Positions 1 through 64,000 of a DNA stretch of 64,000 nucleotides are shown in pieces. Where the stretch lies: NCBI GenBank assembly GCA_014871385.1, contig CM026426.1, positions 98,048,861 to 98,112,860 on the forward strand, read 5' to 3'. The DNA is from Ceratodon purpureus. Its lineage: Eukaryota > Streptophyta > Bryopsida > Pseudoditrichales > Ditrichaceae. The notes beneath the pieces were generated by a model that was given only the letters and a program-made list of their open reading frames with translations, was not told where the DNA came from and searched no databases. Position numbers and translations under genes: made by a program. Positions within the stretch are counted from its first letter, which is position 1. Each line of letters starts with the position of its first letter.

Positions 1-2099
1 TTCAGTCATGTCGTGCAACTCTTTGATCTGATCCGCAACCAACTTCACTTTGGAATTCCACCTAAATCCAAGAGGATGGGGGCCGTACTGGAATGTACAA
101 GTTTCAATATCCCAGTGCCCATGTAGCACTTGGTAGAAGAAAATCCTCCTTCCCTCGAGTTCGTCCTCCGTCCCGCCCTTGATGAGTTCGTGGCAGATCC
201 TTACAATCTCCGCAGGATCCTGGTCCTACCCCCACTGCGCGCTCATTACTTTAACATAGGGCTGGTGCATTCCCATAAGCCAATTCCAAATCAAGTCCTC
301 ACCCCACTTGTCTGGAAAGTCAGGAGTATTTTCCTTATTTTGCTCCCAATGCGGTGGCATCCTGGTCGCTAAGCCGAACTGCTCATAAAAACGCTTGTGT
401 AAGGGGGCCTTACATACTGCACACCACCAACGTATCATGGCATGGGTAATCAAGCATTGTGGATGATACATGCACTGACAGGATCCCAATGACCAGCCCC
501 CTCTGGCCGAAATAGATTGGTACAAATGGGACACCTGGTCCCATCCAACACATACTTCTGTGGATTGGGCCATAGCAATCTTGGCTGTATGTTACTACTC
601 TCAGGGATCTTCTCATTGGATCTGGCGGTCTTGTACTCCCACTCCATCTGCGTTTAATTTATTTCCTTACCAATCATCGGTATCTCGTCAGGGAACATTT
701 CATCTGGATCTGCCCACGAGGTAAGTCCGAAATCTCTCCTGGAGTTAAGCTGGAGGTAGTCGCGGTCAATCCTCTTGAACTCACTATACATCTGTGAGTG
801 ACGATCAACGTTCATGATGCATGCAATCTTCTATTGGTAGTACTGTCTGCTCATCTGGATCAGATACTTTCTGAGCATCCCGTTGGTAGCTTGCAATTCG
901 GAGACAGTGGATACCGCTGACTGTTGAAATCCCAAAGAGTCCTCCGTCTCTTGAGAATCCACGAACATGATTTGCCGCTTGGGGGGGTGCATCACTTGAC
1001 TTGATGATGCGAATGGGATGATTGGCTTACGGGGAACTCGAACCGGGGTATCTTCCAGGAGACCGTGCGTGGCCGATTCAATGATGGCATTCACGTCTTC
1101 CTCGTTCATTCCAGGGCTACCAGAGATTGGAGCTTGGCTTGCCTCGGGTACGTAAGTCAGAGTCCTCGCAGATCTAAGTTGCGAAATCTCTTCATTCTGC
1201 TTCCGTATAATCTCATTCATCCTATCAGCTTCTTCGTAGAAGTTCTGGATAGTCTTCTCCATCTCAGAAATTATTGCATTTTTTCCTTCAAGCTCCTTCT
1301 GCAATGCATCGCCTTGCGGGCCCTGGGCATCAGCGGCGGCTATTGTAGCCTCCAACTCATCTGCAAACCCAGTGTCATCATCTTCCATTACATCGCTTGG
1401 GCCCGCAATCTGTGGATTCAGTACATGAGGAGCAACATCAACATTGCTCGGGCCCCCGACGATTGCTAGAGGAGCCTGATGAGGAATACCCGGTCTAGTA
1501 GGATATGCAGGCGGTGCACGATTCCTCGTCGACAAACACGCAGCTATCTCAGGATCCTTCTTTTTTAACCGTGTGATTCTAGCACTAGTCGCTGCTCTTG
1601 TTTGTGATTGAGGAGGACGGTCTATCGTACCATCAGAATCATTATCCGAACTCGATCCACTCCAATCAACAGGCGCATGATCCTCAGGATCATCCAAGTA
1701 TGCCCAGTCCACACCTGGAAATCTTACGATCCCTGTAGGTATCACCATCTCTCGTGGAAGCTGCTGGACGCTAGGAGTCAACCGTATGGTCCTCCAATCC
1801 ACCTGCCTATGAAGCATTACCTCGGCATATACCATTCTACAAATAAAGAGCGGAACCTCGTTTCTATCGTTCATCGCTCGGTTGTATAGAACCTGGTACA
1901 CCTCCAAACACCGCCTCCCGAACTGACGGTTCTTGCACCATTTCATGTTCGCCTTGTTTGAAGTACGATTTTTATTATGGCGGTGCAACGGGAATAACTT
2001 CCCAATGTGGCACCGTTCAATGAATTCTTCACACGTTGCTAGACTCCACGGTTGCGGTACAGCTTCCCACCCTCTGAATGCCAGCTTTGCAGGATTCAT
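1..2099 (-). pseudogene. Repeat-family gene: coiled-coil plus RING-like zinc finger protein, copy 1 (partial, runs off left edge)
   Basis: An open frame runs from 2099 down to 831 (422 codons). It has an N-terminal conserved block containing KANMKWC and CLEVYQVLYNRA, a low-complexity acidic and proline middle, a coiled coil (about residues 260-315, ELEGKNAIISEMEKTIQ), then RKPIIPFASSSQV. After a stop near 831 the similarity continues in other frames to about position 1. That part includes a RING-like cluster at about 545-395: CPIC, then CQCMYH, C-x3-H and CAVC. A second, diverged copy with the same order of blocks lies at 14.03-16.28 kb, which is why I trust the whole stretch as one ancestral protein. 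A frame change falls inside the RING-like part at about 500-545, so this copy is probably broken. Its promoter is likely the TATA box at 2486-2492. I do not recognise the family. The C-terminus could suggest an E3-ligase-like or DNA/RNA-binding finger, but that is inference only. Confidence 0.6.
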
Positions 2100-2485
2100 T
2101 AAGACGTGAACCCTCTTATGTTGGAGGCTTCTATGCCTGGGCCGTCCTGCATCCTTTTGCTTTTTCCTCTGTTCTACCGCCGTTGGCTAATTTTGGTCGT
2201 TGCTGTTCCATATCTGCTCGAGGTAGATCGTTCTTCGAAGTCTTCCAAAAGTGCAAAATTAAAAGCCTACGACTACCCCAAAACCTCAATCACATTTACA
2301 AATTATAAACATTTACAATATTCTCAAATGTACCACACAAACACCATAGAGTTCTGGAGAACTAAAGCAAAGACACGTGTCAGAGTGCTGGGACCCACCT
2401 GGGTACCATGCAATTAGCTACCCGGGGGCTGTTGAAGGCAAGGTGCTCAAAGGGGGGGAGTGCAAAATGAGGGGGCAAATCGCCC

Positions 2486-2492
2486 TTTTATA
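2486..2492 (-). promoter_or_regulatory. TATA box of repeat unit 1, directly downstream of a GC-rich array
   Basis: TATAAAA on the minus strand, immediately downstream of the array of GGGCGCGAGC-like motifs at 2495-2890. It lies about 390 bases upstream of the ATG at 2099. The leader that follows contains TTGCCTTCAACAGCCC, which recurs after the equivalent TATA box at 3523-3528. Confidence 0.55.
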
Positions 2493-2494
2493 GT

Positions 2495-2890
2495 CACGGG
2501 CGCCAGTGAACGGGCCCGAACATCCTGCTACGGGCGCGAGCAGAAACCCCACGGGCGCGCGTGGGCATCGACGGCGGGGTTTCGGCCGTGTATACCTGCG
2601 CGCCGGCGCGGCTATCAGCGGGCGCGAGCGGTTCCCTGGCGGGTATTAATGGGCGCGAGCCGGTTTTATCGCGCGCGAGCGGGTGGCGACCCGGTTGTCG
2701 TCGGGCGGGCGCGGGCGTCGTCCGGGTACCAAAGGGGCGCGAGCGCGGACGTCGTCGCGGGCTCGCGGATATTAATCGGGCGCGATTCAAATTGCACGGG
2801 CGCGACCGTCGGGCGCGAGCGCTGGATGGACGGGCGCGAGCACTGGTCCAGGATGGGCGCGAGCACTGGTCCAGGATGGGCGCCACCACA
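2495..2890. repeat. GC-rich array of GGGCGCGAGC-like motifs (unit 1)
   Basis: About 400 bases with at least ten irregularly spaced copies of a 9-11 base motif of the form GGGCGCGAGC. One stretch is duplicated at 2842-2882 (GCGAGCACTGGTCCAGGATG twice). The block ends abruptly at a TATA box on the minus strand. Long open frames here are products of base composition, not genes. Confidence 0.8.
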
Positions 2891-2962
2891 AACTAGAACA
2901 CTGTTAAAAATCAAAGTAAACCAAAGCGAACTTGCAAATTCAGGGTTAAAAAAAATACTTTA

Positions 2963-2968
2963 TTTATT
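2963..2968 (-). terminator. Likely polyadenylation signal of the 98-codon gene
   Basis: AATAAA on the minus strand, about 32 bases after the stop codon at 3000 and before the GC array of the next unit. Confidence 0.4.
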
Positions 2969-2999
2969 TTGAAAATTTATCACTTCATTGTAATGTCAA

Positions 3000-3404
3000 T
3001 TACAGTGCCATGCACTCTAGGTACCAATCCTCTAGGTCTTTCAAGTGCGTCTTGAAATGGTTTGTTTGAGCACTAGAGAGAATATTGGGGACACAAAGTA
3101 TTGCCATCTCCTTCTCCAGTTCTTTGATGAGATCGCCAATCTCACAGTCAAGTTCTTCGACAGTCGCTTGGGTTGCCAAGTGCTCTTCAGTGGTTGGAGG
3201 CAGAGGGCGTCCATTCTCTGCGTAAGCCACCAATTTGTCACGGCGAGAGATCCAATCCTCGAAGAACTCAATCAGTTGCCGGAGTCGCTCCAGCATTGAT
3301 CAAATAACTGTGTCCGTTCGCTGTGCAGTGCCCGGTGGGGTGGCACCATTCATTAAACTCATAATCGACTTGATTTGTTGGCAATTGCATGCGTTGGAGT
3401 TCAT
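3000..3404 (-). pseudogene. Small coiled-coil protein gene of repeat unit 2, with one in-frame stop
   Basis: The ATG at 3404 opens a frame of 34 codons that ends in TGA, two codons before a second ATG at 3296. The same frame then continues for 98 codons to 3000. The second part is a charged helical protein (MLERLRQLIEFFEDWISRRD, then TVEELDCEIGDLIKELEKE) that probably forms a coiled coil. Because both parts share one frame, the simplest reading is a gene of about 134 codons with one nonsense mutation. A short upstream ORF followed by a 98-residue protein is the alternative. It lies about 120 bases downstream of the TATA box at 3523-3528, and AATAAA follows the stop. I do not recognise the protein. 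Confidence 0.4.
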
Positions 3405-3522
3405 GTTGGACGGTACAGCGATTGTTGAGAAACCCACCGTAACACTAAGCAATCATCTACCCTCGGGCTGTTGAAGGCAAAATGCACAAAGTGGGGTGCG
3501 AATCAGTGGAGGAGGGTGGCAA

Positions 3523-3528
3523 TTTATA
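3523..3528 (-). promoter_or_regulatory. TATA box of repeat unit 2
   Basis: TATAAA on the minus strand just downstream of the GC array at 3538-3855. The leader after it matches that of unit 1: TTGCCTTCAACAGCCC, then GGGTAG and ATTGC at similar spacing. Confidence 0.55.
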
Positions 3529-3537
3529 CTCACATTG

Positions 3538-3855
3538 TGGGCGCGAGCAGGTTGGGGGCGCGCAGGCTGGTACGCGCAGGCTGGTATGCGCGCGAGCACG
3601 TTCATCCTAAGCTACGGGCGCGCGCGACCCTGATCGGGCAAGGATAATCGGGCGCGATCACTGTGCGCGCGCGAGACAGACGACGGGCGCGATCACTGCG
3701 AGCGCGCGAGACAGACGACGGGCGCGGGCGACCCTGATCGGGCGAGGGTAATCGAGCGCGATCACCGCGCGTGCGGGAGACAAACGACGGGCGCGATCAA
3801 CCACATCTGACAGGCGCGAGCAGGCGCAAAGACGCGCGCGGACACGACGACAGGC
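3538..3855. repeat. GC-rich array of GGGCGCGAG-like motifs (unit 2)
   Basis: Irregular array with repeated GGGCGCGATCA, GCGCGAGACAGACGACGG and ACCCTGATCGGGC segments, including a local duplication around 3610-3760. It is followed on the right (3890-4030) by a sequence ending in TATGACAACC, which also ends the array at 23.69-23.99 kb. Confidence 0.75.
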
Positions 3856-4221
3856 GCCACCCATGGTAAACAGTAGTAAACTGTGAGGACAGTAATTTTG
3901 CTCGCGGTTGGTAGCCCGTCCGATAAGCGTCCGTCTGATAACCGTCCGTCACGTTCGTCACGTGACTACACGACAATTTTATGGCCCATTCGTCTATTAT
4001 GACAACCCTGCTTGGCATCTTGATGATTCCATTCCACGTTGGCTGCTTCAAGTAAGTTCGTAAGTTCGTGAATGGCATGTTTTATTAGTCATGGTATGTT
4101 TAGGCTCGTTGTGTCCATGTTTTTTATTCTTGAAAATGTTTCGCGGGGTCCGGAGATCAGGTTCCTGTAGCGCTGTCCGGGTCGTACCCTGTCTCGGATC
4201 TAACATGATTACTGTCTCGTA

Positions 4222-4972
4222 TTTCAGGCAAGGGCATGTGGACGAGACGGAATACGGGAATTACATCATCTAATTTGGTAACGACCCACGGATTGCCGTG
4301 AAGATCCCTGTCCTGGTCCAAGAGTGGGAGTGCGTACTCAGACCACAGGCGTGCATGATTGGGCCATTCGTGGACCTCCTCCTTCGGCACTTGGTTTTGA
4401 GATCGCCGGACAACGTCGCGAGACAGTACGTGGTGGCAGAATCCAACGTCAATACTGTCTTGACTACGCACATCCTAGAGTGCAACGGGGACTGGCAATG
4501 GCTGGGGAGTTTCGGAATCCGGTGGCTCTCAGGTTGCAATGGCGGGGAGAACACGTTGGTGATCCCTTATTGCGATAAGGATCACTGGACCCTGTTTGTT
4601 GTGGAGCAAGCCACGACATATCACCTTGGATCGCTCCTCCACATACACGACACCGAGGCTCAAGACAACTTCGTCACGTTGGTGCACATCGCGTGGGCGA
4701 GCTCCAGGGGAATTGTTCCGAGATCGCAGGACTGGTGGAAGTTAGTGTCTCGCTGATGTGTCTCGCTCAAGGCTCCGAACCAGAAGGAGTCATGGGAGTG
4801 CGGTTACGCAATGAGTTTCCAGTTCTGGCAATACATGGTCACCCGTGGATCTGCTTGTCGTTTCCCGAAGCCTGCGGAGAAAATGAAGAAGAAACGGTGG
4901 TTGAAATGGACTGGGCAGCAAATGCAGTTGTGGTTCATTGAGCAGCTGTACACCGAGACCGAGGATCTATAG
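4222..4972 (+). pseudogene. Ulp1-like (C48) cysteine protease domain, decayed
   Basis: The coding frame carries a C48/Ulp1 fold: ENTLVIPYCDKDHWTLFVVE holds the catalytic histidine before Trp, then YHLGSL stands where the family has an aspartate (DSL). Later ESWECGYAMSFQFW holds the presumed nucleophile cysteine. The catalytic Asp is therefore replaced by Gly. The same frame contains TAA near 4270 and TGA at 4754-4756, so no active enzyme is made from this copy. A lysine-rich tail region in another frame continues to 5258 (KSRKSKREKFEKMM). Ulp1 homologues cleave SUMO-like proteins; in transposons their role is not known. The gene converges on the MULE transposase. Confidence 0.7.
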
Positions 4973-5258
4973 GACTACTTTGCAGGATTTGCCTAACCTG
5001 ATGGAGGTGGATATCGTTGTCCCGGACTACGTCACAGTTAAAGGCGGGGTCCAAGTGTTCGGTATTTCGCCTGCGATGTCTCGGACCGGGTACACCGTGG
5101 ATGTGTTCCACATCCGTGAACCACAAGCACCAGGTTCCGAGGAGGAGGAAGACACAAAGAAGAGGCTTGGAAGCGCCACCAAGTCCAGGAAGTCTAAGCG
5201 TGAGAAATTCGAGAAGATGATGCACTCTCCTTCATGCTCGGCGAGACGACGGCTGTAG

Positions 5259-5714
5259 ATTGCGTTTTTTTTTTTTGGGCAAGACAGACATGAGACTTGT
5301 ACAGGACTGCTCAGTACATAGTACCAGTTTTGGGGATGGGAGCGAGACGTAGAGGTGTAGAGATGTAGTGCAGAGTTGAAGGACACAATGACAGTGTATA
5401 GATGAATGGTATAGTCCGAGACAATCCAAGGAAGGGGAGTGACTGTCTCGCCTCTCGTTTGTAGTGGACTCGCTGTGAGTAGTTGAGAGCTCAGTGTCTC
5501 GTATGTGGGATGCTTGGCTCACAGGGGTCGGAGAGGAAAGAAGAAATTTTTTTGTACAAAATTTTCCACGGGAAACCGTGTGACGTATAATTAAAAAACG
5601 GAAGATTCTTTTACATACGATACTTGTCTACATTGCGCATGAAAGAGTATCGATAATCCCTAAACTTCTATTCGAGACAGAACTTCAAAAAATACGCTAC
5701 AACACAATCTAGAG
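5259..5714. other. Intergenic part of the MULE element
   Basis: No recognisable gene. Contains several GTCTCG/CGAGAC motifs (near 5346, 5418, 5444, 5489 and 5672) and a T10 run at 5266. It lies between the convergent Ulp1 and transposase genes. Confidence 0.5.
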
Positions 5715-6101
5715 CTACGGTTTACCAAATGCTGATGGTCCTAAGATCCTCCTTGACCTAGTGGGGTTCCAAGGGGTGAGACACATGCCAACGTATGTGG
5801 GGGACTCGTAGTCGACCCCGTCTCGTCTTGAGACAGTTGGTGTTCGGGACTGCCCGCCAAGGTATTGTCTCGGTTTAGGGTACACATCCACCTGATTTCG
5901 TTTCGCACAGCTCATTCTCCGAGACGATAATGCTATATCATATGATGCCTCCAAAAACAATTGCTCGAGTACCTCTAAAGCGTCGGCCTCCAATTCCTGG
6001 AGATCACAGCAGTCTGTGGCACCCGAGACAAGCCCCTCTGGATGAACTCCCGGGACCGGGTCCTCCCTCCCATTGAAGAAGTTAACGTTCATGGACTCCA
6101 T
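5715..6101 (-). CDS. Hypothetical small protein inside the MULE element
   Basis: ATG-started open frame of 128 codons downstream of the MULE transposase on the same strand. Residues 36-56 (LQELEADALEVLEQLFLEAS) are probably helical. No known domain recognised. It may be a small accessory protein or the last exon of the transposase gene; the GTCTCG motif also occurs within it. A chance open frame cannot be excluded. Confidence 0.3.
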   Translation of the reverse strand: MESMNVNFFNGREDPVPGVHPEGLVSGATDCCDLQELEADALEVLEQLFLEASYDIALSSRRMSCAKRNQVDVYPKPRQYLGGQSRTPTVSRRDGVDYESPTYVGMCLTPWNPTRSRRILGPSAFGKP

Positions 6102-6254
6102 TTTGCGAACCCAAGTTGTACGCCAAACGCGAACTACGAAAACTGATACCCCGTGATTATGAATCCCACTCTACACCAGCAGAAATAAAAGAAAGTACGA
6201 GTGGTGGCGGGTATACTTATAGGTAGAGATCCCGCTGTCTCGATCCGAGACACA

Positions 6255-8977
6255 TCAACTATAGAATTCCGAGACAGGGACGTGGGGTCTCTCCTGCGTG
6301 GATCTAGGCGGACTTCCGACGCGTCCCCCATCGAGGAAATCCTTATTCCGTTTCAGCGAGTTCGGCTTGTTCGGGTCATTCCTCTCAAATCTTGGGGCGT
6401 CTCGCTCCGTTGGATGAAGGAGACCAGCTAGAATCCTCGTTTCCATGGCAGCGTGTCTCGTATTCATCTCTGCCAATTCCGCCGCCAAGTGCTTCTGAAT
6501 GACGTAGTGTCTCGCAGCTCGTTCCGTGATTTCTCTTCCCGTTTGGTCTATGACCGGGTCGAGATGGCAGCGAGACAGAGGAGTCCGGGATCTTGTTCGC
6601 CGATATAATGGAGTTTCTAACGATCTGCTCTGCCTTCTTGTTCGTAATGAAGCCATTCTCCTTCATGTACTGGTTGTAGTCGTATTTCGTTACGACGTCG
6701 TTTGTGAGCTCGTGAATGAGCCAATCGAGACGCCTTCCATCCAAGTGACTCTTCTCGGCGTTCAAAGTGGCCTTTGTGTGTCCATGATATGACTTAATCC
6801 CTGCGTTAGTGTCTTGACCAGCATGCGGTATGTGCCTGTTTCCTGTCACCCACATTTCGGGCTTTATCATCCAGTACTTTTCAATGTACGCCCAGAATGC
6901 AGCAGCGCCGGACACCAATGTCTTCAGTCTCGCGAACCTAGCCTTCACGTAGTCCAAGACAGACAACCTCGAATCGGGAGACTCCTCGATGTACATGAGC
7001 GCTCCCATTTCCCGCAGCGCCCACGCTCTAGTGATTATTCCTTTAATTTTCGCACAGGCGTCTTTTGCCAGGCCCGCCTCACATGCCAGAGGCATAAGAA
7101 TACTTTAATCTTGGGCCATACCAACCTATGAAACGCACGAGACATATCAGAGGGACAGAAATGAAGATGCAGTATGCGTGATGGGGAATCACGAGACACT
7201 GTGTGGAACGCTATTTCACGAGACAGCTTGCGAGTCGGCAAATCACGAGACAGTACGCAGTAAGAGATATCAGTATACGTACATTATGGCGTTAATCTCA
7301 GCTAATGCATCATCGACAATGAATGCACTCGGTAGCCACTCTGGCATCTTCGAAACTAGCTTCTGCTTGATTGCGGTGAGCGAGGGAGTGATGTCTTTCT
7401 CTTTTGCGGATTGCGCGATAATGAAAGCAACCCCGACTCCATTCCGCCACTTGTCGAACACCATCAGAGTGTACAGGGGATACTGCAAGAGCGAGACAGA
7501 TGTCAATGTCTCGGAAAACGAAATGAGTACTGAACGAGACAAGGCCGAAATGTATGGGCCTCACCTTCCAATGATTTGTTCGAAACGTAGCGTCCATCGA
7601 GACAATACTTTCGTGGCCGTGCTGTAGCATCATCTTGAAGTGGAACTCGTTTTGGATGCCAATGACAAACGGCAAATTCGCAGATGTGAGAGTTCCCGAG
7701 ACAGGGCCTTTATAACGAGACGGTAGAAAAAAAACATCGTCCGGGTTAGCCTCCACCCACATCTTCACAGATTCGGCGTCGTTGTCGTCTCTCTGATACT
7801 CTGTTTTCCTCAATTCCTTAGCGATGTTTCGGACATCCCACTCCCGTAGAAAGTGACATCGTTCAGGCGGAACACCCTCAGCTACGAGACGCATCACCTC
7901 GGCACGGTGGGTAGAAAGAATCTTGTTACTGGAAACGCCAGACCGGAGGCTTGACAGTACCCAATTCGGAGCTCCACCGGGATTTGTTTTTCGAAACGAC
8001 CACGCTCGCCGCGTAGGATGTCGCCGTGGACCACTAGCAATGCAGAATTTTTTTGTCTCGGATTATAATATACAATCTCGACCACGTCTCGGAGATAGTA
8101 GAGCTGCTTCACCTGGAATCTGCACACACATCCTCTCTTGATGCTCATTCCATTCGCAGCAGCGCCAATTCTGGGCCTCCCCTTCCCACGCCCGTTGGGA
8201 ATCAACTTGCCTTGACGTTGTATTTCGGTTTCTTCGTCTCCATTTCGGGAGTAATTGTGAGGACCTTGTCGGACAAGTCCTTTGGCCCGTACTGGCACTC
8301 GTACCTGTGCCGAAAATACAATACCAAGTTAGCGAACCGTTATCGACTGTCTCGGAACCCGTTTCGCGAATGCTGTCTCGTTATCGAAGAACATTGAGTC
8401 GCGGACATCACGTATATACAGATAGAAGAACATACAAAACGTTACCCAGAAGTATTCTGTTTTGGAAATGAACTAACCAGAAAGTATGAAGGCTAGTATT
8501 GTATCTCGGCTCGTGACGAGGCGGCTTCCCCTTGGGTCGTTTCAAGAATCTTGTCTTGACATCGGACCTTCGTTTGCTTTCGCCTTCGACGAACTCCTCC
8601 ACTCTTTCCCACGGAATGTAAGCAACATGATACCTTTTCTCCGAGACATCACCCTCGGAGTGCCCGATTTGAAGCCCGGACTCCGGGACGTTTCGTCTAC
8701 AGTATTCGACAACATCAGGATACGAATTCGGTGGCCGGAAGTCCCACTTGATGTCTTTGAACGTGAAGGGACCACGAGGTGGGAACTGTACCGTGTCTCG
8801 GTATCTCTGCAGAATGTGACCGTTCTTCTGCATGTAGATTGTCTCCCACGGTCTTATCCAGGAGGTGTCTACCTCCACCTTCACGTCGACAGGATGAGAA
8901 GCCACGGTCGCTCCATTGTCTCGCTGAAGATCATCCTTCAGGATTCGTCTCGCGGCATCCTCTTGCAAGGTCTCCAT
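6255..8977 (-). pseudogene. Mutator-like (MULE) transposase, multi-exon, decayed
   Basis: Read on minus, an N-terminal exon (ATG at 8977 to about 8478, donor GTTAGT) is followed by a Cys-containing block (GCVCRFQVKQLYYLRDVVE, 8140-8080) with an AT-hook-like GRGKGRPR just before it. Next come SIVSMDATFRTN (first catalytic Asp, about 7590), an intron, AFIVDDALAEINAIM (second Asp, about 7310), an intron, and LCLWHVRRAW (about 7085). The block DTNAGIKSYHG (about 6800) has Lys where MULE transposases usually have the catalytic Glu (IES). Three frame changes (about 8210, 7920 and 7070) are not explained by GT-AG introns. A basic C-terminal tail continues to 6255 in another frame. The element is thus non-autonomous. 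The assignment to the MULE/FAR1-like superfamily rests on the order of these motifs. Confidence 0.75.
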
Positions 8978-10453
8978 CCCGACCGCACCTATCGAAGCAT
9001 CACGCGTCACGCATCACAACAGATCGCGCTTGTCCCGCAAACAGCTGCGGTACAAGCCGATGCAACTCCTGTAGACACCTTCGGTCTCGCGTACACGGGT
9101 TCGACGTCGACACGGCCAAGGAGACGAGCGGTATCGGACGATGCATCGCGGGAACATGCAAGACACAGGGACGGCACCGAAACGGGTCCGCCGTAGACAG
9201 ACACCGATGCCACTCGTCTGGGCCTGGCGAGACGGCGGGTAACCCTAGAATTTGAAATCGATAGAGCACTTAGAGACAACAAACTCCCGCCTGGGAATCG
9301 CGAGCGGGAAACCGAGACGAGACTTATTCCACGTCTCAGGCCTACGAGAGGAAAGCCCCGGAAAGGTAGGAAAATCTCTATGCATGCCCATGGGCCATGG
9401 TGCCATGAGGCTCTCTCGCGAGACAGCCCATGCATGGGGTGTCTCGTCTTTCTAGGTTCCGAGACGAGACAAGGTGGAGGATGCGGACGTGGCAGGGAGG
9501 GCTTCGAGACGAGGTCCGACGTGGCATCCCGAGCCTGGGCACGGCTCGCGAGAGGGAGGGAGCGATGGAAAGAATTCTGGAGCGAAAGAAGGGTCTCGCG
9601 CCGTGGGCCTTGTCTCGCGTGACCGCCACGGAAGGGAACAGAAATAGCGAACGCCATTAAGACGAGGACGAGGATTATAGTCAGGGATGGTTGCAGGTGT
9701 CTCACTTTTTTAACTATGAATTAACCAGGGGTTTCTTCTGGGGATAGGCGGCGGTGTGATCAGTGGAATTTCCATGTGAGCCCTTCTCTGCAATGGGCTT
9801 CGCACCGGTATGTAAATTCTGGCCATCAACTTGACATTCTGGGCTCACATTCTGGGCTCACATTCTGGCGGAAAGAGTAGCAGAATTTTCTTCACGGATC
9901 AGTCTCTGGTTTATGGATGTGAGGATCGTGATGCCGTTTTTGAGTTATCACGTGGTTCCACCTTGGGATCACATATACCGCGTTCGTTAGGACAGTATTA
10001 GTAGGCATTTTTGTTTCGATTGCCGAGCTGCTCACATGGTTCTACACCCTGGACGAGGATCAAGCTGCGGCTAGTGACCCTCTTCGCATCTTTTAATGAA
10101 AAGTTTGCATCGTTTTGTTGAGGCATGGCCTGCTGTCAATATTCTCTCAACAGGTATGGCTGACGGCAGTTTATGGGGTGGCACCAAGAAGAAGAAATTT
10201 CTGGAGGTGTCGTCTGCGCACGAGGTAGAAATTCTCTTCAGGTCCGTAGTTTATTCTAAGCCCTGTTTGTTGCGAAAGTCCTCGCTAAACATCCTACCGT
10301 CCACGTCCAAGTCAGAGGTTAGAGCTGTTCTAGAGGTCACGAAACATTCTAGAACATGATCAATATAATTAGACGTGGCCCTTATATCCACATGTTCTAA
10401 GTCTGCATCTACCTAACGATGGCACTCTGTATGGACTAGGGGAAATGCACCAG
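8978..10453. other. MULE 5' flank and unassigned sequence
   Basis: 8978-9700 lies upstream of the transposase and is dense in CGAGAC/GTCTCG. It has long open frames on both strands with no convincing protein character, probably untranslated leader. 9700-10453 holds no gene I can recognise; it may contain lost upstream exons of the monooxygenase that begins at 10454. Confidence 0.4.
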
Positions 10454-11167
10454 ATCTGTTCGAGTTGCTACTGGAGGAGAATCCTAATCTCTGCAAAGAT
10501 TTCCTGGGGCAGCCAGCAATATCATTCGGTGCGGCTGTCATCCTGTCACGGTTTCACCATGGGAACAGCCTTGTCATTGGTGATGCTGCACACGCCATGG
10601 TTAGTACCACAACGTTCCTGAAAATGGCTTTGTGTTTGTGCTATTATTGAATTACTGGTTTGGTAGCACAATGACGAATTTGGTGGCAACTTAATTTCTG
10701 CGATATGTTTTGCCTCGCTTCGCTTCAAGAAGTATGAGTGGTACGTATCGTGTTTAATTCAATCAGCTCGAAAGCGTGAGCAAACAACAGTGGTTTTTCT
10801 TCAGTTTCCATCATATGGCACCAGATGCAACGCCGCACTTGAAGATTGTCTAGTTTTGAACCAAATTCTTGAAGAGAACGTTCACGGTACACCTCTGCTT
10901 TCTGCTACATGGCCTTATTAATTGGACCAATTTGATGAATCATTTACCTACATCTTTCTAAAACGCTTCTCCTTGGCAGGGTACGGAGTTGAAATTCATT
11001 TCGAGAAAGTTGCTATGAAGTTTTCGAAACGAAGGGTAGAAGACGCTCATGCCATGGTTACGATGAACACCACCCAAGAGCTACTTCCTCGTGGATTTTT
11101 CGGCCTCCTACCAGTGATGCTGCTTACTTCACTCCACAAACTGGCACCCAAGTTATTTAGACCGTGA
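10454..11167 (+). pseudogene. C-terminal part of a FAD-dependent monooxygenase (kynurenine 3-monooxygenase-like)
   Basis: Three exons join in frame with GT-AG borders: 10454-10599, 10805-10886 and 10980-11167 (stop TGA). The first ends in NSLVIGDAAHAM, the GD motif that binds FAD ribityl in class A flavoprotein hydroxylases. The second reads FPSYGTRCNAALEDCLVLNQ, matching the region after the GD motif in kynurenine 3-monooxygenase. The third ends with a hydrophobic helix (GFFGLLPVMLL) and KLAPKLFRP, like the membrane-anchor end of that family. The N-terminal half with the GxGxxG dinucleotide-binding motif was not found upstream, so this is a fragment or the upstream exons are too diverged. 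The surviving exons have no stops, so decay is inferred from absence of the 5' half. Confidence 0.65.
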
Positions 11168-11764
11168 GATAATCTGCCCTGTCCAACTGAGTCCTACACA
11201 ACCCCTTCTGTATTGTTGTTAGGTTGTGTCCTGCCTTGCCTAGACTATGTTTGTGACTTGTCAAGTTACAAGATAAGAGTTGCACAGATTCTACATGTGA
11301 AGGATGGCATTATGAGATAGCAGGCGCTATCTTGGATTCCGGTAGCCTATTTAGTAACATCACCCTACATCACCCCCACTTGACTCACATTAGTCATTTT
11401 AACCTGATTTAGAAAAATAAAATTATATGAATTTAATTTTAATTTATTTTCTTTCTTTTGGAATTATTTTTCCTTCTCAATAGAGTTTTTCTGAATGAAA
11501 CACATAATATAGCTTGTGAGTATGTAAATAGCATGTGAATTTATCTATTTTAGCATGTGAATTTATCTATTTTATCTATTGTAGATATCATGGTGCCTCA
11601 TTCTTGTGTTAATAGTGAGTCAAAGCTTTTGCAAATCAGCCATTTTGGGACCATTAAGCCCTATTATGCTTGCGCATACTGGTACACCCAACCAGTATGG
11701 AGCGCCAGGAAGCTCTGACGGGTCTGTTTGTGTCTTTTGCAGAAATTCTTACCAGTAGCTACAG
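11168..11764. other. AT-rich intergenic DNA
   Basis: No gene seen. Contains a short direct repeat of TGTGAATTTATCTATTTTA (about 11534-11575). Confidence 0.5.
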
Positions 11765-11956
11765 TTGTCAGACATGTCATTTCGACAAATTCTTCTGCAG
11801 AAGCGCACCGACGATGTCCTATTTTATGGCCTTCTGTTGGTACTGGCGTTGTTGGTGGTCGCAGCTCTTTTATTTGCATTTGGTGTCTACAGCCCAAATT
11901 CAAGTTCAATCCAGGCTCATAATCTCATTCTCATAATTTTCTATTTTTGGCTCTGA
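11765..11956 (+). CDS. Possible small single-pass membrane protein or exon
   Basis: ATG-started frame of 63 codons with one strong membrane segment, residues 17-39 (VLFYGLLLVLALLVVAALLF), preceded by a basic stretch (RQILLQKR). A topology of cytosolic N-terminus and one helix would fit a tail-anchored protein or the last exon of one. No family recognised. The composition of the helix is unlike chance AT-rich sequence, which is the only reason to list it. Confidence 0.25.
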   Translation: MSDMSFRQILLQKRTDDVLFYGLLLVLALLVVAALLFAFGVYSPNSSSIQAHNLILIIFYFWL

Positions 11957-12620
11957 TGAACAAATACATCTCAATCATCTCCCTTGTGATGATTATTCAT
12001 TCTTATGATGTAAATTTCAGAAAATATTAAACATATGTTCCATTTCTGTATTGTTGGTTCCAACCTTGGTTTATGTTTGATGAATCGAATACCGGTATAT
12101 GTTGTACTGATAAGGAAAACAATGTAGAGTAAGTTTGGTGCTTCAAAGTCAAAAGAACAATCCAGAGTCTTATCGATGCGTTTGAAACTCTTCTCCAAAA
12201 TCCCGACAACATCAATACAACTATCTAAACAATTCCTTCTATGCGGACCTTCAACTAAATGCAGCGTTAAATTGTTTTTGCTGACGTTCCACCACAGGCG
12301 CTAATGAATCCTCTACGATCGAAAACCACAAATCGACGTTGATAACAATCTTCATCTAGAATTGAAGTGTTGTGTGAGATTTTACCAGACATATTTTTGG
12401 CTTCTTAAGGACAGAACTCAACTATGACTTTGGAGGAGTGGAGTACAGACGATAGAGGTAATCTTATATACATGTTAAAAGAATATTGAAAGCAGGCCAT
12501 GCCTGAAGGTTATGACATTATGATACATCATACAGTTTTGACATTATGATACAGCATATAACTGGAAATTCAGTACCCCTAAGTGCGAAAGGACATACGA
12601 AACAATTGATTTTTGTTACT
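11957..12620. other. AT-rich DNA with no recognisable gene
   Basis: Nothing supportable on either strand. May contain intron sequence of the aldo/keto reductase whose last exon follows. Confidence 0.4.
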
Positions 12621-12623
12621 AGC

Positions 12624-12761
12624 AGAGTAATAGGTGCGACTAATTTAGGACAGTTGAAGGAAAATATGAATGCTTTTGCAGCAACTAGGCCATTGCCTGA
12701 AGAAGTAATGGCAGAAGTAGAGGAAATATTCAAGAGGTATAGGGATCCAGCTTTTACATGA
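12624..12761 (+). pseudogene. Last exon of an aldo/keto reductase-like protein
   Basis: After an AG acceptor the frame reads VIGATNLGQLKENMNAF, then LPEEVMAEVEEIFKRYRDPA and TGA. This is the characteristic C-terminal helix region of NADPH-dependent aldo/keto reductases of the Tas/YajO-like plant group (IGATxLxQLxENI, then IxxxYRDPx). The barrel itself is not found in the upstream kilobase. It is either a fragment or the end of a gene with long upstream introns interrupted by repeats. Confidence 0.6.
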
Positions 12762-13366
12762 AAGCTTATACTATCTCCATTTTTTGAGAAACTAGTAGTA
12801 CTATGATGTACATCTTTGATCCAATTGACTTATTGAAGATTCTACATACATTTTTGAGGCGCAACCCATTTAAAGGAACTTCCATTCATCCTGTGTACCT
12901 TTTTTCAACTTATGGTGTTCATTATGAATTGACAATATTCTCTAGCTAATATAAATTCAATGGGACATCCTATCTTGAATTTTAAGACATGATTCTAAGA
13001 GACCTCAAAAATTTATCCTAAATCTCCTTTCTTCTCTTGATGATTGAAGAGTTATCGTTGCAATTAGACCTTTTTGGGGATTTTAAGAGAAATTACTAGC
13101 TCAATGACACAATTTGTTACTCTAAGGAATAATGTTTAATTGATATTTTTCCATCATTTAAACAATATACAATTGTTTAAATATACATCATTTAAATATA
13201 TTTAATGTTTTTTTATCTAGAAAAATACATGTATATTAAGGATGAACACTTGTATATTTATGGATGCAGAATATATTAGACATTGACATTATTACAGATT
13301 CAATTGTTCCTTCTTGATTCATTCTTGAATGACTCAAGTTGTAAGTAAGCAGAGATCTTTGCCACG
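12762..13366. other. AT-rich intergenic DNA
   Basis: No gene seen; ATTTAAA-rich around 13130-13210. Confidence 0.5.
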
Positions 13367-13657
13367 TCACCATTGAAAACAAATTTCAGTGTCCTCTTCC
13401 TCAAGCACTAAGATCTCACTTGAATCTTCTACAGCTGAAGGGTCTCTTTTCAAATATGATCTAACATCCATGTTCACCGTCAAAGTAAGTCCTTTGCTAC
13501 AAGCCTTCACCTCTTCTTCCACTTCAACCTTCACATATGGTTGAAATGGAACAACAACATCACTAAGCAAAACAACAATAACCCTTACGTCTTCCATAAT
13601 CTTAGCCCAAGACTTATTTGGAAAAAAACATTCGAAAAAGAGGAAGAGATTGTCCAT
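13367..13657 (-). CDS. Hypothetical open frame, 96 codons
   Basis: ATG-started frame with a Val/Glu-rich centre (YVKVEVEEEVKACSKGLTLT) followed by an acidic tail. No domain recognised, no neighbour to support it. Listed because its composition is less AT-driven than the surrounding non-coding DNA. Confidence 0.2.
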   Translation of the reverse strand: MDNLFLFFECFFPNKSWAKIMEDVRVIVVLLSDVVVPFQPYVKVEVEEEVKACSKGLTLTVNMDVRSYLKRDPSAVEDSSEILVLEEEDTEICFQW

Positions 13658-14029
13658 AGCCCAAGCTTAAATATCCGTGAAAAAGGTGTTTGGCGACCTC
13701 AAAAGCCGGCCATTAAAACTTAGACGACATTCATCCTGCTCAAGAGAATGAAAATGAAGCGGATCTTTTTTTATTTATTACGTCAACTTATTTGATAGTA
13801 AGAAAAGAATTTAGATTTTTTCAACTATATTATCCAAAAGGTCCATGATTTTAGTTCCAAAATAAAATTTTCATACAATATTATTCTAAAAATATTCTAA
13901 GAATATTCAAATATTCTAATTTTAGTTCCTACTTTTGGTTGAAAATATTCTAAATTTGGATTCTGGTCTCAATTTTCTGCTCTTCGCTCTCCATATCTCT
14001 GCTCCCTAATCTCCTCTCGCATACAAGTC

Positions 14030-16285
14030 TCGTCCGGTGCCACGTTGGCAAGAAATTCCTGCTACATCTCCATCATGCAAACCGTACTACAAACAAGGCG
14101 AACATGAAGTGGTGTTTGAGCCTTGAGTTTAGTGGACCATGTTTCGAGGTATACCAGTTTCTATACAATGAAGCGATCAACAAAAGAAATGAGGTTCCCC
14201 TTTATGTTTGCAGAATGGTATATGCTGAGCTCGTACTTCGAAAGTTGGTGGATTGAAGGACGATTGCCCACACGCCGCGCATCAAGAATTTTCCTAAAGA
14301 CGCATCTACACCTAGGGGTGTTATAAAATTTCCAAGGTACAGCTGGCCAACGTACGGTGGTCCGAACGAGCGACGAACATGAAGGATTCCTTTTAAATAG
14401 AGTGACTCCGAAGAGGATAATGACTCCGACGGTGCGCCATCACGCGCACATTTGAAGACAAAAGAAGCGGCAGCAGCTAAATTGGCACGGCTTCGTAAGA
14501 AAGATCATGCATCAGTTGCGTGCTTGATGGCAGGAATCTGTGCTCCTCCAGCACATACTAGCGGTCTGTGCATTGCTGATCAAACTCCTCCTGCTATTGT
14601 TAGGGGCCCGAGCACTGCTAATGTAGCTCCTCCTGCAAATATTAAGGCCCAAGCAATGCTGGTGAAGATAAGGACACCCGGTTTGCAAATGAGTTGGAGG
14701 TCGCAATAAATGATGAAAGGGCCCAACCACAAGGAGGCGATGCTTTGCTTATTCAGCTTAATGAAAAAAATGCAGTAATTGCCGAGCTCGAGAGCATAAT
14801 TGATGACCTATTGTCTGAATCCGAGAGGCTGAATGAGATTATTAAGAAGCAGAAGGAAGAGATTGAACATCTTACGACTGCGAGAAATTCAATTATGGTA
14901 CAAGTCATTAGCCAAGTTGCTCCCCCTCGTAGCACTGGAATGAATGAGACTGAAGTGGATGCCATCATTGATACGGGCACGCATGGTGTATTGGAAGCTA
15001 GCCTCGTTCTAGCTAGGCGTAGGCCAATTATTCCATTCCGATCAGCAAGCCGAGTAGTGCATCCTCCCCCGCAGCAAGTGGTGCCAATGGATTCTCAAGA
15101 AATGCAAGATTTATTGTCTTTTCCATTGCTCAAGACGTACCTCGTCCAAATGAGCAAATAGTACTACTCGTGGAAGGTTGCATGCATTGTGTCCGTGGAC
15201 CATTAGAGGCAAATGTACAATGAGTTTGTGAAGATTGACAATGACTACTCCAAAACAAATCAGAAGAGGGATTTCGGACTTACTTCGTGGGCACATATGG
15301 ATGCCATGTTTCCAGGCTCCTTGCCCACAAAAGACGGTGCGATAGATTGGATGAACGCAGGTTGGGAGTACAAGACTGCAACATCCAACAACAAAGACGA
15401 TAAGAGAATCCTCTGGCCAAATCCAGCGCGTTACGTTATGGATGGAACTCTATGTCCCATTTGTAGCAATCCATTCAAGCGAGAAGGAGGTTGGTCACTG
15501 GGATTGTGTCAATGCATGTATCATCCAATGTGCCTCATTTCCCATGCCTTGATACGTCGGCTCTGTGCAATATGCAAGGCTCCCTTTCACCAGCGTCTTA
15601 ACGAGCAGTCTAGATTGAGACCTACATGCCACCATCTTAGGAGAAAAATGAGGGAAATACATCTGACTTGCCAAACCTGTGGGGTATATATTTGGTTTGG
15701 AAATTCCGGATGGGAATGCACTCGGCGTACAAGAACGATATGAGCACCCAATTCCAACGGGAAAATAATCTAGTGGAAATTGTAAAAGTGTGTCATAAGA
15801 TTTAGACAGGGGGGACTCCAGAAGAAGTGAAAAGGAAAGAGGAATTTCTTTTACCAAGTGATGGGTGGGCACTATAATGAAATTCACGAGCGGTTCCAAT
15901 TTGGGCCTCATCTTCTCGGATTTGTGTGGGATGCCAAAGAGAATTGGTCGCGGAGCAGCAGAAGGAGATGAGACAAATGACGAACGAGGACCTCACTATA
16001 CGCAATGCCTTGAACATGGAAGAATCTAGGTAAAGACTCATATTCAAGAGCTCATCTGTTGATTTCTTGCTCGAAGAACATAGTCTAGCGACCCTACCTG
16101 TACTTCGTCAAATGCGAGAATCTAGCTTCATTGAAGCAAAACTTGGAGCAGATGGCTTTGCTAGAAGAACACGATATGCCAAACGTAAACTCATTGCTGG
16201 TGATGGAACATAAAGTAGCAAAGTGGGTAGTTCTCGTGCACGAAGGGACGAAGGTGGACCAAGCAGCTCAACACGCGATGTGATG
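14030..16285 (+). pseudogene. Repeat-family gene: coiled-coil plus RING-like protein, copy 2 (decayed)
   Basis: Same order of blocks as the copy at 1-2099: HHANRTTNKANMKWC, RNEVPLYVCRMVYAE, an acidic segment, the coiled coil (QLNEKNAVIAELESIIDD, 14751-14880), RRRPIIPFRSASRVVHPPPQ, then KRDFGLTSWAHMDAMFPG. The RING-like cluster is at 15450-15600: CPIC, CQCMYH, C-x3-H, CAIC, followed by FQFGPHLLGFVWDAKEN near 15900. Frame changes and stops occur near 14110, 14330, 14700, 15160 and 15740. The conserved blocks separated by decay show that this family was protein-coding and has moved or duplicated. No transposase motif lies in it, so it may be cargo or an accessory gene of an unknown element. Confidence 0.65.
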
Positions 16286-16915
16286 AAGATCAATGAGTGA
16301 GGAAAACATTTTTGTAATATGATATCGAAATCTAGATAGTAGCAAAAGGTGTAGGTAATTAGATAGGTAGGGGTTTTTTAATTAAGTTTAATTTTTGTTA
16401 GACTAGAGCAATTGATGTTCATTTCCATTCATTATTTGTTCATTAATTCAATACATATGTTCACATCATTGCATTGGAGCCTATATCGTTTGTCACAAGG
16501 CCAAGCTTTTAATCCATCGTTTCTTTTCATTACACTTCCATTTTATTAGTATATAAATAATTGAGAGAACTGAATTATCTTTTCCATTGCTCTTCCACTG
16601 CACCCTTTGATATTTTTGTCCTTCCAATATACTCTACTTCAACTCTTTCTTACATTATTTTACTTCGTTGCTATTTCGTCATATATATGTTAAATTGAAT
16701 GCTTACATTATCCTTTCAATTTATCTTATGATTCCCCCCTATCTTCCGTTCCCATCTAATAATATTTAATTCAATATTTCCCAATCCATTTCTGATGGTC
16801 TAAATTTATGTTTAACAATCCTAGGCACTGTGCGCAGTTGTATTCACACGTCCATGTGCACACGCTCAGTTGTTCTCGCTTGTCATCAGACACGCGCGTG
16901 CATACCCGTGACCTG
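16286..16915. other. AT-rich DNA; remnant GC array at its end
   Basis: No gene. 16820-16915 contains CACACGTCCATGTGC and ACACGCGCGTGCAT, similar in style to the GC arrays further right but short. Confidence 0.4.
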
Positions 16916-17400
16916 TTCTACCTCCCTTACTTTTAATTACTCTACTACTTTGCCATCATATCCTCTAAACTTTTTTCTCTCCCACTACTCTTTAAGTCCA
17001 TCCCCTTATATTTTATTACTTCACTATTCTTTGATTCTCTCTTCCATTGTTTTTTTCTTGGATTCCACCACTCTCTCATCCTATCCCTCTTATTTTTATT
17101 TCTTTCCACTAATATTTAATTCCATCCTCTCATATTTTGTTATTCCACTATTTTTTTTATTTATTTTTTACAATAATTTTTTTTATAAAAAAATTCCACC
17201 TCTCTCCCATCCTGTCCTCTCATTTATACTTTTTCCATTATTCTTCAACTCCGTCCGCTTTTTTTTCAAGACACTATTCTTTAATTCACCGTTCCACTGT
17301 TTTTTTATTTTTATTCCCCTCCCCTCTCATCATCTATATCTTTTAAAAACAATTATCCACTAATCTCACATTCCATTATTTATTTTTATTTTGTAACCTT
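16916..17400. repeat. Degenerate pyrimidine-rich tandem repeat
   Basis: Repeating segments of the form TTCCACTATTCTTTAATTCC and ATCCCTCTCATATTTT at irregular spacing of about 50-75 bases. Strong strand asymmetry (T and C on plus). Open frames here are composition artefacts. Confidence 0.6.
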
Positions 17401-17439
17401 TGTTATTTTCAAATCAGTATAGTCTTTCCCGTTATCGTC

Positions 17440-17690
17440 TCCCAAACGCTCGCGCCCAAACATGGGCTCACCAATTCTCCAACCTTTTACTCTGTCGAAC
17501 ACTTGGGCGTGTTGAACATTTGCGTGCGCGCGTATGCACTCGCCCAATTGCACTTGCTTGATTGCATGCGCCCGATTGCATGCGTGGAATTCCGAGACCT
17601 TCACAATCTTGTTTATTTGCCGAGAGATTGCATTGTGCACGCATACACCCGTGGACGCTCGCCCGATTGCACGCTCCTGCGTTCTGTTAA
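17440..17690. repeat. GC-rich array (CGCCCGATTGCATGCG-type motifs)
   Basis: Irregular repeats of TGCGCCCGATTGCA and GCTCGCCC. Related in style to the arrays at 2.5, 3.6, 18.1, 21.6 and 23.7 kb. No clear TATA box follows it. Confidence 0.6.
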
Positions 17691-18054
17691 AACACTTTAA
17701 TGGTGGTACTCTCCAAGTTAATTCCATAAGTTTTGGTAAATCTGTTTCTGGTTAACTTAAAAAGAATTTTCATTGAGAGAGTGGGAAGACACGTCTCGAC
17801 TTTGTCAACCGCTTACCCCAGTTATAAGTTCAGTGTGAATGGGGTGTGTCGTTGACTAGCTTTAAATGTGTCACAATGTGAAATCTAAACAGGATGATGA
17901 ACATTTTTTGAGGATTATAGCGTGCATTAGAATGAAGGTTTAATTACATAGTAATTGAGGACCCATATGTCAATTATTTTCTTAGAATCCTGAGTTCAAT
18001 ATTTTCCATCCTTAATTTGATTAAGTTGCATGCTTTTGAAATTCACAAACCGCT

Positions 18055-18360
18055 TGCTTGCGCTCGTATTCACGCGCCTCTAAAAACGCGCTCGATTGAG
18101 GGCGCATGAAATTGATAAAGACTCTTTGTTAGTAGGATTTGTGGTGAGAATTTTGTGCGCGCTCGCATGTATGCGCCCGTATGAGCGCTCGCGTGTACGT
18201 GCCCGGCAGGTTGCGCGTGACCTCGTGGTTGGAAGTTGTTCTAATTATTTGGGTTGTGGTATGCTTCTTGCACTTGCCCAATAGCATGCTCCCTATCACT
18301 TGCGCCTTTGCGCACGCGCCCGTCCATTGTTGCACGTCCCATCCGCGAGCCCTCGACGGA
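18055..18360. repeat. GC-rich array upstream of the hAT gene
   Basis: Irregular GCGCTCGCGTGTACG and GCGCCCGTATG-like motifs, ending just before a plus-strand TATA box at 18372. Same architecture as the units at 2.5, 3.5 and 21.7 kb. Confidence 0.65.
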
Positions 18361-18371
18361 GGCATGTTGTA

Positions 18372-18377
18372 TATAAA
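18372..18377 (+). promoter_or_regulatory. TATA box of the hAT-like gene
   Basis: TATAAA about 15 bases after the GC array and about 245 bases upstream of the start of hAT-like coding sequence near 18618. Confidence 0.5.
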
Positions 18378-18617
18378 CTCCCCCTTGATAAGACAACTAT
18401 ATTTCCTCCATCGCGTGTTTCATGTCCTGGGTCTCCTTGTGGGCTCTTTGTATGAGACTATAAGCTTAGGGAGACATTTGGTTTTTGTTGGGAGAATGTA
18501 AAAGTTCTCCCTTCCATAAATTAAGTTGTTAAATTATATATCACACTCTAAATTATATCAAATTATAATTTTAGATCTTAGTGGTCCAATATTTGGACTG
18601 CGGTTCCAAATCTTTTG

Positions 18618-21065
18618 TCATGGAAGCGGTTTAGAGACTCGGTACGAAAGAGTAGAAGCCATGGTACAATTTCAAGATCAGAGAAGGTACATTGTTTGAG
18701 AAGGTTGCAGAATGTGTGTATTGCAAGAAGACCTTTTCATGTGTCAAGAAGAGGTGCTTCCAGCATTACGGTTGGGACCAGAAGGAGTATTTGCCAACAT
18801 GATATGAATAAAGCATATCAGATCGCAAAGTGAAAGGAATTGGACATGTTGTGGGAATCTTCCTTTTATGAGGCAAACATGGTGTTCAACATGGTTTGAC
18901 ATCCGACATTTATAAAGGCAGTGAACTCAACAGCAAGTACTGGATTTGATTACACTCCCCTTACTTATAATGCTATGCAAACAACACACATCAAAACAAA
19001 GGGCAAGGAAGTTCAAGCAAAAAGTGATGAACGTATTAAAACATCAATCGGTTGATACGGAGCCACCATTTGTTCTAATGGATTGGATGATGTAAATCAC
19101 CGACCATTGATGATTGTCATGCTAGTATGTCCGGCAGGCAATGTATTCCTTCGCTCTGTTGATACAACTGGCCAAAAGAAGACGAAGGCTTACATAGCAA
19201 GACAGAAGAAGAATTATATTGAAGAGGATGGTACTCACAATGATGCCTAAATATGTACGGACAATGCAAGTGCAATGCTTGGAGCCATGGATGATATTCT
19301 ACGAGAATATCCTCATTTTTAGAGTCATGGGTGTTGTGCTCATATTCTTGATCTTCTCCTATAAGACTGGGGGAAGGAACAAATGGAGAAGGATCTGGTT
19401 TTGAAAGCATAATTCGTGTCTCTTTATATAAGGAGACATCATGTAACAATAGCACTTTTCCGCCAATTTTCATTGAAATTGTCATTGAGGATTCCAGGGG
19501 AAATCAGATTCGCTTGTAACTACCCAAGGATACACCGCCTCTGGGAAGTGAAACGAGCCTTGGAGCAAGTGGTCATGGCACCGAAGTGGATTGTCGATGG
19601 TCTATTCAACCAAGCTGAGGGGGCGCGTGTCCACAAACACGGTGGTCAAGCTTGAGCCACAATCTATGATGATTGATTCTGGCATGCGTGTCAGAATTTT
19701 GTATACATGGTAGAAGATGTCTTTGTAGCTTTGAGAAGATTTGATGCAGACCTGCCAGCAATGGGAAAAGCGTGGTTGACAATGAACAACCTTAAGGATC
19801 ACGTGTATAAACTTTGGCAAGCACCTCTCCGTCTTGAGCTAGAAATGGCAACAAGGCTTGAAAGGCTATTTGACCTTTAGATGGGACATGATGCACACTG
19901 ATCTTTATTGCACAGCGGCGCTCCTGAACCCTTGGATGAAAACTCATCCTGACCTTCGACACATAGGAGAAGCGAAGGCGATACTAAATCGGGTTTTTAC
20001 GTCAGGTGGGTGATCAATTGAGAATTTCATTCGCCAAACTTTTAGTAGAAATTACCCAATATGATGAGGACCGTGGCCCTTATAGCCCAAAGGTGACCAT
20101 CAATATTAAAGAAGCAAATTTGGAACCCCATCATGGATGGCCAAGGATGAGGGGTGGGGGCTTGGCAATCATTGCCAAGCGTATTTTATCTCTGGTTTGT
20201 TCCGCTTCATCATGTGAAAGGAATCATAGCATGTATTCGTTTGTCCACAAGAAGGTACGTAACCACCTAGGCGTGAAGAAGTCAGAGGATTTGGTGTACA
20301 TTTATACAAACTGCAGACTCCTCTGTGAACGGCTGAGGGCCAACACAGTCTTTTGGTACAAGAACAATGACTGATCAAAAGATTGTGGTCCTGAGGGAGG
20401 AGATACAAGCAAAGAAGACAATGATGACGACCAATATGACATGCACAACAGCCACGCATATGATGATGGTGATGTTTGAGGAAATGGAGTCGATGATGGT
20501 GACCTCAACAAAGCCAATGCTGGCGGTGGCAATGGAGGTAATGATGCTAACTATGATGGTTGCCACGATTGCAACAACAATGGTGATAATGGTGATGCGT
20601 TTCACTTCAATAATGAATCAGATTATAACCAAGAAAACCCAAACTAGAACATCTATGGAGATGAAGTTCCTGCATTCCCGGATTTTGATGACGCAGCAAA
20701 GGGAGAAGGAGGACAAGAACGTGACGTTCCTAATGCTAATCCAGTCCATGGAAATCCACACAACAATGACAAAGATGTTATTGAATCCTCTAGTGACGAT
20801 AATGACAGGAACAATGACCATGCAGGCGATGAGGATGACGATAACGATGACAAAGGTGAAGAAAAGAGAAAACTAGCAGAACAACAAGTGAGACACTTCC
20901 ATTCGATAAAGGATACACTGAAGGTGGGCCGTCTACAAGAACCGCGCAACCTGGCTCCCATGGAATTAGTATGGATGGCATAGCCATGAGAAATGGAGGC
21001 AAGAAAAGGCCTATGAAGCGCCTGGTAAGTGCAAGAGATGGTTCCACTGGTGCAGTTTCAACTTA
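18618..21065 (+). pseudogene. hAT-superfamily transposase (DUF659/BED type), decayed, with acidic Asn/Asp-rich tail
   Basis: Translated pieces give, in order: a BED-type zinc finger (CVYCKKTF, then CFQHYGWDQ, about 18714-18780); a DUF659-like block (GLDDVNHRPLMIVMLVCPAG then VFLRSVDTTGQ, 19080-19170); ICTDNASAMLGAM (Asp, about 19255); SHGCCAHILDLLL (about 19330); and the hAT dimerisation region ILSLVCSASSCERNHSMYSF with RNHLGVKKSEDLVYIYTNCR (20190-20330). Many stops interrupt it. After the dimerisation domain an acidic Asp/Asn/Gly repeat tail runs to about 20880. hAT transposases cut and paste DNA as dimers. This copy is inactive. No terminal inverted repeats were found by eye. Confidence 0.75.
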
Positions 21066-21609
21066 AGTGCGCAATATCACATCGGAGGTGGAAGGGGAGG
21101 TACTAGCTCCACTAAGAGATGAGGACACTCTTCAAGGTGACAATGAGCGGTCAGACAACGTAGTCCCAAATTGTGATGGAGCGCCGTCATATGAGGATGT
21201 GGTAATTTGACAAAAATTGGGCCCTGCTACTACTCGAAAAAAATAGCTTGCACGCAACAAAAAGGCCCTCGCTATATCAGAAGAATAGACCGTGGTCACT
21301 TTATTGTATGCTTGCTATAGTCGTAAACCTAACCATAAAGTTTAACAAGAATTTTTTTTTAAAAATAGTAAATTAGTAGTGGATATTTATTTTTGTATAA
21401 AGTTTGACTACATAGATCATGGACTTGTACTTAGAACACAACTAAGTTTAGTATTTGTGGCTCAAGACCTTGGTATGGTTGTGCTTTGCATAAGTTTATG
21501 TCCGGAAATGCGGTTAATATAATTCCATTTACCTTTGAAATATTTTGTAATATGTGAATCATAAGAGTGCCCCCCATTTGGAAATGTTTGATTGGTAGAA
21601 TTTTTTGGG
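21066..21609. other. AT-rich DNA between two repeat units
   Basis: No gene recognised; short stretches of open frame after 21066 continue the acidic tail style of the hAT gene. Confidence 0.4.
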
Positions 21610-21740
21610 TACTTGCGCCTACTGACGAAGCACTCGCGCGGGAGCAGGCACGGGCGCATGCATTGGTACGGGTGCGTGCAGACACAGTGGTGAGGCGTGT
21701 GTGCACGCGATGGGCGGGCGCGTGTACGTGGTTTCGGGCC
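21610..21740. repeat. GC-rich array upstream of the kinase-like gene
   Basis: Motifs such as CGCGCGGGAGCAGGCACGGG and GTGCACGCGATGGGCGGGCG, followed at 21761 by a TATA-like box. Same architecture as the other arrays. Confidence 0.6.
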
Positions 21741-21760
21741 GAACCTCTGACTAGGGGAGC

Positions 21761-21766
21761 ATATAA
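21761..21766 (+). promoter_or_regulatory. TATA-like box of the kinase-like gene
   Basis: ATATAA about 20 bases downstream of the GC array and 181 bases upstream of the ATG at 21942. Confidence 0.45.
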
Positions 21767-21941
21767 GACTCCCTCTAACCCTTACTTTTCTACTTTGCGA
21801 AGTATCCTCTTCCAGGTGGCTCCTTGTCCTTGCTCATGACTTCGTGTGCTTTGCTTGGAAATGCAGGAAGTAGGAGCAATCAGATTGGGTTGAGGGGGGG
21901 GGGGGATTTGTTTTTTCCAGTGTCGAATTAAGCAATCATTT

Positions 21942-23267
21942 ATGTCGTTCTCTTGGGGTTCCGGGAAGCGTCTTGCTTATGAAGACCTTGATGCTCCAGA
22001 AGATGCGGTCCAAGCAACGTCCACAACACCATCTCAGACTGGTTCCAACCCATCATCGAGCTCCTCGGGGAAGAAGATCCATAAAAAGGCGAGTGAACGA
22101 GATGCTGATTACCCGCCTATCACATACACAAACATCATAAGAGAGGAAACCTTGGAGTTTTACCAAATTAGCTCCCGTGAGATGTTAGAGTGCGAGTATT
22201 TTTCCAGTGGAACGGTTGGAGATACAAAATTACAGGATGAGTTACATCAAAGGTTTGCAAAAGCACTTGTGGGACATGAGTTGTATAATGATTGTGATGC
22301 TACCTACTTCCATCATAACAAGTGGCTAGACCAGCAAGTAACAACAAACACTACATACATCGTGCATGTGTTTGAATGTGTCTACAAGAAGCCAAAGGTC
22401 GGCAACTATAGGATTTGAAAAAGCTAAAGTTTGTCCAACAACAGTATAGCAAATTTTTGATGAACAAGAGAAGGGTCAGGCCTTGGCACGAAGCTGGACT
22501 CAAGAGTGCTATGGAGAAATACATGTAAGAAATAGTTATCAAAGTTCCCAGTGGGATGAAGGTGGTTCCACTGTCTAGCTCTACAAAAGGCAGATTTGGT
22601 AAAGTACGGAAAGTACGTATAGTTGAGATGACAACCATACGCGAGACTTGTGTCTTTGCAAGGAAGATGTCAAAGGCCAAAGACGAGACCAAGAAGCGAT
22701 ATGAGGCTTCAATCAAAGCCATGGTTTGTAGGATTCAACATCCCGGCGTTATTAAATTTTTTGATGTCGACGAGTGGACCATGGAAGCATACACACTTTG
22801 GTGGAACGGGGATTGTATCTAAACATATCTTTCGAAAGAGAATACTAAAGTCTTGGAGGCTACTGAAAACCGTAATATCTTCAAGCCTCCTGTCAATCAA
22901 CCTATTGAAACACTTCAACGTGATCATGCCTTCCACACCAACATGGCCAAGTTAGCTTGGGCATTAATCTGTATTATAGACCGGGTCCATAAGGGGTATT
23001 TGCAGCATAATGACATCTCTAGGGGAAATGTCTTGCTTCACTTCCTAGAGGATAAAGTGGACCAAGTATACATTGGAGTATGAAATTGGGGCCTTGCAAG
23101 TCGAGTGTGTGAGACAAAACCTTCAAATTATGGTTTTCAAAATCAACGAGATTTGAAGGCTACCAGTGAACGACGTGGTTGATTTGTAGCTCCGAAGTTG
23201 TTGTACACTTATGGTAAGCCAAAGTCTGAGACGTCGCTCGAAAGTGAGCAAAGGAAATATTTATAGT
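21942..23267 (+). pseudogene. Protein kinase-like gene, decayed
   Basis: The ATG at 21942 opens 158 codons with a Ser/Pro-rich start and KKIHKKASERDADYPP, then YTNIIREETLEFYQ. After stops, another frame (22556-22822) carries a kinase N-lobe: STKGRFGKVRKVRIV (glycine loop), CVFARKMSKAK (candidate VAIK-type Lys), HPGVIKFFDVDEW. Further on, GYLQHNDISRGNVLLHF (about 22995-23045) matches the catalytic loop with HND in place of HRD. NWGLASRV (about 23085) stands at the DFG position, with a stop just before it, and FVAPKLLYTYGKP is the APE region. The DIS-x-GN form of the loop resembles fungal-type and other divergent kinases rather than classical plant receptor kinases. Several stops make this copy non-functional. 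It lies between GC arrays at 21.6 and 23.7 kb, suggesting that it is the gene of one mobile unit. Confidence 0.6.
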
Positions 23268-23689
23268 CCCAAGAGGTTGATGCCTTCTTGGTTGGGGTGA
23301 AAGCAAATAAGATTTGGGATAATAAGGACGACCCGGATCTTTTTAATCGATATGGGAAAGTTTAGGTTTGCACTGGTATTGAAGGAGCTCACAAACCTCA
23401 ATCTCAAGTCCCACTCTACCTTGATGAAGGTTGTCGCCGACTTGACATCTCCTCCCAACAATTTCCAAATTCTAGATTGTTGCTACTGCAACAAGATTTA
23501 GAACTCCAATGTGAAGTGGTAGAAATGTGATATTTGCTGCTCATCATATGATGGAAATATACTTTGTTAGTGGTTTATTGCCACAATTTTGCAATACTTT
23601 TCAATAAACATAAAACTTCACACTTGGCTTCTCGGGAAGTTTCTCAAATCTTTTCTGATGTTGCGCAATGTTACTATTTCCTATCTACA
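23268..23689. other. 3' part of the kinase-like unit
   Basis: No clear gene. 23360-23480 may hold a further decayed piece of the same protein. AT-rich afterwards. Confidence 0.35.
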
Positions 23690-23990
23690 CCGCAACGCTC
23701 GTACCCAAACGTGCGAGCCGGATGCAGCGCTCGCGCCAAAATGCTTGCGACTGATGTAGTGCTCGCGCCCAAATACGCGCTCTCATCGCGACGATTGCGC
23801 GCACATGCCCGTGCCCAATGCAGCGCTTGCGCCCACACATGCGCGTGAAAGTCAACACTAGGTAAATTCGTCTACCCTTACCCGTAGTCAACCGGTCAAC
23901 GCCTTTATCGGACAGACAGGGGGGTGTGTCATTAGTTCATGACGGACTAACGGACAGTCTGTCTAGTATGACAACCTTGTCTCAACATCT
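23690..23990. repeat. GC-rich array and terminal-like sequence at the 3' end of the kinase-like unit
   Basis: 23690-23850 contains GCAGCGCTCGCGCC and GCGCTTGCGCCC-like motifs. 23850-23990 then contains GTCAACCGGTCAACGCC and GTCTAGTATGACAACC. The sequence to the right of the array at 3.6 kb ends with a similar GTCTATTATGACAACC, so both may be ends of related elements. Confidence 0.5.
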
Positions 23991-24002
23991 CATTCCATAA
24001 CA

Positions 24003-24017
24003 CCCCCCCCCCCCCCC
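24003..24017 (+). repeat. Homopolymer run of 15 C
   Basis: Seen directly. Confidence 0.9.
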
Positions 24018-24843
24018 TTGTAACCTCCTGACCCAATTTCAGATAACCTTCTAGAGTCATTGTGACCTTCTAGAGTCATCATTGATCTAGCTTGCTTAGC
24101 TTTGGCAGTTCCCAATGTTGCCTTTGTCACAATGCCTGCAAAATAACTGAAGGACTGCGTTGGAAGAGCTTGTGGACAATGTTGGTTTCCACGTGGGACA
24201 TCTGGTTTTGCCTCCATACAGAGTATATCGCATTTAGATTATTAACCAAAAACCCAATTTTTTAGAAAAGTAGAACAGAGGACTAAGAAACTCACTAATT
24301 GACTTCGTGAAGAGCCTCTAATACAAAACCAACATCTCCTCTTGGATCTAATATGACACTCTCCATACAGAAATGCCTATTAAGGTCTCCCTAATGGTAC
24401 TATTTGATGATAGGTAGCCACGCCTGCAGTCAATGGTTCCCATCTCAGACCATGAACATTTTGTTCGAGAAGACCTTCAGATCATCATTCGCCTGCAATT
24501 TCTCCTCAAATTTGTCATTCTCCTTGCGCCGTTCGGGACTCTACTTCTCAACAATTGCGAGTGTAACGTCCTTATTAAAGCCATAATTATCCTCAAGAGC
24601 TACTTAGAAGTAGCTGTTTCCAGCCAAGTATCCATAGTTTGTGTAATGCGATGCCACGTTGAGGACGTCATTCTTCAAGAATGGCCTCACTACTAGTAGT
24701 GCAACCATCCTACGAAGCAAAATATTCAACACACCCTTTTTAGTGGGTTTCCACTTGAGGTGCTCAAATCTTGATGCCGTGTTGGTGGTTGCACTTCCCA
24801 CAAGGTCTTGAAGCTTCAAATTCACTTTGGCTTGTATAGGGGG
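24018..24843. other. Unassigned intergenic DNA
   Basis: No gene recognised. A duplicated TTCTAGAGTCAT occurs near 24049 and 24069. Confidence 0.4.
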
Positions 24844-25243
24844 CATTAGGAGAAAAATGAGCTCAAAATAAGGCCGTGTAAGCCTGCCCTTTCTAGGTGA
24901 ACTCCCTACTTTGGGCACCTCTGCCGCTGGCAGCGGATGCCAGAGTTGCTGCCCGCACAGAACTGCGTGGCGCACTCACAACAAAGGTCCTCGGAATATT
25001 AGGTGAGACATGAATGCCTCGGCTCGGGCTTTGGTCCCAAGTGGGCAGGTTGTGTCAGCCCGACACTGTAGATGTGCCCTCCACACGCCTCCCTCGGAGG
25101 TCATTGGTTCGAGCCCCCGTGGCGGTTGCTGGCACCACGGTGGCACCTCACATGCCATGTCAAAAAGTACGCGGGCAGCGCCCGTTTTTTTCTCTCACGT
25201 GCCGCTTACACGGCCTTTTTGTGACCTGATTTTTCTCCTAATG
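24844..25243. mobile_element. MITE-like element, 400 bp, family A
   Basis: The ends are inverted repeats of about 40 bases with few mismatches: CATTAGGAGAAAAAT on the left and ATTTTTCTCCTAATG on the right, extending through GGCCGTGTAAGC on both sides. No coding capacity. Related elements with the same termini occur at 26947 and 63026. The interior contains a pol III B-box-like GGTTCGAGCCC at about 25106. No target duplication is evident. Confidence 0.75.
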
Positions 25244-25334
25244 TAAGTTAGGTTTATTTATACACAACAACAAAAACACACAATTAGTTAGTTCCTTGAA
25301 GAAGAGCAATCCTCATATATCAGTATACTCAGAA

Positions 25335-26085
25335 GTAGATGAATTGCCACTAACGGTAATACCCCCTTCCAGAGGTTTTGAATTCATTTTTGATTCCCTT
25401 GCCATTGACTTCACCCATATACTAGACGGTGGCCTACAGCAATGAACGACAACCAAATTTCTTCGCACATGGTCTAAGGAACTGCTGTCAACAGCAGTAC
25501 CCTGAAGAGGACCCTTGCCCTCCATCTCGAAGCTGCAATGAGGCACCCTCGTGACGTTCAAACTATGAAGCAATACCGCTTTGAGACCAAGAATTTTTGG
25601 TCGAGAGACTGCCGTCAACGGCAGTACCCCTAGCAATGGTTTTGCCCACGAACAAGTCTCTGCAATCTTGTATAAGAATGGACAAACAAGACACAAATGA
25701 GTGGGTTATGAGTAGTGCCGTCAACGGCAGTACCCCTAGTAGTTGTGTATCCAACCATTGCGATTTCACATTGTAAAAGGTATACACCTAAACTATAAAA
25801 AAATGAGGAGGTTTGAGGTACTGCCGTCAACGGCAGTACCCCTTGCAGGAATTACGCCTACCATTGTAACTCTCCGCCATCTCACGAGATTCCAAAGACT
25901 GAAGGAGATGTTCGAGCTTAAGGTACTGTTGTTGACCTCCAACCCTTGCCGTCAACAACACTACCCTTGGCAGAGTAGTCTTTTACCATTTTGACGCCAA
26001 AGCGTTGGTGGAAAAGAGTAGAAAAAAAATAAAAAATACAATATGGTTTAAGGTATCGCCATTGATGGCAGTATCCCTGGCATTT
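25335..26085. repeat. Tandem repeat block A, about 106-bp period with a central palindrome
   Basis: Seven copies of a palindrome of the form ACTGCCGTCAACGGCAGT (variants) are centred near 25351, 25489, 25616, 25722, 25828, 25943 and 26063. Each is followed by CCCCTNGCA and an A-rich spacer. Spacing falls from 138 to 106 and is 106 for the best-conserved copies. Open frames across the block are not genes. Confidence 0.8.
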
Positions 26086-26946
26086 TTGTCGTAGCACGGC
26101 GGTAACGTATTCAACCAATTAGCCCAAATAACGCGTAACACATCAAAACCGCGCCAAGTTTGTTCCCACGAGGAATTTGCGGTTGTAAACACAACTGAGA
26201 GAAGAGAAAATCTATAAAGTAAACATAAAAATCACAAACACAAACCTAAGAAACACCCAAGGCAGACAAATTTCTACGGGGATTGATAAATCCGGGATAA
26301 TCCCTATCACAAAAAACTCTATTATTCCAAAGGTGGAAAGTGGTACACTATCTACTCCAAAGATCTATGAGAAACACAATCTATTCTAACAACACCCAGA
26401 GGTCCACCATCCTGGGACTTGACCCTATAGCCCACAACTATGTACAGATATGTCCCAGAAATTCCATCGTAGTTAGCTATTCCTACAATAGCATTTCCAA
26501 GAATAGTAGTGGATTCTCAACTGCTGCTCCACCTTTCCGCCAGATCCAGATTTCCGTAACCGAGATAATAATTCTAGGAGTTTAAGCTAGAATGCTCAAA
26601 GAGACTTTATAGTTGTTTTCGTAGATTTCGCCCACTAGTTTGATTTATCAGGGTTTACTTCCTACTTCACTTCTTTCTACTAACTAATACTCCCTTCGCC
26701 TGGTGTTTCGATGCGGGTAGTCTTCCCACAGAAAGCCTTCCCTCTCAAGTCACGTATCACTCCCCCAAAAGGGGAAAGAAAGAGGAAGTCATGGGTCTAG
26801 TAGACCAGCTAGATTCACTTTCCGCACGGACATAGTGGATACTATGCTGCGTACGGAAAACGAATCCTTCCCTTGAAGAGGTGGAAATGCAGACTCGGGC
26901 TACTACTCTCACAACGGGTAGAATGTTCTGTTCCGCAGGTCACACA
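26086..26946. other. Unassigned repeat-like DNA
   Basis: No protein family recognised. Lies between the tandem block and a MITE. Confidence 0.35.
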
Positions 26947-27387
26947 CATTAGGGGAAAAATCAGGTCTCCTATAGGCCTTGTAAGACAGCCCGGATTAGG
27001 TGAGCTTCCTGCCCGCTGACACTTCTCTTCAAAATCTCATTGGTCGATATCCTGCCCGCTGACAACAAAATTCGCCCTGCTGACAACAGGATTCGCTGAC
27101 AATAGGATCCGCTGACAACAGGATCCGGTACTGTCCAATGGGGTGACAGCAGTGGGCACACGGTCGGTGACACTGTCATTACTGCTTGTATTGTCCAATA
27201 GGGGGGTGGGGTGGGGAAGGGAAGCGATTGGCTAGACCCCCCAAATGCCAATTGCTGGCACTGCTGGCAGCATTTGGCGACCTGCTGGCATAGTTGGTGC
27301 CAGCAGGTAAAGTGCACGGGCATGGCAAAAATTCATGCACTAAAAACATGGAAAAGGCCCATAGGAGACCCCAATCTTCTCCTAATG
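26947..27387. mobile_element. MITE-like element, 441 bp, family B, copy 1
   Basis: Termini CATTAGGGGAAAAATCAGGT on the left and the complement of it on the right (TCTTCTCCTAATG), with GTCTCCTATAGGCC / GGCCCATAGGAGAC paired inside. The interior has short tandem CGCTGACAACAGGAT-like repeats and CTGCTGGCA repeats. Nearly the same sequence is found at 63026-63464. Open frames inside are incidental. Confidence 0.8.
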
Positions 27388-28321
27388 GAGTAGGGCCAAG
27401 TTTCCACTATTCCAAGACTTTGGAGCTAAATCAAGGATGGGGCTACTACTCCTACCATCCATCGTGGGGACCTAGCGTCAGATTATGGCAGGTGCATGAG
27501 TGCCTAGACCTTCCACATGCTACTGGAGGATATATCTATTTCCATGTCACTACACATGAAAAGCGGAAATCCCCCAAGCCAGATCCTCCCCCTACTACTA
27601 ACAGGTTGGCCCACGGTCTTTCTGTGTCGGTCCTTAGGATGGAAAGAGGAAGCGCCAATAGCCTATCCTTTTGCCGGAGTACCCCTCCAAACCCCAAGTT
27701 GATATGCTTCCACTTCCACTTTCCGCCATTTCTTCCTTTCCGCCTTTAGTGTTCCTCCGTCTAGCACCTTCCTCAGAGAGGAGGACACAGAGCCTAATAA
27801 ACAAGTACACAAAAAACCTAGACAGGGGCGACTGTAACCTCACAAAGTACCCCCTCGCATGAGTACAACGGCTTGAATTAGGGGTGTTGGACCTTGTTTA
27901 GTGTAGGGGTGTCACTAACCTAAACTGACCTAACACGAAATTCTAACCTAACTAACCTACACAGTGATAGAGGTAGGTGGGAGACTTGGAAACAGTAAGA
28001 ATGGAAAGGAGGGACCACTCACTTTGCTCATGCACTCAAGAAACAACTCAAGACGAATGTGGAGTAAAACATAAAGCCTGAATTGAACAAAAGAACACTT
28101 ACATCGCATAATGGTGAGAGAAAATCCCAAGGGTTCTTCCTCTTAAGCTACTGAGCCACGGACCGCGTGATCAAAATCACGGGCCACATGGCAGCAGGCT
28201 GACTTACGCTATTCAAAAAGCCAAGGCCCAAAACTAATAAAAAGACAAAATACAAAACCCAACTCCACCTAACTACCTACCAAAACAACTTGCATCTGAA
28301 TCTAATTAAAAATCTAAGCAC
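27388..28321. other. Unassigned repeat-like DNA
   Basis: No gene recognised. Contains CCTAACCTAAC-like short motifs near 27910-27960. Confidence 0.35.
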
Positions 28322-29600
28322 TATCCTTCTTCTTTCGCTCCTTGGCCTACTTCTTCTTCAACTTCCGCTTCTCGCTGCAGCCCAGCGCCGCCGGCGGAGC
28401 AAGTAGAGGCGCCACTAGCCCAATCTCGCCACGTGGCCCAGAATCATCTCCAGTTCGACCCACGACCTCCGCAACATGCGGCGCTACGGGTGTGGTCAAC
28501 AGGCTGACGTGTGAAAAGTCCGCGACAAGTGGGGCACGTGGCAGTCGACTTGGTCCACCATCCGAAGAGTGCGGTGGCGGCACTTGAGCAACCACTTGGA
28601 AAGGAGTGGGAGGACTCTGTGGTGTGGCTCTTGCCACGTGGCTGCCCATCTGAATCTCCTCCCCTACTAGCTTGAGCGCGGAAGCGTGGCCCGGAGTTGC
28701 GGAATCGCGGACCACAGTAAAGACAATGATGTCTTCAATTTCCGCCTCCTCTTCTGTTGCTCCGGCCCCTGCCCTTCCTCTCCTATCCCTACACTGGCCA
28801 TCTGATCTCGTGGAGGGAGTTTGGAATGGTTGGAAGTGTCTCCCTCCTCCGAGGACTCCGACAAGGACTTGAAGGATTTGGTGAAACCCCCAATATGACC
28901 CCTCATTGTGGTCAACGTTGCCTCTACCTTCTTGCCCTAGTCCAAGACAAAAAGTGTCATCTTGCTCTCGGACAGGTGACCCGCGTTCTTAAGGTCCGCA
29001 TCATACATCTTGGCCTAAAGCCACACGTCCCCTAAAACCATCAACACCCTGTTTACCTCCTGAACTTTTGTGGCTGTGTCTTGAACCTGCTTGCCCTGCT
29101 CCCGCCGTTTTGCCTCCAACTTCTTTACCTTCTCCACGGCCTTCGAGTGGTCCGATGTAAGGTGGTCCACGATAGAGTCCTGCTTTTGGGAAAATTTGTC
29201 CCTTGTACAATCTCCTTCTTTGTGGACATTCCTTCCCCTCCACTCATAAACCCGTAAACTCCGCTCCAAAGCTTTGCATTCCACTAGTCCGAGCGGCCTC
29301 GGACAGTGGAAGCATAGGCGCTGTACACTTTGACTCCCTCCTTTGATGTCTCGAGAGGATCGCGCTCTATCAGAGGAGGCTCCCTACACTCCTACGTCGC
29401 GATCCAGTCGTCCTCTTTCTCGGTTTTTGACCGGCAGCGCTTTCTCCTGCGGCGTTGGCGCTCCGCTCCTACCGACCATTGCCAAACACCACGAAAGAGA
29501 GGAGGGAATCGACGCCCCTGATGGGTTTATCAAAACCCTAATTGCGGAATCCTATCCGAGTCGAGATCCGGGTTGAAAACCCGCGACCCTCCTTAACCCG
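28322..29600 (-). pseudogene. Decayed coiled-coil protein gene of unknown family
   Basis: On minus, from about 29300, a charged frame reads RDKFSQKQDSIVDHLTSDHS then EKVKKLEAKRREQGKQVQDT, a clear coiled-coil composition. After a stop (about 29015) and another (about 28940), the frame continues GGFTKSFKSLSESSEEGDTS. A shift near 28720 leads to VRDSATPGHASALKLVGEEI and a proline-rich, then lysine-rich end (KRKLKKK) at 28347. The pattern, charged helices then low complexity with scattered stops and shifts, suggests a gag-like or structural gene of a dead element, but no diagnostic motif (zinc knuckle, protease, reverse transcriptase) is present. Confidence 0.4.
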
Positions 29601-29869
29601 GATATCAACTCCGCGTTTCCACTCTTCCGCCTCAAGATTTTCCCCCCTTGTCGAGGTGGATTTTAACCTAATACTAATTAACACTTTTTAACTAATTTAA
29701 CACTTTCTATTTTTCCTCTATTTTTATTCCTATAATTCTAACCTAATGTCTATGATTATTTCTAACTAACCTATTACTTATGTCTTTTTCCTTCTACTTA
29801 ATCTAAAAACAAAGCAAAAACCTTCAAATCACGGAAAGTCGTGACACGACAATTGTTATCTACTCCCAT

Positions 29870-30290
29870 TCCGACGCCGGAGCTTTGCTGGAAAATATCA
29901 AAAAATAAACAATATGATCAGGTTGGGGTATTGCCGTTGACGACATTACCCCTTGCATTGTCTTGACCTACTATCTCGACGCAGTGGCATCGCAAGAAAA
30001 TGCCAAAAAAAAATTTAGAAAGTTGGGTTTGGATACTGCCGTTTATCAACAGTACATGTGGGTGAGATTAATTATTACTTACTGACGTTGTAGCGTCAGG
30101 GTTGAAGACTAAAAAAATAACAGTCCATGAAGATTTAAGGTACTGCCGTTGACGGCAGTACCTCTGGCAGTGGTCTTTTGCTCCTTTGCAACGCTGCAGC
30201 TTCGGAGGAATAGACCGCAATAAAAGCAGATAAATTGGGATTTGGATACTGTCGTTGAAGGCAGTACTTCTAGTCTAGATCAAATCTTCT
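29870..30290. repeat. Tandem repeat block B, same 106-bp family
   Basis: Palindrome copies centred near 29938, 30043, 30150 and 30256, so spacing is 105, 107 and 106. The best copy reads TACTGCCGTTGACGGCAGTA. Spacers carry a GACGC/GCGTC or similar second small dyad and an A-rich segment, as in block A. Confidence 0.8.
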
Positions 30291-32215
30291 ATCGCGATGC
30301 GGCACCTTTACAGCAAACGCAAGGAAATAGGATTACGAGGAATTACCTTCTCGCGTATTGGGTTGCTCCTCATCGTCTTTGTGCTCATCATTCTTCTCGT
30401 TCATCACCTGATTGTCCTCCTCCTTATTTATAACCTGCTCATCGGCGTCGTCACCAGTCTGAAGCTCCAAAGGTGCATCGCCTTAGTTGGTCTCAGACAT
30501 GTCGACCTCATCAGTTTGGGTTGACTTCTAAAAAATGTTGTTCTTTGGCATCTATTCAAACCAACACATTCCCTGATTAAAAAACTACGGATATCTGTGG
30601 GAGCTAGACGCAAAGAGAGTAATGCATAGAATGACGAAGCTAAAGTAAAAGACAAAAGGAGAGGAGCACCTCAAAATAAGGAATTGTAAGCCGGAGCGTG
30701 GGAATAATGGAACGTTGATGAATACGATGAACACAACAAAGGGCTGAGAAATTGAGGCAAGAAGAGAGGAGCACGTCAAAAAGAGGAAACGAAAGCCTCA
30801 TTGTCGATTAAAGAATATGCTTCTGAATACTCAGGCAAATCAACAAGGCGGAGAACACGAGCGAGGAACAGAAGATAAGGGGAGAATGGGAAGCGGAAGA
30901 CATAGTACACTAACATATAGGATGGTCGAAGAGAACGTGAAAAACAAAGAAGTGCAAATTGCAAGGAGTAAGAAGTGGAAGAGATTAGGTCAACTCGGCA
31001 TGAGGTGATGATAGTGCAACAATCGAAAAGACAACACAAGAGAAAATATGATTACAGGGAAATTGATAATTCCAAAGGACTCCAGCAGTCTATTTGAGGC
31101 ACTCATATTGTCATCATCAAATGATTTTATAACTCAAGATTTTAAGTTTAGACCTTGACATAACATACCTAAGATATGTTTTAGGTCAATCAGGAAATTA
31201 CATCGGTGCAATTTAAACACCGGTACCTAAAAAACCTTAATATGTAGCACTCAAACATCATTGCACAAAGACTCCTACCTATAAGTTGTTCTTGTCCTTT
31301 CTCTTAGACGTGGCCCTTGTGCCTAATTTTGTTCGCCTCTCGTACTGCTTTGTCTCAATTTTGTTACACTTATTTGCAATGGACTCCTCTTCCAAATCTT
31401 CAAATTCTAAGACTCGGATAATCCCACTCTTTTCAAAACGCTCAGTCGCCTTCTTGGTTCTTGCCATTCTACTACTCCTTAATGCCTTCCTACTACTAAA
31501 ACAAAAAATCTCACCATGTATTCTAGCGCCAAAACACAAATGAAAATGGAGGTGTCCAAACTAAAACCCTACTCCTATGGTTGTATCCAAGCGCAACAAA
31601 GTTATCATGACCGTGCGCAGCCACAGATATCCCTAAGTATCCTTTTAAGAAAATGCACCAAAAAATATTTTAAGCATAGTTAATAAATCATTTTATAATT
31701 CTAAAAGAACTTATTTATACCCATACATTTGACGGCAAAGACTAATCTGGTTCAGCTCCGCGACAAGTAGAATTTGCGCCATGACTCAAATGAGACCAAA
31801 ATAGACACTAAATCTAGACAGAATATACTTTAACTAATTAGGATATAGAAGACAATAATCGCGCGTCTAAAAAAAAAATTATTCCTCTATACATTCTATG
31901 AGCAAATATTGTGATTGTAATCAGAACCTAGCAGAATTGAATATCTAACAAACATGATTCAGATGTTAAAAAATAGAATGGAATGACAACGATGCAAACT
32001 CTGTGAATATGCAATTGGCGGCTCTATAAATGCTTTATTTGATTTTGATTTACATCCAAGAGCTATTAGGTTTTTGTAGCTCAAAGTTAACGGATGGATT
32101 CTGGACCTCAAATAAATAGAGCAATGCGCAGACCCTCTCAATTTGTATTCTCTAATTCTTGTAGCATCATCTGAAGCTCTCTACATAATAGAATGGCACA
32201 ATTCCTTGCAAACAA
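30291..32215. other. Intergenic DNA with no recognisable gene
   Basis: Open frames on both strands look compositional. AT-rich from 31060. Confidence 0.4.
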
Positions 32216-33625
32216 AGTGTTAGGTATGGTCGTACTTTGAGCTCATGGAGCTGGTATCCCACTTACAATATATGTAGATGATGATGGGTTGGCAACTATG
32301 ACGGCGCTTTGCCTCAACATAGATTCCACTTCAAAAAGGATACTATTAGTATTGAGGAAGAGAAACATGACAATGAGACCTCAGAGGTAACACATAACAC
32401 ATATTGAGAAAGACGATGACAATAGTGAATTCTGGAACCTCTATCCCGGTAGGTACCAAGTATTTCGTCACTCTAATTTTTAGATGCAGGCGTCTACAAA
32501 AATTCTAACTCCTTGCCGTTCCTCTACATATACTAATCAGACTCCATTACCTTGTGATGTGAAGGTCAAAGTAGAGTCTGGCCTAGAAATTCTTGATGCA
32601 ACGCCATTCATCTCTCTCTCCTCAAACGAGGACACTAGTCCAATGAAAGCATCACCTCCTATTTCAAAACAATTTGTACATGCCAGATTGTCGGTTATGT
32701 ATCTAGTTAAATGTCCCACTACCTCGCAATCTTCAGACGAAGATCGTGTTAGTGTTGTCCCACTCCTTTGCAAACTTGCCGAGAGACCTAGGAAGAAAAA
32801 CACTCTGAAAAAAATAGATTACTCATTCGACACTCACAAGAGTTTTTGAGTACTTGCTTGTAGTATTCAATGGTGCTGTAATTTTTGAGTTGCCTCCAGT
32901 TGATGAAAGAGCCTCTAGGTTGCAAGCGAAGCCAATGCAAGGAATGGACAAGCGTTACGACGGCCACGTGTGGACCAAGACCATCACCACCAACATCACA
33001 AACGACTTCAACCTCTCTTTTTGCTATTCAAGCTGCATTGGATGGCTACGTTGTAACAACAAGAAATAAGAATTCCTAAAACAACGACCTCGCATTTTTG
33101 AAGTGAACGAGATTGAGTTTGAAGGTTGTACCGTCCAAGCTTTCGTGGTGGATCAACCACCCCCAATTGATTCGACGCTTGTCTGCAAGGTATGTAAAGA
33201 ACCTCCAACATGTATTGCTACATGTGGAGCTAAGATTTATCATGTAGCAGGCATAAGCAACCACACTAGAGCGTGCATTCACCTAGTAATACATGATTTC
33301 CTTGTCAAGGTTGGTGACTATAGAGACACTAAGGTGGAGATCAGTAGCTTAATTGAAGAGCAGGTTGAGAAGATTCCTCAAGCAATGAAGTGTGCACTTC
33401 TATTGGAGGCGAGCTAAGTTCTGATTGGTGGCTACCACCTACAGCCAGAGGACGCACTGCCAAAAGAGCTGAGCATCAAGGAGCTTGTTCTTTTACTAGA
33501 CAGGTGCAAGGACATGGCCACCCCAAACATTAGCAACAAGGTAATGACCTTGCGGCGGTTGAGAATGTACGGTGTCATGAATGCTATCACCAAGCTTTGT
33601 AGTATTAGTATATGGGCCTTTGTTT
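32216..33625 (+). pseudogene. Decayed gene with a Cys/His-rich segment, unknown family
   Basis: A 121-codon frame (32484-32849) is Ser/Thr-rich with a basic end. After stops, 33085-33625 reads NEIEFEGCTVQAFVVDQPPP, then CKVCKEPPTCIATCGAKIYH with H and C residues following (NHTRACIHLVIHDF). One TAA at 33415-33417 is followed by the same protein in frame (LIGGYHLQPEDALPKELSIK, then LSIKELVLLLDRCKD). The CxxC-x5-C-x3-C-H pattern could be a zinc-binding module. I do not recognise the family; the stops and the setting in repeat DNA suggest a dead transposon gene. Confidence 0.4.
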
Positions 33626-34790
33626 AGGAGAACTAATTTCAAGGTCAAATAAGGAAGGTTTGACCTCTTGTTGTGTGGGATTTCTCCACTTCGCAATTTG
33701 GTGCTTGTGGAATTTCAAAATATAGACAATATAAAGTACATGTCTATCAAAGAAAATGTATAAAAAGAATCTAATAAGAATGAAATAGATGTTTCCTATT
33801 TCTATGGGGAATTCTACAAGACATTCACCACTGTTACTCTCGAATTCTAGAAATTCCAATTTTCCAAAAAAATAAAATCCAAACGTTGATTACACCACTC
33901 ACATTATATACTTCAAGTTGTAAAAAATATATAAATATATTCAAAAACCAAGTTAAAAAAAATAAAAATAAAAATAAAAAACTTGATGAATTATATAATT
34001 TAAGGGTGGGGCAGGGGGTAGGGGCCTAATAATGAAGGGTCCAGCCACGCCCCTGTTGGCCCTCCCTACAAACCCCATTCCCTATCCTCTTCCTCTAAAA
34101 ACCCGCCCCTACCCATCGCTACTCCTCCACACTCCCGACCCTCCCCCGTAACCCAATCCTGTACCCCGACCCCCTTTTCCCCGACCCCCTACTCATGACC
34201 CCATACATCATGATGGGCCCGACTTTATGGGAACCTATGCCTCTGCCGCGCTCATGAGGTTCCTAAGAACCACTGACGGAGTACTTGGGCGAAGAGCTCC
34301 CTCGCTTCGCTCCGCCCCCTCCTCTATGGCAATGCGCTCTACCACCTCCCTACAGCTCATGCTCCGCCAATCCCTCAAAGTTGCCTTAGCCCCATATCCC
34401 GTAACCTCCCCCTGCCTATATGGACCTAATTCCGTCTCTGTAATGGAGACATTGGTTGAAAGCATCTAAAAAACACACATTTTCCCTTCCCTATCCCTTC
34501 TATACCATATCATGTGTAAAACTAAGTGGAGACACATATTAGCTTTTTTTTTAGTACTTTGCTTCTATGATATAATTGTTAGGGGAATTTGAGGTTTAGT
34601 GTATACAAAATTTATAAATACAATCCACGAGAAACAAAAAAATTACAAAGAGGGAGAGGAAATTATTGGCCGTGCTACAATTACTCAAATAAATGTAAAA
34701 ATTTCCTACTCCAAATAAATTCTGATAATAAGAAAGAAAAAACTTACATTATCAAGCCTACGTCGACAAAGTTCCTAGTGGTACCTTTGG
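33626..34790. other. AT-rich DNA and a C-rich tract
   Basis: 34000-34200 is a strongly C-rich tract on plus (CCCGACCCCCTTTTCC-like). No gene supportable. Confidence 0.4.
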
Positions 34791-37158
34791 AAACATGTAC
34801 GATTTGTCACAAACATGTAATTATTACCACATAACCCGCAATACTACTGAGGCGTCAACTCGGAGTTAGTATTTGCCTTGTTGCAAATCACACAAGTATT
34901 TCTATTCTTTGAAGATACCGGAAAACATAAACCATGACATTTAGGTATTGCTAAAATGTCTTTGCATTCATGTCCATTCTAGTTTCGTAATAAGCTCTAA
35001 CACAATGATGTTCTAAACTTTAAATGCGTCATTGGTTTACGAATTGGAGTAGAAATCTTACACTTGTCAATGTATACAAAAAACATGTTCACGACGGTCA
35101 TGTCTAGTAAGAAGAAGAAAATCCGATGCCACCACTTGTGTTGTTGGTTTTGGGTGCAATATGAGGCTCAAAGTTGATTTGCGACATCAACTCTTCTCAT
35201 GTGGGTTGTATACTCTAGGCGCATGGATGAAGTAGGAATGTTGTCATGGGTTGCTCCATTCTTACACCGTACGGTTTAAATAGGCAAACATGAAGTTGTA
35301 GTGGATTGGGCCTGAGTTGATAAAAGAAGTATTGGATTTTTGTCTTTCCATACTATTGTTGAAATGGACGCGATGCATGCATTCTCCAATCCATCCACCC
35401 TTGATCCTTCTTCATATAAACCTTGGTGTTTCAAAACACATTTAGCAAATCTATGCGATTAGATTGCATAGTACATGTTGCATAAATCCCTCTATTCAAC
35501 AAGTCCTTGAAAAATCCTATACTAATAAAAAAATTGTCCATGGCTATCACAAGTTCCTTATTGCATATATCGCTAGTGAGTTCTAATACTACTTTGTGAG
35601 CCAATTTTGACTCATCTCTAGCAATTTGAGGCCCTTCATCTTCTATTTGAGATTTTCCACAATAGATAAAAAATTGCCACACATACTTCTATGCAGAGCA
35701 CCCTAGACACTACACTTTTATGCCCCATTATTGTGGCATATATTAGCTCCAAGGACTATAAGGCCCTATGTAACGTATCATCATCTCGTCAATGGTGCAA
35801 TACTTCCCCAAAGTCCACAAATTTCTACAATTATCTCTAATGCACTCTATCAACTACCTCACTTGCCTTAGTTTATAATAGTCCAGTAAATCCTTGTCAC
35901 GGACATACGTTAATGGATTTGTAATATGCAAACACCTGGTCAAATCTATGAAACATGAATGTCTTATGGTGCTCAAGATAATAGAACAATAAAAAATCAG
36001 ACCCACCTTATGCCAATACGACTTGATATTCGGTTGATGCTTCATTCTCATATACAACCAAATTGCCATAAAAGCTTTGAGTTCCAATATTGTAGATTCC
36101 TCCCACACTCCACCTCCCATAGTATTTCTCACTCCATCAACCTCCATAGCATAGCGGTTTGTTTCTCTCACAATGTCCCGTAGTATGCTATGTGTCCAAA
36201 ATATAACAAATAATTGCAACATTGTACGGAAAGTCCTCCAATAAACATTTGACATTGACACACCTACAAATTGCATAGGATGTGGGTCATATGTGAAATG
36301 ATTTTCGCTCCTAGTCTCATTACAATACACATATTTCACACTATCATGGTCCCCAAATTCATCTTCTCCATCTTCACCACCACTAAAATCGTGTTCAATT
36401 TCCGAATCCTCACTTCCACTCTCAAGGGTAGGCACTTCATAAGTATTTCCTCTTCGCCTCTGCTGTAAGAGAATGGTAGTTTCATCATAATGACCTCTTG
36501 TATGTGTCCGGGAATGAGCTTGTGAAATTTCAGTAGAAAATTTCCCCCTTCCCCGAAGCTACTCCCCGCACTCCCACTGCAAAGATCCCGAGATTCTCCT
36601 CGCCGTTACCAAGGCCATCCTAACGGCCTCCCTCTCGCCCCTCTCTCGACCGAGAGCTCCTTCTCTACTCAATAGAGCAGCTCTCTCCCTCCTCTCCCTA
36701 TGCACTATGCCTTGTAGAATTTTCTCATGCCTCCGTGACCTAGAATTGAATGTATGTACGTTATAGGTTGATTCTTCATGCCACCATAGGTCTTCTAGAG
36801 TTCTATCTTCCTCAAATGCATAATCACCTTCATCAAAACTATCCTCATTTGGCTCTTCACATGAGCTCTCTCTTCCTCCATTTTCCACAACTTCTTGACT
36901 ATCATCAAAATTTGGGTTGTCTTCTCATATTGCCTTCCCAAGTAATGTATGGATGTCTTCATCAAAATCTGTAAGTAGTGAAGAATTTTGTGGAGGAGGT
37001 GTTGGAAGAGGAGGTGGAGGTGGCGGTAGAGGTGGAAAGAGGGGTGAAGGTGATGACGGGGGAGGAGGATTAGAGGTAGATACTAACTCTTTTGAGTGCA
37101 ATCTAGAGCTTCGACGTAGGGCTTCTAAAACTTTTTCCTCAAAATTGAGCATTGACAT
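34790..37158 (-). pseudogene. piggyBac-like transposase, decayed (element 1)
   Basis: From an ATG at 37158 the frame starts MLNFEEKVLEALRRSSRLHS and a proline-rich run, then acidic segments. 36435-35854 is the transposase core: RDIVRETNRYAMEVDG, LKAFMAIWLYMRMKHQPNIK, SCFIDLTRCLHITNP. Further on, CTIDEMMIRY (about 35810) matches the first catalytic Asp region and LVIAMDNFFIS (about 35550) the second. A cysteine-rich C-terminal domain (CVICNKA, YCGLCG, CFQRYH) lies at about 34915-34800. Many stops and frame changes follow the core, so this copy is dead. It is clearly different from the intact piggyBac transposase at 54.3-58.1 kb, so at least two piggyBac families are present. Confidence 0.75.
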
Positions 37159-38290
37159 GTGTTAGTAATATAAATGTAAAAATCCAAGGTAGTCTTGTCA
37201 AAGAAGGTAAGAACAATAATTCCATGATGCATCATGTTTTTCACCTCCTTCCCCTTCCATGATGTACCACTCTTCCTTGGCATCTCTACTTTGCTAAAGA
37301 ATTGAAGAAAGAGAAATGAATATAAATTGCAAATGTGGGAGGCAAACTTGTAAATACAAGAAATTATTGAAGATGAGGGGAGTTGAAGTTATGTAGAGAA
37401 CTTGTAGTATTGTGATTAGACAATAGACATTGTTGTAGAGCATCTCAATTCATTTTAGTGGCTGAAAGTAGCACTAGAGAATTGACTTGGTACAAATTAG
37501 AGTCAATTCTACACTAAAATCTCCTTTGAAGAGGATCTTTTTTTTTTTTTTTTTTTTTTGGAACTTGACATGCAGTAGAAGGGCGTTGGATTGTATAGGA
37601 TACCCCTCCCCTGCTTCAATGTTTGGCCAAGGGCAACGTTAAATTAATTTTTGGCCAAGAAAAAAAAAATCCACTGAGTCTGCTGCTGCAGACAAAGGCA
37701 AGGTTGTGAGCACCACTGTTCGGGAAGTTTCTAATACAATCCAGCTATTATCCCCTTTTCCATAAAAGCATTCAGTAATTTTGTATGATACCTACATGAT
37801 ACCTAGGTGATACCCATGTGAAACTTAGGTAATATTTAAAATACAAGTTGGAAAAAATCCTAACTCTTTCAAATTGAATCGGTAATTTGACAACTTCATT
37901 CGGCTGATTTACAACTGACTGCCGGATCTCCCCGATCATTGAGTGAGCACAGCAAATTGCCTGCCTACCTGCCTGCATGCTGCAGCAGTCAAAATTTTCG
38001 GACCCCAATTATCCCAGTCACACCTCCCTTTAGCCCAGTCACACCCACCCAGTCAGCAGTTGACCACGCCTCGGATTCCCTCATTCCCTTAGCCTGCACG
38101 ACCCTCCGCTGATTCCCTCACCCTTCTCTCCTGCCTACCCTGCACTTTCCACCCCAACCCCGCACCATGTATCCCGACTCTATTCTTTCGAGACCAACCC
38201 GCCTCCAAACCCGCCCGACCCAGTCTAAGGGCCCCCCTCGACCTTTATGACGAAGTGCCGCCCCTCCCTTACCCTTGCAGACCCCACCCT

Positions 38291-38292
<2 letters not shown>
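37159..38292. other. Intergenic DNA with T22 run and C-rich tract
   Basis: T22 run at 37538-37559; repeated GATACC(T/C)A(C/T)(A/G)TGA near 37785-37820; C-rich tract from about 38020. No gene. Confidence 0.5.

Positions 38293-38324
<32 letters not shown>
38293..38324 (+). repeat. Homopolymer run of 32 C
   Basis: Seen directly, within a C-rich stretch (38020-38335). Length is probably unreliable in an assembly. Confidence 0.9.
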
Positions 38325-38327
<3 letters not shown>

Positions 38328-39401
38328 TCCAAATTCAACATTATCGACTGCCTCATACTCAAAGGTACATGCCCGATTTCTAAAAAAGCCCAAATGTGGA
38401 AAATTGTCCTTTATGGGTTAAGAAAAAAAAAATTACAGCATGTCAAGCTAATCAAAAATCTTGTCAGAAAAGTTTGTTTGTAAATTTCAATTGCTAAAAT
38501 CTTCTAATTTCTAAGGTAGTTTATGATGAAATGTTTTGAGCTAGTTACTACAATAATTGAGTTGAAGATCTTACGATTAGAATTAGAAAATAATGATTTT
38601 TTAGTCATTCATTCTTTTTACATTGGAAATGGCATATGGGCCAAAGACATCTTGTTTTCATTTGAAATCCTAATTTTGTGAATCCTCTTGGACTCTCAAT
38701 GCTTTCTTTCTATGCTAACCTCTCTTCGGCAAACTACATTGAGCTACTACATAGAGTAACTTTCCTTACTCCATGGCCCTTGGGTTGAGAATTCCAATTT
38801 AAGAGTAGTCTTCGTGTATTGCGGTTCTCAAAACATGGCACTTCTACAAATGACCAAGATATTTATACACCAAGTATACCACAGCATTTACTGAAGTTAT
38901 TCTCACTTAAAACCTAGATACATATGTTCACGCAGAAATCATGCAGGTAGGTATTCCCATCTCAACACAGGAGTTGTCCTTCCAATTATAGCAATGGTAA
39001 AGAAATTTTCTTCTCAAGTGTTACATTATGAAGAGGAGGGAGTAACTTCACATATGGAGAAGGCATGCACTTGCATAAGAGAGGCGCCACTGTACCTCGT
39101 AATTTTCCTGTCGATACTGCGGGACGACCTAGAGGGGAGACAGAAACATCTGTAGCGATATAATACTCTGAGTACTATACATACCCCTTTCTTCTCTCTA
39201 AATGTCGTGCAGCAAGCTGTGAACAACCGTCATCCCCCAAGACCTCCGTATACCTGTTTAACCTGTTACACAGTTCTACTTCCATTCTACTAAAAAGAAT
39301 TCCACGCTGCCTTCTCTTTACACACTGCCCATGCACATTTCGCACGTAGTTCTTAACAAACTTCGCTTTCTGACAGGGGAATGTGTAACGGACTAGTACT
39401 A
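38325..39401. other. 3' flank of the ethylene receptor gene
   Basis: No second gene seen. The 3' untranslated region of the receptor is expected in the right-hand part. Confidence 0.4.
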
Positions 39402-42400
39402 TCATAATCTTTGGGTAACTTCAGAAATGGAACCCCGTTCCAGAAGCTCAGTGAGAACCATTCGCATCTTCTCCAATGAAATAGGCTTTGTAATGACTCC
39501 GTCCATGCCAAGGCGAAGACACTTCTCGTGGGTCTGGCGATCAGTGTTAGCTGTAAGAGCAACAAGAAGTGGCCGCTCACGACGTCCTAATCTTTGATTA
39601 ATTTGAATAGCAACTTCGTATCCATCCATGTCTGGCATGCACACATCAAGTAGCAGCACGGTAAACGCTTGACTTCGCTGTGAAAGCATTTGCAGACACT
39701 CCCGTCCGGATGACGCCAAGGTTACTTCACACCCTAGTCGTATGAGCAGTCCTCGAGTTACCATCCTGTTCACGCTGATCAACAGTCAAAGAACCAAGTT
39801 TTGTCAGATACAGAGCCACGACAAACAACACTAATCTTCCGTGAGCCTTCTGCTTTCACCTAGGGATTGTAAAATCTAACATAACCCAAACCAATTCTAG
39901 ATGTGCTCACCCATTGTCATCTGTGACAAGGACTCGGACCCCTGAAAAATCTCGACACCCACTGCCGCTTGATTGTGAGCTAGGCGCGATCTGGATGGAG
40001 TGATGACTCGGAGGCTCAGGAACATTTAGCTTCACTACAAAGGTTACAATTGATCCTTTTCCAACCCCTTCGCTTTCAATCCATATATGACCATCCATAA
40101 GGTTAACAAATCTGTACCGCCACAGCCACTTTGTGAGACACATGAGTAGTTGACGTTTCCAAGTCGCAAAAGAAAAGCAGTTGCTACAAACATGAAGCAT
40201 CATGTCCTCCGAATCATCCCAAAAACATGTCGAGGGCTTCAATTTCAGGCATACTAATGAAACAAGATCTTAATAGGGCACGATACAACAAAGCCTCAGC
40301 AGAATTTTCCTCTTAGCCATGGATGAACAAAACGAGACGTTAGCAGATGTATGTTGTCTCAAGTAAAAAGCCGAAACAAAATAGTGACATTCTTTCTGAC
40401 GAAAACGTCAAACCCACAGAGATACAGAAGATCCAGTCGGAAGTAGATGTCATAGGACGTCATTCCAAACTTCGAAATCAAAAGCTCCTGTAAACGTGGC
40501 AGCAGCAGAGAGAAACCGACGAGAGAGTACACCAGGATAAAATCAAGACTTTTGCTCCTGGGATTCACGCACTTCTGAAGAATAATGGAGCACCAAGCAA
40601 TATGCTAAAACCGGCGATACTGCCCGCTTCGCCATACAAGCAAGTGCCATCGTCCAGAAGCAATCAGATAAAGGAAAAAAACTCAGGAAAATGAAGCACA
40701 GAATGTGAAAAGTTACCTTTTGCAAATAGCTAATCCAAGCCCCGTCCCTCCATAATTTCTAGTTGTCGTGGAATCGGCTTGAACGAACTTGTTGAATAGC
40801 ATAGGGATGTCTTGTGGATTAAGACCCAAACCAGTATCCCGGACCTGAAAGACAGCCATATATGCCAATGACATTTTACAAATCCAGAAATTTGTTGATC
40901 TACCTCATCTGCATACAATATAGGAACCGCGTACTAAACCAGAAAAATGGTAATAAAGCAGACCAAATCAGGGAGATGAAATACCTGGACTCTGACATAA
41001 AAATGTTGATCTCCTGGGGTTGGTCGAAAATCTGGTTGGCGAGGATCACGCGGATACTCGGGTCTTTCCAGGCCTACAAATACGTTCACGATACCCTCCT
41101 TTGTAAATTTCACGGCATTTCCAACAACATTAAGGGCAGTCTGTAATAGCCGTTTGTCATCTCCAACTGCAGTATCAGGAACATCGGGCCCCATGGTCAA
41201 GTTTACTTGAAGTCTTTTCACGGATGCTATAGGTTTCACGAGGTTTAAAACCTGCCAGGTACAAACATTACTGTCAGGTCAGGTAGAATTAGGGAGATCA
41301 CGGAAACATCGAAGCAGAAACTAACTTTCTACACGTAGATCGTAATTGCAATACAGCATTCCACAACTTAATACAAGCATCAAGCAGATTAGGTGTTGCC
41401 GCATATACTATCTCCAACATATGCGTACCCGCAATAGTCGCTCTTTTGAACACTAAACAATTTTTATTTTTTTAAATTAATTTAAAATTTAAATTTAAAA
41501 ATAATTTATTTATATTTATATATTTTTTAAAACTACCAAGGAATTCTGCAGGTCAACTTTGTTCTACAACTAAAACAAGCTTAAAGTGATGAGCATATCG
41601 ATTCCTTCCCAACAGTTTCAATTGCAAGATCGGAATAAGATCCATATCTTTGTCAAGATTCCCCCACAAAAATAATCATAATGCCTTCGATCACAAAGCT
41701 TGATTTTTCTTAAAAAAGCCTACTCTTCGACATGCAAGTAGAATCCCAGAATGAAGCATCATACGATATCATTGAACAAAACACAAGTGGTTTTCAAGAA
41801 ATACCTCTTTGAAAACATCAGGGAGGTTGAACTGGCGGATATCAAGTTCCAAACTTCCATCTTCAAGTCGAGACAGGTCAAGCACATCATTTATCAATGT
41901 TGCCAATAGGTTGCTACTTTTAAGAACAGTCTCCACCATAGACCGCTGCTCAGGGGATAATTCGGTTTCTTGTAAAAGGGAAGAAAGAGCAATAATAGCA
42001 TGCATAGGTGTGCGCATCTCATGGTTCATCACAGCAAGGAAATCATTGCGGGCTCTAATAGCTGTCTCTGCTTCCTGCCGAGCATGTTCCAACGCTACAT
42101 TCTGTTCCATCAAAAGATCCCGAGCTCGCGTTGACTCCTCCAGAATTGATGCATGCGAAAGAGCCACAGCAACCTGCACATAATGGATAATATCACCACT
42201 TGGGACATTTTCCTAACACAAAAAAAACTGCACCAAAAACTCCTCATATCGTAATCACGACACTCATCAAGATGTCAATATATATATATATGAGACCAAA
42301 TAACAAACCTGATCAGCCACAACTTCCACTAGCTCCAACTCGTGAACATGCCACCTTCGCGCGCTGTCTGCAGGCAGCATCAACACCATCAATGCGTAGG

Positions 42401-43214
42401 GACGCGTCTTCCTATCAGGCCAATCACTAAAATGGAAGTTCGTGAACTGGTCGAGAAGTGGAACTCGAACTGCCACAACATCCCCGGTCATGTATTTCCC
42501 AAGACGGATTCGAGTAACACAAACTGGGCTGTTTGGAGAAATTATCACCGCACGGGGGCTACTAAACACTTGCTTGATAGTTGGATGATGTATGGACACA
42601 GTAACATGGAGAGGATCAGCTCGAAGGGCATTTTTTAGTTCTAGCTCTTGACCATCTGCCGTTGGCATCCACAGGGTACACTCCTCAAGAGAAAGTGTTT
42701 TGCCTAGTTCAATGAGAGTAGTATTCAATATCGTATGTCGATCTAGTGTGCTCCGAATCTCATGAGTCAGCATTCGGACATGACGACCTGTTTCCTCTTG
42801 AGTGCGTATCAACCCCATCTCACGGTCAAGTTCCGCCGCCTTTTTCTTCAAAAATAATTCTCGAGTCTTTACACTAAGGAGGTCTGGTATGATGTGCACA
42901 AGCATAAGGGCTGTGGCACACGAAACAACAGCAGTGAGAACCTTCGCTGTTGTGAGAACGACAGCCACTGTTCGAGAATGGCTACTGAAAGTCCACAACG
43001 ATATGAGATGCGTAGCTCCACAAAGCACAATAAAGGCTCCAAACTGAACAAGAACCCACCGATAAGGGAAGATGGATGACTTCTTCACGAAGTATATAAG
43101 CTCCAAGGGGATAGAGAAGTATGCCAATGCGATGAAAAAATCCGATATATACTGGTACCGCATAAGGAGGTCGTCTGGTGGCCATTGTGGCTCTACGCAG
43201 TTGCACGCCTCCAT
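39402..43214 (-). CDS. ETR1: Ethylene receptor, ETR1-type hybrid histidine kinase (six coding exons)
   Basis: Exons on minus: 43214-42309, 42173-41805, 41251-40985, 40844-40717, 40111-39911 and 39774-39402. All introns are GT-AG and the joined frame is 747 residues (Arabidopsis ETR1 is 738). The ATG at 43214 gives [13 protein letters not shown], the family start with Cys4 and Cys6 for the disulfide dimer. Three membrane helices follow. Cys65 and His69 (CGATH) are the copper/ethylene ligands. A GAF domain comes next, then the histidine kinase: H-box [15 protein letters not shown] with His353, N-box [20 protein letters not shown]-box [12 protein letters not shown], so all catalytic boxes are present (subfamily I). 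A receiver domain ends the protein with phospho-acceptor Asp667 in [14 protein letters not shown]. Ethylene binding in the ER membrane is known to switch such receptors off, relieving CTR1-mediated repression. First intron position (after VVADQ) matches land-plant ETR1. Paralogue identity (ETR1 versus ERS/EIN4) is set by the intact kinase plus receiver. Confidence 0.95.
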
Positions 43215-45166
43215 CGCTGCCAATTCCTCAAACAACTTCACTATCCTTCCTCAAAGTAGAGTACACAAAGGTGTAAATGCTTTGACAAATCACAGGGAAT
43301 GGCAGAGGGATCAAAATAAGAAGAATGTTGGCAAAGCGTGAGCATTGTCCAGGGATTTGATTATAGTAGGCTATATATTTAGCCTTACATGCCTTAAAAT
43401 ATATACAAGAAGCAATTCTCCCGGATTTCAAAGGGGCCAAAAGGAACATGGACTCCTGCACAGTGACAACCAACATTTGTCAACATTCTTCCTATTTTGA
43501 GCAGCTTCAAAATCGGCATCTCATTCGTTTTGCTCTCCTTTAATTCTTCAATCAGCGCAACTCAGAAAGTATGGGAAGACTAGTCGGAATAGTCCAACGA
43601 TCATCAAGGACAGTCACCATCAGGAAAGACACAGCAAAGTAGATTTACCACCGGGCAACATACTTTCTTGAAAGAAAAACAAAAACATTAAAGAGAAGGC
43701 ACAAAAAGCACGAGGTGAAAACAATGGACCGTTCAAGCTCAGTCAGATGACACATTCGATACATTCAGATAGACAATATGCGACTGGAGGACCTCTTAAT
43801 TGATTTCACTCTCAATGCTAGAGCCCGGTGAGCAATGCTATAGCCTTCAACGCCTGCATAAGCCGTGGCACCTGAAAAAATGTTTAACGAGGTCTTAACC
43901 TACGGTAACTATACAGCCATGTGACTTCTTCACCCCCAGGTTTGTGATAGCAAAACGTACATGGCAAAAGTGTGCAGTAACTTCTACCAAATACCGTGTA
44001 CCACTCTGCATAATACACTTCAAATTGCCTTTGACAAAAGCATTTGACAAAAGCATTGTATGTAAAGACCAACATATATGACACTTAAGCCATAAGATCG
44101 AAAACTCACGGAAGAATAGTCTTATAATTACGAACCCTGTGAATCAAGACAAGATTCCTAAATATTGCATAGACCTAGGATACTCTGCACATTGATGTAT
44201 TAAAACAGTGAAGTACTATTCCAGTTCGCTACGTCCCGCATCTCAAATCAGCGTCTCCACACTCACATCTGGAGGATTTAACTCCTGAAAGTAGTAGTTC
44301 CGTTCTAACCAAGTCAAAATCAAGAACGGCACTTAAAGAAGAAGACAGATGATGTGAACTCCAGAGAAAAATGGCCAAAGATAACTTCCGCTGGCCACTT
44401 CTCCCAACAAAGGAGGAAAAACGGCCGGGTTGATATTCTCAAGCCCTCTCCCAGATAAAGAATAGAATGCTTCTACGTGAGAATGAGAAATACAAAGCAT
44501 TTCACGCCTTCATGATGCGCGACAGAAATTATCAGTTACACTTTGACTATGAAACTGTTGGAAATTCGAGTATCTTCCCTCACTGATAGTGCTGTAACCT
44601 GGCTGATGGAGCCACGTAACCAGCGTTTGCAACAGAAAGTTTTCACAACCTAGGCCTCCCTCACTTTTTGACAAACATTCCAGTGTCCACAACGCACTCC
44701 TAATACGCGCGACAGCCTCCAGCAAAATACGGGAAACGCAAATTCACAACAGCCGTCCAAAACCTCCTCAAAGCTCAAGCCATATACCACTAAGACCACT
44801 CACGCCCTCGACACAACCTCCTTCCCCGAAACAAGACGCGTTCCACAAATCTTAAAGCCTGCCCGTACGCTTTCTCCAACACTAACCTCAAAACCAAACC
44901 CAGAATATATAAAAAAAACAAACAAACAAACAAACAGAAGAAGGACGCAAACTCCCGCAAACAAGCTCAAACCACAGCCACAAGAAACTCTCACATTCCA
45001 AAACCAAAACACCAAAACCCCCCACCTCAAAAAAACTCCCGACAGCTGCCGCTCAAACCTCGCCAAAAAGCACATAAATGTTCCTCAAATGCTCCTCAAA
45101 ATCATCAAGAACGAAACACCACGATTAAACAGTACTAAAAAACAATCGCAGAATCCCGTCACTTAC
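43215..45166. other. Probable 5' intron and upstream sequence of the ethylene receptor
   Basis: No other gene recognised. Likely intron between the non-coding first exon ending at 45167 and the coding exon 1. Confidence 0.4.
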
Positions 45167-45480
45167 TGCGACAGCGGACCGGTCACAATCCCGCCCCAGA
45201 TCACGTAGCTCCAGGGCGCCATTCCTCCCGCACCTCCTCCTCCTCGCACAAGCTCTCCACAACTAAACTCCACGTCCACTCCAACGTCGCTACCCCGACC
45301 GCGGTCCCGCAGTCCCGTCAACCAAAGCCATGGCCGCGCGCGCACCTGCAATCCTCATCCACCATTGCAACGTCGCGTTGCGCGCATCCGACCAAACCCT
45401 AGCTCCCCGTCCCGGACCAGTTTCGGCGTGAAATACTTCTCACATCACTCCACGGCGGAGCTGAAGACGAGTCTCCTCGG
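45167..45480 (-). promoter_or_regulatory. Probable 5' untranslated exon of the ethylene receptor gene
   Basis: On minus the stretch contains GAGCTAGGGTTTGG, typical of plant 5' leaders, in GC-rich sequence. It ends at 45167 with a good donor (GTAAGT). It lies about 1.95 kb upstream of the coding start, the direction and spacing expected for a leader intron as known in plant ETR genes. Inferred from signals only. Confidence 0.4.
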
Positions 45481-47055
45481 TGTGAATACGTGAACTTGGA
45501 GTCCGGAGAGGAAGTCGAAGGCGGCCATGCAGAGCTGGATTGGGGCCAGAGCGCGAGGCGGACGCAGCGCGCGAGAGTCGACTCACGCGAGACGCCGGGA
45601 GTGTGTCAGAAGGCTCAACTTGGAGTGTTGGACCCTGGCGGGGCCCCCAAATGATGCCCCCCGCCCGCCCCGGCTTTCCACTGACCCCTGCAGGCGCCTA
45701 ATCAGATCCTTAAAATTTCTAGACTTCAGGGAGTCAAATCTAGGAATTTCATTTACACTGCATATTGCCTGGCGCACTGCATATGGCATCCCCGGGCAGC
45801 CTCTCTTGATTTCTCCAAATTCCCTGACGATAACCTGACATTCCCTAGACTCAATTGCATACATAAAATGGGGGCCAGCGTTTCGGAGTGTGTCACTCAG
45901 ACTGGGTATAGCCCTGGCAACTGACAGGTTGTAAGTTGTATACGACACCTGGAAACATGAAAGTCACGGACGGAATCAGACATCTGTCAAGGGTTGAATG
46001 AATCTAACATTCTAAGATTGTATACGAATACGATACCATGTGACGACGATGAAATGCAGCCTTAATCTACAAAAAAATCATATGGTATAATATATGTACG
46101 TTACGATTGTACATTCGAGAAGCGACGAGATCTGTATATCGTGTATGGGCAGCAACAAATAGAACCATTCATCGAGTATGGAAGGGACATGGATGTGAGA
46201 TACCAAGTTCATGGCCAATGGGCAAATCGTACGGTCGCGATGTGAATGTGAGACGATACAGTAGCAATATAAAGGCAAGAAAGTGCTCGCGTTAAACACA
46301 TTCGCACCAACAAGTACAACCGTCATTCACACGGCGCCTTAGGGATGAATGAATTCTAAGATTGTTTAGATATCATGCAGATGGCCACTTGTTTCTTTTA
46401 GTTGATCTACCATAATGGTACCTCACTGAATAGTTTAAGCGGAAGTCAGTCTTGAGAATCAATTATTCCATGGTGCTAGCGCCATATGTTAAATATAATT
46501 CCAGTTATAAAAGAGGTGAACAAACAAGAGATCCAAACTGAAGAATCAAAGTACTTGCCTCGTGCGATGAATAGAAGCCAATGCAATAAGAAAAAATATC
46601 AAGGAAATCGTAAGAAGTATCCCACGATATGTCCTAATGGGATGACAACAAACTTCTCCAGTAGTCACATTGATGAAAAGAAAAGAAGCTAGTAAACATC
46701 TATCTCTCAAACTAGATCAGGCCAAATATCAACCAAATCCGAAAATCATCAGTAATCGACTCGAAGCATCACATTATGTGTCAAGGCTAGCCTGCATGGC
46801 GCCAACGCCACTTGACTGAATAAGCCAAACATCAAATGCAGACAAATTCGACAACAATAACAAACCAAGACCCAAAAGCAATACTACACACAGCATATAG
46901 TAAATCCAATGACACCATCTGGAAAATTCTTTGATCAAATATATTATCAATATGCGTTATAAATACACGCTATTCCAGAAAATTACAACAATAGCGTCAG
47001 ACACGCTTTCAAAGCCTAAAAATTGACGAGAAGTACCCCTCCGCCAAGCACCTAC
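45481..47055. other. Intergenic DNA between the receptor and repeat DNA
   Basis: No gene with support. 45583-45948 (minus) is open but has no recognisable domain. Palindromes TGGTGCTAGCGCCA (46471-46484) and TGGCGCCAACGCCA (46797-46810) occur; related ones lie at 61.8-62.2 kb. Confidence 0.4.
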
Positions 47056-47481
47056 TCATCTAGCTAAACGTGCGTCGGCTGGATCTCCAGCTCCTTCCAA
47101 GTGTCTACACATGTAACCAAATATTGCGCAGTCCCACGATGGATCCAGGAAATCTAGCTGCCAAAAATCTAGGACTTGCATTCCAAAGGTTCCCTTGACT
47201 TGTCTCGTGACGAGCACTTGCATATTAGGAAGTGATTTCCAATCTCGTTCCAAAAGGAGCGAAACACGGTCATACACTAGCCCGAAACTCCCACCGCTGA
47301 TCAACACAAAGTGCGGATGATATGGGAACGTTTCAGCGCTAACTCCAATGCATATCGATTTCCAAGGTAATGTCTTGATATGGCAAGGATTGAGAAGGGG
47401 GAAAATCTCTATCAGAAGCTTCAACAATGTACCTGAAGAGAGTGATCGAAACCAGTCAGCACTCAGAATGATATTCGGCAA
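47056..47481 (-). CDS. Hypothetical open frame, possibly an exon of a decayed gene
   Basis: Open for 141 codons. Its composition is protein-like (FRSLSSGTLLKLLIEIFPLL, LLERDWKSLPNMQVLVTRQV, QVLDFWQLDFLDPSWDC). No family recognised. It lies on the same strand as the decayed methyltransferase-like region right of the piggyBac insertion and may be part of the same ancestral unit; this is inference. Confidence 0.3.
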   Translation of the reverse strand: MPNIILSADWFRSLSSGTLLKLLIEIFPLLNPCHIKTLPWKSICIGVSAETFPYHPHFVLISGGSFGLVYDRVSLLLERDWKSLPNMQVLVTRQVKGTFGMQVLDFWQLDFLDPSWDCAIFGYMCRHLEGAGDPADARLAR

Positions 47482-49118
47482 AATACATTCAAGATTGGGT
47501 TCAAAATCTTTATAAACTCGAAAAGTAATTTTTGTTAATATCTAGTTCGAGGAAAGGTATTTTCATTTAGCGTTAATTAATGACTAAGGTCAAATGTAAA
47601 ATAAGAAAGGTTCTATGTTTGAGTAATCGAGCTATGGATCATAGGTATTATTTACTGGTCATTCTCTTAACATTTATTCCCAGTTATGCATGCAACATCA
47701 CTCTTAAGTCAAAATGACAGTAGCCAGTATCAAGTATCCAGTCAATTAGACAGTATTTAGTATCCAATTCCCATTGTGCCTTATATGCAAGGTCAAATTG
47801 ACTTAGTAACATGCACAATGAATGTATATTCCTTGAACATTAATTGAAGTCTAATTACTAATTAATTAGATCGTGTTTATCTTGTGAAACAAAGGGTAAT
47901 GAGTTCATATACCTATCTCAAGCAATCTCCCGCATTATCATAGTATTGTCTTCATTACTCTATATATAGTCCTAACATACTCATAGTCCAGTCATGACAT
48001 GTATTCTTCTCTATTCAGTCTTGATGATTATTAGTTCTCCAATGGTTATGGACTTATTATCCTCTAGTCCCAAGTATTACAAAGACTCTTGAGTATTTCT
48101 CTTTTATTTTCTATAATCTTCTGTAAAGTACTCTAAAGGTGATCAAGCCTCTTGGGTTACAATACAGTTGAACTCTAGTATTAACATATCATTTAGAAAT
48201 ACCTCTAAGTCACTCTATTTAATCACTCAACTAATTAGCTACTTCAGTCAAGTGGACTTCGATAATCACTCCGAACCAGTTCACTCAATCTAATTTCCAC
48301 GGATTATAATTATATACTTGTAATTTACCATAACTTCTCTCAGTCTGGTTTCTACAAGCTAACTCCTAATCGAAAATCACTCCCCGAGTGTCATCTTTGG
48401 AATTCTCTCCTGTCAACTAGACCTTTTTCTATTCTAACTCCCTGCAGTGATTCCTTCTGTATCCCTTGGTACTGAATAGTGCAGTAAGTGTGACCTTATT
48501 CCTTCACTATGTCAATTAGACTAGTCTCTAAACATTGTGCCCTCAGTGTATAATTACATTCTAAGAACTGTAGTCAAATAGACAGTACATTCAATTCACT
48601 ATCACTCAGTAATTGTATTTCATGTAATGCAATGGCAAATGAAATACTCAAATGTACCAATCCCAAGGAATAAATGAATTAGCAATGCAACATTACAATT
48701 CTTAATAACCCAAACCAGTGAATATAATGACTGCTCCATTCGACTGCAATATTCTACAGCCATTCACAGCCAGCCAACAATCAAAAGTTCTCCAGTCAAT
48801 TAGACTACAATCCGACACAATCCAATTGACAAAAAGCAACTAAGAAAGCAACTTTGTTGAAAAACAATCAACTATATTCACTGCCAAAACTAACACACGA
48901 CTGAATCAACTTGACACAACTTAGTGTAGTGTTTTTAATCTTCATCTTCAGCTTCCTTATAGTCTTGTAATTGAAAGAGTGTACCTACTGGATTTTAGAT
49001 TTCACAAGTTATATCTGTCTGTTCAAATCTAACACTTTTAATATCTCCCTTTACGTCTAAACTGTTCACATTATCATTCCATTTCTATTTACTTTTAAAT
49101 TTCTACACCCTGTTTACA
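47482..49118. other. AT-rich DNA, CAGTCAATTAGACT-like short repeats
   Basis: Several copies of CAGTCAATTAGAC or close variants (about 47737, 48515, 48572 and 48793). No gene. Confidence 0.5.
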
Positions 49119-49388
49119 CTATATTCTGGAAAAGTACTTCAAATCAAAAATATTCACATCATAATCCAAGTTGCTGCTATCGCCTTCATCAAGAACAATT
49201 TGCACGCCGTCAACAAAATCCACCGACCGAGTAGCTTTACCTTCAAGCAATGCTTGAAATGTGGAAATTCTAAGAGCAGCATGGCCGAAACCTTGTGAAA
49301 TCGGATTGGTTGATGATACACGATGTGCATACATTTCTACCATTGTGTATGCAATACCACGACATGAAAACTGAATTAAAAAGACCAC
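49119..49388 (-). pseudogene. Possible exon adjacent to the piggyBac insertion
   Basis: Open for 89 codons with protein-like composition (FSCRGIAYTMVEMYAHRVSS, ISTFQALLEGKATRSVDFVD). It starts about 50 bases from the TTAA at 49440, so the piggyBac element may have interrupted it. No family recognised. Confidence 0.25.
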
Positions 49389-49439
49389 AATGGCCTAATA
49401 TGGACTCTAGAGACCCCACCAGGAGATGGTCGCAAATAC

Positions 49440-49443
49440 TTAA
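49440..49443. repeat. TTAA target site duplication, left
   Basis: TTAA directly next to the left terminal repeat; TTAA is the obligate piggyBac target. Confidence 0.85.
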
Positions 49444-49459
49444 CCCCTTTAGGATGTTG
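49444..49459 (+). repeat. Left terminal inverted repeat of the piggyBac element
   Basis: CCCCTTTAGGATGTTG, perfect inverted match to 59527-59542. Confidence 0.9.
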
Positions 49460-50328
49460 TGTTTGGGGGATACGATGCTGCTGCGAGGCGTATTTTTGTA
49501 ATATCTGGAATACATGAGGATTTAGTATACATTGGGAATGGTGTTTCGGCGTCGGAAAATTACAGTAGATAGATGGGAAAGTGCTGAAGTCGATGGGAAA
49601 ATTGGAAGAGCATTATGAATTGTGCAAAAATTGTAGTAAATTGGAGAAGGAGAGGGGGTGCGAGAGGGTTGTCCGAGGTGGTCTGGAGCGCATACAGCCT
49701 AGGCGTCCGTAAGGAATCGAACCCAGGACGACTGTACACTCGGTGGACCACCGGGTAGTACAGGGTCGCACGCCGGAGCTGAACCGGCTATGACGGTTGC
49801 AGCTACTGTGCGTGTACTTCGAATAGACGGGCCAGCTAATCAGGTGACGATGTCGAAGGAAGTGGCCGGTATTGTCAGGATGTCCACTTCCCGCGACATC
49901 GTGTCAGAGTGTCCCCTTCCTGTGGCACTCCACTTCAACTGCCGGCGTCTTCAGTATGCCACAACCAAATTATACTCAGACTCTCTGAGGACGCGAACTG
50001 CCTGTAAGAGAAGTGATTTAGGGTGAAGACAAGCAATCATGTATACAAAGTCTTTAAATATTTACATCGAGGATAATTGTTTTCCAGTTCGAAAGACGTA
50101 AGGTAAGGAGGAAGTGTTCTGAGGACAAAATGAAACAGAGACGGCTCTTCCTAGAACAACCGCAACAGCTACCAAGGACTATGTTCGTAGGTCCAAAATC
50201 AGCGTAAGGCAGGTGCCTCCAACCATGCACACTGATGCACCCTGTCAATGGACTAAAGGAAGTCGTTGCTCTGAATGTCAACTATATCGGATCCAGTAAG
50301 AGTAAGTGATGTTCACAGCGCAATCCTC
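49460..50328. other. Left subterminal region of the piggyBac element
   Basis: No recognisable gene. It should contain the 3' untranslated region of the B3 gene. On minus it contains a tRNA-like B box GGTTCGATTCC (about 49717-49727), but the flanking arms do not pair. Confidence 0.45.
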
Positions 50329-51381
50329 TCACCCTCTCTTCGTCACCTTGAATTCAGCTCCGCGACTCTTCATGAAGAGGAGGGTATCTCCAAGCTTCAG
50401 GTTGTTCTTCAGGAGGAAATCAGGCCACCCCACAGTAAGATAGCAAAAAGTCTGCTTCTCCCCGAGGTGTATGGCGCTCATGACCTGGACTGAAGCAAGT
50501 GGTCCTGCCAATGTGTAACACACTCCGTCAAATTCAGCTTCGCCGACCTCCCTCCAGTAAGAAGTAGGTATATCCTGTTCACAAAAACAAAGTGGTGAGA
50601 TGAAAATACATGAAGACAACGACTGAGAAACATACAGAGGACGACACAAAGTACGGGAACCGAAGGTGTATACTACTTACAAGCCTGGTTGATTTCCCTG
50701 ACTTCGTGTGCGTTGCGCGCAAAGTCTTCTCAAATTGCGGACGGTAAACGATTCGAGGGCTTCTCTTTTTCTGCACACTGCGAGGAGAGCTGTCGACGAC
50801 AATCCCTGCCTGAGGCTGCTGGCGGCGGCTGGGTGCACCCTCGTACTGTGGCATGTTCACGTGAGGCTGCTCACGGTTTTTGTGAATGGTGACGGCTAAG
50901 GCCCGCTCATCAACCCACTCGAAGATGAGGAGGTCTCCGTCACCGATAGCATGATCCTCAAGGAACTTGTTCCAGCCGTCTCCGACGCTGAAAACATCAT
51001 CATCTCCGACTGGGTTGAACGTGTTCACCATCATTCGAATAGGCCACTCCTTCGGTTCAGTAATTGAAGTCAAAAGCACGCAGTCCTCTACCCCGGGCCA
51101 GCCTGTCTGCTCCCTGAACTGTGGTGGGATTTCCTGTTCACAGTCCGGGTTGGATAAACGCGTAAGCTCCGTCATCATCATGGATTGCAGAATTCGGCAC
51201 AGACTTAGTAGGAAATTCTGAAGGATACTGGGAACAAGAACTCCAGGGACAAGAATTGAAGGACGCGAGAGCTTACCAGCCCGAAGACGGGGTTCCGGGT
51301 GGAGATTGTGATATGGAAGTAGAAGGCACCAAGGAAATCGAGCTCGCGCAACAACTCCGAGTGCGACCTCTCCGCCATCAT
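50329..51381 (-). CDS. Two-domain B3 (REM-like) DNA-binding protein carried by the piggyBac element
   Basis: Three exons on minus, 51381-51277, 51133-50681 and 50574-50329, all GT-AG and all phase 0, give 267 residues without a stop. Start MMAERSHSELL is preceded by a possible leader acceptor (TTGCAG). First B3 domain, about residues 16-110: GAFYFHITISTRNP, IPPQFREQTGW, VGDGWNKFLEDHAIGDGDLL, IFEWVDERALAVTIHKN. This is the order beta-strand, IPxxF, GWxxFxxxxxLxxGDxLxF of plant B3/REM proteins. A linker with PSRRQQPQ and a basic KKRSPR follows. Second B3 domain, about 187-267: DIPTSYWREVG, LTVGWPDFLLKNNLKLGDTL, LFMKSRGAEFKV. B3 domains bind specific DNA in plants; REM family targets are mostly unknown. 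Whether this one binds host genes or the transposon ends is not known. Confidence 0.85.
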
Positions 51382-52497
51382 CTGCAAAACGTGAATGCCC
51401 AACCCGTAAGGTGTCAGTGCAAGAGGAGAGCGATAGCAGTTTGAAGGAGGTATGGTTCGCGGAGGACAAGAGTCGAGGTCGCCCAGAAAGCAAATGGAGA
51501 TGGACATGCACCGTGACTGCTGTATGCCTTCCAAGTTAGGGTAGTACGGTGCTCAGCAGTTCCTGAAGCATTGACACACCAAATCAAATCGTCGTCCTCT
51601 CATTAATTGCCGCCGAAGACACTAAGACGTCACTATCATCACCAGCACTGAGGCATTTTCTGCAGCATACGGGCATCAATTTCACCAGTCACCAGTCACC
51701 AGTCACCAGTCACAAGTGTCTGTGAACAGTGGGCAACTGATTGAACAGTGCTGAGCTTCGACGTCTACAATGGATCTCGTGGACCTGCGGCATCGTAGAT
51801 GTAAACTGCCCCATGAAGAGCAGGGGACAGTTTGCATGGTGTTTCGACAGAGCAAGCGAGTCCTCCACCTGGCGTCCAGCCTGAATCAAACACAACATGC
51901 GTCAATTTTGCGGAAAACGTAAATCCGTCTAAGACATGAATAAGCGAAGGTACTGAGCATGAGGGGGAGACCCCCTGGCGTCTCGCCGACACGTTGATTG
52001 CCCAGGACGGCCTTGCACAGGTGAAGTTGATGTCAATGAAAGATAATCGGTAGAGGTATAACCTGGCAAGGCCTGAGAGAAACAAGTTACGTCAGTCTGA
52101 TAATCTAAAACCCCGTATCTGAAAGAAGAAACAAACCTCAGAAGTCCGTTACAGAGTATAAGGTAAGCGGGATGCACTGCCCCTGTACACCACAAAAAAC
52201 ATACGCTCATGCAGGTTTAGAAGGTGCAGATGCAGACATAAGGAACAGAGCACAGAGAAACGTCAGCAACAAATCAAAGGCGGACTAGATTGTGTGAAAG
52301 TGAAACTGTATTCCAGAGATCCCTGAGAGTACACCCGCCATTCCCAAACGAAACTAATCCCGTATACAGGCTATGGAGACTACTCCAGGCGCTATGTGCA
52401 TGCCCCTTCACGTGCACTGTCCTATGGTATGTGCTAAATACATTCCTCTCAAAAAATGTGAACTCCCAACCAGGCGCGAATGAGAGGACACTCTACG
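51382..52497. other. Upstream region of the B3 gene
   Basis: No independent gene recognised; probably leader exons and promoter. A CACCAGT tandem repeat lies at 51683-51712. Confidence 0.4.
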
Positions 52498-53007
52498 TCA
52501 CTGTGAACACTGGAAAGGACACTCTACATCGTAGCATTCGTCATCGTTTTCTTCGCCTGAGCTTGACTTGGACTCTGAATCGCTCTGAACAGTTGAGGGA
52601 GGTTGGCCTAAGCAACTGTTGGCGACCCCCTCTGCTGCGCCGTCGCCCTGATGAGGTGCAGAGGGGTCTTGCAGCACTGGTGGCGGGAGGCCATCCTCGT
52701 GAACGCGGATGGGCAGCATGGCTTCGTCTGCAACGTTGTCGCAGACGTGAGGATCCTGCGCAGGAGTAAGCGGGACGTCAGTGTGAACTACACCGGTGAG
52801 GCGCACGATGTCCTCGTATTGCCGGGTGCATTGCGGTGTCCAGTCGAAGACGAAATCGTCATCGAGGAGATGTAGAATGGCGTCGTATGATGGAAGCTCA
52901 GTCTCCCAGTTGACTTCCTCATACAACTGCAGACGACGAAGCCATGAACGGACCCCCTCCACGTCGCAGGGTCCACCTCGAGAAATCGCACTAAAACCGC
53001 GCTTCAT
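52498..53007 (-). CDS. Unrecognised acidic ORF inside the piggyBac element
   Basis: ATG at 53007, directly after a good acceptor (TTCTCGCAG), opens 169 codons. The N-terminal half has a helical, charged section (VEGVRSWLRRLQLYEEVNWE, SYDAILHLLDDDFVFDW, RQYEDIVRLTGV) and the C-terminal half is acidic and Ser-rich (SESKSSSGEENDDE). No known domain recognised. It is on the same strand as the transposase and B3 gene and lies between them. The acceptor suggests an upstream non-coding exon or that this is an internal exon of a longer transcript. An accessory role in transposition is possible but only inferred from position. Confidence 0.5.
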   Translation of the reverse strand: MKRGFSAISRGGPCDVEGVRSWLRRLQLYEEVNWETELPSYDAILHLLDDDFVFDWTPQCTRQYEDIVRLTGVVHTDVPLTPAQDPHVCDNVADEAMLPIRVHEDGLPPPVLQDPSAPHQGDGAAEGVANSCLGQPPSTVQSDSESKSSSGEENDDECYDVECPFQCSQ

Positions 53008-54061
53008 GCTGCGAGAACGAAATGTAAATACCACTTATATCTACCGCAGCACTAACAGCACTAACAGAATCCCAAAAGCGGAGATGAACTTGAAGTCACT
53101 CAGAGAAGGAGAATGGTACGTGGAAAGTTTCCTCTTCTCATTTAAGGCCGACCTCATGCGTCGAGGGCGTCCCCTCCTGACGAGTGCGCCCAAATGTATA
53201 CGGTCAGAAACGCACATGTACAGAGAGTGTGGACAGCAGAGGACAGTAAGAGAAAGGGAATCGCTGTGAAGATCTCCCCCGCTGACGACAACGAATGGAC
53301 GGAGATGATATCCAAAGTCAAAAGCACGTGTAGAATTGTGGAGGATGAGACTTACTCTCACATCGACGTGATCAGCCCGAGCGTAGCATGTCCGTTGACA
53401 AGGAGATGGAGCGTGACGGCAGTAAGGAAATCCAGGTATCACTTCATAAGGTGCGGCCCTCCGAGAGGGGCAGAAGACAAGTACGTCTACAGCCATAATA
53501 AAATGAACGGAATAGTTGACAAATCCCACATGCTCCTTATGCAGCCAAGCATCCTGCACGTACAAAGCAAATCCGTTAGATCACATTGTCTGCCGTTAAG
53601 ATGTTCACCTAGTACGGTGACGTTAACGTCAGAACCGCAGGGATATGAGGTGCGACTTAGGAAAACGAAGTTATGGCCTGGCTCAAAGCATTTTGTTCAA
53701 GCCCCCCTCTGCAGCAAAGTTTGAACAGAAACAATGAAGCCTCCGTAGAAAGATCCTCCTACAAACATATCAGCCATGTCCAAGAAATTAGAGTATTCAA
53801 CTCCACAGATGGTCGCCTACATGCAGCAACTTAGAGAATGTGCCAGGACTGCGGTGCGGGAGTAATCAGGTGCGACTCAGCATTTACAGGGAAAGTTAAG
53901 TGTTTCAGAGTTAAAATCCAGCCTGAATTCCACAGATGGCAGTCAATAGTCATGAGGGCATCATCACGTCTCAATGTCCAATCCTACGAATACAAAAGGT
54001 AGCAAATTGTCATAAAAAATTCCAGCATAGAAGGGTATGCTCTGAACAGAGGACCCGTGCT
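53008..54061. other. Non-coding or intronic DNA in the piggyBac element
   Basis: Open frames on both strands near 53041-53724 do not look like known proteins; likely intron or leader of the acidic ORF. Confidence 0.4.
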
Positions 54062-54267
54062 TCATGCCGGAATGGGAACACCAAAACCGCGCTTGATGCC
54101 GAAATGGGAATCAGCATGTCTGCCGTTGCTGACTTGGACGGTGCACTTCAGAGGGACCGACGTCGATGCTGAGGAGCTGCTGCCGACCCGGCATTGGAGG
54201 ACGCTCGGTCGAACGCCATGTTGGCCGCCCAATTCGCCCATGTCCAGGTACGCTCGCCAGTCCGCTC
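54062..54267 (-). other. Candidate alternative last exon of the piggyBac transposase
   Basis: A GT donor at 54316/54315, seven bases before the stop, and an AG acceptor at 54269-54268 would remove 48 bases. The frame would then continue for about 68 more codons (ADWRAYLDMGELGGQHG) to a stop at 54062. The intron would be very short, so this may be chance. Confidence 0.25.
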
Positions 54268-54307
54268 CTGGAAAACACAAGAGTAATATTTACGGAGTCA
54301 GTGCATT

Positions 54308-57300
54308 TCAAATACGCTCGTTCAGAACCGCGTGATGGTCGTAGTAGCAGCGTTCTCGACACATCCATGCATGCCCACAGGCAGGGCAGTACCACCGCTG
54401 TCTATGACCGCACAACACACACTTCCTCTTCAGCGAGGAGCGGAAGTGGGCGTGGGTAACTTGATCAACCCCGCCTGCTGGTCCGCGGTGTCTTCGAAGA
54501 GGACGCCGGTTCTTCAGTGCTAACTCGATAAGGTGCCGGCCGACAGCAATTTTGAATCCAAGGTGAGTCCCACAGCGAAGGCCGACCTCCTCCATCTCCT
54601 TCACGTATGTCACATACGCGTTAACCATTGACTGGTCGACAACGAAGTGAAACAATTTGATCCACCATTTGTGACAACGCAGCTGCGAGGAGTAATTTCC
54701 TCGCAGCTGATCAGTCACATCGACCCCTCGCATGTACTCCGTATATTGGAGGTGCATCGAGGAAGATGGTACCCTCAATTGGCCTCGCATCCCAGGAATG
54801 CGACGCAGCACACTGACGTCCGGAGCCCAGGGCGGTGCGGCGGTGGAAAGCAATGTCACCAGCTTGGAGTCTTGCCAGGACACTACCCCAATCTGTCGGT
54901 GAACGTGGATCCGCATCAGCATTGACCCTCTGATGTCGGGATTGGAGCCTCGGTACAGACCACCGGGAAGATTTTTCGAGTACCTTCGCACGGTGCCAGT
55001 GGTCCAGATGCCCTGCACCATGAGAGTGTGAAATAAATTCACACTAGCAAAGAGGTTATCTACAACAAGGCAATGACCTCGGTGGTGTAAACCAGCCATC
55101 ATCCGCTGAACCACATGATGCCCCAGCCCGTGTTCACCTAGTCCGGTGCCCTCACCAAAATATACTTCTATCCTCCAAACGAACCTGCTTTTCGAACTAG
55201 CAAGCATCCACAGCTTGATGCCAAAACGAACAGGTTTGTTTTTCATAAATTGCCTAATGAAACAATACCTCCCCTTATAAGGTATTACACACTCATCTAC
55301 AGTAATCTCTCTTTCCAGGTTATAGATACCTTCAGAGACAGTAGAGAACATGTCCAAGAGCCACCTTGTCTTTGCTATGCGGTCAAAGCCAGGCTGCTTC
55401 TCGTCTCGAACGACGTGGGCATTGTCAACAAGGTGCAGGCACCGGAGGATCTGCTCCCAGCGAGACAACGACATCAATTTAGATATCAGGTTACAGTAGA
55501 TGAAGGGCTCTCCCCGCATCCAGTAGTGCCTTTTGCTTGGCAATTTTTTGCATCCCATGAGGATGCAAATGCCAAGCCAGGCACGAATGTCGCTTCGATC
55601 TACATCCTTCCAGGTACTTCCTCCCTTTGTGCGAGGGGTTTCGTCAGGTTGACACGGGAGATCAGGAGCCCGTGCATACCGATTTGTCTCGACAACAATC
55701 CTGTCAAGAGTGTTGTCGCTCCAGTACTGGTTGAAGACGCGTTCTGGCCTCGGCACCCCACCTGCTGCTGGCCCCTTCAACCCTGGCAGTGGTCCGGTGA
55801 AATTGTCCCGGGTGCGAACAAAGTCCACACTCGCCGAGCTCCACGACGACTTCCTGTAGTGTTGAGCAAGCTGAGCCATGCTCAAGTGGACTGGTGCGAA
55901 TGCCTCCGGTTGCATGCACCATGCATCTAGCCTGTCAGCCACACCACGCTCATCATCCCCGTCGTCCTCATCGAAGTCCGAGCCTCCACTGTCCTGCATG
56001 TCGTCCCAGTCCGGAATCCACTCCATATCGCTCGAATCTCCTCTCCCTTTCTTGCCTCCGGCTCCACAGACCAGATCTTCGTCATCCTGATCTTCGTCAT
56101 CCTGATCTTCGTTGACAACTGCCTTCTCAGTATACAACATGTACTGGGGAAGTGAAGTACGTACCTGCGGAAAAGTCATTCGCGCCGTCGAATCCTGAGT
56201 TCCGTCTGGTCCCTCCACGTCCGACGGAATATCGTAGTCGCGGATTGTTTCCTCTCCCAGTACGCATTCCAGTACCTCCCGGCCCTTTTTGTGTCGCCTA
56301 CGTCTGCCCTTCCGGGGATTCTCCGCAATGTGTTCAGTTTCCCCCGCGAGGTCGTCTTCCCCCCCGTCATCGCTCTCTGCCCCACCGCAATAATCCCCCA
56401 CCAGTGGCCCGTATCTCGGTTGGACATCGTTTGGTGGAGGCACCGCATTATCTGCCGGGGGGAAGTTCTGCTTACGCTTCTCCCAGCCATATCCGTGGCC
56501 CCCCTCACTGCCGATTGCCCTAACCTCCGGCCCTGTTGCTGCTCTGACATCCTTCTCCTCGAAGTGCCTCTCCATGTTGTACCCTCCAAGGTCGACAAGG
56601 ACCATCTTCTTCCCTGTCCGCAGGTTCACCCCCTCTCCGATTATGTCTCCCTGGGTCCAGGAGGGGGTGTACCCGGTGTGAAAAGAGCTGTCTGATAGGA
56701 ATCGGTTTGGAACTAAGACCGCCCACCCAGCTCTTGCTCCACTCCAGTCCGTGTACAGCCCTTGTAGATGCGTCGGCATCTCCGTTGCCGAATGTGGAAG
56801 CGGATCCTCTAGAGTCCCCCCCGGATGAGTAGCCTCAAAGCCTCGTGCTTGGCGAATGGGCTCATGATTCTGCCAAGCGAAGGCTCTGTACACGTTGTCG
56901 CAGAGGTTTAGGTTCACCGTGTCCATGCTCCCTGGGGTAATCTGTGACTCCGGCGCGGTGATGTCCATTTCTTCATCCTCCTCCCCGTCCGGGATATCGC
57001 CAATGACGTCCTCAATGACCCTGTCGTTCTGTCTCTGCCGCGTGTATTCTTGTGCCAAATTCCTCCTGGCCCTGGTCATCACTCCTCCTGTTTCGTTTGG
57101 CTCCACTGCTGTAGGTGCCCACACTGTTGGCTTCCTCGACTTCTTCGCCTTCCCCTTCCCCTTCTGCTCCCGGGAAAATCTTCCGTTCCTCCCTAACCCT
57201 GCATCAATCCCACATCTTCCTCAATTAGCCTTCACAGTGCAATGTCCTCCAGAAGATTTAAATATCAACAAACAGTCATAAGAATTGAACCCGAATGAGT

Positions 57301-58148
57301 CAATACCAAAGAGAGTAGCCACAGAAATCACGCAGCCCTGAACACCACAGAATCCGACCCCAACACCCACTCCAATATGCGCTATGACAAAACAGAGGCA
57401 ACGCAAGAACACTTCAGCAAACCACACCTCCAAAGGCCCACAATCCTCATCACGAAATATAAAATAAACAGCTCCCGGCCCGAGAGAGAAGAACAAAACA
57501 GTCACACCTCCTCCCTAACCGAATGTCCATTCACATGTGGATCAATCAGTCCAACTAGAACCACACATCCTCTTATCCCATTGAAAGATGCATAGCGCAC
57601 AATTCAAGCGGGAGGCACTTACGCCAATACGCTCAGACCAACATCGTCCGAAACAAATAGGTCATTCCCTAAGCATCGCAGAATGTGCAACGTACCTTTC
57701 TCGACGGTGGCAGAATCCGGTTGCGGTGGCCCGGTGCCGTTTCGGATTTCGCTCAGTGGCATCAGTGTCTGGGTCTGCGTGACCGTCACGGGAGTGGCAC
57801 CGCTCTTCCTTGGAGTGTACTTCCGAGGCGTCCTCTGTGTGAGTTGAGTCCCCACAACCTCCACCACCGCTCCTGGTGTGTCGGTTGCCGCTATGTTCTC
57901 CACAAGTAGGGGCAGCGATGAAGGGGGGGTCATCGCTAACTGTGCAATCCGTAGAGCCTCCCGCTCCGCTACCTGTATGCAACATATGAGAATGATAGCA
58001 CATGTCCCGCACCGACCACCATCATCATGACAATATTCTCAATTCACATTCCGTATGGATAAACGCTTACCGCTTTCTTGGAGCGTGACGGACGCTTCCT
58101 CTTTTCCTTCGCTGGAGGTGCGGTGGATGTCCTCCCCGCATCGTCCAT
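54308..58148 (-). CDS. piggyBac-type transposase, intact (three exons)
   Basis: Exons on minus 58148-58071, 57972-57696 and 57198-54308 join in frame to 1081 residues. The start is MDDAGRTSTAPPAKEKRKRP, a basic N-terminus. The first ~620 residues are long, acidic and low-complexity (including an 18-bp tandem repeat coding DEDQDD at about 56075-56110). The DDE core follows: FNQYWSDNTLDRIVVETNRYA, RSDIRAWLGICILMGCKKLP, ITVDECVIPYKGR (Asp753), CLVVDNLFASVNLF (Asp832), YMRGVDVTDQLRGNY (Asp945 and Asp948). These correspond to the catalytic and essential aspartates of piggyBac. A C-terminal cysteine-rich domain (CVLCG, YCPACGHAWMCRERC, DHH; about 1045-1074) is the end-binding domain. Typical piggyBac transposases are about 600 residues, so the N-terminal extension is large. 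No stops or shifts: the enzyme is probably functional. It excises and inserts the element at TTAA. Confidence 0.93.
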
Positions 58149-58189
58149 CTGCACGACATCGGGAGTGCAACATCTCCTTAGAAGTAGGA

Positions 58190-58989
58190 AAACCAGGTGC
58201 AAATGAAGACATTGAAAATAACCGATGCACATGACTCCCACATTCAATTTCAGGTTGCTCTGTTTGTCAATGCAATCCAGAGCGACCGCAGAGGTTGTCC
58301 TTCTCGTGACCCTAACATTTCGATGCACCAAAACAGAGGAATTCGCGAGGGCACTGACTACGAATCTGGCTGCCCTAGCTTCTTGAATTGCACAATTAAC
58401 ATTAGAGACAGAGTCCACTACAGTAAAAGAAAGGGAATTTGGAGTGTTCACCGTGAGTGTGACTGCCTGCGTGCCCCGCGCGGACGTCATTGCTGCGGCC
58501 TGGCTGTCGATAGTCCCCGTCCTCGGGATTGCATGGGCCCCGTCCGTTGCCTTCGACCTTGCACGGGCAAGTTGCTTCATTGTCTTCACCGGCACTCGGA
58601 TAGATGTGCGTGCGCAGGATATTGCTGACCAACGTAGGAAACGGCGTCCTCTCGCACCAGCCTAACAACCTTGCCGCGTGCCTGTACCACAGGTACCTAT
58701 TGTGCTCCGCAACTCCGAAATTCCGTCGACTCTTCCAAGACGCAGGCCGTCTTTGCTCGAGGAGGTACTTGCTGTCGCACAATTGGATTGCTTGCCCGGC
58801 ACTCCCCTCGGACAGCCCTTGCTGAAGAAACCAGGTATGCAAATCTCTCCTACACGCCGTAAGTCCTTGAACCATATCCAACCCCTCCACTGTGCAACTT
58901 CTGCGGGAACTGAATTCGGTGTTCATCTGCTGCTTAGGGACTCGTGAACTCATACAACAATTGAACCCCCTCCCTCCTTGCCCCGCCAT
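58190..58989 (-). CDS. Unrecognised ORF at the right end of the piggyBac element
   Basis: ATG at 58989 opens 195 codons. The central part is protein-like with Trp and aromatic residues (RRDLHTWFLQQGLSEGSAGQ, RNFGVAEHNRYLWYRHAARL, PTLVSNILRTHIYPS). Possible splicing (donor after 58452, acceptor before 58381) would continue the frame through EARAARFVVSALANSS to about 58223. It lies just upstream of the transposase on the same strand, so it may be the first exons of a longer transposase transcript or a separate accessory gene. No domain recognised. Confidence 0.45.
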
Positions 58990-59526
58990 TTGTGAAGCAC
59001 TGAGATGGAAATTTTCCCCCCCTTTCCTCTCAGAATTGAGTACTAAAACCTAATGAAATGTTGCACTCCTCTAAGACTGCGCTTCCGCACTACGACAACG
59101 TTGGTGGAGCGTAAGGAGAATAGATAGAAACAGTATAAAAACCTTCACACAATGACCACTCCGTTGCATGCGACATCGTGGACCAGAATCCGAGGCGCTC
59201 CCCCTCCAGGTCGCGCCTCAAAACCTAACTGCCACATACCGGCCCAGCCGGTTCACCTACGGCCGATGTGGACCGTCTCTGACATACTTCGTACACGTAA
59301 CTGACGACGTCCTTCTTACATCGTAGCCCCTCCCTTACCCCAGAATACGTAGAAATGCTACTTCGGCCAGAGTTTCCCACTACATCGTTACTCTGAAAAT
59401 TATGTAAAAATCAGAAATAGTCTCCCCAACCCCATGCCAACACATCTCAAGTTCATCGTATCACCAAATACCAGAGAATTCATTCGGAAATCAAAGAATA
59501 CATAACTTCGAGGCCACCCCTGGCCC
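58990..59526. other. Right subterminal region of the piggyBac element
   Basis: No gene. It should contain the promoter of the minus-strand genes; no strong TATA box stands out. Confidence 0.45.
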
Positions 59527-59542
59527 CAACATCCTAAAGGGG
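59527..59542 (-). repeat. Right terminal inverted repeat of the piggyBac element
   Basis: CAACATCCTAAAGGGG on plus, perfect inverted match to 49444-49459. Confidence 0.9.
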
Positions 59543-59546
59543 TTAA
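59543..59546. repeat. TTAA target site duplication, right
   Basis: TTAA directly next to the right terminal repeat. Confidence 0.85.
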
Positions 59547-60193
59547 TACAGCAGCCATTGTGTCAAATCAACGCAATGTGGCAGAACTCACTGTAATTCT
59601 GAATATAATTCAAAAAATAAGATTGGGTAAATCCTACTTACTTTTACCTGTACAATCAAAAACCAAAACTGGCGCATCTATAATGGCGTTGCATAACTTG
59701 GACAACGTGTAAAGCAAACAAGCGGCGCATCTTGCCTGCAATCTTGCTTCATAATCACATTAAATCAAAAGCTTCGATACAAGTGGCCTCTTGCTATTCA
59801 ACTCACGTTAACTTCAAATGTAGAAGAGTAGAAGGTAGTTTTGCAGACTAGACACTCAGTCATTTGCAATGGCAGTGCTGAAGTAAAGGGCAAGGAAGGC
59901 ACTGAAGCGTAGGGGAGGCTGCGAATTGCAGTGGGGAGCGAGAGGAAGGGTGAGAAGGAGACGGTCATTCACTAGCGGCTGCTTAGGTGCATTAGATATG
60001 AGAACTCTGAAGGTCAGGGCAATAAGTTGTACTTCATTGTCTGCGAAACGTTGTGTGGGTCGCTTTGTGTCAATGTTTCCGAATGTCTAATTCTGTTCGA
60101 GTATATCTCTGGAATCGTTTCAGCAGAATTCATACTGCCAAAGTTTTTCCGGAGAAGTGATCTTCCATCAGTGTATCTATATGAGAGTTTCAA
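59547..60193. other. Right flank of the insertion, no recognisable gene
   Basis: AT-rich; nothing supportable. Confidence 0.4.
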
Positions 60194-60545
60194 TTGATAG
60201 GTTTCCAAACTAGTGTTCTTGATAGGCACCGATCCCACCTCTGGTTTTCCACTCAAAATGACTTGCACGGATCTTCTGCAAAATGTAGCTACATATGGCA
60301 TACATGGCATAGTAGCCATATGGATTACGAGCCATGGTTTCTAAGTATGGAGGATGCCGAGAGAATGACCTTACCAATAAGTCCAATCGACAGCCCTCTC
60401 GTGCCCGCGAGCTATGAAATGCCAGAGGAAGCGTCGGAGTCACGCAACAACAGAGATATAGAAACATGTGATTTTGCATAGGATTATGACTTGATATCAA
60501 AGTTTTGGGTCGATATTCAATGTGACACGGAGAGTGAGGATTAGG
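60194..60545 (+). pseudogene. Possible decayed acidic protein fragment
   Basis: On plus a frame reads PWFLSMEDAERMTLPISPID, VPASYEMPEEASESRNN and, after one stop, DYDLISKFWVDIQCDTESED. Composition is protein-like but no family is recognised; the minus strand is also open here. Confidence 0.2.
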
Positions 60546-60784
60546 TACTATTACTGCCTTCAGGTCTAAGAAGATGACGGAGACAAATAGACGCAGATCA
60601 GAGATAATGCAAAGAGGGAACCAAGATATAGATTTCAATATATGGCCATGTTATTCCATGAGTATTTAGTAACAAGTAAGGTGATATCCACAAAAACTTT
60701 ATAGTGTCACTTCATTCATACTAATATAGTATCTATCCAAGTTGTATGTGATGCTAACTAACCAATATAGTCATATATGGAAAC

Positions 60785-61830
60785 TCAGTCGGCCATTCCA
60801 TGTGAACTTCCGCTAAGAGCAGCATGCGAATTTGGTTGGGCAAATCGACCGTCCAATTTGTCAATGTGTTGATGCAAGGTGAGAGCCTGGCTATCCTCAA
60901 TTTTGATGTCAGTGTCAGGTGCCAGTTCAATATCACGTAGAAAGACATTGAACGTGGCCTTGTCTTCTTCAAGGGGGAGGATGTTCCTTCCACTTGACTC
61001 ACACACTTGCACCGATGACCCTATTAACAACATTGGTGTGGTTAGAGAATGTTTGGATAGTTTGAACTAAAATAACACTACGAACAATGAAACGAAAAGG
61101 CTTACCAATACCGCTTGTTAGGTCAAGGACAGCGCTTCGTCAGACTGTGCAGATTTCGATCATTGCTTCCATAAACGCAGGAGATTTTTTCTTCAAGCCC
61201 TGATAGGATCTCGTCTCTTCGCATTGCAGGAAGTTGTCATCGCTCACGAAGTTGTGGAGAACATCCGAGGATTCAGAATTGAAGTCCATGACTTTACTTG
61301 CAATTTCGTTTAACTTAACAGCTGTATGGCTCATGATTTTTTGCCTTAACACCTTTGCTTTGAAAAGTCGCTTCTAAAAACAGAAAGAAAAACTTGACTT
61401 AGATCATTGAGACGATATGTGTGTAACCCAAACGTGCAAGCAAAGGAAACAAGGAGCCAAACGCCTTTACCTATTTTGGAGAGAAGGGTTTGTAGTCGAC
61501 GACGTAAATAATTCTCACGCATTCCCACTCGCTCCCCAAAGCAAGGGAAAATAGTGAAGGCTGCTCCTCCGCAGGAACAAACAATAGTAAATAACCCGAA
61601 TTTGCTAGTAGAGTATCAACAATATGAAATATTGCAGGATACGTAGACCTCTTGATCATGTTCTACGTCGGAGTTTCTGAAGGAAATACGTCGAGGACCT
61701 TGCTGTTGTCCAGTATGTCACAGATAATAAGATCCACGCAGTGTGGACTCGCAACCTTCTTATGTCACCAAAGCTTTCCGCCGTTCATCAGTAAAAAACT
61801 AAATCCAATATCAAAACATTCTTGATCCAA
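60785..61830 (-). pseudogene. Beta-class N4/N6 DNA methyltransferase-like gene, decayed
   Basis: On minus, in order: CVDLIICDILDN (about 61745-61715) at the position of the catalytic (D/N)PP(Y/F) motif IV, here degenerate; then AIFHIVDTLLANSGYLLLFV (61640-61570), the following helix and strand; RSYQGLKKKSPAFMEAMIEI (61215-61155), matching motif X; VLDLTSGIG (61130-61105), an intron with GT-AG borders (61104 to about 61024), then GSSVQVCESSGRNILPLEED, matching motif I and the acidic residue that binds S-adenosylmethionine. The order IV...X-I is that of beta-class amino-methyltransferases (CcrM/RsrI type). Stops near 61660, between 61475 and 61350, and at 61137, plus the altered motif IV, mean the copy is dead. 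Such enzymes are bacterial in origin and rare in eukaryotes. Confidence 0.55.
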
Positions 61831-62354
61831 TACCACTTGGCGCCGGCGCCAAAGGAAGGCTATGATGTGTATATGCGAAAACAAATGTCAAGACCTATTA
61901 AGTCACAATAAAGGAAACATCATCATACTATATGCTTGGTGAACATATAATCTTAGAGGGATGGTATACTTCAGTCAACTCGTCATTCCTAATACATCTC
62001 AAAGTTAACAAAAAGTGATCCTGATAAGACCAGATGATGTATGTAGTGAATTACCCAAAGAACCAAGGGAGGCTACAAAATTGACAAAAAAACAACAAAG
62101 AAACAAACGGGCAATGCGATGATTATCCAAATGGCGCCAGCGCCATTTTCAGATTCTAGTTGCAAAATACATTATAGGTTCTCATAAATAAGTCTTCAAA
62201 TAAATAGACAATTGGCGCCAACGCCACGACTACAGTATTGCGAAGGAAGAAATTGATAACTCCATGATCAGAGTCGGTTGTCATTCTATCAGTGTCGGCT
62301 GTCGGATATCATTCAATCAGCAAGCCCTCTCTATGTGGTACCAACAAACATTAC
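61831..62354. other. AT-rich DNA with three TGGCGCCRRCGCCA palindromes
   Basis: Palindromes at 61838-61851, 62132-62145 and 62213-62226. No gene; may be intron sequence of the methyltransferase-like gene. Confidence 0.5.
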
Positions 62355-62429
62355 TTAGATATTCAAAAGACCAAAGATTAGGTGATACAAGATATGTTTT
62401 AAGCGCAACCATCTCAGGATTGTGCCTCG

Positions 62430-62985
62430 GGGAAAACAGGGCACCCATAGACAAATGTGTTTGATGCCACCCAAGAAGGTCTTGAATTCCGATTGATCGA
62501 TTCCTTCAATAAATTTCTCAAAGGCAATGTTCATGGATACTTTGACACTCTGCGTCACACCCTTTATCTTTAGGGCAGCAAATCGGACATCGCTTGATCT
62601 TTCGGGTTCCGGTTTATGATTATTCCTTGGTGCTTTAGCGGAAACCTTCGGCTACGTCAAATGTTCTTGCTCTCCATCATCCTCAACTACCGAGTTTGTT
62701 CTAGGAGGTTGACGTGGTCTTAAATTGTGCTTCGATACACCAGAAGGACCCGACTGAGAACTACTCTCGCTTGTCACGATACACTCCTCGACTTCCTGCG
62801 CACCTTTCTTCATGGCATCAACTTCTTGTAATACACGTGTTATGATGCCACTCGAATCCACGGTTTGAGATGGTTGAGCAGGGACTTCCTTTCCAGTTAT
62901 CCTAGCAATAATTACTTGCAGCTCATAGAGCAGTATCGGACCATAATGAGTGTCCGTCCCATGGTTAGTTATTGGAACTTAGACA
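62430..62985 (-). pseudogene. Decayed coding sequence upstream of the methyltransferase-like region
   Basis: On minus: HYGPILLYELQVIIARITGK, SSGIITRVLQEVDAMKKGAQ, a Ser/Gln-rich segment, SKHNLRPRQPPRTN, one stop at 62652, then SDVRFAALKIKGVTQSVKVS and KFIEGIDQSEFKTFLGGIKH. No known family recognised. Same strand and order as the methyltransferase-like pieces, so it may be the N-terminal part of that protein. Confidence 0.4.
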
Positions 62986-63025
62986 TATGGAGCTAGACCT
63001 GATTTTGCAGAAATAAGAGTAGATG

Positions 63026-63464
63026 CATTAGGAGAAAAATTGGGTCTCTAGAAGGCCTTGTAAGACAACCCGGATTAGGTGAGCTTCCTGCCCGCTGACA
63101 CTTCTGTGCGAAATCTCATTGGTGGATATCCTGCCCGCTGACAACAAAATTTGCCCCGCTGACAACAGGATTCGCCCCGCTGACAACAGGATCCAGTACT
63201 GTTCAATGGGGTGACAGCAGTGGGCACACGCTCGGTGACAATGTCATTACTGCTTGTATTGTCCAATGGGGGGTGGGGTGTTGTGGGGTGGGGAAGGGAA
63301 GCGATTGGCTGGACCCCCCAAATACCAACTGCTGGCACTGCTGGCAGCATTTGGCGACCTGATGGCACCAGTGGTGCCAGCAGGTAAAGTGCACGGGCAT
63401 GGCAAAAATTCAGGCACGGAAAACCATGAAAAGGCCTTCTGGAGACCTTAAACTTCCCGTAATG
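63026..63464. mobile_element. MITE-like element, 439 bp, family B, copy 2
   Basis: Nearly identical to 26947-27387 over the whole length, including the CCTGCCCGCTGACA repeats and GTGGGGAAGGGAAGCGATTG. Ends CATTAGGAGAAAAATTGGGT and CTTCCCGTAATG. It interrupts decayed minus-strand coding sequence (NGGTNTEERP on the right, and the block from 62985 on the left). Confidence 0.8.
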
Positions 63465-64000
63465 ATAGGCAAGAAGAGGGACGTTCTTCCGTGTTAGTGC
63501 CACCATTCTGATCTCCCTCGCAATTGACTTTTACCACCTCCAAGGTTGCCCCAAGAGCATTGGCTTTCTCTGAATGCGGCGCGGCTTTAATCAATTCCAT
63601 TTCCGTAATCACTTCGTCACGGAGTAACTCATCTGTCAAATCCAAGAATTTTGTGGATTTGTCGTCAACGTTCTCAATGTACCACCTAAGCAATTTTAGA
63701 TGCGGTGGATCGATACATAGCAGCTTCTTTGTTGAGTAGAATCCCGCAGGCAATTGCCTCATCCAATCATTAAAGACAGAGAACCTTTGAAGTTCCCCAT
63801 TTTCCAATGGGATCATGCCATGTGATCCGCAAAGCCACCTGACGAACCTCATTACAAATCGGCGCGCTGGCTTCTCGCCCGATTCGAATGTAGACTGATC
63901 CTACCAGGACTTGTGCCTTACAAGTGGACATTCGTCTAGAAAAATGCTGGAGAAGAACCTATGGCACCCGAACACCATCAAAGTATTCATTGAATCAAGC
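63465..64000 (-). pseudogene. Unrecognised coding sequence, partial at the window edge and cut by a MITE
   Basis: On minus, from the edge: FGCHRFFSSIFLDECPLVRH, FVRWLCGSHGMIPLENGELQ, FNDWMRQLPAGFYSTKKLLC, LKLLRWYIENVDDKSTKFLD, LRDEVITEMELIKAAPHSEK. The frame is open from about 63897 to the MITE boundary, with one stop near 63900. Clear protein character with helical segments but no family recognised. It probably belongs with the block at 62430-62985 and the methyltransferase-like gene. Confidence 0.4.

Follow-up and report, generated by a model that had tools for sequence, protein, structure and literature searches.

A complete piggyBac element of 10,107 bp, both TTAA target-site copies included, lies in the window, the 64,000-nucleotide stretch of Ceratodon purpureus DNA analysed here, and carries a gene for a protein with two B3 domains beside its transposase gene. 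The element probably belongs to an old group of large multi-gene piggyBac elements, in which the two-domain B3 gene is the standard second gene and its product an element-encoded DNA-binding partner. The two genes lie between the same ends, occur together repeatedly across the assembly and have been inherited together, and B3 has been held under purifying selection.

Structure of the window element

The element is bounded by 16-bp terminal inverted repeats that are identical at both ends, with TTAA flanks at 49440-49443 and 59543-59546. Ends of the piggyBac superfamily are described in the available text of one account as inverted repeats of 12-19 bp that start with CCYT (PMC10175614). Those of the window element start with CCCC, in which bases 1-3 fit the motif and base 4 is C instead of T. 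The fourth base of this motif varies among piggyBac members. The TTAA target-site duplication and the short inverted repeats, whose 16 bp fall inside the 12-19 bp range, mark the element as piggyBac. An earlier note on this DNA had reported a complete element with exact ends, TTAA on both sides and transposase and B3 between the same ends, and all of this was recovered. The features are as follows.

49440..59546, no strand: whole piggyBac element with both TTAA target-site copies, 10,107 bp
49444..49459, plus strand: left terminal inverted repeat CCCCTTTAGGATGTTG, B3-side end, exact match
50329..50574, minus strand: B3 gene exon 3, remainder of B3 domain 2 and stop
50681..51133, minus strand: B3 gene exon 2, remainder of B3 domain 1, variable linker and beginning of B3 domain 2
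51277..51381, minus strand: B3 gene exon 1 (MMAERSHS...VFGL), carrying the start codon and the beginning of B3 domain 1; similar exon in L039 and L050
51682..51717, no strand: tandem array of five TCACCAG units of 7 bp, some 0.3 kb 5' of the B3 start codon
52498..53007, minus strand: ORF C, 169 aa beginning with MKR; N-terminal part conserved, tail acidic and serine-rich; no Pfam match
54044..54115, minus strand: two 32-bp tandem units, directly downstream of the transposase exon
54308..57220, minus strand: main exon of the transposase, 970 aa from stop to stop, with the DDE core and the cysteine-rich tail; single open frame, Pfam DDE_Tnp_1_7
57671..58116, minus strand: exon B region, a conserved 5' coding stretch of basic character; splice sites placed by eye
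58402..59049, minus strand: exon A, which codes for a conserved N-terminal domain (...RYLWYRHAARLLGW...); either a 5' exon or a gene of its own
59527..59542, minus strand: right terminal inverted repeat, exon-A side, perfect

The transposase exon matches Pfam DDE_Tnp_1_7 (PF13843) with an E-value of 7.4e-69 and aligns to both piggyBat (9c0f; E 5.9e-30) and piggyBac (6x67; E 2.5e-20). Asp 642, Asp 721 and Asp 834 are aligned with aspartates of piggyBat and are invariant across the 20 members compared (L050, with a partial transposase, was omitted); we take them to be the catalytic three. The cysteine-rich tail pattern is present in 28 of 30 transposase loci, including that of the window. These data agree with the earlier description of an uninterrupted transposase with the piggyBac aspartates and tail. 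Conservation with a second element, on C3, extends past the transposase exon to about 54011. On the 5' side, exon B is probably spliced to the transposase.

The B3 gene consists of three exons separated by GT-AG introns, and every exon length is a multiple of three. The predicted spliced protein has 267 aa, no internal stop and two B3 domains. B3 is the only domain found in it by Pfam, in two stretches and with 56.8 bits against a cut-off of 30.1; two exon frames taken separately score 26.7 and 25.5 bits, below that cut-off. The intact three-exon, two-domain gene of the earlier note is thereby upheld. Most of the other fetched stretches start downstream of exon 1. Structure prediction of exon 2 from its single sequence gave a mean pLDDT of 39, too low for use. 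Ten solved sequences match the element B3 with E up to 1, and all are plant B3 proteins, of the At1g16640, VRN1, ARF, RAV1/TEM1 and NGA1 kind; the best are At1g16640 (E 0.0018), VRN1 (0.0038) and ARF (0.0039). Nine presumed host B3 domains of this genome were compared, and those closest to element domain 1 are 37-44% identical to it, which makes an old capture of B3 from the host plausible. The best of these host matches has an E-value of 1.2e-9, in a set of just 9 sequences.

ORF C and the exon A domain probably belong to the same element machinery as well. An exon A match (best 150 of 293 in the assembly) lies upstream of 46 of the 47 scored transposases, and ORF C was found within 6 kb downstream of 19 of them, a count that uses the 41 places with better E-values among the best 150 of 350. 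For both, Pfam gave nothing above its cut-off, the lowest E-values being 0.23 among relatives and 0.37 with exon A of the window, and PDB profiles gave no match at E up to 1. A profile comparison of ORF C with the exon A domain gave a probability of 1.3%, and homology between the two was rejected. The mean pLDDT of ORF C, predicted from a single sequence, was 42, too low for use.

B3 beside the transposase across the assembly

The 362-Mb Ceratodon purpureus assembly was searched with the window transposase, and the best 47 of 1195 candidates were scored. At 36 of these 47 loci a B3 match follows the transposase on its strand, no more than 12 kb away (two B3 searches, best 125 of 399 and best 150 of 455). 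None has B3 upstream, and at two it lies downstream in the opposite orientation. When B3 loci were placed at random on 13 contigs, one with a rounded length, the mean was 0.19 and the maximum 3 in 1000 runs, compared with the 36 observed. One extra transposase locus has B3 in the list from a Pfam B3 search (best 150 of 726, with 8 places added only for listing misses), and two apparent misses that were inspected both contain it (L083, both exons; L082, exon 2 only). Therefore at least 39 of the 47 scored loci, the window included, have a downstream B3 gene on the same strand; the remaining 8, whose sequence was left unread, are without B3 among the matches listed. Other copies with the gene at the same place, which the earlier note had proposed to look for, thus exist. 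Its idea that the window element had itself acquired B3 as cargo is not supported, because these much diverged relatives share the gene.

The exon A search gave a similar picture: at 81 of the best 150 of 293 loci, B3 follows within 12 kb in the same orientation; at 4 it follows in the opposite orientation, and at none does it lie upstream. Of 26 elements chosen by their exon 2 match, 22 were read and 4 left unread. Exon 3 is in order in 22/22, and B3 is open over the stretch read in 20/22, the broken copies being L044 (frameshifted) and L047 (two stops); in L052 and L058 exon 3 is truncated by the ends of the fetched stretches. Among the best 116 of 998 Pfam piggyBac matches, at least 10 have a listed B3 downstream (places from the list of best 125 and 43 of 150 from the second list) and at least 5 have exon A upstream. 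In two more distant piggyBac copies, neither B3 nor ORF C was found downstream. Element B3 queries found 198 merged places, at least 82 of them downstream of a transposase or exon A match, which calls for caution in B3 family counts.

The assembly contains 41 exact copies of the 16-mer end (19 forward, 22 reverse) and a single copy of the reversed control, and the end loci L001-L008 are TTAA-flanked in 8/8. Ten pairs of exact ends lie within 20 kb of each other. Three contain both transposase and B3; one of 5.3 kb contains B3 and exon A without a transposase match among the matches listed; and six, of 1.0-4.0 kb, have neither transposase nor B3 among the matches listed, one of these having an exon A match. 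Copies with these ends lacking B3, named in the earlier note as evidence against it, occur, by the matches listed, only among the short pairs, and all three pairs with a scored transposase have the gene. B3 lies inside both ends of the window and C3 elements, which were read end to end (one C3 end has 1 mismatch), and inside element C1:7238294-7250268, for which both ends were read and one has 2 mismatches. Two further exact-end pairs also enclose B3.

The nearest full-length relative of the window transposase is 72% identical, and one partial copy 73% (best 47 of 1195 candidates). Such distances do not show the window copy to be recent or active, as the earlier note had inferred. The joined flanks of the element, used to search the whole assembly for an empty site, match just the two flanks themselves.

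Co-inheritance, selection and repeats

B3 and transposase distances are correlated (Mantel r 0.79, p 1e-4, n=21 elements). Their trees have 12 of 18 splits in common, compared with a mean of 0.21 and a maximum of 3 in 2000 label shuffles; in 2 of the 12, B3 support is below 0.4. The transposase of L056/L057 is closest to that of L059 and the B3 is closest to that of L053, and therefore the modules have been exchanged at least once. B3 is under purifying selection, with a median dN/dS of 0.20 by a simple counting method over 29 non-independent pairs (dS up to 1.5). The three closest pairs, outside the 29, gave 0.16, 0.59 and 0.45, each with few changes. The frameshifted L044 was omitted from dN/dS, distances and trees, and the stop codons of L047 were skipped. 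The mean amino acid distance is 0.52 for B3 versus 0.26 for the transposase core; B3 thus evolves about twice as fast.

In VANC-type systems the bound motif forms arrays in noncoding parts of the element. In the first 1 kb past the 3' side of the transposase exon, tandem repeats are found here at 14 of 30 loci, several of them sister copies, versus 0-2 of 30 in shuffles (10 runs). They also occur in the 5' 1 kb at 7/30 and in B3 3' stretches at 3/20, and the units vary from element to element. In the terminal 700 bp of two elements, the known B3 words CATGCA, TGTCTC, TGTCGG and CACCTG show no excess; over whole elements, CATGCA occurs 14 times in the window element (6.5 expected) and 9 times in C3 (5.7 expected), partly in coding sequence. 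The 9-mer CGACATCGT, present three times in the two 900-bp ends of the window element, was dropped as a candidate motif because 10.8% of 500 runs with random sequences reach the same count and C3 lacks it. Its 8-base core occurs four times in the window element and five times in C3, in counts made without a control.

Role of the B3 protein and known systems

B3 looks like a working part rather than random baggage because it is kept at the same place in many copies. The protein would bind DNA of its own element family and would either activate or de-silence the element's genes or help the transposase to assemble on a long element, comparable to VANC, TnpA and the Harbinger Myb-like protein in other plant DNA transposons. 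Activation or anti-silencing of its own element is the role we tentatively favour; a transposition cofactor is a somewhat weaker candidate, and the likelihood left over falls to host-gene regulation or target choice. The DNA-binding partner suggested in the earlier note is supported as a likely role. On a broader and still tentative reading, this large and diverged piggyBac group would form a mobile system of several genes, in which a plant-type B3 regulator is obligate and is joined by ORF C and a new N-terminal domain; its B3 proteins would recognise their own subfamilies, as VANC does, and its elements would have been a source of many B3 loci here.

A B3 directed at the host, acting on host genes such as reproductive or silencing regulators or on target-site choice and kept for aiding spread, seems rather unlikely. 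The plant transcription-factor fold suits it, as does the old host capture made plausible by the 37-44% identity, but B3 diverges together with its own transposase, as expected of a self-directed partner; a host target is still compatible with this. Passive hitchhiking, in which a host B3 was trapped once between piggyBac ends and copied along without function, might account for the broken L044 and L047, the short copies with the same ends and no B3 among the matches listed, and the dN/dS of about 0.5 in two of the three closest pairs, where changes are few. It is made very improbable by the 20 of 22 copies open over the stretch read, the same gene order in diverged elements and the median dN/dS of about 0.2 (29 pairs, dS up to 1.5). 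As to a chance neighbourhood or assembly artefact, with a host B3 beside a transposase and ends from different elements, chance does give 0.53 16-mers per window within three mismatches of the end. Both ends, however, match exactly and adjoin TTAA, the arrangement is repeated at many loci against 0.19 expected, and both ends were read in the C3 and C1 elements, which leaves this explanation hardly credible.

If a plant transcription-factor gene is indeed the fixed second gene, the group would show how a transposon of the cut-and-paste type can come to encode a sequence-specific regulator of its own. The group would then offer a testable case of coevolution between element and silencing outside flowering plants, and new B3 genes might arise from it.

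PiggyBac is familiar chiefly as a laboratory tool and as an element with a single gene. The group described here shares with the superfamily (piggyBat, 9c0f; Trichoplusia piggyBac, 6x67/6x68) the TTAA target, short perfect ends, a DDE core with three aligned aspartates and the cysteine-rich tail; it differs in measuring about 10-13 kb and in having additional N-terminal exons, a B3 gene and ORF C. In the literature searched, no publication was found that combines piggyBac, 'B3 domain' and 'transposable element'. Teratorn of fish, a 180-kb piggyBac fused with a herpesvirus, likewise has genes besides the transposase but is a viral fusion, and the available text on it makes no mention of a plant regulator gene (PMC10175614). 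The plant proteins At1g16640, VRN1, ARF, RAV1/TEM1 and NGA1 match the element B3 by profile, with weak similarity, and are encoded by host genes.

En/Spm TnpA and the Harbinger Myb-like protein are element-encoded DNA-binding partners of a transposase. Neither is known to be related to B3, and a further difference is that the two elements inspected here showed no subterminal array. The VANDAL elements belong to another transposon superfamily, and VANC is a different protein from B3. In the available text of two papers, VANC of Arabidopsis VANDAL elements has demonstrated sequence-specific DNA binding and anti-silencing activity (PMC5735166, PMC10398659). As described there, VANDAL resembles the present group in being a plant DNA transposon with a gene for a DNA-binding protein in addition to that for the transposase (binding being predicted here), and it has noncoding tandem repeats, as do some copies here. 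B3 is best read as resembling VANC, TnpA and the Harbinger Myb-like protein in its presumed role rather than by descent.

Structure of the element and its predicted proteins

The assembly searched comprises 362,488,568 bases in 151 contigs, 110,524,308 of them in contig C6, which carries the window at C6:98048861-98112860. Both 16-bp ends of the window element (49440-59546 with its two TTAA copies) are exact, TTAA lies on the outer side of each, and the transposase and B3 genes are both contained between them, which confirms the earlier description of a complete piggyBac element. Comparison with a related piggyBac element on contig C3 of the same assembly delineated five conserved parts, arranged 5' to 3' on the minus strand in the order listed.

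Parts of the window element conserved in the C3 element (window coordinates)
58402-59049, minus strand, exon A, a conserved 5' stretch
57671-58116, minus strand, exon B, a second conserved 5' stretch
54308-57220, minus strand, main transposase exon
52498-53007, minus strand, ORF C, a frame between the transposase and the B3 gene
50329-51381, minus strand, B3 gene

The window transposase matched PF13843 with an E value of 7.4e-69 and also matched the solved piggyBat and piggyBac transposases. Three of its Asp residues, which we take to be the catalytic three, align with Asp residues of piggyBat and are invariant across the 20 members compared; the cysteine-rich pattern was found in 28 of 30 transposase loci. 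The enzyme is a piggyBac transposase with the Asp residues and cysteine-rich tail originally described.

The B3 gene is predicted to contain three exons joined across GT-AG introns and to encode 267 residues with no internal stop. Taken singly, the exon frames scored 26.7 and 25.5 bits against Pfam B3, each below the cut-off of 30.1, and the spliced protein scored 56.8 bits in two stretches; this climb upon splicing supports the exon joins, and the proposed intact three-exon gene with two B3 domains is upheld. When solved structures were searched with a profile, the ten sequences that reached E values of 1 or lower were all plant B3 proteins and all weak matches, the best being At1g16640 (E 0.0018). 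Nine presumed host B3 domains, picked by score from the same genome, showed best identities of 37-44% to the element B3.

The exon A domain, with its RYLWYRHAARLLGW core, matched 150 scored places, the best of 293 candidates in the assembly. ORF C encodes 169 aa and begins with MKR; this start and the N-terminal part are conserved, and the tail is acidic. Neither had a Pfam match above the cut-off or a PDB match. Tandem repeats of 66, 211 or 277 bp occupy the exon B region of loci L021, L022 and L034-L038, and some of the repeats, judged by eye, resemble repeated basic AT-hook-like coding units.

Elsewhere in the window, an open frame at 42267-43250 (minus strand) matches an ethylene-receptor N-terminal domain and a GAF domain. 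Two direct-repeat pairs of 150 and 182 bp (91% and 87% identity) link 26947-27387 with 63026-63464, in register and 36 kb apart.

Recurrence of the B3 gene among related elements

Of the 47 scored transposase loci (the best of 1195 candidates, with that of the window among them), at least 46 carry an exon A match upstream. In at least 19, an ORF C match lies downstream on the same strand, no more than 6 kb away, and none lies upstream or on the opposite strand, among the matches listed. With two B3 queries, at least 36 have a B3 match downstream, on the same strand and no more than 12 kb away, compared with none upstream and two on the opposite strand among the matches listed; random placement gave a mean of 0.19 and a maximum of 3 (1000 runs). 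One more locus carries B3 according to the Pfam match list, and the two remaining loci that were read both contain it (two exons in L083, exon 2 alone in L082), giving at least 39 of 47. Starting instead from exon A, at least 81 of the 150 scored loci have B3 downstream by the same measure (same strand, up to 12 kb), and four have it on the opposite strand. The first B3 query returned 26 elements, selected on an exon 2 match; exon 3 was present in order in all 22 that were read, and B3 was open across the stretch read in 20. The observation in the earlier note is correct, and wider in extent than first described.

In ten pairs of exact ends the two ends lie no more than 20 kb apart. All three pairs that enclose a scored transposase also enclose B3, and six are short and have no transposase or B3 match among those listed, one of these retaining exon A. 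A 5.3-kb exact-end copy at C11:12311538-12316819 contains exon A and both B3 exons with no transposase match among those listed.

The piggyBac load of this genome is very large: there were 998 first-look PF13843 candidates, and all 116 that were scored exceeded the Pfam cut-off, at least 10 of them with B3 downstream and at least five with exon A upstream. Two distant copies, picked because no B3 was listed for them and read on the downstream side only, had no B3 or ORF C match in about 5.8 and 4.7 kb; their transposases are 32% and 28% identical to that of the window over the part compared. From these two selected copies, the B3 arrangement may be limited to one piggyBac group.

No joint report of piggyBac, a B3 domain and a transposable element was found in a search whose scope excluded most subscription journals and repeat databases. 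The lone co-mention of piggyBac with Ceratodon purpureus in that search means 'piggybacking' in a different sense, and piggyBac is absent from the main text of a Physcomitrium transposon paper. A fern genome paper has a piggyBac entry in its repeat table.

Co-inheritance, constraint and age

Transposase and B3 distances are correlated across 21 elements (r 0.79, p 1e-4), and the two trees have 12 of 18 splits in common, compared with a maximum of 3 in 2000 label shuffles; B3 support is below 0.4 for two of the 12. Loci L056 and L057 group with L059 by transposase and with L053 by B3, and modules have therefore been swapped between subfamilies at least once. For 29 non-independent pairs whose B3 dS fell in the range 0.05-1.5, the median B3 dN/dS was 0.20; the three closest pairs (dS below 0.05) gave 0.16, 0.59 and 0.45 on few changes. 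The B3 gene is not the recent cargo that had been supposed: it is an old second gene, co-inherited within a group of piggyBac elements. Its divergence is about double that of the transposase core (0.52 vs 0.26); a protein with a shifting target could show such a pattern, which is not proof of one.

Two sets of sister copies, L021/L022 and L034/L038, lie on different contigs with about 99% identity over 5.7-5.8 kb, so that duplication within the family has been recent. None of the scored copies is as close to the window copy, whose nearest full-length transposase is 72% identical, and the assembly contains no empty site for the window copy. The perfect ends of this copy, like its open frames, are what a young element would show and are no demonstration of activity.

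Proposed role of the B3 protein

Tandem repeats occur within the first 1 kb 3' of the transposase exon in 14 of the 30 loci L009-L038, several of the 14 being sister copies, compared with 0-2 in ten sets of shuffles; they were found in 7 of 30 5' kilobases and 3 of 20 B3 3' stretches. The units downstream of the transposase exon are element-specific rather than common across elements, and the two elements examined showed no enrichment of known B3 words at their ends.

The two-domain B3 protein, long retained beside one kind of transposase, most likely binds DNA on the element's behalf. It would switch on or de-silence the element's own genes; alternatively, it would assist the transposase. TnpA and the Myb-like protein of Harbinger are among the nearest precedents in role. 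VANC of the VANDAL elements is another of these close precedents (PMC5735166, PMC10398659).
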